This document shows, piece by piece, positions 1 through 62,268 of a stretch of 62,268 nt of DNA (positions within the stretch are counted from its first letter, which is position 1; each line of letters opens with the position of its first letter). Location of the stretch: the IMG/VR virus record IMGVR_UViG_3300012927_000093, positions 1-62,268 of that record. One strand, given 5' to 3'. The position numbers and the translations under genes are program-made. The stretch comes from a virus. The notes under the pieces are model-generated. The model saw nothing but the letters and a program-made list of their open reading frames with translations. It was not told the DNA's origin and searched no databases.

Positions 1-113
1 GACCGCGCGCGGAACTCGCCACCAGGCAGCCAGCGCCAAACCCGGGTGCAGCCGTAGCGCATGAACTGGCAGATCAGGTAGCTACCGGTCTGCTCCGGGT
101 CGTTGCTGGTCAT
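1..113 (-). CDS. Hypothetical protein, truncated by window edge
   Basis: An ATG at 113-111 is preceded by a strong GAGGGGAGG ribosome site and opens a frame that runs off the left edge. The 37 visible residues start MTSNDPEQTGSYLICQF and are rich in Arg and Trp. The gene is the next one downstream of the fibre-type proteins in the late operon. No family is recognised from this fragment. Confidence 0.6.
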   Translation of the reverse strand, partial: MTSNDPEQTGSYLICQFMRYGCTRVWRWLPGGEFRAR

Positions 114-124
114 GGGGCCTCCCC

Positions 125-895
125 TCACATGAAGAACGGCATGAACTGCGCCGTCGGGTTGGTCGCGGTGATCAGGGCGCCGATCACCGCCGACGTCGCC
201 GAGCCGGACTGCTGACTGGTCGGCGTCTGGGCGCTGTTGGCCACGCTCGGGTTGTACAGATACGGGTTCGTACCCGGGTCGAGCTCGACCGTGGTGCCCG
301 TCGGAGTGGAACCCGTAGTCAGCCCGGTGCCGTTGAAGCCGAACCCCACGTACAAGCGGTTGATGCCGGTCGGCGTCAGGGTCGGGAACGTGACGGTCGT
401 GGACGCGGTGTTGGTGATGGAGCCCCCGGCTCCGTCCTGGGCCCACACCGTGCCGATGCCGCCCCCGGAGTCAAACTCTTTGCAGTTGAGCCGGATGGTG
501 TTCGTCGTGTCCGTGTTCGTGATGGTGATCGTGCTGGACCCGGCAGTGATCACCTTGCCCATCCACATTTCAGTCTTTGCGGGCGATGCACTGCTGAACG
601 GCCCGGCGATGCGCTGCCAGGCGCCGTCTAGCCCTGACCCGCTGGCGTTGCACCCACCGCCGGACACAGCCGTAGTGGTGATGTCGTTCGCGTCGGTCGT
701 GGTCAGGACGAGCAGCGCCCCGACAACGCTAGGCACTACCGACAGCGTCTTGAGACCAGTCCCGGTGGCCTTCCAAAGCGCGGTGGCGTTCGCCGTGATC
801 GGATTGGTAGTCCGAGCGGCCGCAACGAACGCGGGCGCCCTGGTAGGCCGCAGCCACAGGGCATGCGCTGGGAACGCCCTGCCAGTACGGGCCAC
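125..895 (-). CDS. Putative adhesin/minor tail protein
   Basis: A 256-residue protein made almost entirely of Thr/Ser/Gly/Val-rich beta-strand sequence, typical of actinophage fibre or virion-surface proteins. The middle part (WQRIAGPFSSASPAKTEMW and following Thr/Ile strands) resembles the N-terminal module of the 668-residue protein at 13103-15109 and the protein at 1397-2062, so it is probably a jelly-roll type surface module. The start is GTG with GGAG just upstream, one base after the stop of the upstream gene. The exact role is unknown; position at the far end of the tail operon supports a virion role. Confidence 0.7.
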   Translation of the reverse strand: MARTGRAFPAHALWLRPTRAPAFVAAARTTNPITANATALWKATGTGLKTLSVVPSVVGALLVLTTTDANDITTTAVSGGGCNASGSGLDGAWQRIAGPFSSASPAKTEMWMGKVITAGSSTITITNTDTTNTIRLNCKEFDSGGGIGTVWAQDGAGGSITNTASTTVTFPTLTPTGINRLYVGFGFNGTGLTTGSTPTGTTVELDPGTNPYLYNPSVANSAQTPTSQQSGSATSAVIGALITATNPTAQFMPFFM

Positions 896-1384
896 CTACT
901 CCGACCAGACCAGGTAGCTCGAGACAGCAACCACGGCCGGCGCCACGCACTGAATGGCCAGCCCGGACGCCGCCGGAGTCGAAGGACTATCCGGCTCCTG
1001 ACCCAACGGGAACTGCACGACAAGCCCAGACGTAGGCGACACGTACCAGGTGCGCAGCGTGACCCCGACCGTCGGCGCCGTGGTCGCGTACACCCCCGGT
1101 GAGGCGGTGGTGGGCATGTACGCGGTGCACAACGACGCTGGGGACGCCGAGTCCATGGGCGTTGCCGCCTGGGTGATGGTGCCACCGCCGACCGGCGCGA
1201 CGGTAGTGCGCACCAGGCGCACGATCACCGGTACGGCCGCTGCGGTGGTGCCGTTGAACGACACTCCGATCTCGTTGACCGCGATTCGGCGGGTGGTGCC
1301 GGTGATGGCCACATCGAGGGTGACCAGCGCGGTTGCCGCACCAAGGTTGATCGCTTCGGACGCGGCAAAATACTGGTCAGCCAC
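896..1384 (-). CDS. Hypothetical virion-associated protein
   Basis: 162 residues beginning MADQYFAASEAINLG, an all-beta-looking sequence rich in Ala, Val and Thr with no enzymatic motif. It is tightly packed between two fibre-like genes on the same strand, 11 bases after one stop and directly before the next start. Short beta proteins of this kind in this position are usually virion decoration or fibre subunits; this is inference from context. Confidence 0.7.
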   Translation of the reverse strand: MADQYFAASEAINLGAATALVTLDVAITGTTRRIAVNEIGVSFNGTTAAAVPVIVRLVRTTVAPVGGGTITQAATPMDSASPASLCTAYMPTTASPGVYATTAPTVGVTLRTWYVSPTSGLVVQFPLGQEPDSPSTPAASGLAIQCVAPAVVAVSSYLVWSE

Positions 1385-1396
1385 AGGAGGTGCCTT

Positions 1397-2062
1397 TCAT
1401 CGGAGAGAGGCGCGCATAACGGCCTGCGAGCGGATGGCGATGGGACGCGGGGGCATGCCCAAGATTTCGACCGCGACCATTCCCCACCAGTCGGAGGTGA
1501 CGGTGTAGCCCATGGTCACGGTGCCGCCAGCGGCTACGGCTGAACCCGCGCCGTTACCAGCAGCGGTGTCCACGTTGTTGTTCAGCAACCACTTCTGCGT
1601 ACCCGACGTGATCGCCGATCCGTTGCAAACCACGTCCGCGACCATGTTTCCGGCATGAGTTCCGGTCACCGCGCAGCTAGGCGCCGCGCTGTTGCCGAAC
1701 GATGTGACCGCGGTGCCGAACCCGATGGCGTTGGTGAACGACATCGAGCCGCCGGTGATGGACGCGAGCGTTGTCGAGATGGCTACGGTGTTCGCGCCGG
1801 TTGCGGGATTCACCAGGCCGAATAGCTGCGCGTATCCCGCCGTTTGGTTATCTGAGTTGATCACGCCGAGCGACTGCATCGCCACGCCGTTGTACGTCGC
1901 GGTGGTTGTGCCCGCGCCGGTTAGACCGATCGCCACCCCAACGATCAAGGCAAGGTTCGACCCCGTGCAGGTGTGCGACCAAGAGCCGGAGGTTGCCGTA
2001 GCCGAACCAGCGGTGCCGCCGCCACTGGAGGAAGGACCGACCGCGTCGAAAGTGACGGCCAC
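1397..2062 (-). CDS. Putative adhesin/fibre module protein
   Basis: 221 residues beginning MAVTFDAVGPSSSGGG, followed by a Ser/Gly/Thr-rich beta sequence (SWSHTCTGSNLALIVGVAI). The pattern of a short N-terminal segment, a strand with LALIVGVAI and later SMSFTN strands recurs in the proteins at 125-895 and at the N-terminus of 13103-15109, suggesting a repeated surface module. The C-terminal tail is Arg-rich. No catalytic motif is seen; receptor binding is a guess from position. Confidence 0.7.
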   Translation of the reverse strand: MAVTFDAVGPSSSGGGTAGSATATSGSWSHTCTGSNLALIVGVAIGLTGAGTTTATYNGVAMQSLGVINSDNQTAGYAQLFGLVNPATGANTVAISTTLASITGGSMSFTNAIGFGTAVTSFGNSAAPSCAVTGTHAGNMVADVVCNGSAITSGTQKWLLNNNVDTAAGNGAGSAVAAGGTVTMGYTVTSDWWGMVAVEILGMPPRPIAIRSQAVMRASLR

Positions 2063-2063
2063 T

Positions 2064-2543
2064 CTAGTAACCCGGGGCGAATGCTAGAAGTCTCCACTTA
2101 CCCGCGGTCGAGTTGTACATGAACCCCAAGAAATCGGTCTTGCTCGCGGTCGTGGTCAACACCGGCGACGTCACCAAGGATCCGAACGCGTAGTTCGTGC
2201 CGTAGGTCAGCAACCGCGACCCGGTCACGTCCTGAATCACCTCGATGAGGATCATCTGACCGTCGGTCGCGTTGGTCGGGTTACCCAGCGCCCGGGTGCT
2301 GCCGACGCCGGAGGTCATCGTCAGCCGGAACGTGTTACCCAGGTTGGCGTCGATGGCGACCGTGGCTGCGTCGGTCAGCGTGACCGGGGTGTTCACCTGC
2401 TTGACGAACGTTGCGGTCCCGGTGAACGTGGGACTCGCCAGGGGTGCCTTCAGGTCGCAATACTGCTTTGTCGTGCTCTGGAGCGCCAGAGTCGGATCAG
2501 CTGGCAGCAGAATGGGTGCGGTGAATACCCGCTGAACTGTCAT
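2064..2543 (-). CDS. Tail fibre-like protein
   Basis: 159 residues. Near residue 32 it has the phrase LKAPLASPTFTGT, which is very common in trimeric phage tail fibres and marks a fibre shaft repeat. The rest is beta-rich with a C-terminal segment ending WRLLAFAPGY. The gene lies one base from the next gene in the late operon. Its start (2543) faces the start of an HNH gene on the opposite strand, so any regulation of that gene sits in only 29 bases. Confidence 0.75.
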   Translation of the reverse strand: MTVQRVFTAPILLPADPTLALQSTTKQYCDLKAPLASPTFTGTATFVKQVNTPVTLTDAATVAIDANLGNTFRLTMTSGVGSTRALGNPTNATDGQMILIEVIQDVTGSRLLTYGTNYAFGSLVTSPVLTTTASKTDFLGFMYNSTAGKWRLLAFAPGY

Positions 2544-2572
2544 TCAGGCCACCACCCACGTAGTATGTAGAT

Positions 2573-3250
2573 ATGCATCCACCAGCTACTCCAACCAACT
2601 GTCTCGGCTGCGGCGTTGACTCACGCGAACTGTCGCGCTGGTACGGCCGTGGTTACTGTCCGCGATGTGGAGTGAGACGCAATCGGCTTGGACTCCCGAT
2701 GAGCCCTTCGTTAAAAATCCCGTTATCCGAAAGGGTGCGGATTTCGACTGAAGGAAAGCACCCGGCCGCGTGCTGGCCTTGGTTCGGGTACGTAGATGCT
2801 AAGGGGTACGCCAACACGGGGAAGGGCCCCGCTCCGCGTTTCGTGTGGCTTCGGCTGGTTGGGCCGATCCCTCCGGGATTGGAGATCGATCATCTGTGCC
2901 ATACGGAAGATCTAGACTGCGAGGGTGGAGTGACGTGCCAGCACAGGCAATGCGTGAACCCGGCTCACCTGCGTCTAGTTACCAAGCCAGTGAACCTTGC
3001 TCGCCGGAAGCGCGTCACGCGCCCCACCTGCAGCACCGGAAAGCACCCCAAAACCGACCAGTTCGGGTATCGAAACAGCCGCAACGTTTGGCATTGCAGC
3101 CCCTGTAAGAACCGTCAGTCCCGGGATTCAAAGCGTCGCAAGGCAGCCGAGCGCAGGAGCAGCGCAGGTCAGGCCCAGCTACCCAGCGACACCACCTGTG
3201 CGTACCGAGTCCCGATAGCCCAGTCCTCTTCGACGATGTTGCATGAGTAG
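2573..3250 (+). CDS. HNH homing-type endonuclease
   Basis: 225 residues. Two N-terminal CxxC pairs (CLGCG, CPRCG) precede a HNH core in which EIDHLCHTEDLDC and CVNPAHLRLVT give the H...N...H residues, with a further Cys-rich basic tail (CSTGKHPKTDQFGYRN). This arrangement is that of free-standing phage HNH homing endonucleases. It sits on the plus strand inside a minus-strand fibre operon, and its last 82 bases overlap the 3' end of the gene at 3169-3615, consistent with a selfish insertion. Two further HNH genes occur at 5561 and 39131. Confidence 0.85.
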   Translation: MHPPATPTNCLGCGVDSRELSRWYGRGYCPRCGVRRNRLGLPMSPSLKIPLSERVRISTEGKHPAACWPWFGYVDAKGYANTGKGPAPRFVWLRLVGPIPPGLEIDHLCHTEDLDCEGGVTCQHRQCVNPAHLRLVTKPVNLARRKRVTRPTCSTGKHPKTDQFGYRNSRNVWHCSPCKNRQSRDSKRRKAAERRSSAGQAQLPSDTTCAYRVPIAQSSSTMLHE

Positions 3251-3615
3251 TACATCGCGTACTCAGTCGTTTCCGAGACGGTGATCACGCCTGCCATGTT
3301 GACGACGTCCAGGCCGCCGGCGACTGGGCGCCCCATGTGCCCCATCACGTCGCTGCCAGCATCAGGGCCTACTGCCGTAGGCGCGAACGCGAATGTCAAC
3401 TCGGTATCCGCTACAGACGAAAACATCCGCATGGACGTGGTGAATAGCCACATTCCGGCAGGGAAAGAGAACAAAGTTCTGTATCCATGCACGTTATTGC
3501 TGATGGACGGAGCGCCAGTTCCGCTGGAGTGCGCAGTGTAGTCATACGGTAGCTGCAGACTTGTGTTCTCTTGCGCTACGCTCGCGCCACCGTAGACTTC
3601 GAGGTTCAGAGTCAT
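3169..3615 (-). CDS. Hypothetical virion protein
   Basis: 148 residues beginning MTLNLEVYGGASVAQENTSL, beta-rich, with a segment on physical surface pattern (FSFPAGMWLFTTSMRMF) resembling C1q/TNF-like or fibre-tip domains. It belongs to the minus-strand fibre cluster. Its last 27 codons overlap the convergent HNH gene; either the HNH insertion created or extended the C-terminus, or the HNH protein is read through into this gene. Function unknown. Confidence 0.65.
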   Translation of the reverse strand: MTLNLEVYGGASVAQENTSLQLPYDYTAHSSGTGAPSISNNVHGYRTLFSFPAGMWLFTTSMRMFSSVADTELTFAFAPTAVGPDAGSDVMGHMGRPVAGGLDVVNMAGVITVSETTEYAMYYSCNIVEEDWAIGTRYAQVVSLGSWA

Positions 3616-3630
3616 GTCACCTTCTCGTTT

Positions 3631-4761
3631 CTAGCCGACGACCTGGATGACCCAGTTGTTCGAAGCTGGAGCAGCCGGGAATGTGATCTGCACGTTGTTG
3701 GCGTCGGTGGCCACGTTGTACATCTCGATCTCATCGCCCTGCGTATACCCTGAGGCAGGCGACGTGTAAGCGCGGATAGTGACTGCTACGGCTGAGTTGC
3801 TCAGCCCGTGGTTGTACGTGCCTACGGCCGAGGCGATCGTCCAAAGGCCCGTGGTCGCGGTAGGAACGACCGACACCAGCTTCTTGGGCACAACCGAGAA
3901 GTCAGCGCCAATGCCGGAACCACCGATGGTCACACCGGTGTTGGCGATCGCGGTGATGACGCTGCCCGAGATGGTGATGCCACCGTTACCGGAGGTGTAG
4001 CTCGTAGCCGTGAACGGTTGAATCCACGTCATCGAGTCGGCACCGATGGTGATCGTGCCGTTCGTGCCGGTACCGACGACCGTCTGCATCCACACGGTGT
4101 CAGGCGACGTTGTACCGGCGTTCCCGACGGCCACCATCGTGCCGGAGAAGATAGATCCCGTGGAGTTCGCGTCAGCGGTACGGGTCGCGGTGGAACTCGC
4201 GCCGTTCCAGTTGTACATTCCGTTCTGGCTGGCCGTGGTCTGACCGGTCAGCAGCATCGTGTCACCGGCGGCCATGGTGTGCCCGGAGAGGGTCGCACCC
4301 GGAGCGGTCAGGCTGATGTTGCTAGTCACCACGACAGTCATCTGCGTGGACTTGAAGTCCAGGCCCGACTTGAGGTTCGCCAACGCGGTGTTGAACTGGG
4401 CGTACTCGACGGCTTGACCGGAACTGGATGCAGTGGCCAGGGATGAGAACTGCTGGGAGTTCATGTTGACCGCCGCGTTCGGCGCGGTCATCGTCTCCCA
4501 TTTGATCGCCTGCACGGCCGTGGTGAAGTCGGAAATCTTCGATGCGGTAGTCGTGCCCGTAGCGGTTCCAAGATCCTTGACGTCGATTGCCGTAGTGCCG
4601 TTCCAGAACTTGAGAGTCGGAATGTCCGAGCGGAACCAGGTCCGGCCAGCATCTGAGGAGCCCAGTCCAGTGGGATCGACAGTGATCGGGTCCAGCATGG
4701 CCCGCACCAGGGCGAACCCGAGGATGTCGAGGTTTGAGGCGAACCTGCGTGCGACAGTCAT
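3631..4761 (-). CDS. Minor tail/fibre protein
   Basis: 376 residues. The N-terminus (ILGFALVRAMLDPI, then LGSSDAGRTWFRSD and LKFWNGTTAID) matches the start of many phage fibre proteins in which a first repeat describes a display shaft. A central segment (GDTMLLTGQTTASQNGMYNW) is the recurrent 'phage fibre' motif, followed by a segment GNGGITISGSVITAI and a beta-rich C-terminus. No peptidase or lyase residues are recognisable. Probably a long tail-tip fibre. Confidence 0.8.
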   Translation of the reverse strand: MTVARRFASNLDILGFALVRAMLDPITVDPTGLGSSDAGRTWFRSDIPTLKFWNGTTAIDVKDLGTATGTTTASKISDFTTAVQAIKWETMTAPNAAVNMNSQQFSSLATASSSGQAVEYAQFNTALANLKSGLDFKSTQMTVVVTSNISLTAPGATLSGHTMAAGDTMLLTGQTTASQNGMYNWNGASSTATRTADANSTGSIFSGTMVAVGNAGTTSPDTVWMQTVVGTGTNGTITIGADSMTWIQPFTATSYTSGNGGITISGSVITAIANTGVTIGGSGIGADFSVVPKKLVSVVPTATTGLWTIASAVGTYNHGLSNSAVAVTIRAYTSPASGYTQGDEIEMYNVATDANNVQITFPAAPASNNWVIQVVG

Positions 4762-4772
4762 CTGCTAGTCCC

Positions 4773-5129
4773 TCAGCTCAAGAAGATTTGGCCAGTAAAC
4801 GGGAACCCGAAAGTTATCTCGGTGATCCCGGCGGATGGGTGACTCACTGTCGCGTATTCGACCGTCAATGCCGGCGTGTTGGTGTCCAGGCACAAGATTC
4901 CAGCTGGCTTGAATGGAAGGTTGTGGATCATCTGCACCAAGCTTTGATTCGTAACCGAAGTTGCGAACCCCAGCGCTGAGCCGGTGTCGCCCGGTGGCCC
5001 CTGGGGCCCCTGTGGACCTGGAGGCCCCTGCACCGGCACAACCACTACGCCGGAGCTGGGGGGCGCCATGGCGATGCTCGGCGTCACGGGGGGCCCGATG
5101 GTGATAGAGCCGGGCAGGTTAATTGGCAT
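4773..5129 (-). CDS. Collagen-like fibre protein
   Basis: 118 residues. Residues about 34-47 form a short Gly-X-Y collagen-like stretch (GPPGPQGPQGPPGDTG) between a Pro-rich N-terminus and a small beta C-terminal domain. Phage collagen-like segments trimerise and act as shafts. Its first bases overlap by 11 nt the stop of the upstream gene, indicating coupled translation. Likely a trimeric tail or head fibre. Confidence 0.75.
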   Translation of the reverse strand: MPINLPGSITIGPPVTPSIAMAPPSSGVVVVPVQGPPGPQGPQGPPGDTGSALGFATSVTNQSLVQMIHNLPFKPAGILCLDTNTPALTVEYATVSHPSAGITEITFGFPFTGQIFLS

Positions 5130-5439
5130 TGACCCTCCCCTTGCCCCAGAGCAGGTCTTCGGCGGCGGCGTCGATGTAGTGCAGCCGCGCGTAGCTCACT
5201 CCGGCCGCCAAGGCGGTAGCGACCGACGACTTGTTGACCTCCCACGAGGCGTTGGCCCCGGTGATGGTCGCCGGCCACACCGTCGGCGTGCTGCCGCTGC
5301 TGGACGCCGACAGCCGTAGCTCGATCACCGTGCCAACCGCCCAATTGCCGACGTTGTTGGTGATGGTCGAGGCGAAGTCGGCATCGGCGGCGAGCTCAAC
5401 GTTCAGGTCGAACGGCACCAGGCCGAGGGTGACCGCCAT
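5119..5439 (-). CDS. LtfC-like minor tail protein
   Basis: 106 residues. The pattern LGLVPFDLNVELAADADFA, then NNVGNWAVGTVIELRL, then WPATITGANASWEVNKSSV matches actinophage LtfC-like (lower tail fibre) domain proteins as I remember them: a first strand, a 'W.aGt.v.l.l' strand, and a 'W.atI.Ga.a.w.v' strand. It sits at the start of the fibre sub-cluster and overlaps the collagen-like gene. A structural role at the tail tip is likely. Confidence 0.7.
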   Translation of the reverse strand: MAVTLGLVPFDLNVELAADADFASTITNNVGNWAVGTVIELRLSASSSGSTPTVWPATITGANASWEVNKSSVATALAAGVSYARLHYIDAAAEDLLWGKGRVNAN

Positions 5440-5557
5440 CAGCTGCCTTTCTTTGGGAGTCGGGGCACAACACGATGTGACGCTCGCGGGCTATCTCCGC
5501 GGTGCGCTCCGACCAGTTCGAGTACCGCCACCCGCAGCGATACGGGCAGGTCACCAC
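5396..5557 (-). CDS. Possible small zinc-finger protein
   Basis: A 53-codon frame starts GTG just after the stop of the HNH gene at 5561 and overlaps the next gene by 44 bases. The peptide contains TCPYRCGWRYSNWSERTAEI followed by RERHIVLC, a CxxxC...H...C pattern typical of tiny actinophage zinc fingers. The large overlap and lack of a clear ribosome site keep this tentative; it may also be the remnant of a gene truncated by HNH insertion. Confidence 0.35.
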   Translation of the reverse strand: MVTCPYRCGWRYSNWSERTAEIARERHIVLCPDSQRKAADGGHPRPGAVRPER

Positions 5558-5560
5558 GGG

Positions 5561-6121
5561 CTATAGCCCCAACTTGGCTTGCGCGGTGGTCCGCGCTCGA
5601 CGAGAGCGGTGTGCGTACAACCGAGCGCGTTCACGATCACATGTACGACACTGCCGCGTACCGTTCTTGCGTATCATCGTGTTCTCTGGAGTAAATTCGT
5701 GATTATGGATGCACGCAGTCTGCCGTGATCTACGACCGGTAAAGCCTTCTCCGCGAATCAAGTTCTCTCGCAGGGTTACCGGCTCCAGATGTGCTGGGTT
5801 GCAGCATCGACGCACCCGACATAGGTGATCCAGCTGCAGGTCTAGCGGGATCGGTTCGACGAATAGCGTCCAAGCTAAACGATGTGCCAGATGCTTACCG
5901 CCGAAGGTGCCATACCCATCTTCACGGACCATGCTGATCGGAGTGAGCCAGCACCCATTGTCACCAATGTCAATAAGCGCCATGATGCGACTAGCGGTCC
6001 ACGCGTTACGCTGGCGTATCAGCTCCGATTTGCACGTGATGCTGCAAGTTTTACGTTTGGCGGCGTTATAACCAGCAAACTCGATACCGCACATCTCGCA
6101 GAAGATCGTAGCCAAGGTCAT
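5561..6121 (-). CDS. HNH endonuclease
   Basis: 186 residues. An N-terminal Cys pair (CEMCG, CSITC), a GYG..FGGKHLAHRLAW segment and LQLDHLCRVRRCCNPAHLE supply the HNH core, followed by an NHEFTPENT zinc-type segment and an Arg-rich tail. This is the AP2/HNH homing nuclease layout. It overlaps the upstream lipoprotein gene by four bases (ATGA), unusual for a selfish insert and suggesting it is expressed with the lysis/fibre operon. Confidence 0.85.
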   Translation of the reverse strand: MTLATIFCEMCGIEFAGYNAAKRKTCSITCKSELIRQRNAWTASRIMALIDIGDNGCWLTPISMVREDGYGTFGGKHLAHRLAWTLFVEPIPLDLQLDHLCRVRRCCNPAHLEPVTLRENLIRGEGFTGRRSRQTACIHNHEFTPENTMIRKNGTRQCRTCDRERARLYAHRSRRARTTAQAKLGL

Positions 6122-6726
6122 TTAATCCCCAGGACATGCTCCGCTGTCGTCCAATTGGAAGCGATGGCGATCTGCGCCGCCGACAGCGTCACTTTCCCTG
6201 AGCATACCGCTGCGTGTAGGTCATTTTCGACAGTGTCTTTGCTATTCCGGAAGCCCTGACCTGGAAGGTCGGATGGCTGCGCCCAAAGGTTAGAAGTATC
6301 TGATGATCCACTTAATTCCAATGGAACTAGGTGATCATACTCGGTCGTTCCGCTACTCGCCGAGGCTTCGCCATACGCCCGCATCGAAGCTTTCTTCGCG
6401 GGACCAGTCTCGCTCACTGGCGGCCGGATGGTCGTGGCATACCCAGAAACGCAGATAGTGGTCTTAATATTCGCCTGCGTAACCGCGCTCGAGATAGATC
6501 CGGGCGTGCACACCGGGTCAGGCAACGGCTTGCCCGTAGCGCTCTTGCCAACCTTGCACGGCGACGCCCCCGGCAGGCCGGTGACGTGAGGGCTACCCGG
6601 CAGAACCTTCAGCGCGTCCGTCACCGGCGACGGGGCTTCGACGGCCGGAGCCGCGGCTGGTGGCGGCGCCGCGGGGTGGCACGCGGCGAGCAGGGCTACG
6701 CCAGCGAGCGCAACGAGGATCTTCAC
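6118..6726 (-). CDS. Secreted lipoprotein with HNH-like motif
   Basis: 202 residues. MKILVALAGVALLAAC is a lipoprotein signal peptide with lipobox LAAC (Cys16), followed by a Pro/Ala-rich linker. The C-terminal half has EYDHLVPLELSGSSDTSNLW, the signature of a family of secreted HNH-fold proteins (DHLVPLELGG...NLWP). It would be exported and lipid-anchored. It lies directly downstream of the lysin-holin gene (4-base overlap). Possible roles are superinfection exclusion by degrading incoming DNA outside the membrane, or host lysis support; both are inference. Confidence 0.7.
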   Translation of the reverse strand: MKILVALAGVALLAACHPAAPPPAAAPAVEAPSPVTDALKVLPGSPHVTGLPGASPCKVGKSATGKPLPDPVCTPGSISSAVTQANIKTTICVSGYATTIRPPVSETGPAKKASMRAYGEASASSGTTEYDHLVPLELSGSSDTSNLWAQPSDLPGQGFRNSKDTVENDLHAAVCSGKVTLSAAQIAIASNWTTAEHVLGIK

Positions 6727-7817
6727 GGCTTCTCCCCCACCAGCGACGGACTACCCGGCGTACCGATCTGCGCCGACGCCAGAGACATCAGCACCGACGC
6801 CAGGGCGGCGCCGGCGGACAGACTCAACGTGGTGGTCCACGCGATGTGCAGGACGTCGATGGGACCCGCGCCGAGCAGGGTCAGGGCCGCCCCGACGAAC
6901 GCCTTCACCGCGCGCTCACCGGTCGCCTTCCAGAACGACACGGTGCCCATGTCGTCAGCGGGCGCCAGGGCTTGGATCGCGGGGTGGGCGGCGAGGTTGT
7001 TGGCCAGCTTGTCCACGTCGAGGCGCAGCTGCGGGGCTGGCGGCTTGGGCGCGTTCAGCAGCTGCTCGACCATCAGCGCCGTCTGGTACGTGGTCACGTT
7101 GTTGCGCTTGACGAACTCGAACAGGTCGTACTGCTCACCGTTGACCGGGTCGGGGATGTCGGTAATGCCGCCGCCCCACGGGCCTTCCCTGCGGTCCCAC
7201 ACCGACGCCATGCCATCTCCACTCGGTTCGGGTGTTCCCAGGCGGGTTTTCCACACGAGGTAGCGTGCGACCGCGTCGTCCGCGTACGCCTCGGCCGCCG
7301 GGCCGGAGCCGTTGTAGTCCCGGAACCCGCCGCGCATGCCGCTGTTACGAATGTGCGCGGCCAGGGCGGCGAAGCCGACGGTGACGTTGGCTTCCCACAG
7401 CCAGCACCCACCGGCCGCATCAGCCTGCGATTGATACCCCGACCAGGTAAGTTGGAGCGGCCCGCAGCCCTGGCGACCGGCCCTGCCAGCAAGCACCGCC
7501 TGCTTGTACGCGAGGTACGCAGGCTTGGTCACGATCGCGCCGGGGGCATACGTGTTCGGGGCGATGACCACGTGATCGTGGCCCCACACGTTGTTGCCGC
7601 CGCCGGATTCCTTGAGTAGAACGACAGCGGCGGCGGCCAGGTCCAGCCCAGCCGCCGCCGCGAGCTCGATCACCTCAGGCGCCCGCAGGATCCCGCCGGC
7701 GGTGAGGATGTCCGCTGGCGTAGCGGCGGCCAGCAGCGTCGTCTCCGGCTCCGGTGCGCCGAGCTCGACCCACCGATCACCTTCGGGCCGCTCCGGATGC
7801 CACTCCCAGTCGGACAC
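6723..7817 (-). CDS. Endolysin fused to r1t-type holin domain
   Basis: 364 residues in one uninterrupted frame. Residues about 42-195 look like a lysozyme/transglycosylase fold: LLKESGGGNNVWG with candidate catalytic Glu70, GCGPLQLTW (118-125) and FRDYNGSG (165-172). A linker with a Pro-rich segment follows. Residues about 292-361 (SFWKATGERAVKAFVGAALT, then two hydrophobic segments, ending GTPGSPSLV) match actinophage r1t-type holins, normally a separate gene. There is no signal peptide. The gene overlaps the upstream peptidase context by 2 bases and the downstream lipoprotein by 4. The fused product would be membrane-tethered; whether it makes holes is untested. Confidence 0.8.
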   Translation of the reverse strand: MSDWEWHPERPEGDRWVELGAPEPETTLLAAATPADILTAGGILRAPEVIELAAAAGLDLAAAAVVLLKESGGGNNVWGHDHVVIAPNTYAPGAIVTKPAYLAYKQAVLAGRAGRQGCGPLQLTWSGYQSQADAAGGCWLWEANVTVGFAALAAHIRNSGMRGGFRDYNGSGPAAEAYADDAVARYLVWKTRLGTPEPSGDGMASVWDRREGPWGGGITDIPDPVNGEQYDLFEFVKRNNVTTYQTALMVEQLLNAPKPPAPQLRLDVDKLANNLAAHPAIQALAPADDMGTVSFWKATGERAVKAFVGAALTLLGAGPIDVLHIAWTTTLSLSAGAALASVLMSLASAQIGTPGSPSLVGEKP

Positions 7818-7819
7818 GG

Positions 7820-8746
7820 TCAGTGCCCGACGTGCGGCGCCTTCGCCGCTTCATACGCCGCGATCTGCGCCTGGATGCTGAGCAGCAGCGCGTCAGCGGT
7901 CGTGGACGGTACCGGGGTAGGAACCGGGACTGGAGTGGGCACTGGAACCGGCACCGGGACAGGCGTGGGGCCAGTGGAGACGAACGGACCTGGCTGCCCG
8001 GTGACCTGCAAGAACGCCGCGTTGGCCGCGTTCACGTCCAGGCCTTCGGGGGTGAGGTTGTTCTTCACCCACTCCTGCGACACCGCGGCATAGGGCTCAT
8101 CCACGTAGGCGGTCCACGCGGCCGGGGTCATCTCGAAGTAGCCGCCCCAGGTGCTGCCCTTGATGTTGCCGCCCTTGGTGATTTTGTGGACGGCCACTGC
8201 GTGCCCGCCGAGGACGCGGTCCCGCTTCACGACGTCGAACACGGTGCCGTTGTTGAACGCGTTCTCGAAGCCCTGGGTGGCGGTGAACCCGATGTAGAGA
8301 TTCCCGAACAGATACAGCGCGGCGCGCATCTCTTCGAAGTCCTTGGGGTCGATAGCGAAGTAGGCGGCGAGCTTGTGCCCGGCAATGCCGGTCTGCTGCC
8401 AGTACTTGAGGACGGTCTGCATGTCGCCGCCCTGGTCGGTACTCGGGTTGCCCGGCACGTAGCCAGTGGACCCTGAGTAGAACTTGATGACGTCGGCGTT
8501 CGAGGGCACGATCGGCGCGCCCTGACCGAACTGGGAGAACGCGGTCTCAACGTGCGCGGCGGCGGCGGCGGTGCAGTCGCCGAGGCTGTCGTTGGAGTCC
8601 ATGGGGAGGTTCGCGGCGGCCGGTACGTAGGCCACCACGTCGGGCACCGTTCCGGCGTAACCGGCCTTCAGAACGCTCTTGAGCGGGATGCTCCGCACCA
8701 GGTCCCGGGGGGCACTGGGGAGCCTGCCCAACTTGTGCTTAGCCAC
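7820..8746 (-). CDS. C39-like cysteine peptidase, probable lysis protein
   Basis: 308 residues. The N-terminal domain has a papain-like layout: SNDSLGDCTAAAAAHVE with Cys58, and DRVLGGHAVAVHKI with His182, followed by a WGGYF segment. From about 258 a Pro-Val repeat linker (TPVPVPVPVP) leads to a short helical tail. Family members cut peptides, and in phages such domains serve as peptidoglycan peptidases. The gene is next to the lysin-holin fusion, 2 bases apart, so the pair probably form the lysis cassette. A strong hairpin lies just upstream of its start. Confidence 0.7.
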   Translation of the reverse strand: MAKHKLGRLPSAPRDLVRSIPLKSVLKAGYAGTVPDVVAYVPAAANLPMDSNDSLGDCTAAAAAHVETAFSQFGQGAPIVPSNADVIKFYSGSTGYVPGNPSTDQGGDMQTVLKYWQQTGIAGHKLAAYFAIDPKDFEEMRAALYLFGNLYIGFTATQGFENAFNNGTVFDVVKRDRVLGGHAVAVHKITKGGNIKGSTWGGYFEMTPAAWTAYVDEPYAAVSQEWVKNNLTPEGLDVNAANAAFLQVTGQPGPFVSTGPTPVPVPVPVPTPVPVPTPVPSTTADALLLSIQAQIAAYEAAKAPHVGH

Positions 8747-8767
8747 GTGAGTCTCCTGTAAATAGGG

Positions 8768-8814
8768 CCAGCCACAACCCGCGCCCAGGAGACGGAAACG
8801 CGGGTTGTGGCTGG
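8768..8814 (-). terminator. Perfect 16-bp stem hairpin before lysis genes
   Basis: CCAGCCACAACCCGCG (8768-8783) and its exact reverse complement (8799-8814) enclose a 15-base loop. On the minus strand the stem is followed by CCCTATTTACAGG, with the ribosome site of the peptidase gene immediately after. It could terminate or attenuate read-through from the upstream secreted-protein cluster into the lysis cassette. Confidence 0.7.
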
Positions 8815-8836
8815 GGTAACGGGGTGAAGAGGCAGA

Positions 8837-9166
8837 TCAGCCGGCGGGCGGCGGGGTGGCGGTCACGTCGAGGGACGCAACAGCCGCCTGCAGACCACTG
8901 AGGTCGAGGGCGGGGTTAGCCTGCTGAAGGGCCGCGATTTCAGCGTTGATCGCGGCAACGTCGCTGGACACAGACGCGGCGAGGGCGTCCAGGTCGGCCT
9001 GAGTGACAGCCATTTTCTCTCCTAATTGAGTGATGATTCCCGTCTGGCCAAGGACGTAAGACCAGAGGTCATTGAGACGTCGATCGAATTCGACGTGGGT
9101 GACGTAACGACTGGACGGCGGCGGTCCGGGTTGGGGTCCGGGCGGCGGCCCTGGATGTGGGCTCAT
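8837..9166 (-). CDS. Small Pro-rich/coiled-coil protein
   Basis: 108 residues from ATG 9166: a PPGPQPGPPP segment, a segment YVTHVEFDRRLNDLWSYV, then a C-terminal heptad-like helix (LDALAASVSSDVAAINAEIA). There is an internal in-frame ATG at 9013 with a better ribosome site (AGGAGAG), so a 58-residue short form may be the main or a second product. The start overlaps the upstream gene by four bases. Function unknown; location next to lysis genes suggests a lysis accessory or virion role. Confidence 0.6.
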   Translation of the reverse strand: MSPHPGPPPGPQPGPPPSSRYVTHVEFDRRLNDLWSYVLGQTGIITQLGEKMAVTQADLDALAASVSSDVAAINAEIAALQQANPALDLSGLQAAVASLDVTATPPPAG

Positions 9167-9384
9167 GGCGATGCCCTTCGTTGAAGCGGTATCTGGCGCG
9201 CTACGCACTCGTCCGCCAACCGGCGCACGATGCAGGGAAATTCGGTGGCCGCCATCTGGGTGCAGCAGCCGTTGCAGCTGCCGTCGGCGGCCTGGATGTG
9301 CTTCTGCTGCAGGTAGATGGCCCTGCCGAGGTCACGACTCAGGAAGTTCAAGACAGCCGACTGTGCCCGTTCCCCCGGCGTCAC
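9163..9384 (-). CDS. Small Cys-containing hypothetical protein
   Basis: 73 residues beginning MTPGERAQSAVLNFLSRDLG, with a Cys cluster (CNGCC) at about 37-41 and further Cys at 51 and 60, suggesting metal binding. It overlaps the next gene by four bases (ATGA) and follows the sortase-like gene after three bases, so it is part of the same transcript. No family recognised. Confidence 0.65.
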   Translation of the reverse strand: MTPGERAQSAVLNFLSRDLGRAIYLQQKHIQAADGSCNGCCTQMAATEFPCIVRRLADECVARQIPLQRRASP

Positions 9385-9387
9385 GGT

Positions 9388-10005
9388 TTAGGGGCCGGTC
9401 GGCTTGAGACTGATGAGCTTGGCGAAGACGATGGTCTGCTGCAGGTAGTTGTGCTGCGCGGTGTCCAGATCCCCCGGGCCGCAGGTGATGGCCACGAGTT
9501 CCGCGCCGTCCGCGTCGCCGTACACGGCTTTAGTGGGGAACGCCGACTTGGCGATGATCAGAACTTTGGACACCTTGAACGTCGCTGTCTGCGCATCGGA
9601 GCGCAGCACGGAGAGTTCGGCGCCCACCTTCACCTTCGCCAGGTCGGCGAAAGCGCCCTGCACGTGGTTGGCGTTGATGTGCCCGACGATCACCGCACGT
9701 TCTACTGCCTGCGGGTATTTTCCGACAGCACTGTCGCCGGGCACCGGACTTTGCCGGAACCAACCGATCATCCGGGGCGACGACAGCGGTGGCACACCGA
9801 GTGTGTGATCGGGGTTGAGATCGACCTGCATGGTCAGGTTGTCGTCCAACTCCAGGGACGGGATCTTGACCGAGGTGATCGTCACGCTCGACGTCACCGG
9901 CGGCGGCGCGGTTCCCGGCGAGGTCTCGTTCGGCGGCGCACTCGGCGCCGCTGGATGCGAACAGGCCGCCAGGATCAGGACGAAGACGACCAGTCCGGTC
10001 CGCAG
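9388..10005 (-). CDS. Sortase-like lipoprotein (degenerate class E/F type)
   Basis: The frame shows a signal peptide with lipobox (VFVLILAACSHP), a Pro-rich linker, and a sortase domain: AVIVGHINANHVQGAF holds the catalytic-type His and LVAITCGPGD the catalytic-type Cys. In class E/F sortases an Arg about 12-13 residues after Cys completes the site; here no Arg follows the Cys at all (LDTAQHNYLQQTIVF), so activity is doubtful. Start uncertain: no ATG/GTG/TTG lies near; a CTG at 10005 fits the signal peptide, while a GTG at 10179 would cover the small gene at 9975-10172. Confidence 0.7.
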   Translation of the reverse strand: MRTGLVVFVLILAACSHPAAPSAPPNETSPGTAPPPVTSSVTITSVKIPSLELDDNLTMQVDLNPDHTLGVPPLSSPRMIGWFRQSPVPGDSAVGKYPQAVERAVIVGHINANHVQGAFADLAKVKVGAELSVLRSDAQTATFKVSKVLIIAKSAFPTKAVYGDADGAELVAITCGPGDLDTAQHNYLQQTIVFAKLISLKPTGP

Positions 10006-10172
10006 GCCTCGGCTCTTGCTTTCACGAGGGCGGCGATGAGTTCTTGGACGGACTCCGCCGACAACAAGACTGAAGGGCCGTCCGTGCGGTTGGGTCCGCG
10101 CATGGTCACGAGAACGAGACCACCCACGGACCCAACCAGCACCGAACCGTTGCCGCCGTCGCGGGCCGGCAT
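9975..10172 (-). CDS. Small hypothetical protein
   Basis: 65 residues: MPARDGGNGSVLVGSVGG, two strands, then a helix SVQELIAALVKARAEA. This is the style of small actinophage proteins and reads better than the overlapping sortase frame over the same bases, so I take it as real. It ends inside the 5' part of the sortase-like gene, which would allow coupled translation. No function recognised. Confidence 0.5.
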   Translation of the reverse strand: MPARDGGNGSVLVGSVGGLVLVTMRGPNRTDGPSVLLSAESVQELIAALVKARAEACGPDWSSSS

Positions 10173-10183
10173 TGGTCACTAGC

Positions 10184-11215
10184 TCAGACGGCTCGGTTGT
10201 GCGCCAGCACGAACGCCGCGCTGTCGCCACCGGTCTGCACCGGACCCGACGGAACCGGACCACTGGCCACCGGAGCCGGCGACGCCAGCGGAGCCGGGTT
10301 GGCCGCCGCGTCGTTGCCACTCGGAGCCGGGGCCGGGTCCGCGTAGGCCACCGGCGCTTGCACGATGACGACGGGCGGGTTGGGGTCGTTGCAGATGGTG
10401 CGCAGCTGCCCCAGGGTCCGGTTCCAGTCACCGAAACGCTGACCGTCCAGGTTGCGTAGCCGCAGCCAGTCGTTGCGCTCCGACAAGCTCAGCAGGTCCA
10501 GGTTGGTGCCGTTGAAGCCCTGGTGCAGCTGGCCCAGGCGCAAACGCAGGCCGCCCCAGTCGCGGCGAACACCGTTCAGCTCGTCGCCGAAACGCTGTGC
10601 GTCGGCGCGGAAGGTGACGCACTGACCATCGTTGCTGACGCTGACGCCGCCGTTGCTACAGCCCTGGTGCAGCGCAAACCAACGGGCCTGCGGGTCTCCA
10701 CCAAGCAGGCGGAGAATCCCATCACGGTGTACGCCGTTGCGGAGCAGGAACGTGTTGTAGTCACCGTAACCGCAGGTATCCAAGGACAGGTTCTGGTCCA
10801 GCCACAACTGGTGGCCGAAGGTGCGCGGTCCACCCCACGGTCCACCCCACGGGAATCCCGGGTTGCCGCAACGGACGTTGTTTCCAGAGCAACCCACAAT
10901 CGGGCCAGGTGCGCAGTGGTCACCAACACGGTGAGTGCCAAGCGGGCAGAAGATCTGCGGGTCGTTGAGGTTGCCGCCAATGCCCAGGTGCACGCCAAGG
11001 TCGATCGAGTCAGAGCACGAGGTAGCCGCCGCGAGGATGGTGCACGGTGCCAGCTGGTGTCCGTTCGGCAGGGTCGGAATGCACGTGGCACCAGCGATAC
11101 CGGTGCATGAAACATCGTGACCCCTACTCGGAGCGGCCGAAGCCACCCCCGCAGTTACAACGAGACCGAGCACTACCGCCAGGGCGGCAAAGCCGGCGAC
11201 CAGCAGTCGTCGCAT
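10184..11215 (-). CDS. Secreted Cys-rich protein
   Basis: 343 residues. A Sec signal peptide (MRRLLVAGFAALAVVLGL to about residue 28, AXA site near ASAA) precedes about ten cysteines in an N-terminal Gly/Cys-rich region, a Gly-Trp-Pro repeat (FPWGGPWGG), a middle domain rich in Leu, Arg and Asp, and a Pro/Ala/Ser-rich C-terminus. No LPxTG motif or terminal membrane helix is seen, so it is not an obvious substrate for the neighbouring sortase-like protein. The start has an AGGAGG ribosome site and a 13-bp palindrome directly upstream. Such secreted proteins are rare in phages; a host-surface role in lysogeny or adhesion is possible. Confidence 0.75.
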   Translation of the reverse strand: MRRLLVAGFAALAVVLGLVVTAGVASAAPSRGHDVSCTGIAGATCIPTLPNGHQLAPCTILAAATSCSDSIDLGVHLGIGGNLNDPQIFCPLGTHRVGDHCAPGPIVGCSGNNVRCGNPGFPWGGPWGGPRTFGHQLWLDQNLSLDTCGYGDYNTFLLRNGVHRDGILRLLGGDPQARWFALHQGCSNGGVSVSNDGQCVTFRADAQRFGDELNGVRRDWGGLRLRLGQLHQGFNGTNLDLLSLSERNDWLRLRNLDGQRFGDWNRTLGQLRTICNDPNPPVVIVQAPVAYADPAPAPSGNDAAANPAPLASPAPVASGPVPSGPVQTGGDSAAFVLAHNRAV

Positions 11216-11230
11216 GATCTTTTAACCTCC

Positions 11231-11243
11231 TGTGTTGAACACA
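11231..11243. promoter_or_regulatory. Palindrome overlapping leader of secreted-protein gene
   Basis: TGTGTTGAACACA is a 6+1+6 inverted repeat placed immediately upstream of the AGGAGG ribosome site of the gene starting at 11215. It could be an operator or a small RNA hairpin controlling translation. Confidence 0.35.
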
Positions 11244-11265
11244 CCCAGCCAGGGAGCGTTCAGGG

Positions 11266-11289
11266 CCCACCTCCAGGTATGGAGGCGGG
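11266..11289 (-). terminator. Hairpin between two membrane/secreted genes
   Basis: CCCACCTCCA and TGGAGGCGGG pair over ten positions (one G-U in minus-strand RNA) around a four-base loop, 40 bases after the stop of the gene at 11329-11928. There is no U-run, so termination would be weak or factor-dependent. Confidence 0.45.
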
Positions 11290-11328
11290 AGTTCTAGGCC
11301 CTTAGCGGGCATTTAGGGGCGCGCTGTA

Positions 11329-11928
11329 TCAGCGCGGAGCGCGTGGACCACCGCGTGGCCAGGGTTGGGGCCACACCTCGCCGGGCGCGCCGGAGAAGCC
11401 GCCTAGGCCGGGCATGTCGTACTGCGGGTAGACCGGCACTGACTGCTGGATCGGGTGCGTGCGCAGATACGCCGCGACCGCGGCCTGGATCTGGGCCTGG
11501 GTCGGCGCCGGGGCTTTGAACATGTCCGGGTTGGCCGCGATGAACGCCTGGACCGCGGCCGCGATCTGGGCCTGGGTCGGGCCGACCGGCGCGGGGGTCG
11601 GCCGCTTCGCCAGCTCCTGCCGCACTAGCGCTTGCACTTGATCCTGGGTCACCGCATCCGGCGGCGGCCCATACGGAGTGGCCTTTACTCCCGCCGCCGC
11701 TTCGCACAGCCCAGCGGCGGCCAGCCGGGCGCCGACGTCGCCGCCTTGATTGCACAGCGCCAGGATCGGATCCGCGATGCCGTTGGCCTGGGCAACCGCG
11801 GCGTGCTTCTCGTCGTCCTGGTGGCGGCTGACGGAGATGGAGATCCAGGTGGTAGCCGCTACGGCGATAGCAACGAGGACGACGAATACACCACTCCGCG
11901 CGGGCCGCCGCGGCCGGTGCTGCCCCAT
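11329..11928 (-). CDS. Membrane-anchored repeat protein
   Basis: 199 residues. A basic N-terminus (MGQHRPRRPARSG) leads to one membrane helix (about 13-34), an outside region, then two related repeats (GPTQAQIAAAVQAFIAANPD and APTQAQIQAAVAAYLRTHP) and a Pro/Gly-rich C-terminus. The topology suggests a single-pass surface protein. It overlaps the next upstream gene by one base. No enzyme family is recognised. Confidence 0.7.
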   Translation of the reverse strand: MGQHRPRRPARSGVFVVLVAIAVAATTWISISVSRHQDDEKHAAVAQANGIADPILALCNQGGDVGARLAAAGLCEAAAGVKATPYGPPPDAVTQDQVQALVRQELAKRPTPAPVGPTQAQIAAAVQAFIAANPDMFKAPAPTQAQIQAAVAAYLRTHPIQQSVPVYPQYDMPGLGGFSGAPGEVWPQPWPRGGPRAPR

Positions 11929-12353
11929 TACTTAGATGGGGGCGGTTGTTGCGTGGTGGGTGTCGGCTTCGGCACCAGCGGCGTCGTGCACGCCAGATGC
12001 GTGTAGCTGGCCCGGAACTGGGAGAAAATCTGCTCGTAGGTCTGGCGGTCCACCCCGGGCGCCCGAGTGATCGGGTTGTAGGAGCCGAGGAACGCACTGT
12101 AGAGCGGGCACAGCACTTCCGCACGGGTGTCATCCAACGCCGCCGAGGTCTGAGCTTGGCTGTTCCACAGAAACAGCAGCCCTACGGTGAGGGACACGTC
12201 CAGGATGACGGCCAGCACGATGCCGAAGGTGCGCCGCTCCGACTTCTCGGCCCGAGTGACTAGCGCGGCCACGGAGTCGCGTAGGCCGTTGACTACCTCG
12301 GTGAGCGACGTGGCGACCGCCAGTAGTTCACGGTTGCTGTCTGATTCGCTCAC
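11928..12353 (-). CDS. Single-pass membrane protein
   Basis: 141 residues from GTG 12353. An amphipathic coil (about 8-40) is followed by one membrane helix (VLAVILDVSLTVGLLFLW, about 47-66) and an extracellular region with two Cys and a Pro/Thr-rich tail. The start overlaps the previous stop by four bases (GTGA). The same layout occurs in small phage membrane proteins near lysis genes; an antiholin or signal role cannot be shown. Confidence 0.7.
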   Translation of the reverse strand: MSESDSNRELLAVATSLTEVVNGLRDSVAALVTRAEKSERRTFGIVLAVILDVSLTVGLLFLWNSQAQTSAALDDTRAEVLCPLYSAFLGSYNPITRAPGVDRQTYEQIFSQFRASYTHLACTTPLVPKPTPTTQQPPPSK

Positions 12354-12520
12354 TCCGACTCCCCCGCTTCCTGCTCGTGTTCGATCTGCTTGGTTCGTTC
12401 GTTGAGCAGAACCGCGTACCGCTCGAGCTTTTTCACCGCCGCGTCCAACTCTTGAATTACGTCCTTGGACTCGACCAGCAGGCGGTCCATCTTCGGGGTG
12501 GGGCGCCACAGCGGACTCAC
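12350..12520 (-). CDS. Small coiled-coil protein
   Basis: A 56-residue frame starts GTG at 12520, overlapping the upstream stop by four bases, and ends TGA overlapping the next GTG by four bases. The sequence MDRLLVESKDVIQELDAAV and onward is a strong heptad helix. The clean overlap at both ends makes the gene convincing although it is short. Function unknown. Confidence 0.65.
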   Translation of the reverse strand: MSPLWRPTPKMDRLLVESKDVIQELDAAVKKLERYAVLLNERTKQIEHEQEAGESE

Positions 12521-12792
12521 GGGTCATCACCGCCGCGACGGGTGGCACGCAGGAACGACGCCAGCGCATCGGTCATTCGAGTCATGACCGGGATGACCTG
12601 CTGCTGGAACATCTCGTTCTGCTTACGTAGCTCGCCCTCAAGGGTGTCGTTGCGTTCGCGTTCGCGCTTGAGGTTGTCGCGGGCGTCCTTGTACATCACC
12701 CACGCCCACCACAGCGCGATCGCCGCCAGAGCGCCGCCGGGCCCGTACTGCAGCAGCACCGAAGACGGGTCGGTGGCGTCGGCGAGGGTCAC
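12517..12792 (-). CDS. Membrane protein with coiled coil, holin-like
   Basis: 91 residues: a short N-terminus, one membrane helix (GALAAIALWWAWVMYK, about 19-34), a charged coiled coil (DNLKRERERNDTLEGELRKQ) and an amphipathic tail. The layout of one helix plus charged coil resembles small phage holin or spanin-like membrane proteins. It overlaps both neighbours by four bases. A holin function is possible, because another r1t-type holin domain sits in the lysin fusion nearby. Confidence 0.65.
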   Translation of the reverse strand: MTLADATDPSSVLLQYGPGGALAAIALWWAWVMYKDARDNLKRERERNDTLEGELRKQNEMFQQQVIPVMTRMTDALASFLRATRRGGDDP

Positions 12793-13094
12793 GGAAGGAC
12801 GATGGGAGGGCTAGGCGTGTTGTGCTTGGCCATCACCAGCACGGTGTTGCCAGACACGAACGCCCACGCGGTGTCGCCGGCCTTGGGCACGTAGTGCGGT
12901 GCGTAGGTGGCATCGGGCACTACGCCGGTGGGCAGGTTGATAGAGCAGGTGTTCGCTGATGGAGTGACCGAGTTGACGGTGATTTGGCGCATTTCGACCT
13001 TGGGCTGCGGAGGCACCCGGGTCACCATCTGCCGGCCCTGGGAAATGTAGGTTCGGGCCAGGTCGGCAACCGACGGGTCTTCGATCGGGGGCAT
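12789..13094 (-). CDS. Hypothetical small tail protein
   Basis: 101 residues. The pattern (VEMRQITVNSVTPSANTCS, then a region ending GDTAWAFVSGNTVLVMAKHN) looks like a small beta-barrel of the kind found after hub proteins in actinophage tail operons. It follows the hub gene by eight bases. Probably virion-associated; no motif proves it. Confidence 0.65.
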   Translation of the reverse strand: MPPIEDPSVADLARTYISQGRQMVTRVPPQPKVEMRQITVNSVTPSANTCSINLPTGVVPDATYAPHYVPKAGDTAWAFVSGNTVLVMAKHNTPSPPIVLP

Positions 13095-13102
13095 CGTGGC
13101 TC

Positions 13103-15109
13103 CTATCCCTGTGCGGCGGACTGGCGGTAGCAGACCAGCACTTGGGCCTGCGCCTGGCCGATCGGCGTCGACATCGAGTTAATCTTGAATGTGCCCTGGA
13201 TGATCTGCTGGCCGTTGTAGGTACGAGTCACGGTGATCACGTCGCCGGGCTCCAGGGCCGGGTTCGGCACCATCGTGATCTGCACGGTCTCCGAGGCGCC
13301 CTTGACCACCAGCAGCAACGCATCGGCCGCTTGCTGCGCCTGCGCCGTCGTGGTGATCATGGCGCTGATGAATGTCGTGGTCACGATGTTGTACGGACCG
13401 AGGTAGTACGTCGGCGAGCTCGGGTCCGCATCGAACGCGACCGCCGAAACGGGCACCGTGTTCGACGTCGACTCGCCGCTGACGATCACATAGTTGTAGG
13501 TCGTCGAGTCCGAGATCGACCGGGTATAGGACACCATCACCGGGTTAGCCGCGTCACTGACCGTCCACACCGACGGGGTCAGCGCCGGGTCGGCGACGGG
13601 CTTGACCTTGAACGTGCCGAGGGGGTCGAAGTACGCCCGGGACCCGATCGCGGTGCCCATGTCCTGGATGTCCTGCCATGGGTCCGCGCCCTGGCTGGTG
13701 CCGAACAGTAGCCGCTCCGCTGTCACCTCAGTGGATGCCACGTCCGAGGTGATGCCCGGTAGTCGGTTCTGCGCGATCTCCAACATCGCGGTGGCGTAGT
13801 TCGTGTTCGTCGGAACGTAGAAGATGCTGGTCCAGGTGTTCCGAGAGATCGCGTAAGACAGGTCGATCCCGGACACCACCAGCGACAACCCGCCACCGGT
13901 GGAGCTGCCACCGGAACCGGTGACACCGTTGCCTCCGCCACCACCGCCTGAGCTGCCGGTGCCGGATGGGCCGCCGGTCTCGGTGATGTCCACCTGTGTA
14001 ATCAGGAAGGTGCCGAGGGCGACCAGCTCGTTATAGGAAGTGTCCTCGGCGACGTCGGTTCGCAGCGTCATGAAGAACGGGCTCGTGTCGGTCGCCAGAA
14101 GCCGCGTCATGGTGGCCCTGGTCAGCACAACTGGGGTGGTCGCATCTCCGCGCAGCAGACCGGGCACAGCTCCGCCGTTGATAGCGGTCTGCCAGCTCAC
14201 GCCGCCGTCCAGGCTCGTCTCGACCAGCACCGCCGAGCCGGCGGCGGGTGTGGAGGCCGACCAGCTGACCCGCGAAGCGCTGACCGGGTTGTTGGTGAGG
14301 TACACCGGCGGCCGGATCGATACCGCCAGCAGCGGGTTGTAGACCTCGAGCGCGGTGTCGGTCTCAAGCGCTGGCGTGATGATGTTGGTCATGCTCGGCA
14401 GCAGCGCCGAGGTGACCGCGACGCCGGCGTCAGTCTCTAGCGCGGGGGTCAGTGTCGATGCAATGTCCGGAGCCTGCTGGATGGACATTGAGCAGGCCAC
14501 CCAGCCGGATGCTGAGACAGATTCCGGGGTGGGGATCGTCCCAGAGGAGCCCGAAGAGGTGAAGCTCTTGCCGGAAAACCCGAGCGCCCAAGTGTTGGTG
14601 CCCGTTGTTCCGACCGCGCTCCCTAGCGACAGGTAGCCGGGAGCGGTGCCCACCGACTGATTCACTGAAGTGAAAGACCCTGTGGTGTAGACCAGGACCG
14701 CGCCGCCGGCTGTCACGGTAACGCTTGGGGCGGTCGCGGTCACCCCTGAGCCGTTGCCAGTAGAGATGGCGATGGTCTGGCCCAGGTTGGCATTGCGAAT
14801 GGTGATAGCCCAGTACCAGGCCACGGGCGGAGCGCCAGCGAGCGTCAGCGTGCCGTCGACCGAGGTTGAGGTCAGTACCTGCCGGAACACGCCTATCCGC
14901 GTGGTCTGCGCGGTGATGTCGCTATCTACGGGCTTGGTCCACCCAGGGAACGAGCTGAACGAGTTGGTGTCGGCGATCATGACCATGACGATGCGCAGGT
15001 CACCCGGCTCAAAATTGGAGCCAACTGTCAGCGGAACCGTCACGGCAGTGTTGCCCGTGTCGGCCGTCATGACCGTTTCTATATCAAGGAACTGAAGCGG
15101 GCTAGCCAC
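13103..15109 (-). CDS. Tail hub protein, C-terminal DUF5047-type part with N-terminal insert
   Basis: 668 residues. Residues about 1-210 are an adhesin-like beta module; 215-260 has two PALETD repeats; 265-355 looks like a discoidin-type beta domain. From LVALGTFLI (362-370) the sequence follows the second part of DUF5047-type actinophage hub/minor tail proteins: a Gly-rich loop, YVIVSGESTSN, ITTTAQAQQAADALL and VPNPALEPGDVITV. The first hub domain is missing here and is found in the separate gene at 15578-15958. The protein likely forms part of the baseplate hub. Confidence 0.8.
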   Translation of the reverse strand: MASPLQFLDIETVMTADTGNTAVTVPLTVGSNFEPGDLRIVMVMIADTNSFSSFPGWTKPVDSDITAQTTRIGVFRQVLTSTSVDGTLTLAGAPPVAWYWAITIRNANLGQTIAISTGNGSGVTATAPSVTVTAGGAVLVYTTGSFTSVNQSVGTAPGYLSLGSAVGTTGTNTWALGFSGKSFTSSGSSGTIPTPESVSASGWVACSMSIQQAPDIASTLTPALETDAGVAVTSALLPSMTNIITPALETDTALEVYNPLLAVSIRPPVYLTNNPVSASRVSWSASTPAAGSAVLVETSLDGGVSWQTAINGGAVPGLLRGDATTPVVLTRATMTRLLATDTSPFFMTLRTDVAEDTSYNELVALGTFLITQVDITETGGPSGTGSSGGGGGGNGVTGSGGSSTGGGLSLVVSGIDLSYAISRNTWTSIFYVPTNTNYATAMLEIAQNRLPGITSDVASTEVTAERLLFGTSQGADPWQDIQDMGTAIGSRAYFDPLGTFKVKPVADPALTPSVWTVSDAANPVMVSYTRSISDSTTYNYVIVSGESTSNTVPVSAVAFDADPSSPTYYLGPYNIVTTTFISAMITTTAQAQQAADALLLVVKGASETVQITMVPNPALEPGDVITVTRTYNGQQIIQGTFKINSMSTPIGQAQAQVLVCYRQSAAQG

Positions 15110-15112
15110 AAT

Positions 15113-15574
15113 CTAGCTCGCGGTGGCGACGGCGATGCCGGTACTGATGGTGACGTTATAGTCCTGCCCGTTAGTGGTCACCGATACGTCACAGTTGAAC
15201 AGCGGAATGGTCTGGGAGTCGGTAGCCCCCGACGTGGGCTGGTAGCAGATCAGGAACTTCGCCAGCGTGTTGTTCGTGGCCCCGCCCGCGGACAGCCAGC
15301 TCACATTGGCGATAGACACGGTGTTCTTGTGGTTCGTCGTGTCCGGAGTGACGGTGATGCCCGACGTGATGATCTTCCGGGCGTAGTTGGTAAACGTCGC
15401 CTCAAGGCTGCCGCCAGCCAGCAGCGACGACAACGATGTGTAGTTTCGCAAGGTCGCGTCGGCCTGCAAGCTCGCCGACTGCAGCAGCACAATGGCGAGT
15501 CGATCCGTGCCCAGGGCTAGATCGCAGTACCGGACGCCTCGACCAGTAGCGCCGGTGAACCAGAAGTTCGCCAT
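15113..15574 (-). CDS. Hypothetical tail-tip protein
   Basis: 153 residues beginning MANFWFTGATGRGVRYCDLA, beta-rich, without enzyme motifs. It lies between the two halves of the split hub, three bases from one and three bases from the other, so it is translated with them. It may be an extra domain of the hub that is made as its own protein. Confidence 0.7.
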   Translation of the reverse strand: MANFWFTGATGRGVRYCDLALGTDRLAIVLLQSASLQADATLRNYTSLSSLLAGGSLEATFTNYARKIITSGITVTPDTTNHKNTVSIANVSWLSAGGATNNTLAKFLICYQPTSGATDSQTIPLFNCDVSVTTNGQDYNVTISTGIAVATAS

Positions 15575-15577
15575 CGG

Positions 15578-15958
15578 TCAGGGTCCAATCCGGAGATAGC
15601 CAGTAGTTCCGTCAGCAACCGCGCCGATATTCGTGCCCTGCGCGAAACCACCGTTCGCCCCGGTGTCGAGTTGCGTGATGGTCTGTGAACCGGGGATGCG
15701 CACCCCGCGCTTGACCTGCATGCGCGTGCCGAACGGGGCCAGGACCGAAGCCATGTCGACCGGGGTCAGCGTGCCGGTCGGGTCAGCAACCGAAATGGTG
15801 CACGACGACATCTGCGCGGCCGTGGCGTCCGAGGTGACTTGGCCGTCGAAGCCCTCAAGCTGCAGTACGACTTTGCCGTTCTGGATGATGTCGACTTCCG
15901 AGACAGACTCGTGCGTGGTCTGCACGAGCTGCTGGAATGCGTCGGAGGTGCCTTGCAC
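15578..15958 (-). CDS. Tail hub protein, N-terminal DUF5047-type domain
   Basis: 126 residues from GTG 15958, which has an AGGAGG ribosome site. The body (ESVSEVDIIQNGKVVLQLEG, DGQVTSDATAAQMSSCTISV, APFGTRMQVKRGVRIPG) corresponds to the first domain of DUF5047 hub proteins, which normally continues directly into a VPLGTF strand in one polypeptide. Here that continuation is in the gene at 13103-15109. A new C-terminal tail (GTNIGAVADGTTGYLRIGP) ends the protein. Confidence 0.75.
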   Translation of the reverse strand: MQGTSDAFQQLVQTTHESVSEVDIIQNGKVVLQLEGFDGQVTSDATAAQMSSCTISVADPTGTLTPVDMASVLAPFGTRMQVKRGVRIPGSQTITQLDTGANGGFAQGTNIGAVADGTTGYLRIGP

Positions 15959-15966
15959 AATGCCTC

Positions 15967-17628
15967 CTAGGAAGTGATCGGGGGAGCGTCCACTTCCGTG
16001 TAAGAAATAGTCATGATCCGGTACTTGGTTTTCGTTCCCGACGGATGGAGATCCCATGTGTAAGCGGCATCCGAGCCGATCGCCCCAGGGCCGAACGAGA
16101 CGTAGTGCTGCCTGCCGGTCGGGTACATGAACAGCAGAATCTGGTTCGCTCCGTCGATGGCCTCGAACGCGTTGAACGCGCCAGCGAAGCGGCCCTCGTC
16201 GAACACCAGCGTCAAAGTGCCGTTGCGCCCGTAGTACGGGCCCATCACCTTGACCTGGTTCACGTGGTTCTGCCCGACCGGCGGCTGCGCGATTACGTCG
16301 AACGTGCCCTCTGACCGCCGCTTGACCACCTGGTCACCGAGGTAGGCGACGGGCAGCTTGCAGTTCATCAGCGGGTTGAGCGGGTTGACCAGGAAGAACC
16401 CGTTGCGGGTCGGCGTGACGTCGATGGTGTTCGACCACGCCGACGCTGGCACCGCAACCCCGGAGACCGTGTCGTAGGCCAGCACCCGGTAACGGGATGC
16501 GATGTTCGACGGCGCCTCGTAGTCGTAGGCGGTGATCGTCGACATGCCGGACGCCGCGACCTGCGCGTAGCCCCGCACTGGACCCCATGCCAGGTGAGCC
16601 GGGTCGCGGGACACCTGAAGTGCAAATGACGTCGTCACCGGCGAGCTAGAAGACGGGGCGAAGGTGGTGATCACCCAGTTGTTGACCGAGTCGAACACCG
16701 CCGTGAGCAGCGACGCGACCGGAGCGCCAGACATGCCCTGAGTCCACGTGGTCGAGGCCGCCGCCGAGGTGAACGTGCCGAGACCGGCCCAGGACTGCTG
16801 CACCTGCACGTACGCCGACCACGACCCGTTGGTGAGATCGACATCGGCGGTCCACTGCTGGATCTCCGAAAAGATCCAGCCCTGCGTCGAGTCCGTCGGG
16901 GTGGACACGAACGGCGCGAACCCGACCGCCGCGACCTGAGCGGCGGAATAGATCGCCACCTGGAACGCCTGCTGCGCATCGGACTGGGTGTTGGAATACA
17001 CCCAGGTCACCGTCGGGCGCGCGGTCGTGGTGATGGTGCCGGTCGGGCCGGTAACGCTCAGCGTCGACTGCACGGAATACGTCACGGTGACGTACAGCTC
17101 GGAGATCCGCGACGGGTTGCCGGCCAGGTCATCACGCCCGACGGGCAGCGTGAAGTTCGTGAATGACGCCGTCGTCCAGGGGTTGCCGAAAGGGTCGGTG
17201 ACCTGGGTCGGCAGGTTCTGGATCGTGTAGGTCGCCGTCACCGGCTGCTGCGGCACGGTCCAGCCGAACAGGAACTCCAGGAACCCCAGCACGATCGTCG
17301 TGATGATGTTCTGGGGCCTCGAGCAGCGGAACCAGCCACAGTGCACCGGCTGCGGAGCCGGGGACACCGTCTGCAGCACCCGCACCTGCGCGCCGACGGA
17401 GAAGATCTGCGCCCCCGCCGGGATCGACGGGGCGGCGAACCCCACCTCCACCCGAGACGATGGAGTGCGGCACCGGCTGGTGAACTGCACATAGCTGGTG
17501 TCGACGTTGTCCGACCACGCCGTGTGCACCGCACCCGCGCCAACCAGCGTGATGCCGCCGCTGACGCCCTGCACCGTCGAGTTCGGGCGCATCACGATCG
17601 TCTGATAGCTGGGGGGCGGTGAGGTCAT
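15967..17628 (-). CDS. Minor tail protein
   Basis: 553 residues. The N-terminus resembles actinophage minor tail proteins with a membrane-like Phe/Leu segment (IVLGFLEFLFGW) in an otherwise beta-rich domain; the middle has two fibronectin-like domains (TLSVTGPTGTITTTARPTVTW, and later RDPAHLAWGPVRGYAQV) and the C-terminus has a distal-tail type pattern (LTLVFDEGRFAGAFNAFEAI). It overlaps the tape measure by four bases, as the distal tail/minor tail gene usually does. Confidence 0.85.
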   Translation of the reverse strand: MTSPPPSYQTIVMRPNSTVQGVSGGITLVGAGAVHTAWSDNVDTSYVQFTSRCRTPSSRVEVGFAAPSIPAGAQIFSVGAQVRVLQTVSPAPQPVHCGWFRCSRPQNIITTIVLGFLEFLFGWTVPQQPVTATYTIQNLPTQVTDPFGNPWTTASFTNFTLPVGRDDLAGNPSRISELYVTVTYSVQSTLSVTGPTGTITTTARPTVTWVYSNTQSDAQQAFQVAIYSAAQVAAVGFAPFVSTPTDSTQGWIFSEIQQWTADVDLTNGSWSAYVQVQQSWAGLGTFTSAAASTTWTQGMSGAPVASLLTAVFDSVNNWVITTFAPSSSSPVTTSFALQVSRDPAHLAWGPVRGYAQVAASGMSTITAYDYEAPSNIASRYRVLAYDTVSGVAVPASAWSNTIDVTPTRNGFFLVNPLNPLMNCKLPVAYLGDQVVKRRSEGTFDVIAQPPVGQNHVNQVKVMGPYYGRNGTLTLVFDEGRFAGAFNAFEAIDGANQILLFMYPTGRQHYVSFGPGAIGSDAAYTWDLHPSGTKTKYRIMTISYTEVDAPPITS

Positions 17629-20600
17629 CGCTTCTGCCGCCCGATCGCCGCCGTGAGCTGCTGGTTGTTCTTCTTGATCTCGTAGCGGATCTTCTGCTCG
17701 ACGCCGTCGATGTAGCAGTGCACGTGGGTGTCACCACCACCACCGCCCGCGCTGCCCTGGGCCGACGCGGCCGGCAATGTGATCGGTGCGGTGCCGGCGT
17801 TGAACGACGCGCCGGATCCGGCCTGCCCGAGCAGCCCCATCTTCCCGAGCATCGCCGTGGCCTCGGCGTTCGCCGCCGACGCCAAGCCGGCCGAGGTGAG
17901 GCTGGTGATGTTCAGCGCCGACTTGATCCCGTTGGCCAGGTTGGTGCCGTACACCGTTCCGGCCGCCGTTCCGGCCGTGGCCATGGTGCCGGTCACGGCG
18001 CTGGCCACCGTGCTGGCGTTGCTCTGCGCGGACTTCACGGTGCTGCCCAGGAAGTTCGAGAAACCGACCCCGAAGCCCTCCATCAGCCCCTCGCCGGCCT
18101 CGATACCGAACAGCGACGGAGACGCGACCTTGGCGCCCTTCTTGACCGCCTTGCCGACCGCCTCGCCGGCCTTCTCTCCCGCGTCGACCGCGGCCGGGGT
18201 GCCCTTGCCGATGCCGCCAGCGACACCCTTCATCAGGTCCGCGCCGGCAGGCGGGCCGGCCGACGATGCCGTCTTGTGGGCTGCCTGACCCGCCTGCTGG
18301 GCGGCCGACGAGGCAGCGCCGGCGGCTGCTGGCGCGCCCTGGCCAATACCGCTGGCCATGCCTTTCATCAGCGCCGCGCCGCCCGCGGAGAACGCCGGGG
18401 CTCCCGCCTTGACCGCGTTCGACGCCTGGGAGACGCCTTGTGTCACAGCGGCGACGACGCCGCCCATGCCGCCCTTGACGGCGCCCTGCATGCCGGTCAT
18501 GCCTGACTTCATGGCGCCGGTCATCTTGCTGGCACCCTGGGTCACCCCGGCCGCCGCGCCGGCCATGCCGCTGCGCACCGAGCCCTGGATGCCCGACATC
18601 GATGACTTCATCGACTGGTTCATCTGGCTGGCGGCCTTGGAGACGTTGTTCGCCGCCTGACCGATCTGCCCGGTGCTCTTCAGCACGTCGCCGAAACCCT
18701 TGGTGGCGTCCATGCCCAGTTGCTTCAGCCCGGCACCGGCGTTGTGCAGCGCCGTCCCCAGGGTCTTCCCCAGGGCCTGGGCCACGGAGCCGACGGCGGA
18801 CCCGGCACTCTTCGCCAGCGCGCCGAAACCGGCCGCCCCCTGCTGGGCCATCTGGCCGAACATCTTGCCGACCGACTTGATCGAGTCGCCCATGTGGTTG
18901 AACGCGGACTCGACCTTGCCGACGTCCTTGCCGACCTCGGAGGCAACCTTGCCCATCGCCGAGACGATGGCGCCGGCGGTGCCGCCCATGGCCTTACCCA
19001 GGGCCTGCGCCTTCTCCCCCAGCGACTGCAGCGCGTTACCCGCCGCGCCGGCGGCCTTCGGGGTTTGAGACATCGTGTTGTTGTTGGACTGGTTCTCCCG
19101 GTCCGCCTCGGCGATGGACTTTGCGTCCTGCTCGGCGGCCTTCGCCTGCGCGAGAATCCCAGCGGCGGCCTTTTGCGCCTCGACGGAGCCGGACGCCATC
19201 GCCTTGTTCAGGTCATGCTGAGCCTGAGCGACCTGGTCTTCACGCGTCTTGAGCTGCCCCAAATCCTTCTCTAGGCCCTGGGCGGAGTTGCCGAACTGGT
19301 CGATGCCCTTGGCGCCCTGCTGCGCGCCTTGGCCGGCCTGCCCCAAGCCCTTGCCGGCGTCGGCGCCCTGCTTGCCGACGTCGCCCAGGCCCTTCGCCAC
19401 CTGCGGCAACTGCTGACCGAGCTGCTGGACCGACTTGGACAGATCCTCGGTGCTACGGCTCAGCCCGTCGAGGCTCTTCATCAGGCCCTGCGCGGCGGTG
19501 CCCTCGCCCGCCATCGCGCCGCCGGCGCCGCCACCTCCGCCGCCAGAGGACGAGGAGAGACCCGCGTTGGCGCCCGCGGCGGACGCGGCTGCCTGCGCCA
19601 CCTTCGCCAGCGCGGCGGCCAGGTCGTTCGCCGCCTTCGCCGCCAGGATCATGTCCGCGGTCAGGATCTTGATGTCCGCGTCGAGGATCTTGATCGCGGC
19701 ATCGAGATTGTTGGTGTCGGTGAGGAGATCCTTGAAGTCCTTGTCAACCGTGGTGGTTGCCTTGTCGAGCAGGCCGAACTCGGCCACCAGATCCTTCAGA
19801 TCCTTGAGCAACGCCTTGACGTCGTCATCGATCTTGAGGAAGTCCTTGTCGAGCTGCTGCAAGTCCCTGTCGAGGATCTTGGCGGCGTCGTCGAGGTTCT
19901 TGAAGGCGGTGATCAGAATGTTGACCGCATCGCTGAGCGTCTTGACGTCGGCGGCCAGCTTGGTCACGTCGTCGTGCACGGCCATCAGCGCCGTGTTCGC
20001 GTCCTGCGCCGCCTGCTTGAGCGTGCCCAGCTGCGCCGCGGTAGCCGAGCTGTTGTCGCCCAGGGACTGAACCGGCGGGGACACGTCTTGGGCGCCCTGC
20101 TGCAACGACTTCAGGTTCGGGGCGGCGTCCTGCGCGTTCGAGCCCAGCGTCTTAACGTGCGGGTGCGCGCCCTGGGCGGTCTTGCCCAAGTTCTGCACCG
20201 GCGGGGTGGCTTGCTTCGCTGCGTCACCCAAGTCCTTCACCGGTGGCGCGGCCGCGGCGGCGGCGGCTCCCGCGTCCTGCAGCGCCTTGGCCGCATTGTC
20301 CGCAGGCGGCGTGACGCCAGTCATGGAGTCGGCCATGTCCTGGGCGTTGCCGCCCAAGGTCTTGACCGATGACGCGGCGGCGTCGGCCGGCTTGCTGACC
20401 AGACCAAGAGCTGAGCCGATGGCGTCCAGCAACGGCTTCAGGGGCGTCAGCACGGGGCCAAGGAGCCCCAGGGTCTTGACGAACCCGCCGATGATGTCGG
20501 CAAGAACGGCGATAGCTTTGCCGATGGCGACAAAGCCGGTGACCATCCAGGAGAACACCTCACCGAGGAACGTGAAGACCTGGATCACGGCCTTGATCGC

Positions 20601-22580
20601 CGAGGTAATCTCCGGGCCATCAGCCTTGATCGTGTCGGCCAAGCTCTGGAACGCCGGCCCGCACTCCGCGAGCGCGTTCATGAAGTCGGTACCCAGCTCG
20701 GTGACGATTGTGATGACCGACTTGAGCTCGCTCCCGACCGCCGACGATGCCCCAGCCACCGACCCGGAGAACTTGTTGATCTCGGCGGTGCTGTCGCCGA
20801 CGGCCTTCATGACCGCTACGCCGAGATCGGTGAAGGCACTGATCGCGGGGCGCATGGCCGGCTCGACGTCCGAGGCCATGACCCGGAAGGCGTCGGTCAA
20901 CCGGCCCATGTCCTGGATCAGCGGGGTGATCTGGCGGGCGCCGATGCTGATCAGCTCCGCGCCCAGGGCGCCCAGCTTGCCGATCAGCGCTTCGGCCGCC
21001 GGTACCGCCGCGTCCCACGCACCGGAGACCTGGTGGAACGCGGTCGCCATCTGCTGGACCGCGCCGAGGCCCGCGCCGATCAGCCCGGGGAGGGCTTTGA
21101 AGAACTGGGCGAACTGCGGCGCGAGCGTCTGGGTGATCGAGTTGAACCCGGTCGCCAGTTCCTTCAGCGACGCGACAACCGCGGGGATGGCCTGGTGTGC
21201 TACACCGGCGATCGTCTGGAACGCCTGCTTGAGCGGCACCTCGATCTGCGGGATCGCGGCCTTGACCGCGTTGGCCATGTCGACGAGCACCTGCTCGAAC
21301 GGCTTCGACACGTCGTTGATCAGCCCGCGAGCGGCCTTCGCCAGGTCGGTAAACGACGTCTGGACCTTCTTGGACCCGGTTTCCGCCGCGACCACCAGCC
21401 CGGTGATGGCGGCACCCGCCAGCAGCATCGCCCCGCCGAACCCAGCAAAGGCCGCGACCGCCACGACGCCCAGGGCCGCTACGGCGGCCATCAGCACGCC
21501 GGCCGCGATCGCGGCGATACCGGCCGCAACGGCCATGGCGACGAACGACACCGCCACAGCGGCGGCGGCGGCACCACCGGCCTGTAGCGCAGCAGCCACA
21601 CCGGCGCCGACCGCTTGCGCCGCTGTCTCTAGGGCCGCAAAACCGTTCTCAATGTCCTGGATGGCACCTGCCATGACGCTGAATCCCTGCTCAGCGTCGT
21701 CGAGTCCCTGCACGAACGCCTTGAACGACTCCTCGGCGGTCGTGAATCCTTGGGCCAGGGTGGTGACCGACGTTTCGGCGGCGTTGACCCCATCTTCGAG
21801 GGTGGTGAGGCCAGCGCTGGCGGCCCCGGCATACTGCATCACCGAGTCGAGGCCTTGCACTAGCGTGGTAGCACCGACCTCCAGGCCGGTAAGGCCGGCG
21901 CTGACCGCGGCCGCGGATTGCTCCATGGCGTTGAAACCGCCCACCACAGTGGACGTCTCCTGAGCCAGCGCCTGAACGCTGACCTCGGCCGCGTCGAATC
22001 CTGAAGCGACACCTTCGGCTGCTTTCGCGGCTGCGTCGAGGCCGTTAGGGATGGAGTCGAACACCGATACGACGCCCTCGGCCGACTTGGCGGCGGCATC
22101 CAGCCCGTTCGGGATGGCGTCAAACGCGGACGCTGCACCGTCAGCCGATTTGGCCGCGGCATCCAGCCCGTTGGGAATGGAGTCGAACGCCGAAGATGCC
22201 CCTTCGGCATCCTGAGCAACTGAGTCAATACTGGCCGCGGCGCCGTCGAACGAATCACCCGCGCCGTTGGCGGCCTTCGATACAGCGTCGAAGTCCTGAG
22301 ATACGGCATCGAGGTCGTTCGCCGTTGTGTCCGCGACTTTGCCAGCATCCGCAAGCTGGCTCGAGTCGACGTTCAGCTTGATGTCGTCGCCACTGACGGC
22401 GTCGGCCTCGGCCTTAAGGGCGGCAAGCTCCGTTTCGGCCGCGGCCACGCCATCGGTGTTGACATTCAGGGTGACGGTCTCATTGGAGAGACTTGCTATG
22501 GCGGCCTTGACTTCCGCGATGGCGTCAAGGGCCTGCTGAGCCTCCGCCAAGATCCGGATAGTCAAGTCCGATGACGCCAT
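17625..22580 (-). CDS. Tape measure protein
   Basis: 1651 residues, the largest protein here. N-terminal coiled regions include a triple 21-residue repeat at about residues 131-193; a hydrophobic region (about 330-410) supplies several membrane-type helices; a long Asp/Lys-rich helical part and Ala/Gly/Gln-rich C-terminal region follow. The C-terminus has a Gly/Ser-rich linker and a helical end (HVHCYIDGVEQKIRYEIKK). Position after the tail chaperones and before the minor tail genes, plus length, make the call firm. At roughly 1.5 angstroms per residue, tail length would be near 250 nm. Confidence 0.95.
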   Translation of the reverse strand: MASSDLTIRILAEAQQALDAIAEVKAAIASLSNETVTLNVNTDGVAAAETELAALKAEADAVSGDDIKLNVDSSQLADAGKVADTTANDLDAVSQDFDAVSKAANGAGDSFDGAAASIDSVAQDAEGASSAFDSIPNGLDAAAKSADGAASAFDAIPNGLDAAAKSAEGVVSVFDSIPNGLDAAAKAAEGVASGFDAAEVSVQALAQETSTVVGGFNAMEQSAAAVSAGLTGLEVGATTLVQGLDSVMQYAGAASAGLTTLEDGVNAAETSVTTLAQGFTTAEESFKAFVQGLDDAEQGFSVMAGAIQDIENGFAALETAAQAVGAGVAAALQAGGAAAAAVAVSFVAMAVAAGIAAIAAGVLMAAVAALGVVAVAAFAGFGGAMLLAGAAITGLVVAAETGSKKVQTSFTDLAKAARGLINDVSKPFEQVLVDMANAVKAAIPQIEVPLKQAFQTIAGVAHQAIPAVVASLKELATGFNSITQTLAPQFAQFFKALPGLIGAGLGAVQQMATAFHQVSGAWDAAVPAAEALIGKLGALGAELISIGARQITPLIQDMGRLTDAFRVMASDVEPAMRPAISAFTDLGVAVMKAVGDSTAEINKFSGSVAGASSAVGSELKSVITIVTELGTDFMNALAECGPAFQSLADTIKADGPEITSAIKAVIQVFTFLGEVFSWMVTGFVAIGKAIAVLADIIGGFVKTLGLLGPVLTPLKPLLDAIGSALGLVSKPADAAASSVKTLGGNAQDMADSMTGVTPPADNAAKALQDAGAAAAAAAPPVKDLGDAAKQATPPVQNLGKTAQGAHPHVKTLGSNAQDAAPNLKSLQQGAQDVSPPVQSLGDNSSATAAQLGTLKQAAQDANTALMAVHDDVTKLAADVKTLSDAVNILITAFKNLDDAAKILDRDLQQLDKDFLKIDDDVKALLKDLKDLVAEFGLLDKATTTVDKDFKDLLTDTNNLDAAIKILDADIKILTADMILAAKAANDLAAALAKVAQAAASAAGANAGLSSSSGGGGGGAGGAMAGEGTAAQGLMKSLDGLSRSTEDLSKSVQQLGQQLPQVAKGLGDVGKQGADAGKGLGQAGQGAQQGAKGIDQFGNSAQGLEKDLGQLKTREDQVAQAQHDLNKAMASGSVEAQKAAAGILAQAKAAEQDAKSIAEADRENQSNNNTMSQTPKAAGAAGNALQSLGEKAQALGKAMGGTAGAIVSAMGKVASEVGKDVGKVESAFNHMGDSIKSVGKMFGQMAQQGAAGFGALAKSAGSAVGSVAQALGKTLGTALHNAGAGLKQLGMDATKGFGDVLKSTGQIGQAANNVSKAASQMNQSMKSSMSGIQGSVRSGMAGAAAGVTQGASKMTGAMKSGMTGMQGAVKGGMGGVVAAVTQGVSQASNAVKAGAPAFSAGGAALMKGMASGIGQGAPAAAGAASSAAQQAGQAAHKTASSAGPPAGADLMKGVAGGIGKGTPAAVDAGEKAGEAVGKAVKKGAKVASPSLFGIEAGEGLMEGFGVGFSNFLGSTVKSAQSNASTVASAVTGTMATAGTAAGTVYGTNLANGIKSALNITSLTSAGLASAANAEATAMLGKMGLLGQAGSGASFNAGTAPITLPAASAQGSAGGGGGDTHVHCYIDGVEQKIRYEIKKNNQQLTAAIGRQKR
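22002..22190 (-). repeat. Three tandem 63-bp repeats in tape measure gene
   Basis: Residues about 131-193 of the tape measure consist of three 21-residue units of the form (A/V)FD(S/A)IPNGLDAAAK(S/A)A(D/E)G. Repeats of this kind allow change of tail length by unequal recombination. Confidence 0.75.
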
Positions 22581-22583
22581 CGT

Positions 22584-22952
22584 TCACCCCAATTCCGAGC
22601 TCGAATGAATCTGGTCAGGCGAGAAGTTGCTGAAGAACGACTGGTCGAGCCAGACCTCGGCCTCGCCGATCTCGCCCTCTACCAGCTCCTCGTCCGGCTG
22701 CTCGCCGTACTTGATCAGGAACTGATCCAGCTTGAGATCCGTGCCCTTCTCGACGTGCGGAGCAACGGCGTTCAGCGCGATCAGGGCGGAGTTGTAGTCG
22801 TCACGCTTCGCCCCGATCGGGCCTTCGATCCGCTCGAAGGCGTAGAGCAAGCGGAGCTCCTTGGCCCCTACTCGCCGCCCGAACTCACTGGGGAGGCAAC
22901 CGAAAGCGATGGCGAGTCGGATGAAAGCTCGGAGGTCCGCTCGCCCTCGGAG
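22584..22952 (-). CDS. Tail assembly chaperone, T part made by -1 frameshift
   Basis: The -1 frame continues from the slippery site at 22952-22958 to the stop at 22584 and adds 122 residues (LRGRADLRAFIRLAIAFGCL, PSEFGRRVGAKELRLLYAFE, then an acidic C-terminus). This is the C-terminal part of the tail assembly chaperone pair (G and GT). Its frame has no convincing start of its own: the only candidate is a TTG at 22850. The full fusion is 251 residues. Confidence 0.8.
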   Translation of the reverse strand, partial: LRGRADLRAFIRLAIAFGCLPSEFGRRVGAKELRLLYAFERIEGPIGAKRDDYNSALIALNAVAPHVEKGTDLKLDQFLIKYGEQPDEELVEGEIGEAEVWLDQSFFSNFSPDQIHSSSELG

Positions 22953-23338
22953 TTTCCCTCAACGGTGGCGTCGTCCTCGTTCTCGCCGTTGAGCTCGCGC
23001 ATGTGCTGGGCCAGGAACTCGATGATGCTCGCCGGCCACTTCTTGAGCATCTTGATGCCGCTGTCGGTGTTCGGATACCTGCGGCTGCCGTCCCTGTTCC
23101 GCATTCCGATGGCGAGCAGGCGGAGGTTGACCTCTTCCATCGACAGCTCGATCTTTGTGCCATTGATCTTGTACATCGGCTTACGGTGCTCGTTCAGCTC
23201 GCCGCCGTCGAACTCGCGTAGCAGAACGGTGCGCTTCAGCTTCGGCACCGGTACGGCCCGCTCCTCGAGCTCCGGCGTCGGCACGTCGTGCGAGTCGAGA
23301 ACTGGATAGTCTTCGGTTTCAGAGCTCACAACGATCAT
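22868..23338 (-). CDS. Tail assembly chaperone (G protein)
   Basis: 156 residues beginning MIVVSSETEDYPVLDSHDVP. It lies between the tail-completion gene and the tape measure, has an acidic Ser-rich C-terminus, and contains a helical core (SMEEVNLRLLAIGMRNRDGS, KWPASIIEFLAQHMRELNG). All this is typical of the phage G/GT chaperone that binds the tape measure during tail assembly. The ribosome site is GGAG just upstream. A slippery site at codons 128-129 permits the GT fusion. Confidence 0.85.
   Translation of the reverse strand: MIVVSSETEDYPVLDSHDVPTPELEERAVPVPKLKRTVLLREFDGGELNEHRKPMYKINGTKIELSMEEVNLRLLAIGMRNRDGSRRYPNTDSGIKMLKKWPASIIEFLAQHMRELNGENEDDATVEGNSEGERTSELSSDSPSLSVASPVSSGGE
22952..22958 (-). 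promoter_or_regulatory. Programmed -1 ribosomal frameshift site
   Basis: The minus-strand heptamer GGGAAAC reads G GGA AAC in the frame of the G chaperone, an exact X XXY YYZ slippery sequence. After slipping, the downstream -1 frame stays open for 122 codons. This gives the GT fusion seen in siphoviruses. Confidence 0.85.
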
Positions 23339-23358
23339 CTCCTGTTTTGTGGTGCGGA

Positions 23359-23790
23359 TCAGCCTTCAATAGCTGCATTGATGGCTTGTTCAACTGCCTC
23401 CGCGGCCATGTCGTGGCCGAGTTCGAAGGCGTCGCTCATGTAGTGCGAACCGACGATGTGCACATGGGTGAGGGAAATCCAGCCGTCCCGGCCCATGAAC
23501 GTCATTAGCGGATTGCCGTAGTTGTCCCCGCCGGTGTTCTGGATATTGGCGTAGGGCACATCTCCGGGGCTGATCACCCAGCCGTCGCCGTCGGGCTCCT
23601 TGTGCATCGACCCGGCCAACCGGCCGGTCAATTTCGGGGCCGCGTCGAACGCCGACTGGACAAACACGTCGGCACCGATACCGAGGCTTGCGGTGAGCCG
23701 CGGGGGCTCAATAGCGTTTTGGACACGATCGAGATCGTTCTTGACGCTATCGAGCCCCTCGAACACCACATCAATGCGGAGTTCGGCCAT
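23359..23790 (-). CDS. Tail completion/HK97 gp10-like protein
   Basis: 143 residues from ATG 23790. N-terminal coil (VVFEGLDSVKNDLDRVQN), then PKLTGRLAGSMHKEPDG and DVPYANIQNTGG, the pattern of HK97 gp10-type head-tail/tail completion proteins. The gene lies between the major tail protein and the chaperones. A longer upstream frame is Arg/His-rich and not plausible as protein. Confidence 0.8.
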   Translation of the reverse strand: MAELRIDVVFEGLDSVKNDLDRVQNAIEPPRLTASLGIGADVFVQSAFDAAPKLTGRLAGSMHKEPDGDGWVISPGDVPYANIQNTGGDNYGNPLMTFMGRDGWISLTHVHIVGSHYMSDAFELGHDMAAEAVEQAINAAIEG

Positions 23791-23798
23791 CAGCTGGA

Positions 23799-24578
23799 TC
23801 AGACGTAGACGACGGTCCGGGAAACGGCGACCATCGCGTTGAACGACGGGGTCGTACCCGAGATCGTGCAGACCGCGCGCACCTGGGCCGGCAGCGTGAC
23901 ACCGTTGGGCTGGGTGAGCCGCTGCGCCTGGTTCGACGTGGTGACCGCGACGAACGTGGAGCCCGCGATGTCGGTCCAGGTGGTGCCGTCCGGGGAGCCC
24001 TGCAGCTTCGCGGTCAGCGACGGGGTCGTGCCCGACACCGCGCCGACGTGCAGCTGAGCGGCCCAACCACCGGTGGTCGCGCCACCGTTGGCGGTGTTGT
24101 CCAGCGCGAGGGACGTGTTGGTCGCGGTGAGCGCGGCGATGGGGCTGGTCAGGATGAACCCGGAGTCGATCGCGCCACGGGCGTCGAACTCGGCGTCGAT
24201 GTCGACGGCGCCCTTGAGCTTGACGTCGATGTCGTACTTGGTCAGCACCGACGGCATCAGGATCGCAGGCTGGAACACCGAGCCCACCGGGGCGGCCAGT
24301 CCCGCCGGGGCGGTCAGGGTCTGGACGTCGGCGGTCTGGCCGAACCGAGCGTTGACGATCTGGTCCAGGAAGTTGTAACCGGCGGCGTAGAAACCCTTGA
24401 ACTCCAGGGACGCCTTCTGAATGCCGGCCAGGTCGTAGGAGAAGTGGTCCCCGAACACCGTGGCGTCGATCTTCGCGGCATCCCGCTTGATCTTGACCTC
24501 GTTGCCGTTGCCGGAGATGTCATATCCGTCGGCCCAGATGGCCAAGTTCCGGCCAACAAGAACGTTGCGCGTAGCCAT
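23799..24578 (-). CDS. Major tail protein
   Basis: 259 residues beginning MATRNVLVGRNLAIWADGYD. The N-terminal two thirds are a tail tube fold (VKIKRDAAKIDATVFGDHFS, FKGFYAAGYNFLDQIV). Residues about 147-259 form a separate C-terminal beta domain (VSGTTPSLTAKLQGSPDGTT) related to the free-standing protein at 25953-26312, so the tube carries a decorating domain. It precedes the tail-completion and chaperone genes, the usual order. Confidence 0.9.
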   Translation of the reverse strand: MATRNVLVGRNLAIWADGYDISGNGNEVKIKRDAAKIDATVFGDHFSYDLAGIQKASLEFKGFYAAGYNFLDQIVNARFGQTADVQTLTAPAGLAAPVGSVFQPAILMPSVLTKYDIDVKLKGAVDIDAEFDARGAIDSGFILTSPIAALTATNTSLALDNTANGGATTGGWAAQLHVGAVSGTTPSLTAKLQGSPDGTTWTDIAGSTFVAVTTSNQAQRLTQPNGVTLPAQVRAVCTISGTTPSFNAMVAVSRTVVYV

Positions 24579-24787
24579 TATTCGGCCCCTTCATCAGTTT
24601 TGCCAGGTTGGCTAGACCCGGCGGGAGCCGGGACGATGAGCTGCCACTCGAGGTATTTCTCGGTGTCAGGGTGATCAGCCGGCCAATCGTCGCCCGGCTC
24701 GAAATGAACGTCCCGTCCCGTACGTTCATCAGTGCGGTCGAACGGCTGATTTACGACATACTTCGGCGCCGTGGCCTTGCTAGCCAT
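24578..24787 (-). CDS. Small hypothetical head-tail protein
   Basis: 69 residues beginning MASKATAPKYVVNQPFDRTD, charged, with an acidic region GDDWPADHPDTEKYLEW. Its stop overlaps the start of the major tail protein by one base. Proteins of this size at this position are common in actinophages; no function is known. Confidence 0.7.
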   Translation of the reverse strand: MASKATAPKYVVNQPFDRTDERTGRDVHFEPGDDWPADHPDTEKYLEWQLIVPAPAGSSQPGKTDEGAE

Positions 24788-24795
24788 GAGTTCTC

Positions 24796-25218
24796 CTAAG
24801 CGAACAGCTGGATAGCCAGCTGGAAACCCAAATACACCGTTCCGCCGACCTTGTAATTGCCGTAGCGGCTCGCGGTCAGGACTTCGATGTTGTTGCCGAT
24901 CAGATCCGACAACGCGTCGCCGACGTCCATGGCCTGTAGGCGCTGAAAGAACGGGCCATCTGGGCTGACGTAGTCATCGAGGATGTCCTGCGCCGACTCG
25001 ATGTCCTGGCGGTTGGTGATGATCTCGACCAGGAAGTTGTATTGCGTGAAACCAGGCTGGAACGACTGCTGGTAGTCGGCGTAGTTCTTGCCCTTGTCCG
25101 GCGCGATCCAGGCACACGGCACGTTCGCCGAGTCCGGAATCTTCGGGTAGATCGTCAGGTCGTCGATATTGCCGAGGCGATCCGCCAACGCTTGGCGGAT
25201 CGCCCTGACTTCGCGCAT
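24796..25218 (-). CDS. Tail terminator/head-tail connector
   Basis: 140 residues. The pattern MREVRAIRQALADRLGNIDD, then VPCAWIAPDKGKNYADYQQ and NFLVEIITNRQDIESAQ, followed by DILDDYVSPDGPFFQRL and LGFQLAIQLFA, matches siphovirus tail terminator/minor tail U proteins. It directly precedes the major tail gene in transcription, with a small gene in between. Confidence 0.8.
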   Translation of the reverse strand: MREVRAIRQALADRLGNIDDLTIYPKIPDSANVPCAWIAPDKGKNYADYQQSFQPGFTQYNFLVEIITNRQDIESAQDILDDYVSPDGPFFQRLQAMDVGDALSDLIGNNIEVLTASRYGNYKVGGTVYLGFQLAIQLFA

Positions 25219-25949
25219 CAGGCCACAACCACGTCACGCAGGCCGCGCAGCAGCGCACACGCCATCGGCGAGAGTGAATGCACCACCAGGGAGCTGCGCA
25301 CGCTGCCGTACGCGCCGGTGGCCAGGCCGGTCGTGCCGGCGCTGCCGTTGGTGAAGTCCTTCGACTTGTAGTTGTCGATGGCGATGATCTGACAGGCCTG
25401 CGTGACCTGCGCCGGAACCGACGGCCAACCCCAGTTCGCGGTGATGCGGACCCGAGCACGGGGCATGCGCCCGTACAAGGTCTGCCCGTAGCCACCGCCG
25501 GGATAGCCGAAATAGCCGTTCGCGTAGCCGTATCCGTAGCCGTTGTACGGATAGCTCAGGAACGGGTGCTTACGAGCACCGGGAAAGAACTTCTGCCCGA
25601 CCGCGACCACCCGGTTGAACGGGTAGCCAGCCTGCGGTACCAGCGGCTCCGCCTGCCAATCCGACGCCGACCACAGGGTTTCGAACACCCCGTCGTTGTC
25701 GTCGTCCGTCTCGACCGTCAGCCCGACCGTGGAGGCGTACGCACCGGTCCAGACGTCGCCTGGGTAGTCCGGTGCCAGCACTCGCGCGCTCGGCATGCCC
25801 GACGACCAGAACTGGTCACGGCAATGCGTGTCGATCTGCCGCGACGCTGAAGTGATCGCCAGTTGCAGCAGATCGTCTTTCACGTCGTTCGTGATCTGCA
25901 GAGCGGACTTGAGCTGCGCGACGGTCAGATAGTCCGTGACCGTGGTCAT
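25218..25949 (-). CDS. Head-tail connector (HK97 gp6-like)
   Basis: 243 residues. The N-terminal part (YLTVAQLKSALQITNDVKDD, LLQLAITSASRQIDTHCRD) is the helical adaptor fold of phage head-tail connectors with a typical 'QIDxHCxR' phrase. A Gly/Tyr-rich insert (YPYNGYGYGYANGYFGYPGG) at about 134-153 is unusual and looks disordered. The overlap of one base with the next gene supports coupled expression. Confidence 0.8.
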   Translation of the reverse strand: MTTVTDYLTVAQLKSALQITNDVKDDLLQLAITSASRQIDTHCRDQFWSSGMPSARVLAPDYPGDVWTGAYASTVGLTVETDDDNDGVFETLWSASDWQAEPLVPQAGYPFNRVVAVGQKFFPGARKHPFLSYPYNGYGYGYANGYFGYPGGGYGQTLYGRMPRARVRITANWGWPSVPAQVTQACQIIAIDNYKSKDFTNGSAGTTGLATGAYGSVRSSLVVHSLSPMACALLRGLRDVVVA

Positions 25950-25952
25950 GCG

Positions 25953-26312
25953 TTAGACCAGGTCGCCAGAAGCGACGATCGTGAAGGTCGGGGTGGTGCC
26001 TGTGACCGTCCAGGACAGCCGCGTGTACCGCTCGAGCGGGCTGAACGTCTTGGTCTGCGAGCCGTTCGCGGTGATCGCCGTGTAGCTGGCCTGCGTGGTC
26101 CAGGTGCTGTTGTCCGGGCTCGTCTGGAAGTTGATCGTGATCGACGGAGTGGTGCCGCCCACCGCCGAAGCGGTCACGGTCAGGGCGCGGCAGATTGTCG
26201 CCGAGCCGACATCTACACCGGCGGCCATGTTGCCGGTCGCGGTGATGACGGTGGACGGCAGCTTGAGCGCCTCGGTGTAGACGTAACGGCCGTCCGCACG
26301 CTGGTAAGACAT
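25953..26312 (-). CDS. Head decoration-like beta protein
   Basis: 119 residues: MSYQRADGRYVYTEALKLPS, then VGGTTPSITINFQTSPDNST, an Ig-like beta sequence closely similar in pattern to residues 170-259 of the major tail protein. It is located between the head-tail connector and the small genes that follow the major capsid gene, fitting a capsid or connector decoration protein. Evidence for virion location is by analogy only. Confidence 0.65.
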   Translation of the reverse strand: MSYQRADGRYVYTEALKLPSTVITATGNMAAGVDVGSATICRALTVTASAVGGTTPSITINFQTSPDNSTWTTQASYTAITANGSQTKTFSPLERYTRLSWTVTGTTPTFTIVASGDLV

Positions 26313-26320
26313 GGGAGCTC

Positions 26321-26536
26321 CTAAACGGGGTTCTTGCGGGGACGACCGGGGCGCCGACGCACCTCGGGGGTTTGCATGCGGCGCTCCGGGGTGAGAACCG
26401 TTTCCTGGGTGACGTATTCAGCGATGCCGGCCGACACCCACATTTGCGCCAGCTCGGCCGGCACGTCAGCTTCAGCGCCGTCCGGCAGCATGAAATTGCG
26501 GTTGGAGATCGCGGTCAGCATCCGGACGCGCGGCAC
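26321..26536 (-). CDS. Small basic hypothetical protein
   Basis: 71 residues from GTG 26536; an alternative ATG is at 26521. The C-terminus (RRPGRPRKNPV) contains an AT-hook-like GRPRK core. N-terminal NRNFMLPDGAEADVPAELA resembles small proteins following major capsid genes in actinophages. Function unknown; DNA contact is possible. Confidence 0.6.
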   Translation of the reverse strand: MPRVRMLTAISNRNFMLPDGAEADVPAELAQMWVSAGIAEYVTQETVLTPERRMQTPEVRRRPGRPRKNPV

Positions 26537-26537
26537 G

Positions 26538-26780
26538 TCAGACCTGCGGCTTCGGGATGTAGACGATGATTTCCTCAGGCGGCAACTCGCCCCTGAGGTT
26601 CCACGCGGCCGCCTTGTCGGCGTCCGTGGCGCCTTCCTGGACGAGCAGCCGGAATCCTGGGACCTCGGTGCAGTTGCCCTCAAAGTCGCGGTTCACTGAC
26701 ACGAGGCGAGCCCCGTTGTCCTCATCGAACTCGACCTTGGGCGCGGGAGCGGCCTTGGCCGCCGATTTGCGAACAGCCAT
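26538..26780 (-). CDS. Small hypothetical protein after capsid gene
   Basis: 80 residues: basic N-terminus (MAVRKSAAKAAPAPK), then VNRDFEGNCTEVPGFRLLVQ and a C-terminus PPEEIIVYIPKPQV. It is the first gene after the major capsid gene and its hairpin. Small proteins of this type may be capsid accessory proteins; no motif proves it. Confidence 0.65.
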   Translation of the reverse strand: MAVRKSAAKAAPAPKVEFDEDNGARLVSVNRDFEGNCTEVPGFRLLVQEGATDADKAAAWNLRGELPPEEIIVYIPKPQV

Positions 26781-26807
26781 GACAGCTCCTTATTCAGGTG
26801 GAAACCA

Positions 26808-26842
26808 CGAACACCCCCGCCGGGGAGCAACGGGGGTGTTCG
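26808..26842 (-). terminator. Perfect 12-bp stem hairpin after major capsid gene
   Basis: CGAACACCCCCG (26808-26819) pairs exactly with 26831-26842 around an 11-base loop, 20 bases past the capsid stop codon at 26862. It would reduce read-through so that capsid message exceeds that of the later genes. Confidence 0.75.
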
Positions 26843-26861
26843 TAGGTCAAGCGGGAATCGA

Positions 26862-28148
26862 TCAGCTGTGGTGCTGGAACGCGGCAACCGCGTTGGAGTC
26901 CTGCACGGTCGCGTCCAGGCGGGTGAAGCCCAGGAAGCCGACCTGCAGACTGTCCATGTAGCGCTCGCCGAACCGGACCATGTTCATGTCCAGCACCTGG
27001 CGAACCACGTACGCCCGACGGAAGTCGCCGAACAGGATCGACTTGGCGGACGCGCCCGGAACGGCCATGCCCTGGTCGATGAAGTAGGGCTGGCCGTTGA
27101 TCGTCGGCGCCATGCCCGGCACCGGCACCGGCACCCACAGGGGGTGGCCCTGCGAGTCCTTGATCTTCCGGATGACGGCCAAGGCGGCATCCGCGAACAT
27201 GAACCTGCAGTTCTGCCGGTAAGCCGGGTCCAGGCTGTGCTCGAGGTCGATCAGGTTGTCGTAGGTGATCGACGTCTGGTCGGCACCCGTGACGGCAACG
27301 GTGGCGTTGGTGGCAATACCCAGCGGCTCCGTGGTGCCCGCACCAGTGACCAGCACCGCCGCGACCTTGCGGCCGATGCGGGTGCCCAGGTGATCCGGCA
27401 GCCAGTTGTTCAGGTCGAACACCGAGTCCTGCAGCAGCTGCACAGACACCTTGGCGACGCCGGAGGCGTACAGCCACGCGCCCAGGGTCGCGGTGCCGAA
27501 CGTGAAGTCGGTCATCGTCGGCGCGGTGGCCTCGGGGAGGATCGCACCCAGGTTGCTGGTGTCATCGTTGGTCGGCCACTGCAGCGGGTTGCCGGTCGAG
27601 GTGTTGATGACGTCGGCGTAGGCCAGCAGCCCACCGAAAGCTTTCATCCTCTCGATGATGATCTGCCTATACCCCGGCGGAATCAGGTAACCACCAGCAG
27701 AGCTCGGCGACGTGTTCTGCCCCGCACGTGCTTCCTGGCCGGCGTTCACGTAGTTCGCGGCCAGGAGCTGGCGCTGCTCGGAACGCATGTCCTCCAGGCC
27801 GCCGCGGGCGTACGCCTCGAACGCCCGGGTGTACTCGACGTCGTGCGCGGCCTTGCGCTCCTCGGAGGACTGCTCCGGGGTCTCTGCGGCGCTGCCACCA
27901 CGGGTCTGCACGACCTGGCCGTAGTCCACGGCCTCCACGCTCTGCGCGCGAGCTGCGCGCTTGGCGTCGGCCTCAAGCTCGGTGACCTTCGCTTCGAGCT
28001 CGTCGGCCCGCGCGCTGGCGGTGTCGAAGTTGGTGCGCTGCTCAGCGGACCACTCGCCGGCCTTGTCGGTGTCGGCGATGATCTCGTTCATGCGGTGCGA
28101 GAGCCCCATGAGCTCCTCGCGGTACCGCTTGTTCTGCTCGTTACTCAT
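26862..28148 (-). CDS. Major capsid protein (HK97 fold)
   Basis: 428 residues from ATG 28148 (a GTG at 28172 would add 8). Residues about 1-100 are a charged coiled-coil scaffold segment (DTASARADELEAKVTELEAD); the HK97 core follows, with GGYLIPPGYRQIIIERMKAF, PLQWPTNDDTS, LLQDSVFDLNNWLPDHLGTR and GQPYFIDQGMAVPG, the hallmark strings of this family. Position after portal and protease confirms the assignment. The scaffold segment is expected to be cleaved by the protease encoded next door. Confidence 0.93.
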   Translation of the reverse strand: MSNEQNKRYREELMGLSHRMNEIIADTDKAGEWSAEQRTNFDTASARADELEAKVTELEADAKRAARAQSVEAVDYGQVVQTRGGSAAETPEQSSEERKAAHDVEYTRAFEAYARGGLEDMRSEQRQLLAANYVNAGQEARAGQNTSPSSAGGYLIPPGYRQIIIERMKAFGGLLAYADVINTSTGNPLQWPTNDDTSNLGAILPEATAPTMTDFTFGTATLGAWLYASGVAKVSVQLLQDSVFDLNNWLPDHLGTRIGRKVAAVLVTGAGTTEPLGIATNATVAVTGADQTSITYDNLIDLEHSLDPAYRQNCRFMFADAALAVIRKIKDSQGHPLWVPVPVPGMAPTINGQPYFIDQGMAVPGASAKSILFGDFRRAYVVRQVLDMNMVRFGERYMDSLQVGFLGFTRLDATVQDSNAVAAFQHHS

Positions 28149-28223
28149 GTTGGATCGCGTCCTTTCCGGCACGCCAACAACCCCCGTACGCAGCGCGCAG
28201 GAGGGTCGAAAGGGTTTGGTGGG

Positions 28224-29432
28224 TTAGGCAGCCAGGGTCAGGCGGACCGCGAGAGAGCGGGCCTTCGCCATGGCGGTGTACTGCTCAGCATCAAAGTCCC
28301 GAGTGGACGCGGCCGGCTCGGTGGTCTGCGCTGCTACTTCCAGGTCAAGCGGCTGAGTGGTCTCTCCCGGCTCATCGCTCGACTTGCTCTCATCACTGGA
28401 GATGTCAATACCGAACTTCTTTGCCGCTGCCTGGATCTTCGACTTGATCGAGGCCAGCTGCTCGGAGGTGTACTCGGCGGCGTTCTTCGGCATGTTGATG
28501 TACGACCACGCCGCACGGCAATGGGCCGCACTGTCGAGGGGGTACCGCTTCTTGCCGTCCGCCTGATAGCCCGGGTCGGCGTAGGTGACGTCGCCATAGG
28601 GCTTCTTGGGGTCGCGCTCCTCGAACGGCTCCATCGCGCCGGCATCGGCAACGATCGGGGTGTCCGTGCCGAGCACCTCGCCGGGCATCTTGTTGATCTT
28701 GTCGATGGTGCTCTGCACGATGTGCTGGACGCGCTTCCCGTCCAGGTGCAAATCGACGTGCACCGGCGCCAGCTCCGGGTCATAGCCCAGTAGTGGCCCC
28801 AACTCCGGACGGTGGTGCACCGCGCGGGCGATCGCGTCCACGTCGCCGCGCCGGCGCAGCGCCGGTACCAGCGAGAACCTCAGCCCGGCGTCGGTCTCCT
28901 CGTAGGCGGGGAACGTAACCGCGCTGACCTCGATCAGCTTCACCTCGCGGATGGTGCGCACCTCGACAGCGACCGGATCGCCGCTCGCGGAACGCTCCTC
29001 TTCCTCGGCCCAGTCGTCTTTCATGACCTGGAAGCCGAAGCTCATGCCCCGAATGTTGCCGTTGTCCAAGTTGGCGACCAGGTCGTTGACGTAGGACAGC
29101 CGCTGATCCAGCACCGAATCGGTGTAGAGCCCGCGAGTGTTCTGCGACAAGGTGAGCGTGCCGGCGCTGGCCCGGGACACCACGTGGTAACTGGAGTGGT
29201 CGATCAGGAACCGGGCGTCGGTCTCGCCGAGGGTCTTGGTGAAGGCGCCCGGGGCCACCGACTCGTAAAAACCCACGGTGCGGGGGTTGCCGATCGCGGT
29301 GCGCACGTTGAACAGCGCCGCGTGACCGCCGAACCGCCGCGCATCGGTCCCCGAGGGGTCCGCAACGGTCACACCGGCGTCGGAAAGGACCAGATCACGA
29401 CGCTCTTCACCAGTCGGCAGGCTAGAAAGCAT
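28224..29432 (-). CDS. Prohead protease with C-terminal DUF6582-like domain
   Basis: 402 residues from ATG 29432. Residues about 25-180 give the U35/HK97 protease fold: RRFGGHAALFNVRTAIGNPR, FLIDHSSYHVVSR with candidate catalytic His, and EVKLIEVSAVTFPAYEETDA with candidate Ser. The C-terminal domain (YPLDSAAHCRAAWSYINMPK, EYTSEQLASIKSKIQAAAKK) matches a small domain found fused to many actinophage proteases. It matures the capsid; the gene sits between portal and capsid genes. Confidence 0.9.
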   Translation of the reverse strand: MLSSLPTGEERRDLVLSDAGVTVADPSGTDARRFGGHAALFNVRTAIGNPRTVGFYESVAPGAFTKTLGETDARFLIDHSSYHVVSRASAGTLTLSQNTRGLYTDSVLDQRLSYVNDLVANLDNGNIRGMSFGFQVMKDDWAEEEERSASGDPVAVEVRTIREVKLIEVSAVTFPAYEETDAGLRFSLVPALRRRGDVDAIARAVHHRPELGPLLGYDPELAPVHVDLHLDGKRVQHIVQSTIDKINKMPGEVLGTDTPIVADAGAMEPFEERDPKKPYGDVTYADPGYQADGKKRYPLDSAAHCRAAWSYINMPKNAAEYTSEQLASIKSKIQAAAKKFGIDISSDESKSSDEPGETTQPLDLEVAAQTTEPAASTRDFDAEQYTAMAKARSLAVRLTLAA

Positions 29433-29453
29433 CGCCGATCCTTCCTTCATCTG

Positions 29454-30704
29454 TTATCCACCGTCTGACGGGCCGAGAGACGAGCCGCCGATGACCGGGT
29501 CGGTGCCCATCGGCGCGTTCAGCGGAGTCGGATTGGTGGGCTGCATGTATTCCTGGCCGGCGCCGTTCGGCAGCGGCGGCAGATCCTCATAGGCCCGGAT
29601 CTCGTCCACGTTGAACGCGCCCATTTCCCGCATCACCCGGTAGAACTCGGCACGGGCGATCGAGTCGCCGCGTAGCAGGCTGTCCAGGTCGTAACGGGCC
29701 TTCTGACCAGCGGGTAATAGTTCCTTGGAGATCCGCTGCTCGGCCGGGTTCAGCCAGTTCGGGCCGAGATCGAACTGGTTGAAGCCGCGGGCCTGCTGTT
29801 CAAGACCGCTACCCCACGACGTGGTCTTGTCCGTCTGGTACATCAGGTACGGCGGGATGCCGAAGAACCGCGCGGCCTCTGTGACCTGGAAGTCCCGGGA
29901 CTCGAGCAGCTGCGCATCGTCGGCCGGCATCGTCAAGCTCTGGAACTTTGCGCCCGAGTCGATCACAGCGATCTTGTGCGCGCCGTCGATGCCTGCGAAC
30001 TTCTCCGCCCAGCGGGCCTGCAATGTTTCGGCCTGGGATTGGTCCAGCTCGGCCTCGGTGGACAGCAGGCCGTTGAGCATGTTGCCGGACTTGAACAGTC
30101 GCGCGGCGGTAGCTTCCGCTGCTTGCGACATGCCGATCGCCTGGGCGGCCATCCGGACCGGGGAGATCCCGGCGATGCCGTTGTAGCCGATGCCTGGGAT
30201 GTGCATGACCTCGTTCGGGGTCAGCACGGTCATCGTGCCGTCCAGCTGGGTGATCTTGAAGATCTTCCCGGACGGGTTCTGCGGGATCGCCTTCACCGGC
30301 AGCACCACCACCCGGTCTGGCTGGATCGGGTTCAGGTGATCCAGCTTGCCGCCGCGCTTGTAGACCTTCTGCGAGAAGCAATTGCCCCACAGGCAGCGGT
30401 GCGCGGCCATCAGGCGCCAGTATTCGAGCGGCGTCATGTCCGGGTGCGGGTCGTCCAGGATGGTTCCAGTGACCGGCTTCTTGGTGGTCATGTCGATGGC
30501 GTTCAACGGCAGCGACCCGGCGAGCCCGGAGATGAGGCTGACGGCCCGGTAGACCGCTGACATGTTCATCGCGGTGTACTCGGTGACCGGAACGCCCGAA
30601 TCGGTCGGCTGACCGCCGAACAGGCCCAGAATCGACAGTGAGTTCAGCGGGACGAGCGGGTTTTCCAGGTTCGCCCGACGTTCGCGGAGCTTAAAGAGGC
30701 CCAT
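29454..30704 (-). CDS. Portal protein (HK97 family)
   Basis: 416 residues. Strings characteristic of HK97 portals are present: VTEYTAMNMSAVYRAVSLIS, MTPLEYWRLMAAHRCLWGN, FSQKVYKRGGKLDHLNPIQP, VMHIPGIGYNGIAGISPV and FFGIPPYLMYQTDKTTSWGS. The twelve-subunit ring forms the DNA entry vertex and binds terminase. It follows terL and a 56-residue membrane protein, with a 3-base overlap. Confidence 0.95.
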   Translation of the reverse strand: MGLFKLRERRANLENPLVPLNSLSILGLFGGQPTDSGVPVTEYTAMNMSAVYRAVSLISGLAGSLPLNAIDMTTKKPVTGTILDDPHPDMTPLEYWRLMAAHRCLWGNCFSQKVYKRGGKLDHLNPIQPDRVVVLPVKAIPQNPSGKIFKITQLDGTMTVLTPNEVMHIPGIGYNGIAGISPVRMAAQAIGMSQAAEATAARLFKSGNMLNGLLSTEAELDQSQAETLQARWAEKFAGIDGAHKIAVIDSGAKFQSLTMPADDAQLLESRDFQVTEAARFFGIPPYLMYQTDKTTSWGSGLEQQARGFNQFDLGPNWLNPAEQRISKELLPAGQKARYDLDSLLRGDSIARAEFYRVMREMGAFNVDEIRAYEDLPPLPNGAGQEYMQPTNPTPLNAPMGTDPVIGGSSLGPSDGG

Positions 30705-30874
30705 CAGCGTTGCGCCTGCCGGCGGCCGGTCTCCGCGATCGACCAGCGCTCACAGGCCACCACGACGGCCGCTCCGGCGACCAGGAACGCCGCCGGCACG
30801 TAAATCAGCGCCACACCGGCCACGAACAGGGCCAATCCACCGATTTCGAGGGTCAAAAGGAGCCATTGCGGCAT
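30704..30874 (-). CDS. Small membrane protein between terL and portal
   Basis: 56 residues from ATG 30874 with a GGGAG ribosome site. Two hydrophobic segments (LLLTLEIGGLALFVAGVALI and PAAFLVAGAAVVVACERW) make a two-helix hairpin. The upstream-extended frame is not plausible. A similar tiny two-helix protein is often encoded at this spot in actinophages; its role is unknown. Confidence 0.75.
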   Translation of the reverse strand: MPQWLLLTLEIGGLALFVAGVALIYVPAAFLVAGAAVVVACERWSIAETGRRQAQR

Positions 30875-30888
30875 GCCAGAGGCTCCCT

Positions 30889-32481
30889 TCACCACAAGTT
30901 GGGCACTTTTCGCTTCGCCAGCGACCCGTGTTCGATGGCCCAACCGCGGGCTTCGTAGGCCAAAAGCGCGGCCATGAAGGCCGAAATTGACTGTGCGTGA
31001 GACTTCTTGACGATGCGTTGGTAGTGCTCAGGCTGCCCAGGGACCCGTTCCTCAGCCGTGGAACGCCGCTTTCCGTTGGCCAAAGCGGCCCCAGCGGCGT
31101 GCATAGTGAGGATTTCGGTGCCGTCATGGGTCAGTTCGTCGCCCCGATGGGCGGTTTGGAACCGCTCCACCAGCTGATCCATGCGCAACTCGGAGTTGGT
31201 CCACAGTTCGTAGACCTTTTTCGGGTACTGGCCGTCCCAGCCGTTGACCTCGGTCTGCCAGCCGCTCGGCGTGCAGAAAAACGCCTCAACCTCGTACGCC
31301 TTGAACACGTCCCGGACGACTTGGTCGACCTCGTCGCGCGGAACGGTCCATTCGTCCTCGCCCGGGGCCCGTTCCCACGACCGGAGGTGGAAAATGTGCC
31401 CGTCGGAGAGCCTGGAGGCGCACAAACTGGTCGCATCCCGGTTCTGGGAGCCGTGGAAGCCCAGCGCGATCTTGTCTCGGGGCCGCAACCGCTCCCCGGG
31501 GCGGGCTTGGGCGTCCCACAGGATCATGTCGACGGCGTCGCGCGAGCCGACTGACACTTCGTTGAGGTAGTAGCGGCGAACTTCGCCCTCGGAGTGCGCC
31601 GGGTTCTGCACTTCCTTGGCGATACGGCTCAACCGGACCCAGCCGCCGCGTTCGGTAGCGCTGTCGCCGTATACGTAGGCCAGTTCAGCCATCAGTTCGG
31701 CGTCGTCCATCAGGTTCACGCGCCGACGAGGCGGCCGATAGTCCACATAGACATACCGATCGGCCGCTTCGTAGGTCCGCTGCGCCACCGAGCGCTCACT
31801 CGGGTCGTATGCGTTGCTGATCTCGATCCAGCGACCATCCATGCCGCCCAAGTTCCGCTTGAGCGTGCGTGCAAGCTTGAGTCCGCCACTGGTTTCGGTC
31901 ATCAGCTGGGTCTCGGTCATGCTCACGAACGTCACCCGGGCGCCCTGGCGAGCTCGTGAGGACGCCGTAACCGGCTCAATCCGCCCGTTGCCCGGCAGGT
32001 TGATGCGGGTCTCCCCTGGATCCAGGCCCGGAGTGCTCTGCAGTGGGCCCTCGCGCAGCATCGTGAGCAGCGGCCGGAACGTGTTGCCGGTCTGCTCCTC
32101 AGCGTTACCCGCGCACTGGATCCACGGGGTGGGCCACGGACGCCCTACCGGCTCGCCAGCGGCGTCCCAACCGGCGAAGCGCACCGGTCCGAGCGCCTCG
32201 GCGCAGATGATCGCCGCCGCGAACGGGTCCTTTCCCCATTTCTGCGGCCTGACCAGCAACGCACCGGAGAACCGGAACGCGTCCGACCCCTCGCCGTCGC
32301 GTGCATTCGGTACCAGCCGGTAGGCGTGCAGCAGGTGCATGTACTGCTCGTCGGTCAGGATGTACGGCTCGCCCATCCGCTCACCGTCGGGGATGATCAC
32401 GTTATCTTCGATAAAGGCTGCGACAGCGTGCCCCAAAGACGGCCAGCGGTCGCCGTCCGGGTCTGGCCCACGCCACGGCAT
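30889..32481 (-). CDS. Terminase large subunit (first set)
   Basis: 530 residues. The N-terminal ATPase has an unusual Walker-A-type string LLVRPQKWGKDPFAAAII (about 76-92) seen in actinophage terminases; a later YVYVDYRPPRRR and LGFHGSQNRDATSLCA (nuclease-type Asp) segment belong to the C-terminal nuclease. It would cut and translocate DNA into the head with TerS (35331-35771). Between it and terS, three unrelated genes are inserted, which is unusual. Confidence 0.9.
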   Translation of the reverse strand: MPWRGPDPDGDRWPSLGHAVAAFIEDNVIIPDGERMGEPYILTDEQYMHLLHAYRLVPNARDGEGSDAFRFSGALLVRPQKWGKDPFAAAIICAEALGPVRFAGWDAAGEPVGRPWPTPWIQCAGNAEEQTGNTFRPLLTMLREGPLQSTPGLDPGETRINLPGNGRIEPVTASSRARQGARVTFVSMTETQLMTETSGGLKLARTLKRNLGGMDGRWIEISNAYDPSERSVAQRTYEAADRYVYVDYRPPRRRVNLMDDAELMAELAYVYGDSATERGGWVRLSRIAKEVQNPAHSEGEVRRYYLNEVSVGSRDAVDMILWDAQARPGERLRPRDKIALGFHGSQNRDATSLCASRLSDGHIFHLRSWERAPGEDEWTVPRDEVDQVVRDVFKAYEVEAFFCTPSGWQTEVNGWDGQYPKKVYELWTNSELRMDQLVERFQTAHRGDELTHDGTEILTMHAAGAALANGKRRSTAEERVPGQPEHYQRIVKKSHAQSISAFMAALLAYEARGWAIEHGSLAKRKVPNLW

Positions 32482-32484
32482 GGC

Positions 32485-32766
32485 TTATGGGTAGACCGTG
32501 AAGGTGCTGGCTAGCTTCGCGGCCGTGTACTGCGCCCACTGGCCGTTGTTGTAGCCGACGTAGCTGCCGGTCGGGACCGTGAACACGGTGCTGTTGTTCG
32601 AGATCACCACCGCGTTGGTGGTCTCGCCGGACAGCGTGTCGGCGACGACCTGGATGTTGAGCGCCGGGTACGCCGCGATCAGCGCGGTCTGCAGGGCGCT
32701 GACCGTGCTGGAGTACTGCGTGAAGGTCAGCAGCGGGGACAGGTTGACGGTAGGCAGATACGTCAC
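32485..32766 (-). CDS. Small hypothetical virion protein
   Basis: 93 residues from GTG 32766: beta- and Thr/Ser-rich (VVADTLSGETTNAVVISNN, YNNGQWAQYTAAKLASTFTV). It is packed between terL (3 bases) and a gene of unknown function. Likely a virion or decoration protein by composition; no family recognised. Confidence 0.6.
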   Translation of the reverse strand: MTYLPTVNLSPLLTFTQYSSTVSALQTALIAAYPALNIQVVADTLSGETTNAVVISNNSTVFTVPTGSYVGYNNGQWAQYTAAKLASTFTVYP

Positions 32767-32774
32767 AACAACTC

Positions 32775-33128
32775 CTACGGGACGGGAAACGGATCGGGCA
32801 CACGAGAACCCAGGTTGATCTCACGGTGGACGGTGATCTGCTCCCCGTCGCGTTCGCCGTACTCAAGCCATATGATCTTGTTGACGATGTCGGTGCCAGC
32901 TTCGCCTTGGCGCTCCACCCAGTGCGTCAGCAGCACTTCGGCCGGGTCGATGCCGTGCGCGGAGAACCAGTCCTGCCAGAGCTGCACATGCCCGGCTGAC
33001 TCGTGGTTGATGTCCTCGCGGAAGTAGTCCCGCACGTGGTAGTGGCCGTCTTCGGTGCAACCGTGGTCGGGACCACGGGCGCTCTGCGGGCAGCGGCGTA
33101 GCTGGGAACCACGCTTACGGTGTTCCAT
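32775..33128 (-). CDS. Hypothetical protein near spike gene
   Basis: 117 residues, with Cys13 and Cys25 and a His-rich part (CTEDGHYHVRDYFREDINHES), and a later ERDGEQITVHREINLG. It overlaps the 3' end of the spike gene by 14 bases. Metal binding is possible from the Cys/His pattern. No known family. Confidence 0.6.
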   Translation of the reverse strand: MEHRKRGSQLRRCPQSARGPDHGCTEDGHYHVRDYFREDINHESAGHVQLWQDWFSAHGIDPAEVLLTHWVERQGEAGTDIVNKIIWLEYGERDGEQITVHREINLGSRVPDPFPVP

Positions 33129-35049
33129 AGAACGCCTTCTGGTTCGCTTCGGCGGTCATCCGATCCAAGGTCGGCAGCACCGACGCCCAGAACACCGCCT
33201 CACTGAAATTCATGGCCAGCGGGGCGAGGGACCCGCTGCGGACCACGCCGCCAATGGCGAAACGGTCCCTCGTGGGCTCACCAACACCCCGGACGTAGGC
33301 GACCGGTGCTAGGTCGACCGCCGCGTCCAGCCACTGGGCCATCACCGTGCCGGTGTCTGTCCCTGACATTTGGTGGATGGAGCCGTTGAACGCGTTGCCG
33401 GCGCCCTGGTAGGTGGCGTCACTGGACACGATCTGAATGGAGACCAGCGGGCGGGCCCTGGACAGTCCGCCACCGGCGACGTTGTCCGGTTGGTTTAGCC
33501 CGTACTGGAAGTTGGTTTGGGCGATGACCGCCTCGGCCCACCAGCGTTTCTGCGCGACCGGGGTAGCGGCAGTCAGCACCCCGCACACCGACGCTGAACC
33601 AGCGGCAAACAGGTTCGGCGTCGTCGAGAACACCACGTCGTCGACACCGTCGAACGTGGCCGCGGGCTTCCCACCGGAGGTGATCACCGCGCCGGATGAG
33701 ACGAGCTTCGGCTGTGTGGTGGTGGTGGCCTGAGTGAGGTGCCTCGTGTTACCGGACTGGTCGTACCAGGTGTCTACGAAACCGTCACCGGCCCCGCAGA
33801 AGGTCAACAAGCTCGCGGTGTCCAGGGCGCCGGAGACGAACCCGATGTCCTGGGTGGTGCTGTCGGAGCTGCGGCGCACCTTGACCGCGCTACCGGCATA
33901 ACCAGGCACGACGAGGCGCAGCGAGTAGGCGCGGGCGGGAACGACGGACTGCCCGAGCCCGTGGTCAACCGGCGTTGCGGACACCGTGGCGGACACCGTT
34001 CCCGGCCCGGCAGTGGACACCGGGATCACCCGGAAGTCATAGCTCGTGCCGGTAGTCAGCCCCGTCGCGTTTGCGGTGAGGCCGGCCGTTGTGGTGGCGA
34101 TGGAAACCCACGTGCTGCCAGCGGTGGTTTTCTGCTGAAGGTTGTAGGCCCCGGCCCCGGACAAGGCGCTCCAGGTCAGGGTGAGCGCGGTGGCGCCGAC
34201 GCTGCTGGTCGCCAACCCCGTGACCTGACCCGGTACGGCTGGCGGGGTGGGGTCGGACGCGCCGGTGAGAACACGCTGGTAGGCGTCGAACATGCTCCGA
34301 CCCATGACCCGCTGCGCGACGGCGTTGTAGTGGTTACCGTCGCCGAGGTTCTGGCCGTATACCCCCGCCGCGATCCGACACCGGGTGTTCCTTCCGGGAG
34401 TCCCCAAATGCACCGTGTTGACCGCCGCCCTGGTGCCGGTGGCCAGGTACTCCGGGACCATCTGCCCCATCACGAACGGCAGGCTGGGCAAACCCAGGTC
34501 GGTGCGGGCGCCGGTGATCAGCGCATCCAGGTCGGTTTGATGCGTTGCGCCGCTGATCCCGTTGTCGCCGTCGGTTTCGCCCTGAATCCAGAGGATTGCC
34601 GCGATCCGCGCGTTCGTTCCCGCCGCCGCGAGTGCTGCTTGTGCCTGCGCGACGGCTTGGGCGTAGAGACCACCCGCCACGCCTCGGCGCCACCCAGTTG
34701 CCGATGCGGTTGACAGCTGAGTGCCGCCGAGCGCGGACGGCACCAGCAGAACCCTGCGGTTCACTGGGGACGAATGCAGGTACCAGCGGGCGAACACCAG
34801 GCCAGGGCCGATTCCGGACGGCACGTCCAGCATGGCCAGCGGCTCAATAGCTTGGGAGATGACGCCGGCGTAAGTGCCCGACGCGCCCCACTGCTGAATG
34901 CGCGGATCGGACGGGTCGTAGCGGGTCGTGTCGTAGGGGGTGCCCCTGCCGCTCATGTTCGACTGACCCCACAACAGGATCAGGTCATAGCCGACATCGG
35001 CGGTGCTCAGGGCAGCACTGGCGGACGACGAGACATTTAGCTTCGACAC
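33115..35049 (-). CDS. SGNH esterase spike with arabinofuranosidase-like domain
   Basis: 644 residues. Residues about 20-250 are an SGNH/sialate-O-acetylesterase-type hydrolase: GQSNM (28-32, Ser30), QGETD (156-160) and GDGNHYN with Asp237 and His240 as the likely triad. Residues about 273-360 form a fibronectin type III domain. The C-terminal part (SLRLVVPGYAGSAVKVRRSS, then FVDTWYDQSGNTRHLTQAT and GKPAATFDGVDD) resembles the catalytic/lectin domain of alpha-L-arabinofuranosidase B. It could deacetylate and bind a host surface glycan. Placement between terS and terL is odd for a spike. Confidence 0.8.
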   Translation of the reverse strand: MSKLNVSSSASAALSTADVGYDLILLWGQSNMSGRGTPYDTTRYDPSDPRIQQWGASGTYAGVISQAIEPLAMLDVPSGIGPGLVFARWYLHSSPVNRRVLLVPSALGGTQLSTASATGWRRGVAGGLYAQAVAQAQAALAAAGTNARIAAILWIQGETDGDNGISGATHQTDLDALITGARTDLGLPSLPFVMGQMVPEYLATGTRAAVNTVHLGTPGRNTRCRIAAGVYGQNLGDGNHYNAVAQRVMGRSMFDAYQRVLTGASDPTPPAVPGQVTGLATSSVGATALTLTWSALSGAGAYNLQQKTTAGSTWVSIATTTAGLTANATGLTTGTSYDFRVIPVSTAGPGTVSATVSATPVDHGLGQSVVPARAYSLRLVVPGYAGSAVKVRRSSDSTTQDIGFVSGALDTASLLTFCGAGDGFVDTWYDQSGNTRHLTQATTTTQPKLVSSGAVITSGGKPAATFDGVDDVVFSTTPNLFAAGSASVCGVLTAATPVAQKRWWAEAVIAQTNFQYGLNQPDNVAGGGLSRARPLVSIQIVSSDATYQGAGNAFNGSIHQMSGTDTGTVMAQWLDAAVDLAPVAYVRGVGEPTRDRFAIGGVVRSGSLAPLAMNFSEAVFWASVLPTLDRMTAEANQKAFYGTP

Positions 35050-35051
35050 AA

Positions 35052-35330
35052 CTACATGCCCGTTTCGAGGGTCTGCACGGTCTGGGTGCCGGTGGCGACA
35101 ATGCCGTACAGCACCTCACCGGGTTGAAGATCAGCCTGGAACGTGGCCCCAGAGATCAGCGTCAACCCGGTGCTCGTGGTCACCGTGGCGTTACCGATCA
35201 CCACGGCGGTCGGGCCCGGGTTGTAGAACGCCACCGAACCGCCGGCCTGGTTGTCGGCCATGGTCGAGTGCATCGGGCCGATCAAGGTCGCGGTGGTGCC
35301 GACACTCGTCTGGGATGTGTAGATCGCCAC
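35052..35330 (-). CDS. Small beta protein, possible decoration
   Basis: 92 residues: MAIYTSQTSVGTTATLIGPM, then beta strands with GGSVAFYNPGPTAVVIGNA and LQPGEVLYGIVATGTQTVQT. This compact beta pattern is seen in decoration or virion stabilising proteins. It directly follows terS on the same transcript. No proof of location in the virion. Confidence 0.6.
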   Translation of the reverse strand: MAIYTSQTSVGTTATLIGPMHSTMADNQAGGSVAFYNPGPTAVVIGNATVTTSTGLTLISGATFQADLQPGEVLYGIVATGTQTVQTLETGM

Positions 35331-35771
35331 TTAGCCCGCCTCCGGGTCCACTGCCTTGAGCCGGCGGCGTGCCGGGGCTGCCTCGCGCTGCTCCTCGACC
35401 TCGTCCGCGACGATCTCCCACTCCAGGCGCTTGAGGGCCTGCGGGTTGAGTCCAAGTCGGTCCTGCATCGCGGTCATCGAGTTCAGCGTCTGCGCGGTGG
35501 CCACGTTGTTCTTGGCCTCGTTCTCCACGGCGAGCGAGACCCGCACGTACAGGGCGATCGTCATGTCGATGTGCATCCGCACCCACGCGTGGGCCTGCGC
35601 GGTGTGCCAGAGCGCGTCCCAGCGGTGCAGCTCGAAGTCCGTGGCTTCCATCAGGGGCCACTCCGGGATCGGGCCTGAGTAGCCCTCCATCGGCAGCTGA
35701 ACCTTGGAGCTACGTGGGAGGTTGCGCCGGATCGCGTTGGGGTTGCTCAGTGGTCCGCGGCTACCGCTCAT
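35331..35771 (-). CDS. Terminase small subunit (first set, P27-like)
   Basis: 146 residues. The N-terminal MSGSRGPLSNPNAIRRN tag and a central helical region (EATDFELHRWDALWHTAQAH, RVSLAVENEAKNNVATAQTL) with a C-terminal EVEEQREAAPARRRLK tail fit P27-family terminase small subunits of actinophages. It starts the late operon. It would recognise the phage DNA and recruit TerL. Confidence 0.75.
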   Translation of the reverse strand: MSGSRGPLSNPNAIRRNLPRSSKVQLPMEGYSGPIPEWPLMEATDFELHRWDALWHTAQAHAWVRMHIDMTIALYVRVSLAVENEAKNNVATAQTLNSMTAMQDRLGLNPQALKRLEWEIVADEVEEQREAAPARRRLKAVDPEAG

Positions 35772-35811
35772 CGGTCACCTCCTGGGTGGTTGATCTGGGA
35801 GAATGCGGTGC

Positions 35812-36300
35812 ATGCCCTGCTATAGCGCCGAGTGCGAGGAATGCGACGGCAGTGGGTTCGTCGTGACGTACGACGACGAGGACAATTGCCGGTGCCACTA
35901 CCCGACGAACGAGCTCTGTGACGCGTGCCGGGCGGAAATCGAACGCTGCAAGGCATACGTCGAGGAACGTCGCCGGCCGCGTCTGGAAATGATGCGCTCC
36001 ATGAAGGCGGCCATTGCCGAGATGCCCGGGAGGGCCGACATGGTGTTCGAAGTGTTGGTCGGGATGAACTACCCCGGCCCAGACGGCGTGGAGCGACGGT
36101 CCGAGGCCAACGCGATCGTGACGTACCTGCCGCCGGAGTCGCTCTCCTGGTTGATCAAGGACGGCCACGTCAAGCCGCTGTGCACCACCGGTGAGTCCCA
36201 CGACGAGTGCCCGTGCGAATGGCACCGGTTAGCCGCGCTAACCAAGGACGATCAAGAGTGGCTGTCGCTCTACGGCTGGACCAATCCGTTCAATGCCTGA
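35812..36300 (+). CDS. Zinc-finger protein, divergent from terS
   Basis: 162 residues from ATG 35812, chosen because GGGAGA sits about 9 bases upstream; the ATG at 35803 would leave no spacing. N-terminal Cys pairs (CYSAECEECDGSGF, CRCHYPTNELCDAC) form a DnaJ-type zinc region; a central domain follows and a second Cys group (CTTGESHDECPCEWH) closes the protein. It is divergently transcribed from terS with a 40-base gap. Role unknown; regulation or folding are possible. Confidence 0.65.
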   Translation: MPCYSAECEECDGSGFVVTYDDEDNCRCHYPTNELCDACRAEIERCKAYVEERRRPRLEMMRSMKAAIAEMPGRADMVFEVLVGMNYPGPDGVERRSEANAIVTYLPPESLSWLIKDGHVKPLCTTGESHDECPCEWHRLAALTKDDQEWLSLYGWTNPFNA

Positions 36301-36493
36301 GTGGTCGTTCGACGCCACGGTCAGCACGCATGATCTTCTCAAGCGCGGCGTGACCGAAGCCCGGTTGCCCGGTTCTCCGCACCACCACCACCGGGTCGTA
36401 GTGGCCGCTGAGACCCGCGACGAGGCCGCGTTGCTGGCCGCGCAGATGGTCTCCTGCACCGCGATCTGCACGGGGCTCTACGACCGCATCTGA
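36293..36493 (+). CDS. Small hypothetical protein
   Basis: 66 residues overlapping the previous gene by eight bases. The pattern HHHHRVVVAAETRDEAALLA, then AQMVSCT is a recurrent small actinophage protein that resembles an alpha/beta ferredoxin-like fold. Coupled translation is likely. Function unknown. Confidence 0.6.
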   Translation: MPEWSFDATVSTHDLLKRGVTEARLPGSPHHHHRVVVAAETRDEAALLAAQMVSCTAICTGLYDRI

Positions 36494-36576
36494 TACCCGT
36501 ACGCGCATGATCAGCGCCGGCTCAAAATCCGTACAGACCGCGAAAAACCGGGAGGAAGGGCCTGCGTCTTGATCGA

Positions 36577-36605
36577 TTGACCTTTCGATGCGCGACGCGT
36601 GTAAG
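36577..36605 (+). promoter_or_regulatory. Possible promoter
   Basis: TTGACC (36577-36582) and TGTAAG (36600-36605) are spaced 17 bases apart. The -10 is a weak match. It would transcribe the GT-rich stretch towards 36973. Confidence 0.3.
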
Positions 36606-36610
36606 GTCTG

Positions 36611-36630
36611 CGCAGGTCAGGGGCTTGCGA
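36611..36630 (+). repeat. Motif CGCAGGTCAGGGnnTTGCGA, copy 1
   Basis: This 20-mer differs at only two positions from 46674-46693, in another intergenic region beside the iteron-like block. The core GCAGGTCAG also occurs near the repressor start (55902) and twice within the 31-bp repeats. Confidence 0.4.
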
Positions 36631-36936
36631 GCTCGAGCCTGGCCGCCGGCGTGGAGCTCTGCCCTGGCCTGGTTCGGTTTGAGAAGAAGATCATTTAGAT
36701 TGTGTGTGATGGGTATGCACTCACACATACACACACGCCTGGGCGGGCACGTGCACATGGACAGTGGGTGGGTGCACGTGGTGCCTCGAGCATGGAGCTC
36801 ATAGGTGGTTGCACCCATGCATGGAGCTCATGGGGATGGGCAGTGCGGGTTGAGGGTGCGGCTGCCTCGCCGGCGCACGGGAGGGAGGGGTGCGGAGGGT
36901 GACCGGCCCGTGCCCTACAGGTAGGGCGTGTAGGCG

Positions 36937-36972
36937 TTGTGCACAGCAAGCAATGCGAGTAAGCTACTGTGC
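36937..36972 (+). promoter_or_regulatory. Leaderless promoter, copy 1
   Basis: TTGTGC (36937-36942), 17 bases, TAAGCT (36960-36965), then ACTGTGC and ATG at 36973. The -10 to ATG distance of seven bases leaves no room for a ribosome site, so transcription should begin at or beside the ATG. The TAAGCTnCTGTGCATGAC core is nearly the same as at 37444 and 39570. Confidence 0.65.
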
Positions 36973-37356
36973 ATGACCATCATCCGCGCTGCAGCACTGC
37001 TCATAGCTGGTGTGGCAGCTGGTGCCCTCATCACGCACTACAGCATGAGCACTGAGCAGCACAGCGTTGAGGCAGTGCATGTGATCGAGGTGCAGGCGCC
37101 CGATGCAATGCCGCCGTCCACCTACCTGGGCGAGAACGACCCGATCGTGCCCCTGGTGTGTGGTGTGAACCTGAATTGCTCCCAGGTGGACCGGCAGATT
37201 GCTGCCCAGAAGGCCCCGAAAACTCTCAAGGCGAAATCCGCCGCTAACTCTGCGCCCACCACCACCAACACCACGACCAAGTCGGTGCGCACCTCGACCT
37301 CGAAGTCTGGCGCGCACAGCACAACCGTGACGACAACCCACACGACCAAGCATTGA
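36973..37356 (+). CDS. Exported Thr/Ser/Lys-rich protein
   Basis: 127 residues from the leaderless ATG. A hydrophobic N-terminal helix (IIRAAALLIAGVAAGALI) acts as signal or anchor; an outside region with two Cys (VPLVCGVNLNCSQVDRQIA) follows; the C-terminal third is a low-complexity Thr/Ser/Lys tail. Single-pass surface display is likely. A hairpin terminator follows at 37374-37402, so it is a one-gene transcript. Confidence 0.7.
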   Translation: MTIIRAAALLIAGVAAGALITHYSMSTEQHSVEAVHVIEVQAPDAMPPSTYLGENDPIVPLVCGVNLNCSQVDRQIAAQKAPKTLKAKSAANSAPTTTNTTTKSVRTSTSKSGAHSTTVTTTHTTKH

Positions 37357-37373
37357 GCCCAGCGCTCCTGGGT

Positions 37374-37402
37374 CGCCCGCTCAACCAGTGGTTGGGCGGG
37401 CG
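37374..37402 (+). terminator. Hairpin terminator
   Basis: CGCCCGCTCAACC pairs with GGTTGGGCGGGCG over 13 positions (one G-U) with a three-base loop, ending 26 bases before the next promoter's -10 region and after the stop at 37356. The downstream sequence ATTCTCTG is only weakly T-rich. Confidence 0.65.
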
Positions 37403-37421
37403 ATTCTCTGTGCCAAGCTCA

Positions 37422-37456
37422 TTGACATCGTGCCGCTTGAGAGTAAGCTGCTGTGC
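37422..37456 (+). promoter_or_regulatory. Leaderless promoter, copy 2
   Basis: TTGACA (37422-37427), 16 bases, TAAGCT (37444-37449), GCTGTGC, then ATG at 37457. This copy has the consensus -35 and so may be the strongest of the set. Confidence 0.7.
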
Positions 37457-37696
37457 ATGACCACCGCATACGACCCGCACGCTGACTGGGCTCATGAAGA
37501 CCGCGCGATCAGCACCTGCGCGCTACAGCCCGTCCTCGGCCCCATGGTGTACGGCGATGCGTGCGACATCCGCGTTGGCCGGCGCCAGTGCGGTAGCGAG
37601 CTCGGTGTCCGTGAAGCACACGACGCTGACGGCCGCACCCGCATCATCTGCGCCCTGCATGCCCGCAAGCTGTTCCCGAATGGAGAGCAGCGATGA
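37457..37696 (+). CDS. Small zinc-finger-like protein, paralogue A
   Basis: 79 residues from the leaderless ATG (MTTAYDPHADWAHEDRAIST). A pattern ACDIRVGRRQCGSELGVRE, then RIICALHARKLF gives four metal-type ligands (Cys, Cys, Cys, His). The next gene codes for the same pattern (CDIKIDRQLCGSQLSLRQ, LCALHQARYF), so the two are tandem duplicates. They precede the RuvB-like gene with 4-base overlaps and may be partners or regulators of it. Confidence 0.7.
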   Translation: MTTAYDPHADWAHEDRAISTCALQPVLGPMVYGDACDIRVGRRQCGSELGVREAHDADGRTRIICALHARKLFPNGEQR

Positions 37697-37902
37697 CATC
37701 CGCTGGATGCGACATCAAGATAGATCGTCAGCTATGCGGTAGCCAACTCAGTCTCCGGCAGGTCGTGGACTTCGATGACCTAGGAGTCACCCACACCCGC
37801 ACGTTGTGCGCGTTGCACCAGGCGCGCTACTTCGATGCACGCTACGTACGAGAGCCGGCATTCGTGCAGACGCTGTCGTTCCGGCACGTACCCGTCGAAT
37901 GA
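37693..37902 (+). CDS. Small zinc-finger-like protein, paralogue B
   Basis: 69 residues. It overlaps paralogue A by four bases (ATGA) and the RuvB-like gene by four bases. It shares with A the order C-D-I-x-x-x-R-Q-x-C-G-S-x-L and C-A-L-H-x-A-R-x-F. A small metal-bound fold is likely; function unknown. Confidence 0.7.
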   Translation: MTSAGCDIKIDRQLCGSQLSLRQVVDFDDLGVTHTRTLCALHQARYFDARYVREPAFVQTLSFRHVPVE

Positions 37903-39134
37903 CCGTCTTCGTCGATGGCGGACTGGCCGGTGAGGACGTGCATCTCCTCGTCGGTCAGTCCGTCGTCACCGTGCCTGGCATTGGCCGCTACCGCATCAAC
38001 GACAACGGCACGTCCACGCTCATGACCGGCTCGAGAGGAAAACCGAAGGTGACCGATTTCAGCGAGTTTGCCGCCCGCATGGGCATCAAGGTGAAGGAGC
38101 CGAAGCCCGTTGTGGTGCGCGAAGCCGCATCGGCGGCTTCGAGGTCCAAGGCAGTGCGACCGACCGACATCATCACGATGATCGGTCAGGAGAAACTGCG
38201 CGTGCGGCTGACAGCCCATATGCGGGCCTCGAAGCTGCTCGGCAAGCCGGTGGGTCACATCCTGCTGCAAGGCCCTCCAGGTCTCGGCAAGACCAGCATT
38301 GCGATGCTCATTGCCGACATGGCGGGTGGCGATCTCGTCATCGCATCCGGTGATGCGCTCAAGACGCCCGAGACGCTGGTCAACGAGCTCGGAGAGCTCA
38401 AGGACGGCGACGTGTACTTCATCGAGGAGATGCACGGTCTGCCCGAGAAGCCCAAGCGCACGTTGTTGACCGCGATGGAGGACGGTCGCGTGGACATCGC
38501 GGTCGGCTCCGGTTCGCGCAGCGTCGTCGAGTCCAAGATGCTGAACGACTTCATCCTGGTCGGCGCCACCACCGAACCGGGCAAGCTCCCGCAGCCGCTA
38601 CTCGACCGATTCGCCATCCGTGGGTCGCTGGACTACTACGACGCTGACGAGATCGCCGAAATCATCACCCAAGCCGCTAAGCGCGACCGCATCAAGATCG
38701 AAGAGGAAGCGGCTACCGAACTAGCGCACCGCAGCCGGCGCACGCCCCGGATTGCGCTCAACCTGCTGGCAATGGCCCATGAGTACGCGGTGGCGTCCGC
38801 TGACTCGACCGATGTACCGGTCACCGTGCTGGACGTCAACCGGGCCCTGGAGATGGAGGACATCGACCACAACGGGCTGACCAAGGCAGACCGCTCGGTG
38901 CTGTGGGACCTGTGCAAGGTGCACAAGGGCGGTCCGGTGGGCCTGACCAACCTGGCCACCGGCGCGGACACCGACAACCGCACGCTTGAGTCCATCGAGT
39001 CGTACCTGATCCGGGCCAAGTACATCATCCGCACCGGTCAGGGCCGGGTGGCGACGAACTGGGGATTCGAGGCTGTCGGGCTCGAGCCGCCGGTGACCGC
39101 GCCGCACGCGGAGGACATGGAGATGGAGGACTAG
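37899..39134 (+). CDS. RuvB-like branch-migration ATPase
   Basis: 411 residues from ATG 37899. From about residue 87 it follows RuvB: IITMIGQEKL, Walker A GPPGLGKT (125-132), Walker B-like VYFIEEMHGL (172-181; RuvB usually has DEIH), GATTEPGKL (222-230), LLDRF (234-238), HRSRRTPRIA (277-286) and a winged helix GPVGLTNLA with RTGQGRVAT. The first 85 residues have no RuvB counterpart. RuvB drives Holliday junction branch migration on RuvA; no RuvA gene is visible. A RuvC-like resolvase is encoded at 44727-45278. Expressed from the leaderless promoter at 37422. Confidence 0.85.
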   Translation: MTVFVDGGLAGEDVHLLVGQSVVTVPGIGRYRINDNGTSTLMTGSRGKPKVTDFSEFAARMGIKVKEPKPVVVREAASAASRSKAVRPTDIITMIGQEKLRVRLTAHMRASKLLGKPVGHILLQGPPGLGKTSIAMLIADMAGGDLVIASGDALKTPETLVNELGELKDGDVYFIEEMHGLPEKPKRTLLTAMEDGRVDIAVGSGSRSVVESKMLNDFILVGATTEPGKLPQPLLDRFAIRGSLDYYDADEIAEIITQAAKRDRIKIEEEAATELAHRSRRTPRIALNLLAMAHEYAVASADSTDVPVTVLDVNRALEMEDIDHNGLTKADRSVLWDLCKVHKGGPVGLTNLATGADTDNRTLESIESYLIRAKYIIRTGQGRVATNWGFEAVGLEPPVTAPHAEDMEMED

Positions 39135-39481
39135 ACCCGGTCGTTCTTGTGCGAGTTGCAACCCCTGCACAGCACGGCGTAGTTGCTCGACTCGTGCATG
39201 AGGTCGGGGCGCACGGTGCGAGGAATGATGTGGTCAGCCGTGAGCTGCTGCGTTCCCGTCGCGTTCGGCACCACCGGATGCGGCGGGAAATCGTTCCACC
39301 CCGGACACACCCACCCGTAGCGAGCGACCCAGTCTGAGATCAGCTGGTGCGCGATGCGCTGGTGTTGCCGCCCGAGCCCCTTGGACGTGGCGCTGGCCCG
39401 GTAGCTGGCGGTTCCGCACTTGCCCCCGCACCGTGAGCCGCGGGTGGGTTGTCCGCAGGCAAGGCACGGTTTGAGCGCCAT
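39131..39481 (-). CDS. HNH endonuclease
   Basis: 116 residues. CLACG..GSRCGGKC gives a Cys-type zinc site; then CPGWNDFPPHPV, LTADHIIPRTVRPDL and YAVLCRGCNSHKNDR make the HNH core. This form (with AVLCRGCN) is typical of small actinophage HNH proteins that may help terminase in packaging. Convergent with the RuvB-like gene, overlapping by four bases. Confidence 0.8.
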   Translation of the reverse strand: MALKPCLACGQPTRGSRCGGKCGTASYRASATSKGLGRQHQRIAHQLISDWVARYGWVCPGWNDFPPHPVVPNATGTQQLTADHIIPRTVRPDLMHESSNYAVLCRGCNSHKNDRV

Positions 39482-39546
39482 CGCCGGCGTCCCTTCAGCA
39501 CGTCACGTCTTAGCTGGCATCCGGCGCATTCGCATCGCACAAACAC

Positions 39547-39582
39547 TTGGCATCCATATCATGTTGCTGTAAGCTTCTGTGC
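39547..39582 (+). promoter_or_regulatory. Leaderless promoter, copy 3
   Basis: TTGGCA (39547-39552), 17 bases, TAAGCT (39570-39575), TCTGTGC and ATG at 39583. Drives the 86-residue gene and Ku. Confidence 0.65.
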
Positions 39583-39843
39583 ATGACGACGACGAGCTCG
39601 GTGGAGATGACGATCAGCACCTTCGGCCCCGACGGTGCCGTGTTCCTGGCTCCGACCACCAGCACTTGCCCCGACACGTGGCGCGAGGAGCTCGCCAAGA
39701 AGCGGCGCAACCGGAACCTGGCCGAGATCGCCGGCGGCTTCGAGTTCGACTCTTACTGCCCCGGCTACTGGGACCACCAGGAGGACGCCGAGTACATGCA
39801 GGCGATCCGCACTCGGGTCACGTTCACCTCGAAGGAGATCTGA
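39583..39843 (+). CDS. Hypothetical protein upstream of Ku
   Basis: 86 residues from the leaderless ATG (MTTTSSVEMTISTFGPDG). Beta then charged helix (WREELAKKRRNRNLAEIAGG), ends TRVTFTSKEI. The Ku start lies one base past its stop, so both are on one message. No family recognised; a Ku partner is a possibility. Confidence 0.65.
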   Translation: MTTTSSVEMTISTFGPDGAVFLAPTTSTCPDTWREELAKKRRNRNLAEIAGGFEFDSYCPGYWDHQEDAEYMQAIRTRVTFTSKEI

Positions 39844-39844
39844 C

Positions 39845-40636
39845 ATGTTCTCGAAAGCCACCTGGACCGGCACCATCTCGTTCGGCCTGGTCTCCGTGCC
39901 GGTCAAGCTGTACGGCGCGACCGAAGAGCACGGAATCGAAACGCATGAAGTCCACCCGGTCGACGGGGGTCGGGTGGGCCACAAGCGCGTGTGCAAGGAC
40001 TGCGACAAGGAGATCGCGTATGGCGATCTAGGCCGCAGCGTGGTCGATGTCGATGGCCACACGCACGTGTTCACCAAGTCCGAGCTCGACGCGCTGTCCG
40101 ACGCAAAAGACCACTCGATCACCCTGGACAGTTTCTGCGATCCGGACCAGATCGACCCGCTGTATCTGAGCAAGACGTATTACGTGCGGCCGGACTACAT
40201 GATCCGCAAGCGGGGCGATGCGCCCCGCGCGAACAAGCCGTTCGCGGTGTTCGCCGCTTCGTTGGCCAGCTCAGGCAAAGCGGCCATCGGTCGCGTCGTG
40301 ATGCGGTCGCGGGAATCCCTGGTGGCCATCACCATGCGCGAGGACGTGATGGTGCTGCGCGTGGTGCTGTGGGCCGATGAGATCCGTCAGCCGGTGTTCC
40401 AGGAGCCCGAGGTGCCAGTGGTGGACGTTCCCACTCAGCACGCCATGGAGGCGCTGCAGCTCATCGACGCGCTGACCATCAAGTTCGACATCAACTCGCA
40501 CGTGGACCGGCGCGAGCTCGCGCTGTCGGACCTGATCGCATCGCGGCGCGAGCCGGTCGAGAGCACGGACAGCGACGCCCAGGTGATCGAGCTGTTCAAC
40601 CGGCTGCCCAAGCCCGCCGTCACGCACGCCGTGTGA
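39845..40636 (+). CDS. ku: Phage Ku protein (end-joining)
   Basis: 263 residues. The start (TWTGTISFGLVSVPVKLYGA), GGRVGHKRVCKDCDKEIAYG, FCDPDQIDPLYLSKTYYVRP, IGRVVMRSRESLVAI and LRVVLWADEIR match bacterial Ku throughout the beta-barrel and dimer ring. It lacks the Lys-rich C-terminal extension seen in some bacterial Ku. Ku homodimers bind DNA ends and recruit LigD. Mycobacteriophages Omega and Corndog carry Ku that helps circularise their genomes; no ligase is encoded here, so host LigD would be needed. Confidence 0.92.
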   Translation: MFSKATWTGTISFGLVSVPVKLYGATEEHGIETHEVHPVDGGRVGHKRVCKDCDKEIAYGDLGRSVVDVDGHTHVFTKSELDALSDAKDHSITLDSFCDPDQIDPLYLSKTYYVRPDYMIRKRGDAPRANKPFAVFAASLASSGKAAIGRVVMRSRESLVAITMREDVMVLRVVLWADEIRQPVFQEPEVPVVDVPTQHAMEALQLIDALTIKFDINSHVDRRELALSDLIASRREPVESTDSDAQVIELFNRLPKPAVTHAV

Positions 40637-40679
40637 CGCCCAACAACTGGACGTGACCACCACGGGAGGTGTAGAAACT

Positions 40680-40979
40680 GTGCGTAGCAATCTACGGACG
40701 GGGTGTGTGGTGGCGCGAGCATCAGCGGCGAGGCTGGCCAGCAAGATCGAGGAGCTGCAGGCCGAGTACGAACAGGCCGTCGCCCACCAACATGATGATC
40801 TACTCGGTGCGATCTCGAACGTTGCCGCTGTGCTGCGCAACGCTACCGAGCTGAAGATCAAGCTGGTGCGCGAGGCGCTAGCCCAGCACCAGGCGGGCAA
40901 CGGACCGGAGCGGCAGCAGATCGCCGCAGCGGCTGAGATGTCGCGCAACGCCCTGTACTACCCGCCGTACAAGGACTAG
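40680..40979 (+). CDS. Small coiled-coil DNA-binding candidate
   Basis: 99 residues from GTG 40680 (GGGAGG upstream); a GTG at 40653 is an alternative. A coiled helix (KIEELQAEYEQAVAHQHDD) precedes a second helical part and a short helix-turn-helix-like C-terminus (QQIAAAAEMSRNALYYP). It lies 43 bases after Ku and ends overlapping a convergent gene by four bases. DNA binding is inferred from the helix-turn-helix-like end only. Confidence 0.65.
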   Translation: MRSNLRTGCVVARASAARLASKIEELQAEYEQAVAHQHDDLLGAISNVAAVLRNATELKIKLVREALAQHQAGNGPERQQIAAAAEMSRNALYYPPYKD

Positions 40980-41260
40980 CGCACCAACCCACGGTCCGTG
41001 TCCGGCGCCGTGCCCATGTCCGCGACTGGGGGCAGCATCATCAGATACATGCGCCGCTCGAGCAGCAGATCACGGTCGGCGGTCAGCGTGGCGATCAGGT
41101 CCGGGAACTTGTCGTCGCGTCGATAATTGCCGACTCGGCGGGTCAGATCGGTGATCTCGGAGTCGACGCGGGCCAGAGTCGGAACGAAGTACTTCTTGTT
41201 GGCGTTGCCGACCACATACTCGGCGCCTACCTGGTCATCGGGAGTGTTCAAGCGACCCAT
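40976..41260 (-). CDS. Hypothetical helical protein
   Basis: 94 residues with a charged helix (RVDSEITDLTRRVGNYRRDD, LIATLTADRDLLLERRMYLM). It is the last gene of the early minus-strand set and converges on the Ku island. No family recognised. Confidence 0.6.
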   Translation of the reverse strand: MGRLNTPDDQVGAEYVVGNANKKYFVPTLARVDSEITDLTRRVGNYRRDDKFPDLIATLTADRDLLLERRMYLMMLPPVADMGTAPDTDRGLVR

Positions 41261-41275
41261 GATCGGCCCCCAAAG

Positions 41276-41533
41276 CTACTCAGCAGGTGGAGTCCATCCG
41301 TGCTTGATCAGGAGTTCGCGGGTGCCGGCTGCGGGGAAGATGAGCTTGGCAGGCCGGTCGAACCGCCTCTGCTCGGCGATGCACATGTCGAGCTCGACCT
41401 GTACGACAGAGTTGATGTCGGCGGTAATGCGCAGGTCGCTGAACAGGCCCGACACGTCCTCGTCGTCGATCTCGACGTGCGTGTTCCGGCCGGCGTTGCT
41501 GTCGTTCCAGATCTTGAACTTCATATCCGACAT
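41276..41533 (-). CDS. Small hypothetical protein
   Basis: 85 residues: MKFKIWNDSNAGRNTHVEID, DDEDVSGLFSDLRITADINS and VVQVELDMCIAEQRRFDRPA, a beta pattern of a kind common as small actinophage proteins. It overlaps the secreted-protein gene by 13 bases. Function unknown. Confidence 0.65.
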   Translation of the reverse strand: MSDMKFKIWNDSNAGRNTHVEIDDEDVSGLFSDLRITADINSVVQVELDMCIAEQRRFDRPAKLIFPAAGTRELLIKHGWTPPAE

Positions 41534-42198
41534 CCGTTGCTCCCCGTAAGCGGCCCGACCGTGACCGGTTCACCGGCCGGCGGGTTGACGATGATCTGCG
41601 CGGACCCGGTGTAAGAGTTCATGCACGCGTCCGAGGCGGACTTCGAGAAGCCCTGGCCGTCGACCCACAGATCGAAGTGCTTACTCGACGCGGACGACGC
41701 GCCAGTGTCTTCGACGATGAAGTAGCGCTTGAGCTTCGCCACGTAGAGGCGGGTGCCCTTGGCCGTCTCCGGACTGCCCGCGCTACCGGGTACCGCTGTG
41801 GTGATGGGGTCAGCGAACGTGCCCGTGCCGCCAGCCTTGGAGTGCAGTACCGGCATGGAGATGTCGGCGCTACCGGGTGGGGTGTTGTCCTGGAACGAGT
41901 AGCCAGTGATCTCAGCCGTGATCGTTTGTTGCGTACCAGACTGAACCGTTCCCCCGGTCACGCCCGTCGCTGTGTTTGCAGTGTTGTCGGTCGACGGGAT
42001 TACGGTGTCTGGCTGATCTGAGCTCGAGGAGTCATCACCCGAGTCATCGGAGCTGTCATCGCTCGAGTAGCTGTCGCGCTGCTGCCCGAACAGGCTGTGC
42101 CCATGCCCGTGGTGGTGCCCGGGGCTCGCGTACGCGGCGGGCACGGTGGTGAGCAGGGCCAGGGTTGCGGCGGCGCAGACGAGCAGGGTCTTTCCCAT
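41521..42198 (-). CDS. Secreted protein with DPBB-like C-terminus
   Basis: 225 residues from ATG 42198. Signal peptide (LLVCAAATLALLTTVPAAYA), a His/Ser/Asp-rich linker, then a beta domain with PGSADISMPVLHSKAGGTGT, RLYVAKLKRYFIVEDTGASS and KHFDLWVDGQG, resembling double-psi beta-barrel (3D-type or RlpA-like) domains that act on peptidoglycan. A strong terminator hairpin lies between its candidate promoter and its start. A cell-wall role in early infection or lysogeny is inference. Confidence 0.7.
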   Translation of the reverse strand: MGKTLLVCAAATLALLTTVPAAYASPGHHHGHGHSLFGQQRDSYSSDDSSDDSGDDSSSSDQPDTVIPSTDNTANTATGVTGGTVQSGTQQTITAEITGYSFQDNTPPGSADISMPVLHSKAGGTGTFADPITTAVPGSAGSPETAKGTRLYVAKLKRYFIVEDTGASSASSKHFDLWVDGQGFSKSASDACMNSYTGSAQIIVNPPAGEPVTVGPLTGSNGCRI

Positions 42199-42220
42199 GG
42201 GTGCCCCCGGGGTTGGGCAA

Positions 42221-42256
42221 GAAAAAGCCCCACCTGACTGGAATCCAGGTGGGGCT
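42221..42256 (-). terminator. Intrinsic terminator inside a gene leader
   Basis: AGCCCCACCTG and its exact reverse complement (stem 42226-42236 with 42246-42256, nine-base loop) are followed on the minus strand by TTTTTCTT. It ends transcription from 42366-43181. Because the next gene starts at 42198, only 22 bases later, it also acts as a barrier or attenuator for that gene. Confidence 0.85.
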
Positions 42257-42305
42257 CTCCAACAGCTGCGCGATTTGCTCAGCGGCGAACTGTGGATTGG
42301 AGCAG

Positions 42306-42335
42306 AGACTACCGGGCGTTGATCTACCTCGTCAA
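42306..42335 (-). promoter_or_regulatory. Possible promoter upstream of the attenuator
   Basis: Minus-strand TTGACG (42335-42330) and TAGTCT (42311-42306) with 18 bases between them. A transcript would enter the terminator hairpin after about 40 bases. Confidence 0.35.
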
Positions 42336-42365
42336 CTATCACCATGTCACGCGTCGGTCAACCCC

Positions 42366-43181
42366 CTACGACGCGATCTTTCGGGGACGCCGCTCGGCCT
42401 CTTCCTGGGCGATGTCGTGGTACATGCGGATGATGTCCCCCACTCGATAAAGGGGCGGCCCGTTGCGCCTGAGTGGCGGATGCTGAGTGACGCTGTCGCG
42501 GCGACGGCGCAGCAGTCCCTTGAGCTTGTCCACGTCCACCGCGCGGCCGAGCAGGCCGGGCAACGCCCTAGAGATCTCCGGCGCCGTCAACAGGTGGTCC
42601 TCCGCTTTTCCCAGCAACCACCGCCGACGCGCCTCGATCGGGTACACCGCGCCGCAGTCCGGGGTCTTGCACTCCACCTCGGCTGCGCTCGGGTGCGCGT
42701 ACAGGTCGTGGTCACAGTCCTCGCACGGGCCTACATAGACGCGTGGCACCGGCTTGTCGATCGCGCGGACGCACACCCCCTTGGCGTACCCGATCTCGTC
42801 CGCGATCTGCCCGGCGGCCGGGTCGGTGAGGATGGTGGCCACGTGATCCAGCAGGTAGTTCGCAAGGCGCAGCTCATCCCACCCGCCGCCGGAGAGACCC
42901 TCGAGCCGGCCCGCGATATGCATGGTCCACGACGCGAGGGTGACGTTGAGGTCACGGCGCGCTTCCATGGCGTGCAACCGGATCGGCAGCGGGCGTTCGT
43001 CGCCGCTGCGCCCGTCCGGATCGGAGATGCGGTCCTGGCGGGTGGTGGTGACCTCGAGGTCTTCGAGAAGCCACGGAATGGCCCCCAGGTCACGCTTGAG
43101 GGTGTCGGTGCAGTTGCGGCAGAGGAAACCGTTCAAAGCAGGGAACGAGCAGTGGGGCGCACTACAGAGGGTGCTGGTCAC
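42366..43181 (-). CDS. Zinc-finger/helix-turn-helix DNA-binding protein
   Basis: 271 residues from GTG 43181. Cys groups at the start (CSAPHCSFPALNGFLCRNC) and middle (CEDCDHDLYAHPSAAEVEC, CGAVYPIEARRR) flank helical parts; the C-terminal region (LTAPEISRALPGLLGRAVDV, PPLYRVGDIIRMYHD) is helix-turn-helix-like. Proteins like this occur in many actinophages as putative regulators. Its terminator is at 42221-42256. Confidence 0.75.
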   Translation of the reverse strand: MTSTLCSAPHCSFPALNGFLCRNCTDTLKRDLGAIPWLLEDLEVTTTRQDRISDPDGRSGDERPLPIRLHAMEARRDLNVTLASWTMHIAGRLEGLSGGGWDELRLANYLLDHVATILTDPAAGQIADEIGYAKGVCVRAIDKPVPRVYVGPCEDCDHDLYAHPSAAEVECKTPDCGAVYPIEARRRWLLGKAEDHLLTAPEISRALPGLLGRAVDVDKLKGLLRRRRDSVTQHPPLRRNGPPLYRVGDIIRMYHDIAQEEAERRPRKIAS

Positions 43182-43263
43182 CGACGGCCAACCTTCCGTT
43201 AGTCTTCGCGGTGCCCGCCACCCCCGGAACACGTGGTGGTTGCTGTCAGTACGGGAGAGTTCG

Positions 43264-43297
43264 GTGTTGCCCCCACTTCCTCGGGTGGGGGCAACAC
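43264..43297 (-). terminator. Perfect 13-bp stem hairpin
   Basis: GTGTTGCCCCCAC (43264-43276) pairs exactly with 43285-43297, directly after the stop codon at 43298. No strong T-run follows, but the stem is perfect. It separates the early operon from the gene at 42366-43181. Confidence 0.65.
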
Positions 43298-43573
43298 TTA
43301 TGTGCGGGGCATCGCGTCCAACAGAAGCTGCTGGGCTCGCTCAAAGCGCTCGAGCCGGAACTCCATCTTGTTCATCTGAATCAGGTAGTCGGTGAGGCGC
43401 TTCTCAAGGGCGGCGATCCGGCGCGGCAGGTCCGAAACCTCGCTGTTCACGCGCCGCACACTGACCGAGTGCTCGGGCTCTTCCTGGAAGTGATCCATGA
43501 CGGTGTCGCCCAGCGCGTCAGTGGAGACCACGGTCGACCACTTGCACTGATAGCACTCGAATACGACCTTCAC
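43298..43573 (-). CDS. Small zinc-finger/coiled-coil protein
   Basis: 91 residues from GTG 43573. N-terminal zinc-type motif (VFECYQCKWSTVVSTDALGD, DHFQEEPEH; CxxC...H...H) is followed by a long amphipathic helix (LPRRIAALEKRLTDYLIQMN). The start overlaps the previous stop (GTGA). A small regulator or structural accessory; unknown. Confidence 0.7.
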   Translation of the reverse strand: MKVVFECYQCKWSTVVSTDALGDTVMDHFQEEPEHSVSVRRVNSEVSDLPRRIAALEKRLTDYLIQMNKMEFRLERFERAQQLLLDAMPRT

Positions 43574-43836
43574 GCCACTTCCCTCTCCACGCAGTTCTCT
43601 CGGTGCAGCAGGTCGACCGCGACCAGGTCCAGCGGGTCGGCCCCGGCCAGTACGACGCCGCAGCACGGCGTCTTGTAGATGGCGCGGCGGTTCATGCTCG
43701 GGTGCCGGTTGATCGCGGCCAGCAGTTCGGGGCTTCGGTGCAACGTGCGGCGGTCACGCAGGCGCACCACGATGCAGCCGATGGCCGTGAGCGCGACCGG
43801 GACCAGGCCGAGGGCGAGTTTGGCGAGGTTGGTCAT
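43570..43836 (-). CDS. Small membrane protein with CxxH-type tail
   Basis: 88 residues. One N-terminal membrane helix (LAKLALGLVPVALTAIGCIV) then a cytosolic part with YKTPCCGVVLAGADPLDLVA and LHRENC, a likely zinc site. It overlaps both neighbours by four bases. Role unknown. Confidence 0.7.
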   Translation of the reverse strand: MTNLAKLALGLVPVALTAIGCIVVRLRDRRTLHRSPELLAAINRHPSMNRRAIYKTPCCGVVLAGADPLDLVAVDLLHRENCVEREVA

Positions 43837-43997
43837 CGCTTCACCTGGAATCCGAAGCTGCCGTGCGACCGCAGATGCTCTAACAACGCGGTGAGCGCGG
43901 CGTCGCGGGTCGGGAATCCCTTAGCTCCTCGAGCGCAGGTCTGGCGGCATTCCCAGATCCATCGGCTATCGCGCTTCGCTACGACCGGGCGCGTCAC
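43833..43997 (-). CDS. Small hypothetical protein
   Basis: 54 residues, GTG at 43997: MTRPVVAKRDSRWIWECRQT, C at 17 and 21, and a helix RDAALTALLEHLRSHGSF. The frame overlaps both adjacent genes by four bases (GTGA and ATGA), giving strong support despite short length. No family recognised. Confidence 0.65.
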   Translation of the reverse strand: MTRPVVAKRDSRWIWECRQTCARGAKGFPTRDAALTALLEHLRSHGSFGFQVKR

Positions 43998-44167
43998 GCC
44001 TCCTCCTCGGGCCCGAACCGCAGCACCGGCTGACCCGGCGACCAGCGGAACCGCTCGCTGGTGTTAGTGATGGGCGCGACGAGCCGGCACCAGCACCTGT
44101 CGTCGCACTGCTCGACGGACAGGGTGTCGATGGCGCGGATCATGTCCGCGGTGTCGGAGACGCTCAC
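43994..44167 (-). CDS. Small Cys-containing protein
   Basis: 57 residues from GTG 44167: helix SDTADMIRAIDTLSVEQC, then CDDRCWCRLVAPITNTSERF. Four-base overlaps at both ends fix the start. Possible metal binding (C-x3-C-x-C). Function unknown. Confidence 0.65.
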   Translation of the reverse strand: MSVSDTADMIRAIDTLSVEQCDDRCWCRLVAPITNTSERFRWSPGQPVLRFGPEEEA

Positions 44168-44730
44168 CACGTCACCCCGAACTGTCGCAACGTAGCCCAA
44201 GCCTGTTTGATTCTGTCGCAGGATTTGCACACCCGGCCCCCGTCACGGCGCACCCGGACGTTGTCCCCGGCCTTGACGTGGATGCGGCGCGAGCACCGGA
44301 CGATCGGGGCACCGGCGAGGTCGGCCGAGGGCAGCTCCGGGGCGGCCCGCATCTCGTCGATGATGTGTTTCGCGTTGGCGATCGCGTCGGCGCGGCGCTT
44401 CTCGTGGGCCCACATCGGTGCGCCCTGGCGGTGCGCGGGTAGGTGCGGGTAGCGCAGCGGGGCCGAAACGGGGGCTGTGCGGGCCGCTGAGGGCTTGGGA
44501 ACCAGTCGCAGGGGTTCCGGGGTGGGCGGCACGTAGCCGAGCGCTACGCGGCGGCTCAGGAGCATTGCGTCGGCTACCGCTTCGAGGCCGAGCACCGCCA
44601 GCATCTCGGCTAGGTCCGGGCCGCGGAACCGACGCATCACGGTAAGTACCGCGCTGTGCGACTCATCGGTGACCACGTGTGAGTTCAGGGTCTCCGTGCT
44701 GCCGCCGTTAAACGGGTCGATCGCGCTCAT
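44164..44730 (-). CDS. Hypothetical early protein
   Basis: 188 residues from ATG 44730 with a GGAGGGAG ribosome site. N-terminal helical part (DLAEMLAVLGLEAVADAMLL), middle with HEKRRADAIANAKHIIDEMR, and C-terminal CSRRIHVKAGDNVRVRRDGG, RVCKSCDRIKQAW, a small Cys zinc-ribbon. It overlaps the RuvC-like gene by four bases. A DNA or RNA contact role is possible. Confidence 0.7.
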   Translation of the reverse strand: MSAIDPFNGGSTETLNSHVVTDESHSAVLTVMRRFRGPDLAEMLAVLGLEAVADAMLLSRRVALGYVPPTPEPLRLVPKPSAARTAPVSAPLRYPHLPAHRQGAPMWAHEKRRADAIANAKHIIDEMRAAPELPSADLAGAPIVRCSRRIHVKAGDNVRVRRDGGRVCKSCDRIKQAWATLRQFGVTW

Positions 44731-45278
44731 GCGGCTCCCTCCAGTTCGGTGGTGCGCTCTGGCCACTCGGCCTTGACGGTCTTGTGCCGCTCGAGCGTCG
44801 GCACGTCCATGCCCAGCCACACCGCGCCCAGGTGGGCGAGGCCCGCGGCGTCCGCCATGTCCGCGTTGCCGTCGAAGTCGGGCCACAGCCGCTGCACCGC
44901 CAGGGCGAGCTGAACCTTGTCCGCCTTGCCCGACCCGAAGATGGCCAGCTTCAGCGAGGTCGGCGGCACGATCGCCACCGGCACTTCCCGGCGGATCAGC
45001 CCGCCCGCAACGAACCAGAACAGCGCGGCCCGGTCGATCAGGCTGCCGGCCTTCGGCCCGGTGAACAGCCCCTCGATCACGGCCAGGTCACACACACCGG
45101 CGTGGTGCAGGATGCCGTTGCCCAGCTCGGTCAGCCTCGCGTGCCGCTCGACCAGCGACGCGGCTCGCTTGCCCTTGGACGTGATCGTGTCGGTGACCAT
45201 CTTGGTGCCGCGGCTGGTTTCGAGGCAGATGGCGATGCCGGTGCAGGTGAGGGAAAGGTCCAACCCGGCGCATTTCAC
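44727..45278 (-). CDS. RuvC-like Holliday junction resolvase
   Basis: 183 residues. MKCAGLDLSLTCTGIAICLE holds the first catalytic Asp (D7), VIEGLFTGP the Glu, and the C-terminal part ADMADAAGLAHLGAVW the two Asp of the RuvC metal site, all in RNase H fold order. RuvC cuts four-way junctions, useful before packaging of branched phage DNA. It is next to a PD-(D/E)XK exonuclease (4-base overlap). The matching RuvB-like motor is at 37899. Confidence 0.85.
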   Translation of the reverse strand: MKCAGLDLSLTCTGIAICLETSRGTKMVTDTITSKGKRAASLVERHARLTELGNGILHHAGVCDLAVIEGLFTGPKAGSLIDRAALFWFVAGGLIRREVPVAIVPPTSLKLAIFGSGKADKVQLALAVQRLWPDFDGNADMADAAGLAHLGAVWLGMDVPTLERHKTVKAEWPERTTELEGAA

Positions 45279-46387
45279 TTCGCCACCTGCTCGTCGGCCG
45301 ACTCGAGCTCGCGGCGGCGCTTACCGAACCGCGCCTTGAGCACCTCGTTCCAGGCACCGGCCGCCTTAGCTCGCTCGTAGGCCATCGTCAGGTCGAACAC
45401 CGTGCTCACGTACTCGCAGGTCACCGTGAAGTCTTCGACCACGCTGCCCGCCACGATCGAGTTCTTGCCCCGGGCGTTGCGCCACTCGTAGCAAGCCCGC
45501 GCCACCTCGGCGGCCAGGGCGTACTCGGCGAGGTCGACCCAGTGCAGCCGAGCTTGCCCCGACCCTGACGCGACGTGGAAGATGACCGCCCAGTCCTGGC
45601 GCGGCGGCTCGTGCTCCCACGGCGTGCGGAGCTTCTGGATCGGGTCGTACGGAGTGCCAGTCGCGTACGCCCAGCACTGAACCCCGAACTTGGACCCGGC
45701 GAAGTCCATCGACCCGGACGTCTTCACGTCCCCGATCAACACCGAGCCCGGCTCGATGACCGCGACCGTGTTGCCGCCCTTGTCCGTGACCGGCAGCGGA
45801 ACCAGCACCTCGACCGCCCGGTCCAACGTGCCGGCGACGCGGTGGTCGTCCTGCACCACGAACAGCTCCGAACTCAGTACGCGGAAGCCCTCGGTCAGCT
45901 TTCGGTACGCGGCCAGGTCGGGGCGCCACTGCTCCGGCAGGTGCCCGGGGTCGCGTCCGAGGTCGACCATCTCGAACACGTCGTGCAGGCTCGTGCCGAT
46001 TGAGGCCTTCGCGCCGGACTCGACGACCTCCATCGCGTCCTCGCACAACTGGTCGAGTTTCCTCTTGGCCGCCTTCGCCTCGGCGGCCTCGCCCTCGAGC
46101 CCGACCTCGGCCCGAGTCACCGCAAGGCCAAGGTCGGACCGACGGGCGATGCCGCGAGCGACTTGGCGCAATTTCCATAGGTCGAGGAGCTTGCTGCTCT
46201 CGAGCGGAGAGCCGTAGGAGGACGCTCGGCGATAGCCGACCTCCTTCGAGCCATCCGGGAGCATGATCTTTGGCCGCTTCCATTGGTCGCGGTTGTTGTC
46301 GATCGCTTGCGCGAACGCGAACTTGCGCGCGGCGACTGGGTCGGTGGGTGCGGGTGTTGATGTTGACTGGCTAGCGCCCTTGATCAT
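45275..46387 (-). CDS. PD-(D/E)XK exonuclease (Cas4/RecB-like)
   Basis: 370 residues, ATG 46387 with GAGGAG. The nuclease core is at about 120-250: IGTSLHDVFEMV (130-141), SSELFVVQDDHRVAGTLDRA with Asp189, LIGDVKTSGSMDFAGSKFGV with Asp220 and Lys222, and Gln237 in the QxxxY-type motif (VQCWAY). This matches the RecB/Cas4 exonuclease family used in phage recombination. Neighbours are RuvC-like and prim-pol/helicase genes. Confidence 0.85.
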   Translation of the reverse strand: MIKGASQSTSTPAPTDPVAARKFAFAQAIDNNRDQWKRPKIMLPDGSKEVGYRRASSYGSPLESSKLLDLWKLRQVARGIARRSDLGLAVTRAEVGLEGEAAEAKAAKRKLDQLCEDAMEVVESGAKASIGTSLHDVFEMVDLGRDPGHLPEQWRPDLAAYRKLTEGFRVLSSELFVVQDDHRVAGTLDRAVEVLVPLPVTDKGGNTVAVIEPGSVLIGDVKTSGSMDFAGSKFGVQCWAYATGTPYDPIQKLRTPWEHEPPRQDWAVIFHVASGSGQARLHWVDLAEYALAAEVARACYEWRNARGKNSIVAGSVVEDFTVTCEYVSTVFDLTMAYERAKAAGAWNEVLKARFGKRRRELESADEQVAK

Positions 46388-46514
46388 TTACTGGCTCCTC
46401 GGCTTGATCTTGAAATTGATCGGTGCGGGTTGCTGCGGCCCGTGCGCCCCTCCCTTAAGGTCGGGGCGCCCGCCGCACGGGGTGGCCCAGCGATCACCGC
46501 ACGAACCCGCACGG

Positions 46515-46545
46515 ACCCGCACGTGCAGGTCAGAGGCACCGCACG
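46515..46545 (+). repeat. 31-bp exact direct repeat, copy 1
   Basis: Begins ACCCGCACGTGCAGGTCAGA and is identical over all 31 bases to copy 2. Contains the GCAGGTCAG core. Confidence 0.85.
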
Positions 46546-46612
46546 AACCCGCACGGACCCGCACGGCCGTGCGGAATTGGCACCCGCACGATCTTCATTC
46601 GATCTTGGATTC

Positions 46613-46643
46613 ACCCGCACGTGCAGGTCAGAGGCACCGCACG
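46613..46643 (+). repeat. 31-bp exact direct repeat, copy 2
   Basis: Identical to 46515-46545, 98 bases downstream. Confidence 0.85.
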
Positions 46644-46673
46644 GACCCGCACGAAATGATCTTGCGACATAAC

Positions 46674-46693
46674 CGCAGGTCAGGGCGTTGCGA
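46674..46693 (+). repeat. Motif CGCAGGTCAGGGnnTTGCGA, copy 2
   Basis: Matches 36611-36630 at 18 of 20 positions. Lies beside the iteron-like block. Confidence 0.4.
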
Positions 46694-46724
46694 AGTGGAT
46701 CACTGTTGGATCTTGAAACAGGGG

Positions 46725-48938
46725 TCATTCGGGGTCCCCTTCACGCTGTTCCCAGACGTGATTTCCGGTCTTGCTCGCGCCCTTCACTGGGTGCAGTCGG
46801 TCCAGGTCGATGAGCGATTGCCAGGCCCGCTGGACGGTGTCCTCGGACCACCGCGGGTCGCCCTTCTCGTCCGTGTAGAGACGGAAGACCGCCTTGCGCG
46901 CTTGGGTCAGGCTGAACCCGACGGACCCCCTCGCCGAGTACCGCATGAACCGGGCGAGGGGCTTGATTGCGTTCGCGCCCTTCCCGCTGAACACCTGGAT
47001 GTCGTCCGGCAAGATCGGCTGCAGCGGGTCGTTCCAGTTGTCGTCACGCTCGAAGTCCGGTGCGACGGCCCTGATCTCGTCCTCCTCCAGGGGGACGCAC
47101 ACGGCCGGGGGGTCCACGTCCGGGCCGTGCAGCACGGATGGGACCTGGACCAACTTGAAGGCCCACTGCGTGCCCTCCGAGCCCGACTTGTCCCGGGTGA
47201 CCTCGACGTAGCGGATCCCGTTCTCGTTCGTGACGCGAACCTCGGTCTCGACCCCGCCCTTCTGCGCGTTCGAGCCACGTACGCGAGAGTCATCGGTCAG
47301 TCCGGAGTGATCGATCAGCACGACGGCGGCGCCCTTGGCCGTGTCGCGGATGCGGTGCAGCACGCGCAGCATCTGCCCGTAGTCGTCGCCCTGGCTCTCC
47401 TTGCCGGCGAACATCAGGTTCTTTGTGTCGAGCACGATCAGGTCGGGCTGGTCGCGCTCGACCAGATGCATGTACTGGCTCGCGCCCGCGTCGGTCAGCA
47501 GGATCGGCGTCGGCAGGACCGAGAACCACTCGTCCAGCTCCGCGACGTCCACGTCGTGGTACTTGAGCCATGCCTGCGTGCGCAGCATGTTGGTGGCCTG
47601 GCCCTCGGCCATGATGTAGTGCACCTTGCGCCGACCGAGCGAGCGGCCGCGCCAGTGTTTGCCGGTGGCCAGGCACAGCGCGATGTCGAGCACCAGGAAG
47701 CTCTTGGCCGCCCCGGGCGCGCCGAACACCACGCTCAGCCCGTCGCGGTAGAACATCCTGGGCACCAGGTACTCCGGCGCCGGCGAATCCAGGAACTCCG
47801 ACGCGGACAGCAGCCGCAGCGGCTCGCGCCCCTCCAGGTCGAGCTCGGCCCTGACTTCCCGCCGAAGCCGCTCCTTGCGCTTCTCGGCCGCCTTCTCGCG
47901 CTGGTAGGCGGCCTCGAGCACGTCCGTGTCAGACGGGTCGTCCGGGTCGAGAACGACCCACGGAGAGTCATTGGCCTGCGTACGGGCCTCGTCGTAGACG
48001 ATCGTTCGGTCGTCGTCGTTCGGATTGGCCCGCCACACTTCGCGCACCGCCTGTTTGACCTGGCGCAGCATGGTGACCTCGTCGATCAGCTCGCAGTCCA
48101 CCAGGCGCCAGCCGTCCAGCGCGGCGAGGTAGAGCGAGTGCCGGAATGCCTCCCCGTTGGGCTTCAGTCCTTCCGGAACGGCCAGGGTGGAGACGGCGGC
48201 CAAGTGGCGCTCGTACTGCGCGCGCAGCACGTCCTCCGTGCCGTAGCGCGGATCGTTGTTCCAGTCGCCTGACCGAGAGGACGTCGCGCCGCCGGCCGAA
48301 ACCAGATCCAGCTTCCGCTTCGGCGACGTACGTAACTGCACTTTGATCCAGTCGGGCAGCGGCGCCGGCATGGCGAACGCATCCTCGGCCTCATAGACGT
48401 GCCCGGACCAGTGCACCGAGCCAGCGGCCATGACGTAGCCGCCGCTGCCCTTGCCGCCGCGTACGTCGATGTGCCAGTCCTCGAGGGCGCCGGCCGAGTT
48501 GCCGAACTCGTTCCGAGGGTCTTCGAAGTAGTAGTGCCAGCCCCGCGAGGTGCGCACTCGGTAGGTCAGGGGCACCCCCTCGCCGATGGATGCCGCGAGC
48601 TTCTCTAGCGCGCCGAGCGTGTCCTCATCCAGTACGAGCAGGCCGGATGGTCCGCAGGCCAGCCCGACGTTGCGGAGCTGGCTGCCGAACCAGAGGTTCA
48701 ACATCCCGTCGGTTGGCTCGGACGCGGTCATCGTGCCCCAACCGCCGACGGGGTGCTTGCCCCGCTTGTCCGACGGACAGTCTCCGAACTTCTCCCGGTT
48801 CTCCTGGCACTTCTTCCCAGTGCCGGCGCAGACCGGGATGAGGGGATGGTCCGCCGGGAACGGGCGCCAACCCCGGGTGGCGACCATGTCCGCGACTCCG
48901 CGCGCATGTACAGGTAGGTGCTCCACGGCCGCGCTCAC
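46725..48938 (-). CDS. Bifunctional primase-polymerase/helicase
   Basis: 737 residues from GTG 48938 (GTGA overlap fixes the start). Residues about 15-200 are a prim-pol domain: C37/C44/C54 cluster, VLDEDT with the metal Asp pair (104, 106), and WHIDVRGGKGSGGYVMAAGS (155-174). After a linker an ATPase domain has GLSVVFGAPGAAKSFLVLDI (Walker A 407-414) and LIVLDTKNL (Walker B), a RepA/RecA-like helicase; the C-terminus is winged-helix-like. It would prime and unwind at the phage origin, plausibly at the repeats just downstream. Confidence 0.88.
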   Translation of the reverse strand: MSAAVEHLPVHARGVADMVATRGWRPFPADHPLIPVCAGTGKKCQENREKFGDCPSDKRGKHPVGGWGTMTASEPTDGMLNLWFGSQLRNVGLACGPSGLLVLDEDTLGALEKLAASIGEGVPLTYRVRTSRGWHYYFEDPRNEFGNSAGALEDWHIDVRGGKGSGGYVMAAGSVHWSGHVYEAEDAFAMPAPLPDWIKVQLRTSPKRKLDLVSAGGATSSRSGDWNNDPRYGTEDVLRAQYERHLAAVSTLAVPEGLKPNGEAFRHSLYLAALDGWRLVDCELIDEVTMLRQVKQAVREVWRANPNDDDRTIVYDEARTQANDSPWVVLDPDDPSDTDVLEAAYQREKAAEKRKERLRREVRAELDLEGREPLRLLSASEFLDSPAPEYLVPRMFYRDGLSVVFGAPGAAKSFLVLDIALCLATGKHWRGRSLGRRKVHYIMAEGQATNMLRTQAWLKYHDVDVAELDEWFSVLPTPILLTDAGASQYMHLVERDQPDLIVLDTKNLMFAGKESQGDDYGQMLRVLHRIRDTAKGAAVVLIDHSGLTDDSRVRGSNAQKGGVETEVRVTNENGIRYVEVTRDKSGSEGTQWAFKLVQVPSVLHGPDVDPPAVCVPLEEDEIRAVAPDFERDDNWNDPLQPILPDDIQVFSGKGANAIKPLARFMRYSARGSVGFSLTQARKAVFRLYTDEKGDPRWSEDTVQRAWQSLIDLDRLHPVKGASKTGNHVWEQREGDPE

Positions 48939-49555
48939 GTCCCGAACCGCTCGGATCGTGCAGCCCTGTACGCCGCGTCGATGTGACGCCCCTCGAATGG
49001 TGCGTACGTCTTGTAGCCCGCGCCGTACTCGCTGCCCTCGTGTGCGCCGTACAGCGCCAAGTGGCACTTAGCTGTGCCCATCAGGGTGTGAGCCATGTTT
49101 TCCTGGCACCAGTGGCGCTGGCTACCCAGGGAGCAGTAGGACTCGTCTCCCCACGGGTCCGCCGAGTCGCAGAACGCAACTGGCCACGTGCGCGGCTCGA
49201 TCCCGTACGCCATCAACGGGGATTCCCAGGTGCGCATCTGGTCCGCGTAGCTGCGAGGCATCCCTCGGGCCACAATCAGGGGTGTATGAGACTCGGCCGC
49301 GAGCGCTGCGTGGCGCGCGTCGATCGGCGAGTTCGGCGGCTTCACCTCGAACCACTGGTGATAGCCGTAGTTCTTGATCTGAGGGATGGAGATTCGGAAG
49401 TCCGGCAGGTACTTCCCGGCGGACGTCTCGAACCCCTCCGGTTCGTGTTCCCATTCGACGCCCATGCGGTCAAAGAAAACCGCCCAGCGAGCTTCGCTTC
49501 GAGACCGGAACAGGCAGCCCGCGTACTCGGTCTCGATAGCCTTGATCCCGTTCAC
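48935..49555 (-). CDS. PD-(D/E)XK endonuclease-like protein
   Basis: 206 residues. CLFRSRSEARWAVFFDRMGV (Glu in SEARW), WEHEPEGFETSAGKYLPDFR (Asp) and WFEVKPP (ExK) form the E...PD...ExK pattern of a PD-(D/E)XK nuclease common in actinophages and similar to Holliday-type or VSR-like small nucleases. The rest is Cys-containing (CSLGSQRHWCQENMAHT). Located upstream of prim-pol with a 4-base overlap. Role in replication or DNA processing likely. Confidence 0.75.
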   Translation of the reverse strand: MNGIKAIETEYAGCLFRSRSEARWAVFFDRMGVEWEHEPEGFETSAGKYLPDFRISIPQIKNYGYHQWFEVKPPNSPIDARHAALAAESHTPLIVARGMPRSYADQMRTWESPLMAYGIEPRTWPVAFCDSADPWGDESYCSLGSQRHWCQENMAHTLMGTAKCHLALYGAHEGSEYGAGYKTYAPFEGRHIDAAYRAARSERFGT

Positions 49556-50004
49556 GCCGCACGCTCCCGCTCGGCCGCCGGCGCCACGTACGCAGCCAGC
49601 TCACGACTGTTGATGGGCCTGGGTGCGTACTCGTCCGCGTGCCGGTCGCGTAGCGCGAAGTCGAACTTCCAACCGCTCCCCGGCCGCCGGAGCCAGAACA
49701 CAATCACCGCCCGGCGGTCCGCGTGCATTGCCCGCAGCAGCACGCCGTCCACCGTCTCGACGGTGGTGATGCGCTTGCGTTTGCCGTTGCCGTCCGGCTC
49801 CGGCGACAAGCCCCCGAACGGACACGCAAAGGTGTCGAACTGCAGATCGGTCCGCCAGCCCTCGAGCTTGCGCAGGAGCGACCGGGCGGCGGGCGGCAGC
49901 TCTCCCTCGGCGCGCGTGTTTGTACCAGCGTCGGGGTGCTGGTCAGATAGCGGTGGCACGGGAGGTCCGCCTTCGGTGTCGGTCGTCTCCCGGTGTTGGC
50001 GCAC
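49552..50004 (-). CDS. Hypothetical early protein
   Basis: 150 residues: disordered N-terminus, then a mixed alpha/beta part (SLLRKLEGWRTDLQFDTFAC, RAVIVFWLRRPGSGWKFDFA). It overlaps the nuclease gene by four bases. No family recognised. Confidence 0.65.
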   Translation of the reverse strand: MRQHRETTDTEGGPPVPPLSDQHPDAGTNTRAEGELPPAARSLLRKLEGWRTDLQFDTFACPFGGLSPEPDGNGKRKRITTVETVDGVLLRAMHADRRAVIVFWLRRPGSGWKFDFALRDRHADEYAPRPINSRELAAYVAPAAERERAA

Positions 50005-50035
50005 TAGGAGGCTGATCAGTTAGGAAGGGAGGCGA

Positions 50036-50072
50036 GCCGGTGGGGTCTCGTGGGTTGCGGTTCCCCACCGGC
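50036..50072 (-). terminator. Perfect 10-bp stem hairpin
   Basis: GCCGGTGGGG (50036-50045) pairs with CCCCACCGGC (50063-50072) around a 17-base loop, between the gene at 50087-50323 and that at 49552-50004. It splits the early operon into two expression levels. Confidence 0.65.
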
Positions 50073-50086
50073 CTGCCGCGTCGTGC

Positions 50087-50323
50087 CTAGTCGATCCGAA
50101 ACACTTGCTTGATCTTTCGAACATCGCTCGGCTCAGCGCTGTGCAACATCGCGTGGAGCTGTAGCAAGATGAGCCCAATCCACTCCGGAGCTGGGACTTG
50201 GCCCTTTACCTCAGGCAGAGCCATCTCGCGCAATCGCGCTTCGATCTCCTGGGCCAGGAAGAACCGGGCGCCGACGGGAGTGTCCCGCCACGTCCGGACC
50301 TCGCTAGCCTTTTTGATCGACAT
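50087..50323 (-). CDS. Small hypothetical protein
   Basis: 78 residues with helices (FFLAQEIEARLREMALPEV, LQLHAMLHSAEPSDVRKIKQ). It follows the SSB-like gene by one base. Function unknown; possibly part of the replication set by location. Confidence 0.65.
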   Translation of the reverse strand: MSIKKASEVRTWRDTPVGARFFLAQEIEARLREMALPEVKGQVPAPEWIGLILLQLHAMLHSAEPSDVRKIKQVFRID

Positions 50324-50324
50324 C

Positions 50325-50738
50325 TCAGAACGGGGCCTCGTCCGAGTCGACCGGCGAGTCCACCGGCACTACCTTGAACCCGTTCGCCTTAGCCAGCGCC
50401 GCCTCGGCCAGCGCCACGTCCCCGGCGTGCTCGGCCTGCAGACCCACGGCCTTGCGGGTGCCGTACACGTCCAGGCGGCCCACCACGTCGTCGCCGACCT
50501 CCTGCAGCTTGTTCCGGATCCCCGCCTTCAAGATCCGCTCGTCCTCGTACACCGTGCCGGCCATCGAACCGGTCAGCACGATGACGCGGGCCCGGACAGC
50601 GGCCACCTCACCGTTGCCGAAGTCCTTGGGCGGCTCGATCGCCTTGACGGTGCAGACGACGGCCGCGTTCTCCGCCGCCAGTCCCGCCCAGTCGATGTAG
50701 TCCGAGTCGACCGTGGTTGAAGCACCCTTGAGGGCCAT
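50325..50738 (-). CDS. SSB-like single-strand DNA-binding protein
   Basis: 137 residues. The central part (VVCTVKAIEPPKDFGNGEVA, RVIVLTGSMAGTVYEDERIL, VGDDVVGRLDVYGTRKAVG) looks like an OB-fold, and the C-terminus SDEAPF is the acidic-PF tip used by SSB proteins to bind partners. The best reading is a phage SSB or gp2.5-like protein. It lies upstream of the primase/helicase genes. Confidence 0.7.
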   Translation of the reverse strand: MALKGASTTVDSDYIDWAGLAAENAAVVCTVKAIEPPKDFGNGEVAAVRARVIVLTGSMAGTVYEDERILKAGIRNKLQEVGDDVVGRLDVYGTRKAVGLQAEHAGDVALAEAALAKANGFKVVPVDSPVDSDEAPF

Positions 50739-50756
50739 CTTGATCTCCTGTTTCTC

Positions 50757-51044
50757 TCACTGCCCGCGTCCGGCGGATGCCGGCCGGGGTGCCTGTTGAC
50801 GGGCCCGTGTGCAGGCCCGTTCGAATGCCGACAACGTCATGCCGAGCTGATCCGCTGCCTCGCGGCGGACGCAGCCCCGGGCCCGCAAGATCTGCCACTC
50901 GGCCAGCACGTCGCTGCTGCGCCGGATCTGCCGCTCGAAGTCGAAGTGCGACCCGCGCCAGTGGTGTTTGCCGTAGCAGGAGGTGCACAGCCCCCGCGCC
51001 GCGTGCCGGTCGAGCACCCGCCCGCACTCGTCCGCGCACATCAC
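50757..51044 (-). CDS. Zinc-ribbon/HTH DNA-binding protein
   Basis: 95 residues. CADECGRVLDRHAARGLCTS, C gives a four-Cys ribbon (CxxxC, CxxC); then a helical segment and AADQLGMTLSAFERACTRAR, a helix-turn-helix. Start GTG 51044 (GTGATG; ATG 51041 also possible) overlaps the upstream stop. Small actinophage regulators have this form. Target unknown. Confidence 0.7.
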   Translation of the reverse strand: MMCADECGRVLDRHAARGLCTSCYGKHHWRGSHFDFERQIRRSSDVLAEWQILRARGCVRREAADQLGMTLSAFERACTRARQQAPRPASAGRGQ

Positions 51045-51229
51045 GCCGCACCGTCCACGTCCGCGACCGGCAACATCCGCCGCACCTCCGTGGGCGGTAC
51101 CCGCCACTGCTCGCTCACCGACCCGTCCGCCCCGATGAGCAGCGCCGGCCCGGACGCCGAGAACTGGATCAGCACCTTGCCGGCGTCCGGCCCGTGCCGA
51201 AGAACCCAGGTGCGCGGGAACGTGCTCAC
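51041..51229 (-). CDS. Small hypothetical protein
   Basis: 62 residues beginning MSTFPRTWVLRHGPDAGKVL, beta-rich with a helix EVRRMLPVADVDG. Overlaps both neighbours by four bases. No function recognised. Confidence 0.65.
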   Translation of the reverse strand: MSTFPRTWVLRHGPDAGKVLIQFSASGPALLIGADGSVSEQWRVPPTEVRRMLPVADVDGAA

Positions 51230-51426
51230 CGCAACACCCCCGCCCGCAGCGCCAGCAGCACCGCGTGCGCCCGGTCGTTCGCACCGATCAGCCGGTACAG
51301 CAACTTCAGCTCGCGGGTGACGATGGACGTGGACACCTTCATTCGCTCACCGATCTGCGCGTTGGTCATGCCCTCGGCGACGAGTTCGAGGATCCGCACC
51401 TGGCGTGCGGTCGCGGTGACGCTCAC
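51226..51426 (-). CDS. LuxR-type helix-turn-helix protein
   Basis: 66 residues from GTG 51426. The whole protein is a GerE/LuxR HTH: RQVRILELVAEGMTNAQIGE, RMKVSTSIVTRELKLLYRLI, GANDRAHAVLLALRAGVL. No receiver domain. It would bind DNA as a dimer; likely regulates phage or host genes. Overlaps the MarR-like gene by four bases. Confidence 0.8.
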   Translation of the reverse strand: MSVTATARQVRILELVAEGMTNAQIGERMKVSTSIVTRELKLLYRLIGANDRAHAVLLALRAGVLR

Positions 51427-51764
51427 GCCGCCATCTCCACTTCCGCCGCCAGCAACTCCGCCAGCTCGCGCCCAGCTCCCGTGAGCTGCCAGAAGATCGC
51501 CGGCCGGCCGCCGCCCTGGTTGCCGATGCCCGGCACCTCTTCGACCACATCGACCAGACCGTAAAGACGCAGCTTCACGAGCCAGCGCGCCGTGTTGCCC
51601 TGATCCTGTTTGGTACGCTGCGCGATTTCGCCCCCGTAGCTGCTGCCGTCGCACCAGAGCGCGCCGAGCACGGCCGCGATGCCGGGCGATGGACGGCGTC
51701 GGTCACCGAACTGGCCATGGGTATTGCGGGCGGTGATCCAGAGGCGTTCGATGTCTGCGGTCAC
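51423..51764 (-). CDS. Winged-helix (MarR/ArsR-like) regulator
   Basis: 113 residues. Helical N-terminus, then GALWCDGSSYGGEIAQRTKQ, DQGNTARWLVKLRLYGLVDV and wing GGGRPAIFWQLTGAGRELAE: a clear winged-helix layout. Next to a LuxR-type HTH. Role in early gene control is likely but target unknown. Confidence 0.75.
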   Translation of the reverse strand: MTADIERLWITARNTHGQFGDRRRPSPGIAAVLGALWCDGSSYGGEIAQRTKQDQGNTARWLVKLRLYGLVDVVEEVPGIGNQGGGRPAIFWQLTGAGRELAELLAAEVEMAA

Positions 51765-52021
51765 GCCGCCACCTCGCCGTCACCGAGGAACCGCGCGTAG
51801 ACATAGCCGTGCTGGGCATAGGCCTCGAAGTCACCGGCGGGCCGGAACGCGTACAGCGCACCGCGGTTGATCTGGCTGACTGTGCACCGAGCTCCGTCGC
51901 GGGTCTTGCGCACGACCAGCAGGCGCCACTCCCCGCGGTTCGCGCGCAGCTGCTCGGCTTCGGCAGCCCAGGACACCCGGTTGACTCCGCCGACCAGTAA
52001 CCCGGAGGTGTTGGGCGCCAT
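51761..52021 (-). CDS. Small hypothetical protein
   Basis: 86 residues from ATG 52021 (TGATG overlap). AAEAEQLRANRGEWRLLVVR, then GARCTVSQINRGALYAFRPA, an alpha/beta fold of the DUF type seen in small actinophage proteins. Function unknown. Confidence 0.65.
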   Translation of the reverse strand: MAPNTSGLLVGGVNRVSWAAEAEQLRANRGEWRLLVVRKTRDGARCTVSQINRGALYAFRPAGDFEAYAQHGYVYARFLGDGEVAA

Positions 52022-52212
52022 CACGCCACCGGCCTTAGCCCGGTAGCCCACTCGAACCGCCGAGCGCGGTCGACGTCGTCCAGCGCCAGGTAGTAGTTCG
52101 TTCCCCTGATCTCGACGATGACGCCGTCGGTGGTGTAGTTCCCGTAGTAGCCCTGGATTACGCCGATGCCGAACTTGGTGAACACGACGTCGTTCTTGCT
52201 GAAGTCACGCAT
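52021..52212 (-). CDS. Small SH3-like beta protein
   Basis: 63 residues from ATG 52212, ribosome site AAGGAGAG. Short beta strands (DVVFTKFGIGVIQGYYGNY, GVIVEIRGTNYYLALDDVDR) suggest a small beta-barrel. Its start overlaps the zinc-finger gene by eight bases. Unknown function. Confidence 0.65.
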   Translation of the reverse strand: MRDFSKNDVVFTKFGIGVIQGYYGNYTTDGVIVEIRGTNYYLALDDVDRARRFEWATGLRPVA

Positions 52213-52369
52213 GACTCTCTCCTTGCGCAAATGCGTGTTCGAGCCACGCGGCTACCAGGTCGGCGTTACGCAGCGACACGGGAAAGCCAGTGCCCTCGAA
52301 CTCGCCAAAGGTCAACTTGACGGGGAAGGTCTCGTGGCAGAGCGGGCAGGGAAGCGTCGTCTCAGCCAC
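52205..52369 (-). CDS. Small zinc-finger protein
   Basis: 54 residues, GTG at 52369: MAETTLPCPLCHETFPVKLT gives a CxxC pair and His; the rest is a beta then helical part (VSLRNADLVAAWLEHAFAQG). It overlaps the next gene. Small proteins starting with CPLC are common in actinophages. Function unknown. Confidence 0.65.
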   Translation of the reverse strand: MAETTLPCPLCHETFPVKLTFGEFEGTGFPVSLRNADLVAAWLEHAFAQGESHA

Positions 52370-52910
52370 GGTGAAAGCCCCCGTGGCTGTGCGCGCCCTG
52401 GTGGTGCTCGCCTACGTGATCGGATCCATGTCGTCCGGCGGGATCAGGGTGGTGTTGTGCTCCCCCGTCGGAGTGATGTCCGTCCAGGTGACGGTTCCGT
52501 CCGGATGTTCCTCGATGATCACCGTGTAGCCAGTGGCCGTCTCGTACGCGTCGATGACCGCCGTCAGGAGACGGCGCAGTCCAGCGCTCATGGCGTTGCC
52601 CTTCGTCGGGTCGAATGTGGTGTTGCCTTGAACTTCCCCCTTCGAAATTCAAGGCAACGGGCCGTTGTGTTGAACTCGGTAGCGCAAAGTCCACGACCGC
52701 GATCACCGGCTTGACCGGCGCCTGAAACAGCGGCGGTGCACTGGCCACCGGCTGCGCCGTCGACAGCTCTGGCGGCACCACGACCGCGATCGGGCCGCCG
52801 TAGAAGCTGGCCAGCACCGCGAGCCCGGCGATCGGAGCCACGGCGCCGACGAACGCGCCGAGGCCACGGTGCTCGTGCGTGGGCGCGTAGACGAGACGGT
52901 GGCGGCTCAT
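52362..52910 (-). CDS. Membrane protein, C-terminus uncertain
   Basis: ATG at 52910 opens a frame with a basic start (MSRHRLVYAPTHEHRG), one membrane helix (about 17-37) and a Pro/Val region to about residue 85. After that the frame runs through a strong hairpin (52622-52658) and over the whole gene at 52412-52591 in a His/Gly/Asp-rich reading that does not look like protein. The true end is probably near the hairpin, perhaps with a sequence error. One-pass membrane protein; function unknown. Confidence 0.45.
   Translation of the reverse strand: MSRHRLVYAPTHEHRGLGAFVGAVAPIAGLAVLASFYGGPIAVVVPPELSTAQPVASAPPLFQAPVKPVIAVVDFALPSSTQRPVALNFEGGSSRQHHIRPDEGQRHERWTAPSPDGGHRRVRDGHWLHGDHRGTSGRNRHLDGHHSDGGAQHHPDPAGRHGSDHVGEHHQGAHSHGGFHRG
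52412..52591 (-). CDS. Small hypothetical protein
   Basis: 59 residues, ATG 52591 preceded by GAAGGG. MSAGLRRLLTAVIDAYETAT, then strands GYTVIIEEHPDGTVTWTDIT and an acidic end. It reads well as a small alpha/beta protein. It overlaps the uncertain 3' part of the membrane protein frame. Function unknown. Confidence 0.6.
   Translation of the reverse strand: MSAGLRRLLTAVIDAYETATGYTVIIEEHPDGTVTWTDITPTGEHNTTLIPPDDMDPIT
52622..52658 (-). terminator. Perfect 11-bp stem hairpin
   Basis: GTTGCCTTGAA (52622-52632) pairs exactly with TTCAAGGCAAC (52648-52658). It lies between the plausible part of the membrane protein frame and the next small gene, so it probably marks a gene boundary or a partial terminator in the early operon. 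Confidence 0.55.
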
Positions 52911-52996
52911 CGGCTGATCGCCCAGAGGAACGTGCAGAGCACCGCTGTGGCACAGAGGAAGAACGTGATCCAGACGGCAGCTTGGGGCCAGGTCAT
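52907..52996 (-). CDS. 29-residue membrane micropeptide
   Basis: ATG 52996 overlaps the DUF397 stop by four bases, and TGA overlaps the next ATG. The peptide MTWPQAAVWITFFLCATAVL continues as one membrane helix. The double overlap makes a translated gene plausible. One of several tiny membrane peptides in this operon. Confidence 0.55.
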   Translation of the reverse strand: MTWPQAAVWITFFLCATAVLCTFLWAISR

Positions 52997-53190
52997 GCCG
53001 CACCGTCCAGCATGTGATCGAATTCCCCGGACTTGATCCCATCCACCAACACGCGGAAGGCGTGGTTGGTGTCGGAGATCCACTCATCGGGTCGCTCGGA
53101 GTTGCGGATCACGATGTTCCCGGTGAGGTCTCGGATCACCTGGAAACATCCGCCGTTCCCTGACCCCGAACCTTTCTGCCACTTGCTCAT
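52993..53190 (-). CDS. DUF397 domain protein
   Basis: 65 residues. MSKWQKGSGSGNGGCFQVIR, DLTGNIVIRNSERPDEW and AFRVLVDGIKSGEFD follow the DUF397 pattern (W.KSS.SG.GG.C.EV..., V.VRDSK.P, F..F..GV+.GEFD). In Actinobacteria DUF397 proteins are coded next to Xre-type regulators and take part in developmental or defence-like control. Presence in a phage early operon is uncommon. It may interfere with a host DUF397/Xre pair. Confidence 0.8.
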   Translation of the reverse strand: MSKWQKGSGSGNGGCFQVIRDLTGNIVIRNSERPDEWISDTNHAFRVLVDGIKSGEFDHMLDGAA

Positions 53191-53330
53191 GCCCCGTTCC
53201 CCCTAGCCGTCTTGACCTGCACCGCGAGGTCGATCAGGAACCTCGTCGAGAAGTACGCGCCGGTGGCCAGCGCCATGCCGACCAAGATCCCGCCGGTCAT
53301 CGCCAGCGCCCTCCACCCGAGCGGGTTCAC
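53187..53330 (-). CDS. Small membrane protein
   Basis: 47 residues, GTG 53330: MNPLGWRALAMTGGILVGMA forms one membrane helix followed by a short basic tail. Four-base overlaps with both neighbours (GTGA, ATGA). Function unknown. Confidence 0.6.
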   Translation of the reverse strand: MNPLGWRALAMTGGILVGMALATGAYFSTRFLIDLAVQVKTARGNGA

Positions 53331-53437
53331 CGGTTGCCCCTGCGCTTGAGGTAGCGCCCGGTCAGCGTGGCTACCCCGAGCAACCCGACCGTCGCGCCGA
53401 GCAGGAACGAGCCGGTGGCCACCGCGACGGTCTTCAT
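53327..53437 (-). CDS. 36-residue membrane micropeptide
   Basis: ATG 53437; MKTVAVATGSFLLGATVGLL is one hydrophobic helix with a basic end (RYLKRRGNR). Four-base overlap to both neighbours. Unknown role. Confidence 0.6.
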   Translation of the reverse strand: MKTVAVATGSFLLGATVGLLGVATLTGRYLKRRGNR

Positions 53438-53613
53438 GACTCGTCGCCCATCAACAGCAGCTGCCACTCCATGTCCAGCAGGACTTGGTCGTCCTTCGGG
53501 GGCGGCATGACCTTGATCGGAGAGGAGAACAACCGCCCGATCTTGATGCCCTTGCCGATAGCGATGCCCAGGGCCGCGCCGCCGACCAACCAGAACACGA
53601 TTCCTAGCAACAT
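53434..53613 (-). CDS. Small membrane protein
   Basis: 59 residues from ATG 53613 (GTG 53616 also possible): MLLGIVFWLVGGAALGIAIG is a membrane helix, then a cytosolic PPPKDDQVLLDMEWQLLLMG tail. Overlaps both neighbours. Unknown function. Confidence 0.6.
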   Translation of the reverse strand: MLLGIVFWLVGGAALGIAIGKGIKIGRLFSSPIKVMPPPKDDQVLLDMEWQLLLMGDES

Positions 53614-53771
53614 CACTGACCCTGCTCCCTGTCTTGACGGTCGCGCCGCGCCTGCTCTAGCGCCTGCCAACCGCGGACAGCGGTGTCCACGCCCATCCAG
53701 ATCACGACGCCCACGCCGGTGAGCAGCAGCAGCACGATCAGCCACGCGGCCACGATCACGACGACGTTCAT
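53613..53771 (-). CDS. Small membrane protein
   Basis: 52 residues, ATG 53771: a membrane helix (VVVIVAAWLIVLLLLTGVGV) and a charged coil (WQALEQARRDRQDREQG). Start overlaps previous stop by four bases. The layout resembles a small holin or phage membrane accessory. Unknown. Confidence 0.6.
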   Translation of the reverse strand: MNVVVIVAAWLIVLLLLTGVGVVIWMGVDTAVRGWQALEQARRDRQDREQGQ

Positions 53772-53956
53772 GTCGTCGCCCCCTTCAGGACGGACCGCGC
53801 CATGGCCACTGCCGCTTCGGTGTTCGCGGTGAGGCGGCCCTCGTAAAGCTCGCGTAGGGCTACCGCGATCTGCTCGCGCTGCGCGGCCGCGATCTCGGAG
53901 CAATCGAAAGCGAGGTACTGCGCCGCGGCGTACAGGTCGGTTTTGTAGTCGCTCAC
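53768..53956 (-). CDS. Small helical protein
   Basis: 62 residues: MSDYKTDLYAAAQYLAFDCS, then helices (IAAAQREQIAVALRELYEGR). Overlaps both neighbours by four bases. No function recognised. Confidence 0.65.
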   Translation of the reverse strand: MSDYKTDLYAAAQYLAFDCSEIAAAQREQIAVALRELYEGRLTANTEAAVAMARSVLKGATT

Positions 53957-54216
53957 GCTGCTGCCCCCGTCTCGAGCGCAGCGGCTGCCTTCGCGGCCAG
54001 CCGCACGTCACCGAGCACCTTGAGCAGCGCTTCAGCGATCTCTTCCATCAGCCGGGCGTCGTCCTCGACGTCGAACTCGAGCGACCGGTCACGGCCGAAC
54101 TCGAGCGCCACGACCCGGCGGTTGTTGTGAAAGGTGATCTGGTCGGTGAGCTGAACCCATTGGCCGCCCCGGGTGTGCTTGCCGACCAGGGAGACGGGCA
54201 TCCATCCGCTGCTCAC
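53953..54216 (-). CDS. Small hypothetical protein
   Basis: 87 residues, N-terminal beta (LVGKHTRGGQWVQLTDQITF, VVALEFGRDRSLEFDVEDDA) then an Ala/Leu helix. Overlaps both neighbours. No family recognised. Confidence 0.65.
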   Translation of the reverse strand: MSSGWMPVSLVGKHTRGGQWVQLTDQITFHNNRRVVALEFGRDRSLEFDVEDDARLMEEIAEALLKVLGDVRLAAKAAAALETGAAA

Positions 54217-54542
54217 GCGGCACCGCCGATGACCATTGCCGGGTAACCCTCGGGCGGATCAGGCACAAACATGAACCAGCCGTCGGGCAGCTCGCGGAAC
54301 GTAACGTCGGAGGTGTGCCCCTCGGTTGCCTTCCGCAGCGCACGCGCCGCGTTCTTGCTCGGGGCCAAGTAGCCCGCTGGGGCGTTGCGGTAGTCCAGCC
54401 TGACCGAGTACTTCCACTTGCCGGTGTCGGTGAAGACCTCGGCTGGCACCCTGGCCAGCCAGGAGCCGAGGAGTTGCTGGACGTCGCGCCCGTTAGCTAG
54501 CTCAGTGGCGATGGCGTCGGCGAGCTCGGCCCGGGTGCTCAC
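54213..54542 (-). CDS. Small hypothetical protein
   Basis: 109 residues from GTG 54542. N-terminal helix (AELADAIATELANGRDVQQL), then SVRLDYRNAPAGYLAPSKNA and a C-terminus WFMFVPDPPEGYPAMVIG. Overlaps at both ends. No function recognised. Confidence 0.65.
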   Translation of the reverse strand: MSTRAELADAIATELANGRDVQQLLGSWLARVPAEVFTDTGKWKYSVRLDYRNAPAGYLAPSKNAARALRKATEGHTSDVTFRELPDGWFMFVPDPPEGYPAMVIGGAA

Positions 54543-54745
54543 GCCGCACCGTCCAGCAGGAACGTCTCCGCGTCGGCCAGCACGCCGAACACGTGCTCGT
54601 CGGTGTCGTGGCCGGTGCAGTAGTTGGCGAACACGTCCCAGCACTCACACTCCAGGACAGCGCCACCTGGACGGACATGCAGCTGGCTGGCTACCTCGAT
54701 GAGACGTAGATCGATCATCTTGCGGACCACCTGCTGCGCGTTCAC
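54539..54745 (-). CDS. Small Cys-containing protein
   Basis: 68 residues from GTG 54745: helix NAQQVVRKMIDLRLIEVASQ, then LECECWDVFANYCTGHDTDE with three Cys and a His. Possible zinc site. Overlaps neighbours by four bases. Unknown. Confidence 0.65.
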   Translation of the reverse strand: MNAQQVVRKMIDLRLIEVASQLHVRPGGAVLECECWDVFANYCTGHDTDEHVFGVLADAETFLLDGAA

Positions 54746-55005
54746 GCGGAGATCCGCATCAGGTGCCCGAAGCACTTCGCGCAGCACGGCCCGGCCACGT
54801 ACCCGGACGAGAGTGGGGCCGGCCGACGCTCCGGCGACTCGAAGTCGAGGCCGCAGGCCACCCAGTAGTGCGTGTTGTCGTTGGCCAGGAACGCCCAACG
54901 CAGGGCCCGGTGTACCTCTGACCAGCTCGGGTCCGTATCGCGGACGGCCATCTCGGAGGTGTGCACGTAGCCGAGCTCGGTGACCCGGCGAATCACGGCG
55001 GTCAC
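54742..55005 (-). CDS. Small zinc-type protein
   Basis: 87 residues from GTG 55005. Middle segment WSEVHRALRWAFLANDNTHY, VACGLDFE, and C-terminal GPCCAKCFGHLMRI with CC..C..H. Metal binding is likely. Overlaps neighbours. Unknown function. Confidence 0.65.
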   Translation of the reverse strand: MTAVIRRVTELGYVHTSEMAVRDTDPSWSEVHRALRWAFLANDNTHYWVACGLDFESPERRPAPLSSGYVAGPCCAKCFGHLMRISA

Positions 55006-55229
55006 TCCGACACCGCCGGCGCCAGGTCCACGCCTGTCTTGCAGAACGTGGCGGCCTCGAACCCGATGGGCGTCTCGGCGCGCACGTAGGTCACGTCGTG
55101 GTGCGTGATCTGCGTCCGCGGCACGGCCGTCTTGTCCGCTACGCCAGTGAGGCGCTCGCTCGGCGACTTCTGGGTGACCGTGTTGTCGGACGCCGGCTTG
55201 GGGCGCGGGCGGGGACTCGGGGGCGTCAC
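55002..55229 (-). CDS. Small hypothetical protein
   Basis: 75 residues, GTG 55229: Pro-rich N-terminus, then TGVADKTAVPRTQITHHDVT and YVRAETPIGFEAATFCKTGV. Overlaps both neighbours. No function recognised. Confidence 0.6.
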   Translation of the reverse strand: MTPPSPRPRPKPASDNTVTQKSPSERLTGVADKTAVPRTQITHHDVTYVRAETPIGFEAATFCKTGVDLAPAVSE

Positions 55230-55414
55230 GCGGCACCGAGCCGGTGCTTGCCGCCGTTACGCTGGGCCTTTGGGGTAACCAGGAATGTGTTGCTGGTACC
55301 TACGTGGCCGGCGAGACGCGACTGGTGAGCGCCTCGGTGACGCAGGGCCACCAGACGGTTGATGTTCGTCACCAGGTGTAGCGCGGTCAGCGGCTGAGCT
55401 ATTAGGGTATGCAT
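55226..55414 (-). CDS. Small basic hypothetical protein, first early gene
   Basis: 62 residues: MHTLIAQPLTALHLVTNINR, His/Arg-rich. It is the first gene in the early operon after the terminator at 55463-55499. AGGAAGG lies 15 bases upstream of the ATG, a rather long spacing, so the start is uncertain. Unknown function. Confidence 0.5.
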   Translation of the reverse strand: MHTLIAQPLTALHLVTNINRLVALRHRGAHQSRLAGHVGTSNTFLVTPKAQRNGGKHRLGAA

Positions 55415-55462
55415 AGCGGGCGGTCGTACCTTCCTGGTCGGTGTGCTCGTTACGAGGAAAAG

Positions 55463-55499
55463 AGAGCCGTTTCTGCTGCCTAGGCGGGCGGCTCTTTTT
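55463..55499. terminator. Bidirectional intrinsic terminator
   Basis: AGAGCCG (55463-55469) pairs with CGGCTCT (55489-55495); the plus strand then reads TTTTTC and the minus strand CTTTTCC. It lies between the excisionase-like gene and the early operon. Readthrough or antitermination must occur if the leftward promoter at 55780 feeds the early genes. Confidence 0.7.
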
Positions 55500-55511
55500 C
55501 GTGCGTGTAGG

Positions 55512-55718
55512 TCAGGCGGTCATCCGCTCACCGCGCATCCATGCGTTCACCGCATCCCGGTGAACGCGCCAGATTCGGCCTTTGCCGCGTTGGTGGCCCA
55601 GAAGATCACCGCTCTGCAGCGCGAGGTAGATCTCGGTGCGCGAGACGCCGGTCATGGACTGGACTTCGGCGGGTGAGAACCACACGCGGCCGATCACTGA
55701 GCTGTCACTGTCTGTCAT
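55512..55718 (-). CDS. Excisionase-like helix-turn-helix protein
   Basis: 68 residues from ATG 55718, ribosome site AGGTGAAG. VWFSPAEVQSMTGVSRTEIY, LALQSGDLLGHQRGKGRIWR, VHRDAVNAWM is the MerR/excisionase-type winged helix (HTH_17). Such proteins bind DNA near the integrase sites and set the direction of recombination. It is divergent from the repressor. Confidence 0.75.
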   Translation of the reverse strand: MTDSDSSVIGRVWFSPAEVQSMTGVSRTEIYLALQSGDLLGHQRGKGRIWRVHRDAVNAWMRGERMTA

Positions 55719-55779
55719 CTTCACCTGCCTCGGAGGGGGGCATTTTGAGGATCCTGAGGGGTCCTTAGATGTGCCAAAC

Positions 55780-55807
55780 AGTATCGAGCTGTGTCGAGGA
55801 GTGTCAA
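55780..55807 (-). promoter_or_regulatory. Leftward promoter of excisionase/early genes
   Basis: Minus-strand TTGACA (55807-55802), 16 bases, GATACT (55785-55780). A transcript starting near 55773 runs into the excisionase-like gene. Confidence 0.6.
55786..55807 (+). repeat. 22-bp element, copy 1
   Basis: GAGCTGTGTCGAGGAGTGTC plus AA matches, in inverted orientation and with two differences, 57987-58008 inside the integrase 3' end. It overlaps the leftward promoter. Confidence 0.65.
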
Positions 55808-55847
55808 GCGTTGATGTCAAGTTGTGTCGGTTGGACGCTAGCACTCC

Positions 55848-55875
55848 TTGACAAAGATCCGGACCTACCTAGACA
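55848..55875 (+). promoter_or_regulatory. Rightward promoter of repressor gene
   Basis: TTGACA (55848-55853), 16 bases, TAGACA (55870-55875). A second TTGACA sits at 55891-55896. The repressor ATG is at 55920. Confidence 0.45.
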
Positions 55876-55919
55876 TAGGCGCCCTTGCGTTTGACATCTC
55901 CGCAGGTCAGCCTTGGTCA

Positions 55920-56381
55920 ATGGGCAGCGACGGGGACCTTCTGAGGGCTGCGCGCGAGCGCCTACGCCTGACTCAGGGGGAGCTGGCATCCAAGGTCGGA
56001 GTTAGCCGGGCAACGGTGGGTAGCTGGGAAAAGGGCACCCCACCCCGAAGTAGCCTTGGCCTGATACGCGAGGTGCTAGGGCTCGACGAGCACCTTCAGC
56101 CGGCCGGCTCGGGGGAGACCATGAACTTCGCCGCGATGACCAACGGCGAGCTCGTGGCGCGCATGAACACCCTGGTCGCGCAGCTGAACGTGATGTCGGT
56201 CGAGGTGGCACGCCGGTTGAAGGATGGCGACTTCGACACAGTCGACCAGGCCGCTGCCAGCAAGGCTGGTTACTCACAGCGACTAATCAACGGCCGGTTC
56301 ATCATGGACGTCGAAGACATCGAGCTGGACCCGCCGGACGACGAGGCGGGCAGCGCCGAAGGATCTTCCGTTAGTCAGTGA
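55920..56381 (+). CDS. Xre-type repressor
   Basis: 153 residues from ATG 55920. LLRAARERLRLTQGELASKV, GVSRATVGSWEKG is a clear Xre helix-turn-helix at about 6-40. A linker leads to a helical C-terminal region (MTNGELVARMNTLVAQLNVM, SVEVARRLKDGDFDTV), probably for dimerisation, and an acidic tail. No LexA-like peptidase motif, so induction would not be by RecA self-cleavage. It probably keeps the prophage silent by binding the TGTCAAG array. A longer frame from 55848 would start inside the promoter and is rejected. Confidence 0.8.
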   Translation: MGSDGDLLRAARERLRLTQGELASKVGVSRATVGSWEKGTPPRSSLGLIREVLGLDEHLQPAGSGETMNFAAMTNGELVARMNTLVAQLNVMSVEVARRLKDGDFDTVDQAAASKAGYSQRLINGRFIMDVEDIELDPPDDEAGSAEGSSVSQ

Positions 56382-56385
56382 TGGA

Positions 56386-56426
56386 ACTAAAGTCGCCGTG
56401 CCGTGGGTACGTTGTGATACTAAAGT
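56386..56426 (+). repeat. Direct repeat ACTAAAGT x2
   Basis: ACTAAAGT occurs at 56386-56393 and 56419-56426, 33 bases apart, just after the repressor stop and before the next gene. Possible operator pair for the gene at 56515. Confidence 0.35.
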
Positions 56427-56514
56427 GACTACCCATTCGGCCTATAGCGGTACCTCCGGGCGAGTGAGAAGTTAACGCTTCTATTACATCGCGCAACTAT
56501 CCGGAGCGCCAACA

Positions 56515-56838
56515 TTGTCCACTGATGCGTACTACCCCACCCTCCCAGCGCAGTGGCTCACCGAAGCCGTCCTGCGGAATACTGGATACACAGTCGAGGT
56601 AAACCCCTTCCTCGAAGCCACCGCTGCAGTCGACCGCGAACGCGGTCTCATCGAAGTTCGCCCGGGCCTTACCTTCCCCCGCTTCCACCTGTCCCTGTCC
56701 CGGGCGGCCCTGTTCACAGTCTTCGATGAGACCGTGGTCCCCGAGTTCCGGCCGGCCCACGAGTTGCCTGAGGGGGTGACGCGCCTACACTCCACCCTCA
56801 CTGGCGGCATCGATATGCGCTACTCCCTGACCAGCTAA
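56515..56838 (+). CDS. Hypothetical protein between repressor and integrase
   Basis: 107 residues from TTG 56515. LTEAVLRNTGYTVEVNPFLE, RGLIEVRPGLTFPRFHLSLS, RAALFTVFDETVVPE. The only other possible start is internal near the end, so the TTG is accepted. It is in the same direction as repressor and integrase and so may be expressed in lysogens. No family recognised; superinfection or toxin roles are open. Confidence 0.65.
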   Translation: MSTDAYYPTLPAQWLTEAVLRNTGYTVEVNPFLEATAAVDRERGLIEVRPGLTFPRFHLSLSRAALFTVFDETVVPEFRPAHELPEGVTRLHSTLTGGIDMRYSLTS

Positions 56839-56852
56839 CCGCCGAGGTTGCG

Positions 56853-58100
56853 ATGGCGTGGACTGAAGAGCTAGCGCCCAACTCGAGCGGCACAGTCCGG
56901 TTCCGGGGCGCCTATCGCAACTCCGACCAAGAGGTGCGACGCAAGACCTTTGATCACAAGAACGCCGCCCTGAGATGGGCGTACGCCGAAGAACAGAAAG
57001 TCGCAGAAGGCTCTCGCCGAGACCCCGCGAGAGGTCGCCTCACCTGGAGCGCCTGGTGCGCACGGTGGTGGCCGACCCGGCGAATGGAGTCAGGCACCGC
57101 GAACTCGCAGATGAGCATGCGTGATCTCTATGTGCTGCCCCGCTGGGGCGACGTCCCGCTGAACAAGATCGAGCACGACGACTTGCAGGTCTGGGTCAAC
57201 GAGCTGTCCAAGAAGTTATCCGCCTCATCGACCCGGCTGTGTTACTACCAGCTGTCCGCGTCGATGAAAGCCGCCGTGCCGCGGTTGCTGCCCTATACGC
57301 CGTGCATCGGGATAAAGCTGCCCACGTTGCCTTCGGCGCCCGAGCGCTACCTTACTTTTGATGAAGTCGATGCGCTGTTCTATCACCTTGATGGCGTGTA
57401 CCGGCTGTTAGTCGAAACGCTGATCGAGACAGGCATGCGGATCGGCGAGGCGGTTGCGCTGCATCGGCACCGGATCAACTTCGAACAGAAGACGATTGAT
57501 GTCGTGGAACGCTGGGACGGCTACGCCGGCGTAGTTAAGGCATACCCGAAAGGCAAACGTCGGCGCACCGTGCCGCTCACACCGAAGCTAGCGGGCCTGC
57601 TGCACGCCTGGTACCAGATGCGCCCCTCTGACGCCCGACGCTGCACCGTCGTCCACGACCGCGGATCGGTATGCCGTTCAGCGTTGGTGCACCCGTCACC
57701 GGGCAACGGGAAAGTCATCGACCCCAAGGACTTCTCGCTGCGGCCATGGCGCAACGCCCTGGAGCGATCCGAGATCGGGCACGCCCGGATCCACGATCTC
57801 AGGCACACCTACGCGTCACGCATTGTAACTGCCGGCGTCAGCCTGTCGGTACTGCAGGCGCTGCTCGGCCACAGCTCGATCAAGACCACGGAACGGTACG
57901 CCCATCTATTGACCGACAGCCATGATGAAGTACGGGCCGCGCTGGCCCTGCGACCCTCAAAGGGAGCAGATGAGGGAGCAAACCAGTTGACACGCCTCGA
58001 TACAGCTCGGCACAAAAAGATGCAGCGGAACCTATCCCGACCAGGCAAAACGGCGAGGAACGGCACTACCGGGCACGCCTCGCCACAGGCTGAAATCTAA
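56853..58100 (+). CDS. int: Tyrosine integrase
   Basis: 415 residues. N-terminal arm-type domain (RFRGAYRNSDQEVRRKTFDH), SAM-like core-binding domain (about 70-160), catalytic domain with Arg (LIETGMRIGEAVAL), HDLRHTYASR, LLGHSSIKTTERYAHLL giving R, H-x-x-R, H and Tyr. Phage integrases of this class recombine attP with a host att site. A copy of the 22-bp element lies inside its 3' end. Hairpin at 58125-58155 may terminate it. Confidence 0.93.
   Translation: MAWTEELAPNSSGTVRFRGAYRNSDQEVRRKTFDHKNAALRWAYAEEQKVAEGSRRDPARGRLTWSAWCARWWPTRRMESGTANSQMSMRDLYVLPRWGDVPLNKIEHDDLQVWVNELSKKLSASSTRLCYYQLSASMKAAVPRLLPYTPCIGIKLPTLPSAPERYLTFDEVDALFYHLDGVYRLLVETLIETGMRIGEAVALHRHRINFEQKTIDVVERWDGYAGVVKAYPKGKRRRTVPLTPKLAGLLHAWYQMRPSDARRCTVVHDRGSVCRSALVHPSPGNGKVIDPKDFSLRPWRNALERSEIGHARIHDLRHTYASRIVTAGVSLSVLQALLGHSSIKTTERYAHLLTDSHDEVRAALALRPSKGADEGANQLTRLDTARHKKMQRNLSRPGKTARNGTTGHASPQAEI
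57987..58008 (-). repeat. 22-bp element, copy 2 (inverted)
   Basis: TTGACACGCCTCGATACAGC plus TC is the reverse complement of 55786-55807 with two mismatches. Inside the last 40 codons of the integrase gene; the coding demand does not explain the match. Confidence 0.65.
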
Positions 58101-58124
58101 TTTCCTATTAAGGGTGGTTCGAGC

Positions 58125-58155
58125 GCATCCGGGCCTGCTCCCTGAGTCCGGATGC
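58125..58155 (+). terminator. Hairpin after integrase
   Basis: GCATCCGG (58125-58132) and CCGGATGC (58148-58155) are an exact 8-bp stem with a 15-base loop, 24 bases after the integrase stop. No T-run. Confidence 0.5.
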
Positions 58156-58200
58156 CGCGTGACCTGCTGGGTTGCGATCTCGGACCGCCTCGCGGGAGGC

Positions 58201-58221
58201 GCTCCCCCGGACCCCGGGAGC
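58201..58221 (-). terminator. Short hairpin after HTH gene
   Basis: GCTCCC (58201-58206) and GGGAGC (58216-58221) pair over six bases about 19 bases past the stop at 58240. Weak terminator candidate. Confidence 0.35.
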
Positions 58222-58239
58222 AACGAGGGAGCAGGGGTC

Positions 58240-58419
58240 TCAGCCACGGTTGCGCTCTTCGACCTGACGACGCAGGTCGTCTAGGTCCCAGCGGTAGTGC
58301 CCGCCGGCCGTGACCATTGCCGGCTTGAACTTGTACGTGGTGACCCAGCGCCGCAGCGTCGCCCGACCGACACCGAGGGCGTCAGCCGCCTGCCCAGTCG
58401 TCAAGTAACGCTCCGTCAC
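58240..58419 (-). CDS. Excisionase/MerR-type helix-turn-helix protein
   Basis: 59 residues, GTG 58419: RYLTTGQAADALGVGRATLR, RWVTTYKFKPAMVTAGGHYR, WDLDDLRRQVEER. This is a full MerR/excisionase-type HTH. It is convergent to the integrase and divergent from the next operon. It may be an excisionase for a second element or a regulator of the promoter at 58472. Confidence 0.75.
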   Translation of the reverse strand: MTERYLTTGQAADALGVGRATLRRWVTTYKFKPAMVTAGGHYRWDLDDLRRQVEERNRG

Positions 58420-58471
58420 ATCGTCAGCTTCCCACAGGCACCGGCTCGGTCAACATCCACGACACACCACC

Positions 58472-58501
58472 TTGGCGTGGAACCGGTCTCGTGCGTATAG
58501 T
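58472..58501 (+). promoter_or_regulatory. Promoter with adjacent palindrome
   Basis: TTGGCG (58472-58477), 18 bases, TATAGT (58496-58501). A 10-bp palindrome CTCACGTGAG follows at 58503-58512, then direct repeats ATTGAGC, suitable as an operator for the HTH protein beside it. Confidence 0.6.
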
Positions 58502-58556
58502 CTCACGTGAGCGGATTGAGCGCATTGAGCCGATCGCTATCCCGGGGAGCAAACCA

Positions 58557-58832
58557 ATGACCACCGCCTATGACGAGGCACCGACCATGAACGGCAACCA
58601 GCCCACCGAGCCCACCGACCGCAAGCGCGCCCTTCGCCGCATGCGCGATCTGCTCGAGCACACCGAGCTCGGCCCGCAGCTGGCCGACGAGATCCGCGAG
58701 ACGCACCTCGACCTGATCGACCAGGAGAACTCGGCCACCGGCATCAACAAGCGCCACCTGAGCAATCGGGCGCACCTGGTCGGTCTGCTGCTCGCCGCGC
58801 TGGACGAGTTCCACGGCATCGAGGCCGAGTGA
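58557..58832 (+). CDS. Small hypothetical protein, first of right operon
   Basis: 91 residues from ATG 58557 with GGGGAGC upstream. Helical: RKRALRRMRDLLEHTELGPQ, LADEIRETHLDLIDQENSAT, HLSNRAHLVGLLLAALDEF. Overlaps next gene. No function recognised. Confidence 0.7.
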   Translation: MTTAYDEAPTMNGNQPTEPTDRKRALRRMRDLLEHTELGPQLADEIRETHLDLIDQENSATGINKRHLSNRAHLVGLLLAALDEFHGIEAE

Positions 58833-59065
58833 TGGCCTGGGGAAGCAAGCGCGAGAGCCACGCATCCTTCACCGCCCCGTCGGCCGAGTTCCAGGCCCAC
58901 AAGCAGCGCAAGGCCGAGGCTGAGCGCCAGGCCAAGGCTGACGCCCGGGCCGCCGACGCCAAGAAGGCCGCCGCCGCACAGGCCAAGGCCGACCGCGACA
59001 ACGAGCGCGCCATGGAACGGGCCGCCCAGCAGATCGCCGAGCGCGTCCTTCGGCACATGCAATGA
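58832..59065 (+). CDS. Small coiled-coil protein
   Basis: 77 residues from ATG 58832 (GTG 58829 gives one more and a GTGA overlap). Nearly all Ala/Lys/Glu/Arg helix (HKQRKAEAERQAKADARAAD). Possible structural or DNA accessory role; unknown. Confidence 0.65.
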   Translation: MAWGSKRESHASFTAPSAEFQAHKQRKAEAERQAKADARAADAKKAAAAQAKADRDNERAMERAAQQIAERVLRHMQ

Positions 59066-59322
59066 ACCTGGTCAACCCGGAGCAGTTCCGCCACGGGCTC
59101 ATGTGGGTGGCCTTCTGGGGCATGGTCGCTTCGGCCGCAACCCTGGTGCTCGGTGTTGGGCTGGACGCTGGTTGGCACGTCTGGGTACCGGCAATCATCG
59201 CGTTCCCGCTTTGCTACCTGATCCGCGAGGCGTGTCACGACATGTGGATGGACGTCAAGGCCCCACGGATCCCTTCCACGTACACCACGCCGCGTGACTC
59301 CGACTCGGACTGGGAGAAGTAA
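59062..59322 (+). CDS. Small membrane protein
   Basis: 86 residues with two membrane helices (MWVAFWGMVASAATLVLGVG and VWVPAIIAFPLCYLIREA) and a cytosolic tail. Overlaps the previous gene by four bases (ATGA). Unknown role. Confidence 0.65.
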   Translation: MNLVNPEQFRHGLMWVAFWGMVASAATLVLGVGLDAGWHVWVPAIIAFPLCYLIREACHDMWMDVKAPRIPSTYTTPRDSDSDWEK

Positions 59323-59475
59323 ATGGGTTTCTTCACGAAGACTCGTCACGCGTCCCGCAACCCGGAGAAGGTCCAGACCATCCAGACGCACAAGATGGGC
59401 AACTTCGGTGGCAAGGGCAAGCTCGTCACCGGGTCGAAGCTCTCGGGTGGAAAGTCCAAGAAGAACCCGCGTTAA
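59323..59475 (+). CDS. 50-residue basic protein
   Basis: ATG 59323 directly after the previous stop; MGFFTKTRHASRNPEKVQTI, Gly/Lys-rich end (SKLSGGKSKKNPR). Strongly basic, so nucleic-acid contact is likely. Unknown function. Confidence 0.6.
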   Translation: MGFFTKTRHASRNPEKVQTIQTHKMGNFGGKGKLVTGSKLSGGKSKKNPR

Positions 59476-59507
59476 CCTGCGGGAACGTCCGAAACGGAGG
59501 GCCGGAG

Positions 59508-59939
59508 ATGGGTGACCACTCCGGCCCTTACGCGTCAACGGACCCGAACAAATCCCCCGAGGTCGTGGATGCCGAGGCTGCGTTGGCATATGCGCGGCTG
59601 CTGCGTCGTGAGGCGCCGAACGATATTGCCCGCGATCTTGGGATTTCGAGGGCGACTTTCTATCGCAGAATCGAAATGTTGATGTTGCGACATGACCGCC
59701 CTTCTCGATCTTTGATGCAGGTGATCGCGCACGACGAGCTTGATCAACTGACGCGGATGACGATGCAGCGGCTGCAGGAAGAGTGCTCGAACCAGGACTT
59801 TGTGAAGCTGGTGGGCGAGCTGCGCCAGCAGAACACGGCGCGACTCAAGCTGTACGAAGACGCGCCGGCGAACACCGATGAGGGTGAGTCCACCGAAGAG
59901 GATTGGGACGACTGGGAGTCCGATGACCGCGCCAGTTAA
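59508..59939 (+). CDS. Terminase small subunit-like (second set)
   Basis: 143 residues, GGAG before the ATG. VDAEAALAYARLLRREAPND, IARDLGISRATFYRRIEMLM is a helix-turn-helix; HDELDQLTRMTMQRLQEEC follows, and an acidic C-terminus (EEDWDDWESDD). An HTH plus oligomerising helix and position before a large terminase gene fit a small terminase subunit. Overlaps that gene by 17 bases. Confidence 0.65.
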   Translation: MGDHSGPYASTDPNKSPEVVDAEAALAYARLLRREAPNDIARDLGISRATFYRRIEMLMLRHDRPSRSLMQVIAHDELDQLTRMTMQRLQEECSNQDFVKLVGELRQQNTARLKLYEDAPANTDEGESTEEDWDDWESDDRAS

Positions 59940-61437
59940 GCGCCGGCTCGAAGGTCCGCCCGGCTTCCGTCCCGAGCTCTACACAGCGAAGCTGCGCCAC
60001 GGCGCGTTCCGCACGCACACCCAGGAGTGCATCAACAAGCGCCGGGATTGGTGCCGCACCTCCCCGATCCTGTTCGCGCTCTACTACCTGGCACCGCACG
60101 TGATGCTGCCCGGGATGCTGCACGCGTTGAGCGATCTGCACATAGCGCTGGCCATGTCGGCGAAGCGGTGGATGCGTACCGACGTCGGCCCAAAGGAGAT
60201 CCGCGACGCCTGGGTAGCGCCCCGGGACGCTGCCAAGACGACGTGGCTGTTCCTGATCTTGCCGCTGTGGAGCATGGCGTTCGGGCACCGCAAGTTCATC
60301 GTCGTCTACTCCGACACCGAGGATCAGGCGAAGCTGCACTTGGCCACGCTCAAGCTGCAGTTCGCGCAGAACGAGCGGCTGATGCGGGACTTTCCTGAGC
60401 TGTGCACGCCGATGAAGACTGGCGGCCGGGCGCTTAAGGACAACGACACGACGTACCTGGCAGCCAACGGCGCGATCATCATGGTGAAGGGGATGAACTC
60501 AGCGACGCTGGGCGTGAAGTGGGACAACCTGCGCCCGGACGCGCTGCTGTTCGATGAAGTCGAGCCCAAGAAGGGCCGCTACAACGTCGAGATGAAGCGC
60601 AAGCGGCTCGAGGATCTGATCGACGTGATCTTGCCGTGCAACTTCTCGGCGGTGGTCCAGATCGCGGGGACGACCGTGATGGCCGGCTCGATCATTCACA
60701 ATCTCGTCGAGGGCGACGCGTGGGTGGCCGAGGAGAACATCACGGTCCATCACTTCCGGGGCATCATCGAAGACCCTGAGACCGGAGACGAACGGTCGCT
60801 CTGGGAGCCGAAGTGGAGCCTGGAGTTCCAGCGCGAGGAGCGGCTGCGCAACCCGCGCGGCTACGCCAAGAACTTCGACAACGCCCCGGTCGACGAGAAC
60901 GGCACGTTCTGGGACGACGACGACATCACCTACGACACGCGCCTGCTCGAGCACATCACCGAGCGAATCCTGGTCGTGGACCCGGCATCGAAGTCCAAGA
61001 AGACGAACGACGAGACCGGCATCGCCATGGTGTCCTATGCCGGCAACGTGCGCCGTGTGATCGTCGAGCGGGTGATGGGTGTGCGGCTGAAGCCAGACAA
61101 GCTACGCGAGCTGGTGCACTCGATCGTCCGCAACAACGGCATCCGCCTCATCGTGGTGGACGTGACCAACGGCGGCGACCACGTGGAGAACACACTGTCG
61201 CCGCTGCCGCCTGGCGTGCGGGTGTTCCCGGTGTCGCTGCGCCGATCGAAGATCGATCGGATCACGGACTTGCATGACTGCTACCTGCGCAAGCCGCCGA
61301 TGGTGGTGCACGCCCGGCCGATTTCGACGCTTGAGGCGCAGATGAAGGCTTACCCCAAGACGCTCCACGATGACCAGATCGACGCTGTGGCGCTCGGCAA
61401 GGAGTACTTCCACGGCGAGCTGAAGGCCGCTAGCTGA
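59923..61437 (+). CDS. Terminase large subunit (second set)
   Basis: 504 residues from ATG 59923. WVAPRDAAKTTWLFLILPLW (Walker A type APRDAAKTT, 99-107), KFIVVYSDTEDQAKLHLATL, ALLFDEVEP (207-215, Walker B), and nuclease-type VVDPASKSKKTNDETGIAM and VVDVTNGGDHVENTL. It is not similar in strings to the first TerL (30889-32481). No portal follows in the remaining 800 bases. Packaging of its own element, or an accessory motor, are options. Confidence 0.85.
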   Translation: MTAPVKRRLEGPPGFRPELYTAKLRHGAFRTHTQECINKRRDWCRTSPILFALYYLAPHVMLPGMLHALSDLHIALAMSAKRWMRTDVGPKEIRDAWVAPRDAAKTTWLFLILPLWSMAFGHRKFIVVYSDTEDQAKLHLATLKLQFAQNERLMRDFPELCTPMKTGGRALKDNDTTYLAANGAIIMVKGMNSATLGVKWDNLRPDALLFDEVEPKKGRYNVEMKRKRLEDLIDVILPCNFSAVVQIAGTTVMAGSIIHNLVEGDAWVAEENITVHHFRGIIEDPETGDERSLWEPKWSLEFQREERLRNPRGYAKNFDNAPVDENGTFWDDDDITYDTRLLEHITERILVVDPASKSKKTNDETGIAMVSYAGNVRRVIVERVMGVRLKPDKLRELVHSIVRNNGIRLIVVDVTNGGDHVENTLSPLPPGVRVFPVSLRRSKIDRITDLHDCYLRKPPMVVHARPISTLEAQMKAYPKTLHDDQIDAVALGKEYFHGELKAAS

Positions 61438-61448
61438 CCTGCACGGAC

Positions 61449-61484
61449 TTGTGACCTTGTCCCGGATCAGGTACACTTGGAAAC
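61449..61484 (+). promoter_or_regulatory. Leaderless promoter, copy 4 (variant)
   Basis: TTGTGA (61449-61454), 17 bases, TACACT (61472-61477), TGGAAAC, ATG at 61485. Same geometry as the three promoters at 36937, 37422 and 39547 although the bases differ. Confidence 0.6.
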
Positions 61485-61655
61485 ATGCAAGACCCCCTGA
61501 TGACCCTCCAGGAAGTCGCTGATTACCTCGGCATCAAGCCGGAGTCGGCTCGCAAGCTGCTGTACCGGCGCAAGCTGAAGCACGGTTACCTGCGATCTGA
61601 CGTCGTGGCCATCGAGCGCGCCAAGGGCCGACGTACCGATCTCGAAAAGGACTGA
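61485..61655 (+). CDS. Small helix-turn-helix protein
   Basis: 56 residues, ATG 61485: LMTLQEVADYLGIKPESARK, LLYRRKLKHGYLRSDVVAIE, an excisionase-type HTH. No ribosome site; expressed from the leaderless promoter. Probable regulator. Confidence 0.7.
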   Translation: MQDPLMTLQEVADYLGIKPESARKLLYRRKLKHGYLRSDVVAIERAKGRRTDLEKD

Positions 61656-61657
61656 CC

Positions 61658-61786
61658 ATGGACAACCCCGAGGACGAGGCCCGTTACGCCCGAGAGCGAG
61701 CACGATTCGCCCAGAAGTTCTGCCACCACGGCAAGAGCCTGCTCGAACAGTGCACCGCCTGCGAGGACGAGGAGGACAACCGATGA
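61658..61786 (+). CDS. 42-residue Cys-containing protein
   Basis: ATG 61658, MDNPEDEARYARERARFAQK then CHHGKSLLEQCTAC, a C-H-H-C-x-x-C metal site. Overlaps the next start by four bases. Unknown. Confidence 0.6.
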   Translation: MDNPEDEARYARERARFAQKFCHHGKSLLEQCTACEDEEDNR

Positions 61787-61905
61787 CCGCCTTCTGGATC
61801 GGCACCCTGACCGGCACGGCCGCAGGCGGGTTCATCGCCTGGCACCTGGCCATCATCTCCGTGCGAGCCGACCGGGCCCGCCGCGGCTGGAAGCGAAAGG
61901 TCTGA
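61783..61905 (+). CDS. 40-residue membrane micropeptide
   Basis: ATG 61783; one membrane helix (WIGTLTGTAAGGFIAWHLAI) and a basic tail (ADRARRGWKRKV). Overlap of four bases with the gene before. Unknown. Confidence 0.55.
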   Translation: MTAFWIGTLTGTAAGGFIAWHLAIISVRADRARRGWKRKV

Positions 61906-61906
61906 C

Positions 61907-62074
61907 ATGAAGATCCGCCCCGTAGAGCTGAAGACCCCGCCGGAGAAATGCGAACGCGGGTGCGGCCGTCTGGTGGCCGTGACCCGCCGGATCGACGACG
62001 GCGCCACCCGCCTGTCCACGGTCGACAAGGCCGGGAACGTGCAGCCGGGCCCTCACAATGCTATCCACCACTGA
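61907..62074 (+). CDS. 55-residue hypothetical protein
   Basis: ATG 61907, MKIRPVELKTPPEKCERGCG then beta (RLVAVTRRIDDGATRLSTVD). CxxxC pair suggests metal binding. Unknown. Confidence 0.55.
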   Translation: MKIRPVELKTPPEKCERGCGRLVAVTRRIDDGATRLSTVDKAGNVQPGPHNAIHH

Positions 62075-62084
62075 GGAGCGAGTC

Positions 62085-62216
62085 GTGATCGTGAGTGTGC
62101 GTGTCCTGACCACCTGCCCGCACGGCAACCCGGAAGACGTGGAGGCCACCGACGAGCATGGCCGAACCTCGGTGTCGCTGGCCGGGCACTGCCCCGACGA
62201 CTGCGAGAAGGACTAG
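62085..62216 (+). CDS. 43-residue hypothetical protein
   Basis: GTG 62085 with GAGGAG 7 bases upstream: MIVSVRVLTTCPHGNPEDVE, end AGHCPDDCEKD. Cys/His-containing. Unknown. Confidence 0.55.
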   Translation: MIVSVRVLTTCPHGNPEDVEATDEHGRTSVSLAGHCPDDCEKD

Positions 62217-62218
62217 CC

Positions 62219-62268
62219 ATGGACGACGTCGACCGCTGTCCCGACTGCGACTACCCGCTGACGGGCAA
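62219..62268 (+). CDS. Hypothetical zinc-type protein, truncated
   Basis: ATG 62219, MDDVDRCPDCDYPLTG, cut by the window edge. CPDC suggests a zinc ribbon. Confidence 0.5.
   Translation, partial: MDDVDRCPDCDYPLTG

Follow-up and report, generated by a model that had tools for sequence, protein, structure and literature searches.

Can the tail hub of a phage, which is one chain in the intact members of its family, be encoded by two genes with other genes lying between them? This question is raised by a viral DNA of 62,268 nucleotides (IMG/VR record IMGVR_UViG_3300012927_000093; the whole of this stretch is called the window), in which an earlier note, made from the sequence alone, had described a DUF5047 tail hub split into two genes with inserted modules.

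A tail hub encoded by two genes

The three ORFs concerned were all found on the minus strand as first described: gene N (15578..15958; 126 aa, GTG start at 15958), gene M (15113..15574; 153 aa) and gene C (13103..15109; 668 aa, GTG start at 15109). The ORFs, the PHROG profiles and our own profiles agree with the split as described, including its coordinates, lengths and both motifs: 15578–15958 and 13103–15109 encode the first ~90 residues and the remainder of one gp27/DUF5047-type hub. The hub part of N comprises residues 1–90 (15689–15958, minus strand) and ends with RGVRIPG (residues 84–90), after which a conserved tail follows (residues 91–126; 15581–15688) that ends in LRIGP; the hub resumes in C with ELVALGTFLI (LVALGTFLI at residue 362), and residues 362–668 of C (13106..14026) form its C-terminal half. 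As proposed in the note, both halves were compared with one profile, and they match adjoining stretches of the same tail protein family: positions 283–383 of phrog_1887 match N residues 32–126 (E 1e-3) and positions 384–645 match C residues 361–653 (E 9e-43), with a further match of PF13550 to the C hub half (E 5e-6). The Pfam DUF5047 model reached only E 0.047 on N, short of the cut-off, and gave no match above cut-off on the window's own record or on the controls; PHROG and our own profiles were therefore employed. The latter drew solely on halves of intact hubs (111 and 122) and, when run on the six-frame translation of the window, matched N (E 3.8e-17) and C (E 1.1e-58) as the sole ORFs, with one match per half; thus, the window holds no second hub detectable by these profiles. 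Of the features expected for a gp27-like/DUF5047 (phrog_1887) hub, the strands up to RGV(R) are present in N and the region from xxVPLGxFR to the end is present in C, whilst the single polypeptide is absent: the halves are separate genes in 19 contigs, and in differing frames. Within the C hub half, alignments also revealed a Gly-rich loop of ~30 residues (C residues 378–407; 13889..13978, minus strand) that is kept in window-type split hubs and missing from the three intact hubs aligned alongside.

The note describes the family as one chain of about 400 residues, which agrees with the ~360–390 aa of the intact members, found as single genes in phages of Rhodococcus, Streptomyces, Brevibacterium, Arthrobacter and Actinoplanes. 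REQ1 gp80 (Rhodococcus), VWB gp49 (Streptomyces), Samy and AbbeyMikolon gp18 are homologous to the split hub across both halves. These one-chain DUF5047/phrog_1887 hubs occupy the same gene position as the split hub, after the tape measure and Dit-position genes; they differ in being a single gene with an insert-free hairpin (~105 loci), whereas the split hub takes up two genes. The alignment of intact hubs reads unbroken through RGV.(2-5).E.VPLG.FR, and the cut lies between RGVR and ELVPLG, in a beta-hairpin loop within the first hub domain and not, as the note had placed it, at a domain boundary. That N, M and C have a common reading frame in the window is due to chance.

Gene N is preceded by a Shine-Dalgarno sequence (AGGAGG, 15963..15968, minus strand), and its true start was assigned from the ATG of the related locus L003 and the Shine-Dalgarno position. 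Neither M nor C exhibits a clear Shine-Dalgarno sequence in the window, each starting 3 nt past the preceding stop. Across relatives, C starts 0–4 nt past the M stop in 13 of 14 loci, with L145 having an extra gene at this point; M and C are probably translationally coupled.

The genes between the halves and structure models

The 153-residue protein and the ~360 adhesin-like and discoidin-like residues noted between the halves are indeed present, as gene M and C residues 1–361. M belongs to phrog_26662 (E 3e-25), homologs of which mostly sit away from such hubs, for example in Hiyaavirus and Pam4. Gene C is a chimera that encodes, in order, a variable adhesin (residues 1–210; 14480..15109), two ALETD-type repeats identified by alignment (residues 211–256; 14342..14479), a beta-sandwich of jelly-roll/discoidin-like type that leads into the hub hairpin (residues 257–361; 14027..14341) and the C-terminal half of the hub. 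Alignment searches with the jelly-roll against PDB sequences, Pfam and NCBIfam returned chance-level matches only. The adhesin is a separate gene in L162, L163, L164, L169 and L179, and in L162, L169 and L179 the ETD repeat contains both the end of the adhesin gene and the start of the C gene. The layout is N-M-[adhesin-C] in the group of the window, N-M-X-[adhesin-C] in L145, N-adhesin-X-M-C in L162, L169 and L179, N-X-X-adhesin-M in L164 and N-X-X-M-adhesin-C in L163 (brackets mark one gene), and L162 carries a sulfotransferase-like gene between the halves. Thus, the cut point is constant while gene content and order vary, and a single captured module, as had been envisaged, gives way to a slot with changing contents.

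The structure prediction of N together with C that had been suggested was performed with AlphaFold on the three window ORFs tethered as one 951-aa chain, with stops read as Gly. In this model the hub parts are confident, M and the N tail are poorly predicted, and residues 16–947 pair in structural alignment with complete one-chain hubs: the Milano hub (Z 24.8, 309/326 aligned), Mu gp44 (Z 23.1) and T4 gp27 (Z 18.6). N and C together hence model as a complete gp27-like hub fold; because a single tethered chain was modelled and the alignment took in intact hubs, this is a statement about the joint fold and no test of association between the free proteins. A second AlphaFold model covered the L019 homolog from the N tail through the jelly-roll, with pLDDT values mostly of 75–95 for M, mostly of 70–85 for the adhesin (predicted as two beta-sandwiches) and of about 80–90 for the C-encoded sandwich. 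Fold matches of the adhesin and M are middling (Z 5–7.4), with that of M being to the fibre-tail adaptor of phage GP4 (8jou_a; Z 7.4, 114/136 aligned); the C sandwich resembles the phi812 baseplate protein 9eui_Q (Z 6.8, 2.5 Å, 94 aligned, 21% identity) and F17 lectin domains (Z 6.0), and parts of this model also match numerous small phage proteins that are uncharacterised. These predicted folds weakly suggest that M, adhesin and sandwich are adhesion parts of the tail tip. The N tail, which is conserved, without cysteine and similar to a first jelly-roll strand, had a pLDDT under 50 in both models. AlphaFold left it unplaced twice; its motif, position and selection suggest that it may supply the opening strand of the jelly-roll that C continues.

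Distribution, descent and selection of the split form

The note had also called for a search for intact and split forms elsewhere, and both were found. We used the C half to gather 80 IMG/VR and 43 GTDB loci, which were sorted with the N and C profiles; searches with alignments of the jelly-roll and of M supplied extra split loci. In the intact loci (~105) both halves lie in one ORF, 0–18 nt apart, apart from a few exceptions in which the profile match starts late; in the split loci 1.66–2.27 kb separate the halves, and a small second class of frame-shifted hubs was also identified. A separate N gene is found in 19 contigs including the window, 16 of which exhibit both full halves. These contigs come from metagenomes and two GTDB MAGs, and the 18 contigs other than the window, which belong to related soil viruses, display the same architecture at 40–95% protein identity. 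Searched with the N half, the 50,697 phage records yield intact hubs only, and therefore no cultured phage with the split form was found.

A tree of 125 hub sequences groups the 16 split rows into one clade (SH-aLRT 99–100; 0/500 shuffles), with no re-fused hub found inside it, so that one split event is the simplest reading of the tree. Between the window and L002, dN/dS is 0.09 for the N hub part, 0.02 for the N tail, 0.18 for M, 0.09 for the jelly-roll and 0.12 for the C hub part; for hub halves and N tail the values span 0.02–0.2, with strong purifying selection acting on both hub halves. It is the adhesin that is hypervariable: between L002 and the window it is 38.5% identical while hub halves, N tail and jelly-roll are 93–97% and M 73% identical, and between L022 and L097 it is 40% identical against 93–98% for the remainder. 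Overall, adhesins with 38–40% identity occur between hub genes otherwise 86–98% identical.

According to the note, a receptor-binding insert was captured and then separated by new starts and stops. The part of this that holds is that one ancestral hub came apart into two pieces that now flank adhesin modules; the capture-first order is one of the possible orders, since no intact hub bearing the insert was found. In phages, IMG/VR and GTDB no intact hub with this insert turned up: tblastn with hub and jelly-roll joined retrieved insert-free hubs only, and the IMG/VR search with the jelly-roll alignment retrieved split loci only.

Two observations concern one-chain hubs. Orf21 of Gordonia phage GTE7 (L015, 4906–6642) appears to carry ~195 extra in-frame residues at the same hairpin, in a single chain; its N-half match is weak and the extra part is without a Pfam match, and the hub hairpin may be a general insertion site. 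The frame-shifted loci (L102, identical to L039, at 5001; L106 at 4929; L055, L073, L078 and L082, each at 4827) hold a one-gene-type hub in two overlapping frames, and all have the identical sequence GACGATCCAGGGAAAAGCCT with the canonical −1 slippery heptamer G GGA AAA. A −1 slip there yields ..TIQGKSLE.., as in the in-frame relatives with GGC AAG AGC; the zero-frame product ends shortly past the hub N half in L102 and L055 and continues in others. Judged by these motifs, the tail hub gene in these loci looks like a case of programmed −1 frameshifting, at two to three places in the tree.

Alternative explanations and a proposed assembly

Several explanations would leave the hub a single chain or the split without function. 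Splicing of the insert as a group I or II intron or an intein would restore a one-chain hub, and a spliced intron is known from a minor tail gene of mycobacteriophage cluster J (PMC3706429); against this, Rfam gave no match in the window or the region, neither at gathering thresholds nor at E<1, 360 insert residues form an in-frame fusion with the C half, purifying selection acts on N tail, M and jelly-roll, the window insert holds no endonuclease gene and the cassette is rearranged among relatives, all of which makes splicing very improbable. Of an intein no sign was found. Stop-codon read-through linking the three ORFs would fit the common frame of N, M and C in the window, L001, L019, L021, L097 and L147, but frames differ in eight loci (L002, L003, L018, L020, L022, L023, L096 and L145), TGA, TAG and TAA all serve as stops among relatives, and L003 exhibits an ATGA overlap; as stops and frames vary in this way, the genes are separate and a conserved read-through is excluded, leaving read-through the slightest of chances. 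That the window is a single metagenomic contig might point to an artefact of sequencing or assembly, or to a decayed pseudogene; we regard this as scarcely credible given the 18 further contigs of like architecture, dN/dS values well under 1 everywhere except the adhesin and the lack of a second, intact hub in the window.

A homing endonuclease could instead have made the split, with the receptor-binding genes as passengers whose position in the hub is without function. An HNH gene does follow the N stop directly in L097, on the opposite strand (2738–3367, minus; PF13392, E 2e-4), and the nrdA reductase gene in pieces of Aeromonas phage Aeh1 provides a precedent, cited in PMC3322345. Aeh1 NrdA and the hub are alike in that one protein is in two pieces with another gene between, although the intruder is a homing endonuclease in the former and consists of structural receptor-binding genes in the latter. 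Since the HNH gene occurs in only 1 of ~19 loci, most loci have the adhesin joined in frame to the C half and structural-type genes make up the cassette in nearly every case, we consider this origin unlikely.

We think it probable that N and C make up one gp27-like hub subunit, held together non-covalently, that presents the cassette between its halves. N and C would be co-translated from one operon stretch and would assemble with the RGVRI strand of N paired to the LVALGTFLI strand of C, as in the hairpin of a one-chain hub; the fibre-adaptor-like M and the adhesin fused to C would then form the receptor-binding part of the tail tip, hanging from the hub at this hairpin via a beta-sandwich stalk. 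Lying between conserved half-genes, the cassette could be exchanged by recombination with the hub left undamaged. More tentatively, and with some doubt on our part, the gap may be a dedicated exchange slot: a core tail gene permanently broken for the swapping of whole cassettes, with adhesin, adaptor and accessory genes replaced through recombination in the flanking hub halves, and with these halves and the jelly-roll completed by the N tail locking the cassette onto the tail tip.

Hubs in two genes are known from lambda gpL/gpJ and RcGTA gp13/gp15, each pair dividing what in T5 is a one-chain hub, with further tail-tip genes lying in between (lambda L-K-I-J, RcGTA gp13/14/15) and an insertion domain common to both proteins (PMC10721106). 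The window likewise exhibits a hub in two genes with genes between, yet the lambda cut falls between HDI and HDII, inside the insertion domain, whereas here it falls inside the first hub domain; lambda gpL has an Fe-S domain, whilst the N tail lacks cysteine; and, unlike in lambda and RcGTA, the hub belongs to the gp27/DUF5047 type of actinobacteriophages and its gap holds a hypervariable adhesin. It is thus an independent variant of this type of split, with another cut point and lineage, and not a member of it. Extra domains in the N-terminal part of a gp27-like hub also occur in cyanophage A-1(L) gp15 (PMC10966104), which is one chain with lysozyme and endoglucanase inserts, as opposed to two genes and adhesins. 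Beyond lambda and gene transfer agents, a hub would have been split on at least one occasion, and the split form has persisted through long divergence. The trimeric gp27-type hub, located beneath the distal tail protein, is a conserved core of tails and injection machines, for which two chains cut inside a beta-barrel probably suffice; its assembly becomes open to direct test, and host-range prediction would benefit from a site where host-binding parts appear to be swapped among phages of soil actinobacteria.

The genes flanking the hub complete the picture of the locus. Upstream, in Dit position, lies a 553-aa tail protein without a family match (15967..17628, minus strand), which adjoins N in L001–L003; downstream, a 101-aa protein (12789..13094, minus strand) is kept after C and has a sub-threshold match to the Phage_base_V OB-fold (PF04717, E 0.063). 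Just past the tail genes, a 91-aa ORF (12517–12792, minus strand) shows a weak match to an Rz-like spanin (phrog_214, E 5e-4). Further downstream, a sortase-domain protein (9388–10431, minus strand; PF04203, E 9.6e-11) exhibits a lipoprotein-like segment, and a similar ORF is found in L003 (13492–14640).

Follow-up and report, generated by a model that had tools for sequence, protein, structure and literature searches.

The record IMGVR_UViG_3300012927_000093, analysed here over its whole length of 62,268 nt (the window), is an actinophage-like virus in which the gene for a RuvB motor with an additional N-terminal domain lies close to the gene for a bacterial-type Ku, and no RuvA was found in the window. 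The same RuvB–HNH–Ku gene block was found again in three related genomes (A, B and C). An explanation to which we give about an even chance is that two early-type functions adjoin here, with Ku and host LigD circularising the genome and RuvB acting as a RuvA-independent translocase on duplex DNA. The features of the island, and two genes further along, are:

37422..37456, + strand: promoter-like sequence of a leaderless unit, upstream of zn1-zn2-RuvB (-35 TTGACA, -10 TAAGCT, 7 nt to the ATG)
37457..37696, + strand: zn1, small zinc-ribbon-like protein of 79 aa (C-x8-C...C-x2-H/C)
37693..37902, + strand: zn2, 69 aa, paralogue of zn1 present in the window only (39% to zn1 over 49 positions)
37899..39134, + strand: RuvB motor, 411 aa (residues 1-60, small beta domain; 88-395, RuvB core)
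39131..39481, - strand: HNH endonuclease by profile match, 116 aa, between RuvB and the Ku unit
39538..39582, + strand: promoter-like leaderless start of the Ku unit (TTGGCA...TAAGCT-7nt-ATG)
39583..39843, + strand: orf86, 86 aa, with unrelated ORFs in its place in the relatives
39845..40636, + strand: Ku, 263 aa, bacterial type with the minimal C-terminus only (TIGR02772, Pfam Ku)
40653..40979, + strand: orf108, small helical protein of 108 aa after Ku (20-24% identity to the post-Ku 110-aa genes of A, B and C)
44727..45278, - strand: RuvC-like resolvase (phrog_159, 2.5e-31), with a RusA-like one instead in A and B
45275..46387, - strand: phage exonuclease (phrog_466, 8e-55)

The 411-residue protein exceeds the cut-offs for Pfam RuvB_N, AAA_lid_4 and RuvB_C and for NCBIfam RuvB NF000868 (287 bits with a cut-off of 282), and scores 258 bits against TIGR00635, under the cut-off of 299. 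The best PDB matches to the fold predicted by AlphaFold (pLDDT 85.8) are RuvB structures, with TM scores of up to 0.94 (by target length). Walker A, the arginine finger R237 and the sensor-2 R284 show no variation in either the phages or the bacteria. On the basis of these matches and alignments the product of 37899-39134 is a true RuvB with an extra N-terminal domain, in which the catalytic parts of the motor are kept. The altered Walker B motif to which an earlier note on this sequence drew attention is present as FIEEMH in the window, and the EE is also seen in A, but B has FVDEIHG (DE), so that the change from Asp to Glu is no family trait and was discarded as a defining feature. In the C-terminal hairpin that contacts DNA, a glutamine aligns with R317 of the Pseudomonas protein and the first arginine is glycine in B, so DNA binding may differ.

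Identity to the bacterial RuvBs is 34-43%. At 38% to the RuvB of the Nocardioides metagenome-assembled genome (MAG) described below and 43% to the closest sequence found, from Tsukamurella, the gene is not a recent acquisition from a host. A match to a Tsukamurella 'plasmid' RuvB proved to be an ordinary ruvCAB amid host genes and was set aside. In the RuvB tree the phages lie on a single very long branch, the placement of which is unsure. The N-terminal extension, put at 85 residues by the earlier note, is real, with approximately 86 aa conserved from the first methionine in three genomes. A tblastn search among phage records gave no relative of this domain and, with no detectable relatives, any role given to it is a guess; that it might be a fused RuvA OB domain was ruled out, as the hhalign probability was below 1%.

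RuvA was not found in the four phage genomes searched, namely the window, G001, G002 and the circular contig B. All 10 bacterial controls were recovered in the search of the window, G001 and G002, and 32 RuvA homologues turned up in a neighbourhood search around the 31 bacterial RuvB loci. Domain III of RuvA has been reported to contact a hydrophobic surface of RuvB formed by alpha3 and the presensor-1 hairpin (PMC9477746; PMC10272136). Though this hairpin is still modelled in the phage RuvB (E197-202, E209-214), the hydrophobic, RuvA-docking form of it is absent as such (3/3 phages): positions 211 and 213 are I/L/V and L/I in all 32 bacterial RuvBs sampled and E and K in all three phages. E186/E187 are also changed to K/R, and R226 to E, in all three phages, at residues that are invariant in bacteria. 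It would seem probable from these substitutions that the phage RuvB no longer works through RuvA. The earlier reading of a RuvB without RuvA is therefore strengthened, both by the changed hairpin and by the circular relative, which is also RuvA-less. The hairpin with its charged residues might still allow a rewired contact with host RuvA.

Viral RuvBs are little described. A PHROG search matched no RuvB family, a RuvB-like appearance was seen for a single fold among the top 50 predicted for viruses, and nothing specific on phage-encoded RuvB was found in the literature searched. Viral contigs were scanned with RuvB- and Ku-specific peptides and mostly the same contigs came back; as the scans require exact peptide matches, all counts are lower bounds. 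At least 16 further IMG/VR contigs encode RuvB without RuvA, which also bears out the earlier note. One or both of the hydrophobic anchors are missing in 10 of these 16 RuvBs and kept in six, including that of G104 (IMGVR_UViG_3300036857_000619), the one contig of the 16 that adds Ku and a ligase. Most Ku-bearing viral contigs are without RuvB, with G104 the only one to have it among the 12 Ku records tested.

The product of 39845-40636 matches TIGR02772 with 193 bits, against a cut-off of 150, and Pfam Ku at 6e-34, identifying it as a true bacterial-type Ku. As noted earlier, this full Ku starts one base past the end of the 86-residue gene (39843/39845). It keeps the [VI]xxLxxxL minimal C-terminus that is common to the MAG Ku and Omega Ku; compared by sequence only, the motif is VIELFNRL or VVSLLDRL in the phages, VVDLLAAL in the host (MAG) and VADLVAKL in Omega. 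The minimal Ku C-terminus is reported to suffice for stimulating ligation (PMC9638933). No LigD-type ligase was found in the window, G001 or B, in agreement with the earlier observation that no phage ligase is visible. RuvA, RuvB, Ku and LigD are all present in the Nocardioides MAG, to which the virus is assigned by binning. In the mycobacteriophages Omega and Corndog, Ku has reportedly been proposed to close the genome with host LigD. The same proposal, carried over to this virus by the earlier note, fits phages that lack LigD, a MAG with Ku and LigD, and the retained motif. Ku would thus probably help to close the viral genome with a host ligase, for which LigD is the candidate.

Contig B, which was binned with the Nocardioides MAG, is circularly complete at 69 kb, its assembly having a 127-base end overlap, and fragment C holds the C-terminus of RuvB and Ku in the same order as in the window. 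Only one or two genes separate RuvB and Ku in three genomes. The presence of serine integrases in both A and B calls for a circular form. The packaging-side genes keep the RuvB-Ku block alongside them, and the replication genes are exchanged among the relatives. The RuvB alleles group as window with A and B with C, whereas the Ku of A groups with that of B, from which the two appear to assort independently.

The smaller genes of the island are less constant. zn1 and zn2, upstream of RuvB, are joined by ATGA overlaps, and leaders matching that of zn1 lie 5' of the ATGs at 36976 and 39583. zn1 is 60% identical in A and 58% in B, with interchange in the last Cys/His pair, and unrelated genes take the position of zn2 in A and B. 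The twin zinc proteins of the earlier note thus stand as two small Cys/His proteins before RuvB, but profile searches gave no family match for either and the second is not conserved. The HNH protein is 80-86% identical to its counterparts in A, B and C; its minus-strand gene and the 108-aa gene after Ku had been overlooked on first reading. orf86 was ruled out as a partner of Ku, since unrelated ORFs occupy its place in A, B and C. Likewise the RuvC-like gene, placed correctly at 44727 by the earlier note, occurs only in the window and gives way to a RusA-like resolvase in A and B, where RuvB is retained, and so it is not a fixed RuvB partner. While RuvB–HNH–Ku recurs as a set in the three relatives, orf86, zn2 and the RuvC-like gene do not. 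With the different allele groupings and the many Ku-bearing contigs without RuvB, this argues against the earlier idea of a single fixed system of Ku, RuvB, RuvC and zinc proteins.

From the family identities, motor residues, loss of docking residues, absence of RuvA and gene block, all read from the sequences, we infer a course of events that includes RuvA independence, a loading route, activities on DNA and use of host LigD. Ku would bind the injected linear genome at its ends and recruit host LigD there, giving a closed circle. The phage-adapted RuvB ring would still assemble, hydrolyse ATP and grip duplex DNA without using RuvA, and either its N-terminal beta domain or another partner would probably position it. 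It would move the phage duplex in branch migration at recombination or replication junctions, which would then be cut by a resolvase that the phage itself encodes and that is interchangeable between a RuvC-like and a RusA-like type. A role in recombination is supported by the exchange of that resolvase while RuvB stays and by the presence of the exonuclease; the fit is less neat with a RuvB that remains beside the packaging-side genes in genomes whose replication genes differ.

It is also conceivable, if rather unlikely, that the two proteins act jointly, with Ku marking and bridging the ends and the RuvB ring loading at or near them and moving along the DNA to clear, align or hand them on, in place of the FtsK-like motor near Ku in Omega-type phages. 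The close spacing in three genomes and common order in fragment C would agree with this, as would the retention of the block beside the packaging genes, the FtsK-like motor near Omega-type Ku (one gene away in WXIN, and also in contigs L174/L175) and G104, a second phage lineage, in which RuvA is lacking and RuvB is accompanied by Ku and an ATP-dependent ligase. However, RuvB and Ku are approximately 20 kb apart in G104, itself the only one of the 12 Ku records with RuvB, and near Corndog-type Ku there is no FtsK or RuvB, the one ATPase seen being a classical AAA protein at a greater distance. The discordant allele groupings also count against it, and gene neighbourhood alone is weak as phages have many genes. 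Distinctly unlikely in our estimate is the broader form, that in some Ku actinophages Ku and an exchangeable ring translocase (FtsK-like in the Omega type, RuvA-free RuvB here) make up one genome-end machine, in which the motor would load at Ku-held ends and move DNA for circularisation, protection or re-packaging.

The phage RuvB could instead be an ordinary spare RuvB that boosts branch migration in infection with host RuvA. The MAG does carry RuvA, RuvA-RuvB pairs across species can work (PMC9477746) and six of the 16 other RuvA-less viral RuvBs keep their anchors, but with both anchor positions charged in all three genomes and bacterial-invariant residues charge-reversed we regard this as unlikely. 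That RuvB serves takeover or counter-defence by poisoning host RuvAB, through mixed rings or occupied junctions, is very improbable: the leaderless, SigA-like starts of the small-gene units suggest early expression and mixed rings would be in keeping with a surface that has changed around an unchanged motor core, but the ATPase has been conserved and not inactivated and 38% identity to the MAG RuvB makes co-assembly doubtful.

Bacterial RuvB is a motor that is loaded and regulated by RuvA. Like the bacterial proteins compared (S. thermophilus 7PBL, T. thermophilus 1IXS/8EFV, P. aeruginosa 6BLB and E. coli 9DX3), the phage RuvB has the AAA+ core, lid, winged helix, Walker A, arginine finger and sensor 2; it differs in the extra domain, the charged docking hairpin, the EE-to-KR and R-to-E reversals and the missing RuvA gene. 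Unlike the RuvABC resolvasome, the window lineage has no RuvA gene and no constant RuvC partner. It would seem probable that in this small family of actinobacterial viruses RuvB moves viral DNA in a manner unlike that of bacterial RuvB. With a kept motor, charged docking, no RuvA and an added domain, the lineage would offer a test case for alternative ways of loading and driving RuvB.

The Ku shares with the Omega (Omegavirus) and Corndog types a bacterial-type core in an actinobacterial virus, in a lineage where no LigD was found, and has 34% identity to the Omega type and 24% to the Corndog type. The minimal C-terminal motif is common to it and Omega-type Ku, which in addition has an Lsr2 DNA-binding tail that the window Ku lacks. 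FtsK has been reported in Cluster J and in no other mycobacteriophages (PMC3706429). Like RuvB here, the Omegavirus FtsK-like translocase is a ring-forming duplex-DNA motor a few genes from a phage Ku, though as FtsK/SpoIIIE it belongs to an ATPase family unrelated to RuvB. G104, in which portal, major head protein and TerL were found, resembles the window in having RuvB and Ku without RuvA; its RuvB is closer to the bacterial proteins (458 bits, with the hydrophobic hairpin retained), and unlike the window it encodes its own ATP-dependent ligase and has Ku at a distance. The parallel with Ku and FtsK in the Omega phages poses a concrete question as to what Ku phages do with the ends of their genomes.

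The window, a 62,268-base linear IMG/VR virus record, has a siphovirus-like gene layout. Genes for the small terminase subunit, TerL, portal, protease and major head protein occupy the minus strand up to 35,771. Next comes a plus-strand island of small genes at 35,803-40,979, and beyond it a replication block on the minus strand that includes an exonuclease and a Prim-Pol. The island includes:

37457-37696, plus strand, zn1, a small Cys/His (zinc-ribbon-like) protein
37693-37902, plus strand, zn2, a second such protein
37899-39134, plus strand, RuvB
39131-39481, minus strand, HNH gene
39583-39843, plus strand, orf86, small ORF before Ku
39845-40636, plus strand, Ku
40653-40979, plus strand, orf108, small ORF after Ku

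The RuvB-like protein and full Ku described in the earlier note both pass curated family cut-offs, with the RuvB falling below the stricter TIGR00635 cut-off. Elsewhere in the window, two proteins (30889-32481 and 59878-61437) match TerL of different PHROGs (phrog_9/19179 and phrog_38), and both have relatives in the related genomes A and B; the second has no match in Pfam or PDB. A 644-residue protein (33115-35049), encoded between TerL and the gene for the small terminase, combines sialate-acetylesterase-like (SASA) and fn3-like domains with an arabinofuranosidase-like stretch and is likely a tail or decoration enzyme.

Searching viral contigs, and bacterial genomes with one degenerate pattern, turned up three relatives: A (IMGVR_UViG_3300036795_000115, 68.7 kb), B (contig JAOPXC010000370.1, 69.4 kb, in a Nocardioides MAG and assembled as a circle, since its ends overlap by 127 bases) and C (IMGVR_UViG_3300031446_000027, a 6.4 kb fragment starting inside RuvB). 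The RuvB–HNH–Ku order recurs in A and B, and in C from its start onwards. Compared with the window, RuvB is 77-84% identical (A and B), HNH 80-86% and Ku 73-77%. Of the twin zinc-finger-like proteins, zn1 is retained in the relatives but zn2 is found in the window only. The 86-residue gene before Ku drops out of the proposed set, as this place holds unrelated ORFs in the different genomes. Behind Ku, A, B and C have clearly related genes, to which the window version is only about 20-24% identical. The RuvB–Ku block remains together with the packaging-side genes even as the replication genes vary between genomes, the window RuvC-like and Prim-Pol proteins having no match in A or B at E 1e-3. 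The RuvC-like protein (44727-45278) is thus not a fixed member; within this one lineage the resolvase has been exchanged, A and B carrying a RusA-like enzyme (phrog_244; L078 9871-10257 and L084 14655-15035). Three plus-strand window units (36930-36976, 37411-37456 and 39538-39582) have leaderless starts, with a -10 TAAGCT, 7 nt and ATG, and TTGACA or TTGGCA upstream where visible; the same genes in the relatives have TAGAGT/TAGTGT-TATGGAC-ATG instead.

As had been claimed, RuvB occurs without RuvA: none was found in the window, A, B or C, whereas the MAG carries one near its own RuvB. When the neighbourhoods of 31 bacterial RuvB loci were searched, 32 RuvA homologues came up. In published structures RuvA domain III sits on a hydrophobic surface formed by alpha3 and the presensor-1 hairpin of RuvB (PMC9477746, PMC10272136). 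In our alignment all 32 sampled bacterial RuvBs have I, L or V at hairpin position 211 and L or I at 213, and all three phage proteins (window, A and B) have E and K there. By alignment these correspond to E. coli I148 and I150, presumably important there for RuvA binding; the E. coli sequence served for numbering only, and its K68, D113 and R174 fell at the expected places. Other bacteria-invariant residues are also altered in all three (E186/E187 to K/R, R226 to E), and the motor residues are retained. Judged from its sequence, this RuvB variant has probably left RuvA. The altered Walker B reported earlier is present in the window but is not general, because the RuvB of B has a normal DE.

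An AlphaFold model of the window RuvB (20 sequences; mean pLDDT 85.8) has five short strands in residues 1-44 (pLDDT about 74-90), which lead through a weak linker into the RuvB core, with the presensor-1 hairpin modelled; its top Foldseek matches are RuvB structures. The N-terminal domain had no tblastn relative among phage records and no signal against the RuvA profile.

A scan of viral contigs with two short RuvB peptides, whose counts are lower bounds, gave at least 17 further contigs with RuvB-like proteins. RuvA adjoins RuvB in one (L134) and was not found on the other 16 contigs, which makes RuvA-less RuvB a recurrent feature of viruses; at one or both anchor positions, 10 of these 16 have no hydrophobic residue. 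Such proteins are apparently little described, and no match covering 80% of the window RuvB was found in 50,697 phage records. Some hairpins among the roughly 16 (IMG/VR contigs L125-L142) are shortened or polar. One of the 16, G104 (IMGVR_UViG_3300036857_000619; 124.8 kb, with portal, major head protein and TerL), also encodes Ku and, near it, an ATP-dependent ligase (L150-L159), which with RuvB may form a self-sufficient end-joining set. G104 alone among 12 Ku-bearing records tested has RuvB; with the window lineage this places RuvB with Ku in at least two lineages, Ku usually occurring without it.

The phage Ku shares a short C-terminal motif with MAG and Omega-type Ku and lacks the long basic tail of MAG Ku; a minimal Ku C-terminus is reported to suffice for stimulating LigD ligation (PMC9638933). 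No LigD-type ligase was found in the phages searched, and in the MAG Ku and LigD share a contig. This is consistent with the suggestion that Ku works with host LigD, where the host assignment comes from one MAG bin. The virion DNA of Omega-type phages carries 4-base 3' overhangs, and NHEJ has been proposed for their circularisation (PMC3706429, PMC7719229). A and B encode serine integrases, so a circular form is needed for integration. The sequence places the phage Ku among those proposed to circularise phage genomes together with host LigD, and it would close the phage genome in this way.

There seems an even chance that the two proteins have such separate roles, Ku in closing the genome and RuvB apart from RuvA. 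That they act jointly at genome ends is unlikely: their neighbourhood is constant across the relatives, G104 also holds both, and an FtsK-like ring motor lies near Ku in Omega-type phages, WXIN and two IMG/VR contigs, but the RuvB C-terminus puts the window together with A (94%) and B together with C (95%), whereas by Ku A goes with B (92%) and the window and C remain unpaired, so reshuffling of the two genes has taken place, and Corndog-type phages carry Ku with neither RuvB nor FtsK nearby. Use of host RuvA, available in the MAG, by a RuvB with both anchors replaced is a little less probable still, and interference of RuvB with the host is very improbable.

Omega-type Ku (L160 2998-3846) ends in an Lsr2 DNA-binding domain (PF23359), as already noted in PMC3706429, which the window Ku lacks, and where Omega-type phages have the FtsK-like motor near Ku, the window lineage has RuvB.

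Follow-up and report, generated by a model that had tools for sequence, protein, structure and literature searches.

Why would a temperate phage carry two terminases, and which of its enzymes cuts the phage DNA? The question is raised by an entire IMG/VR virus record of 62268 bases (hereafter, the window), in which no terminal repeats were found and which represents most of one temperate soil phage whose host is, judging from its relatives, probably an actinobacterium. The first-pass annotation recognized, besides the small and large terminase genes of the late module (TerS1 and TerL1), a second, unrelated terS-like/terL pair at 59508-61437, separated from the first by an integrase and a second excisionase-like gene, and offered three explanations: a neighboring prophage, a satellite with its own terminase, or a phage with two packaging motors. 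Both reading frames of the second pair (TerS2 and TerL2) are indeed open on the + strand, and the intervening genes encode a tyrosine integrase and a small MerR/HTH_17 protein, as annotated. This arm of the window comprises the following genes:

56853..58100, + strand: tyrosine integrase (Pfam Phage_integrase, 2e-27)
58240..58419, - strand: MerR/excisionase-like HTH protein, between the integrase and the cassette (Pfam HTH_17, 3e-10; phrog_66, 2e-10)
58491..58832, + strand: short conserved ORF that belongs to the TerS2-TerL2 cassette (identity in the related contig G001, 45%)
59062..59322, + strand: hydrophobic, membrane-like small protein encoded before TerS2 (in all three TerL2 carriers, 26-30% identity; no family match found)
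59508..59939, + strand: TerS2, small HTH protein (TerS by position; weak profile support)
59923..61437, + strand: TerL2, accessory terminase large subunit (phrog_38; ATPase and nuclease motifs intact)
61485..61655, + strand: HTH_17/excisionase-like gene 3' of TerL2 (46% identical in G001)

TerL2 matches the profile of the terminase large subunit phrog_38 over residues 64-511 (E=3e-51), and 77 phage records match it in a tblastn search, the best ones at 33-38% identity. The ORF is open from 59878, and translation probably starts at the ATG at 59923, overlapping the TerS2 stop codon; a comparable overlap is found in G001. Both Walker motifs are present (A, APRDAAKTT; B, LLFDE), and the acidic residues D354, D414, D485 and D488 (A1 numbering) are retained, these positions being invariant or nearly so in 32 relatives (414 is E or D). 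The best PDB match of the AlphaFold model (pLDDT 87) is PhiV-1 TerL (Z 21.6); the ATPase fold aligns with T4 gp17 (Z 18.7), and several viral terminase nuclease domains are matched with Z of about 15-16. By these features TerL2 is classified as a terminase large subunit with an ATPase domain and the acidic triad of an RNase H nuclease, and it is a putative nuclease. The Walker A motif of TerL2 reads AKT, whereas the actinobacterial relatives have GK[ST]; the possibility that this Gly-to-Ala replacement signifies a dead or altered ATPase was rejected, given that AK[ST] is also found in three ordinary TerLs, of Bacillus, Helicobacter and Klebsiella phages.

TerS2 is a probable small terminase. 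The terS-like label given to 59508-59939 is weaker than the terL assignment and rests on the HTH, the position and the size of the protein; the profile support is weak, the match to known TerS reaching an hhalign probability of 68% over the HTH part only. The equivalent protein encoded by a further related contig, G005, is clearly related to true TerS (E=4e-11). TerS2 is 77% identical in G001, and no relatives were detected in annotated phages or, beyond G001, in IMG/VR.

Only three contigs carry TerL2: the window, G001 and G005. G001 (68738 bp), found by the TerL2 search, encodes a TerL2 and a TerL1 that are, respectively, 91% and 74% identical to those of the window; it has an exact end overlap of 127 bp, as expected of a closed circular assembly, and, once circularly permuted, runs colinear with the window, both terminases included. 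G005 (42200 bp) comes from a different metagenome, and its TerL1 (75% identity) and TerL2 (38%) occupy the same relative place. In a tree of TerL2, the three orphan proteins form one clade (100/98), on long branches for which possible mutual attraction is flagged, so that the three may or may not share a single origin. The window reaches only 0.8 kb beyond TerL2, and the portal and capsid genes that the first-pass annotation proposed to look for there were sought in the two colinear contigs. The region 3' of TerL2 contains small genes followed by convergent tail genes in G001 and, again, tail genes in G005; accordingly, the window simply stops in the TerL2 arm, with about 4-6 kb of the genome estimated to be missing by comparison with G001. 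No portal or capsid gene, nor any further gene typical of satellites, lies 3' of TerL2 in any of the three contigs, and the satellite option is therefore unsupported as such.

The same two contigs bear on the possibility that the window is an assembly chimera or a junction of two adjacent prophages near 58100-58240. The integrase of the window differs from that of G001, in which a serine-recombinase-like gene (63248-64843) replaces the tyrosine integrase while TerS2-TerL2 stays, and this difference could be taken as a sign of such a junction. However, G001 is circular by end overlap and has both terminases in the same gene order, and G005 provides an independent case, so the same join would be needed three times. 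The chimera is thus extremely improbable and already refuted unless G001 and G005 are likewise chimeric; the neighboring prophage is contradicted by the same contigs. What they support is the third of the initial options, a phage with two packaging motors, and the TerS2-TerL2 cassette is almost certainly one phage's own selected gene pair.

Selection was gauged by Nei-Gojobori estimates of dN and dS between the window and G001, the two full genomes, between which TerL2 is the most conserved protein (91%). For TerL2, dS is 0.56 (0.44-0.68) and dN/dS is 0.12, the latter value being the same in the ATPase and nuclease domains; the capsid (dS 0.54, dN/dS 0.24) and portal (dS 0.59, dN/dS 0.21) genes were compared in the same way. 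TerL2 is under strong purifying selection and, its dS being equal to those of the capsid and portal genes, diverged together with the head genes and is a long-time resident. These findings bear directly on the suggestion that TerS2-TerL2 is a passive remnant, left when a satellite or another prophage recombined into the phage beside the integrase. The location of the pair immediately past the integrase fits this suggestion. So do the isolate relatives of TerL2, of which the TerL of MulchRoom, a Streptomyces satellite, scores best and that of MiniFlayer is likewise one of the top matches. Nevertheless, a remnant is improbable and already disfavored by the selection test: the low dN/dS at the above dS, the intact motifs and the lack of frameshifts argue against it, and so do the shared place in three contigs and the absence of other satellite genes.

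The genes of the late module and its vicinity, on the strand opposite TerL2 and the integrase, include:

26862..28172, - strand: major capsid protein (phrog_10, E=8e-72)
29454..30704, - strand: portal protein, TerL1-linked (phrog_12, E=2e-98)
30889..32481, - strand: TerL1, portal-linked large terminase (phrog_19179/phrog_9; nuclease triad lost)
35331..35771, - strand: TerS1, small terminase (Pfam Terminase_7, E=1e-4, below the gathering score)
39131..39481, - strand: HNH endonuclease (Pfam HNH, 4e-6; PHROGs HNH, 5e-8)

The two large subunits show no detectable similarity to each other (BLASTP E=0.41; profile-profile probability 0.3%), in agreement with the claim that they are unrelated. TerL1, which is adjoined by the portal, protease and capsid genes, presents a fact that the first-pass annotation did not mention and that is the more unusual one. 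Its AlphaFold model (pLDDT 85) aligns with HK97 TerL with Z 28.1 and with the G20c nuclease domain with Z 18.6 (2.8 A over 176 residues), yet the nuclease aspartates are replaced, by H343, T404 and S500 in the window, through changes of LGFDGS to LGFHGS, DP to TP or SP, and ID to IS. The published catalytic residues of HK97 TerL are D302, D388 and D471 (PMC9410871), and the equivalent positions are occupied by H, T or S, and S, respectively, in all 17 distinct contigs of the clade. In contrast, D/D/D is kept in 12 sister contigs (about 50% identity), in more distant relatives and in the isolates Kromp, VWB, Yakult and Ponzi. In the profile alignment of TerL1 with HK97 TerL (6z6d), the first two columns fall on D302 and D388, which correspond to D312 and D398 of the 6z6d chain before removal of 10 residues read as a tag; the third column, equivalent to D471, was placed by the family alignment. 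TerL1 thus is of the HK97 type by its fold and the adjacent portal and capsid genes, not by the D/D/D triad, and its RNase H-fold domain, although present, is predicted from sequence to be vestigial and devoid of nuclease activity. In the TerL1 of both the window and the sister group, Asp follows the Walker A Lys and the Walker B Asp is replaced by Thr; this reciprocal change is thus found also in sister proteins whose nuclease triad is intact.

TerL1 is mosaic, as indicated by the uneven dS between the window and G001 (1.26 in the ATPase half, 0.48 in the nuclease half) and by the 91 C-terminal residues, which are identical to those of G001. In another contig, G006, the genes flanking TerL1 are closer to the window than is the TerL1 of that contig. 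By TerL1, only distant prophage relatives were found, no close ones, and these provide neither attL/attR nor the name of a host.

The presence of two TerLs in one genome, the loss of the TerL1 triad, the intact motifs of TerL2 and the purifying selection on TerL2 are the observations behind a division-of-labor model that we tentatively prefer, short of calling it probable. Under this model, the genome would be packaged by the resident set of HNH, TerS1, TerL1 and portal, with TerL1 pumping by means of its retained ATPase motor, its nuclease domain being vestigial; TerS2 would mark the DNA and TerL2 would cut it, so that TerS2-TerL2, a nuclease-competent accessory to a nuclease-dead motor, would make up in trans for what the resident motor cannot do, namely, cutting and perhaps alternative packaging. 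TerL2 may act on the phage's own DNA, working with TerL1 and the portal. Several observations, besides those on G003 and HNH given below, count against the model: TerL2 lies on the strand of the integrase, opposite the late genes, and may therefore be expressed in lysogeny; in G005, the contrast between TerL2 and TerL1 (38% versus 75% identity) suggests a turnover more like that of accessory than of core genes, and the portal-linked relatives of TerL2 work with another portal family.

A stricter version of the model, in which TerL2 is the obligatory nuclease for TerL1, is weakened by G003, a probably near-complete sibling in which the TerL1 triad is lost and TerL2 is absent; because of this genome, TerL2 is not required clade-wide. 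At the place of TerL2, in the same arm, G003 (L152 5181-8082) has genes for an ATPase of the FtsK/SpoIIIE-like type (phrog_12531, E=4e-26) and for a membrane/HTH protein, a pair that looks like an actinomycete conjugation module. Another reading is that TerL2 pumps DNA for the element, be it integrated or circular, in a task outside the capsid, for example, spreading element DNA from cell to cell, a role that the FtsK/SpoIIIE-like protein may have in G003, and the small membrane-like protein encoded before TerS2 in all three carriers would fit. This is very improbable: the shared place might merely denote a variable locus, and we know of no terminase that acts in conjugation-like transfer.

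A rival source of the packaging cut may be the HNH endonuclease. Homologs are encoded in G001, G003, G022 and G011-G013; of the clade members, the four with a contig extending to this region all have the gene, and it is also present in the sister group, where it adjoins TerS1. It is therefore possible, if somewhat less likely than the division of labor, that HNH-TerS1-TerL1 is a complete system in which HNH makes every cut, and that TerS2-TerL2 is an att-proximal accessory cassette that interferes with, captures or mobilizes other phages, satellites or plasmids. The conservation of HNH in the clade and its location beside TerS in the sister group, the promotion of cos cleavage by gp74, the HNH protein of HK97 (PMC9410871), the absence of TerL2 from G003, the accessory place of the cassette adjoining the integrase, the rapid turnover of TerL2 seen between G005 and the others, and the satellite terminases among the kin of TerL2 are all compatible with this possibility. 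On the other side, the HK97 HNH protein assists cutting by TerL and does not replace it, and no target or partner of TerS2-TerL2 is known. What the division-of-labor model has in common with a role for HNH is a split between packaging motor and cutter, with TerL1 pumping without cutting, the cut being made by TerL2 or HNH, and TerL2 perhaps adding a second packaging specificity, for own or foreign DNA; such a split is a possibility that we hold with some reserve.

How unusual is an orphan TerL2? In nearly all relatives with enough sequence, a portal gene is located directly 3' of TerL. Scans of IMG/VR with three further queries added to the known contigs only L173, a relative that is portal-linked; the genome scans revealed just more distant relatives, mostly portal-linked, with none closer in 396 Actinomycetota genomes, and plasmids gave distant, mostly partial matches. 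A phage with two unrelated complete terminases was not found in the literature, which is weak evidence of absence.

Among the known systems, the satellites MulchRoom and MiniFlayer (PMC10690885) encode TerLs that are 38% and 33% identical to TerL2, respectively, and their terminase genes open the module; however, these satellites, with genomes of 15-17 kb, carry their own portal, scaffold and capsid genes after TerL, whereas TerL2 is followed by none of these (in G001 and G005, small genes and then tail genes come next) and its carrier is a full phage. The Streptomyces phages Yara, Rooney and KimJongPhill and the Microbacterium phages Isperia, Wyvern and OscarSo encode members of the TerL2 family (33-36% identity); in the records of these phages that were examined, the portal gene follows the terminase and Walker A is GKS, in contrast to the AKT and the lack of a portal in the case of TerL2. 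PICIs and capsid-forming PICIs have extra terminase genes beside the integrase, as in the window, but they are satellites, whereas the cassette of the window resides inside a full phage genome, in which other satellite genes were not recognized. With the HK97-type terminase, which consists of the HNH protein gp74, TerS and TerL (PMC9410871), the late module of the window shares the TerL fold and the HNH gene but not equivalents of the three catalytic aspartates. The packaging ATPase gp16 of phi29 has a vestigial RNase H nuclease domain (PMC7672431) and resembles TerL1 in that respect only, given that phi29 packages unit-length, protein-capped DNA, whereas the phage of the window has TerS, an HK97-type TerL, HNH and a second TerL.

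A fully functional nuclease in the packaging ATPase has been stated to exist in all phages that are not phi29-like (PMC7672431); the TerL1 clade, judged by its catalytic residues, runs counter to this statement. The combination of a TerL1 with a lost triad and a TerL2 with an intact one in the same genome is a natural system for testing whether pumping and cutting are separable, and bears on the actual role of the HNH partner and on the coexistence of two packaging specificities in one phage.

Several other genes of the window deserve mention. An SGNH/SASA-type esterase with an fn3 domain (33115-35049, - strand; Pfam SASA, 7e-34) is encoded between TerS1 and TerL1 and was detected elsewhere only in G006 (91%). 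A RuvC-like protein (44727-45278, - strand; Pfam, 1e-7) is found in the window only, and a RuvB-like AAA+ protein with RuvB_N, lid and C domains (37806-39134, + strand) is kept in G001, G003 and G022. Finally, a Ku homolog (39635-40636, + strand; Pfam Ku, 1e-33; phrog_4873, 6e-50) is 73% identical in G001 and 50% identical in G003; Ku is used by some mycobacteriophages for end joining at circularization.
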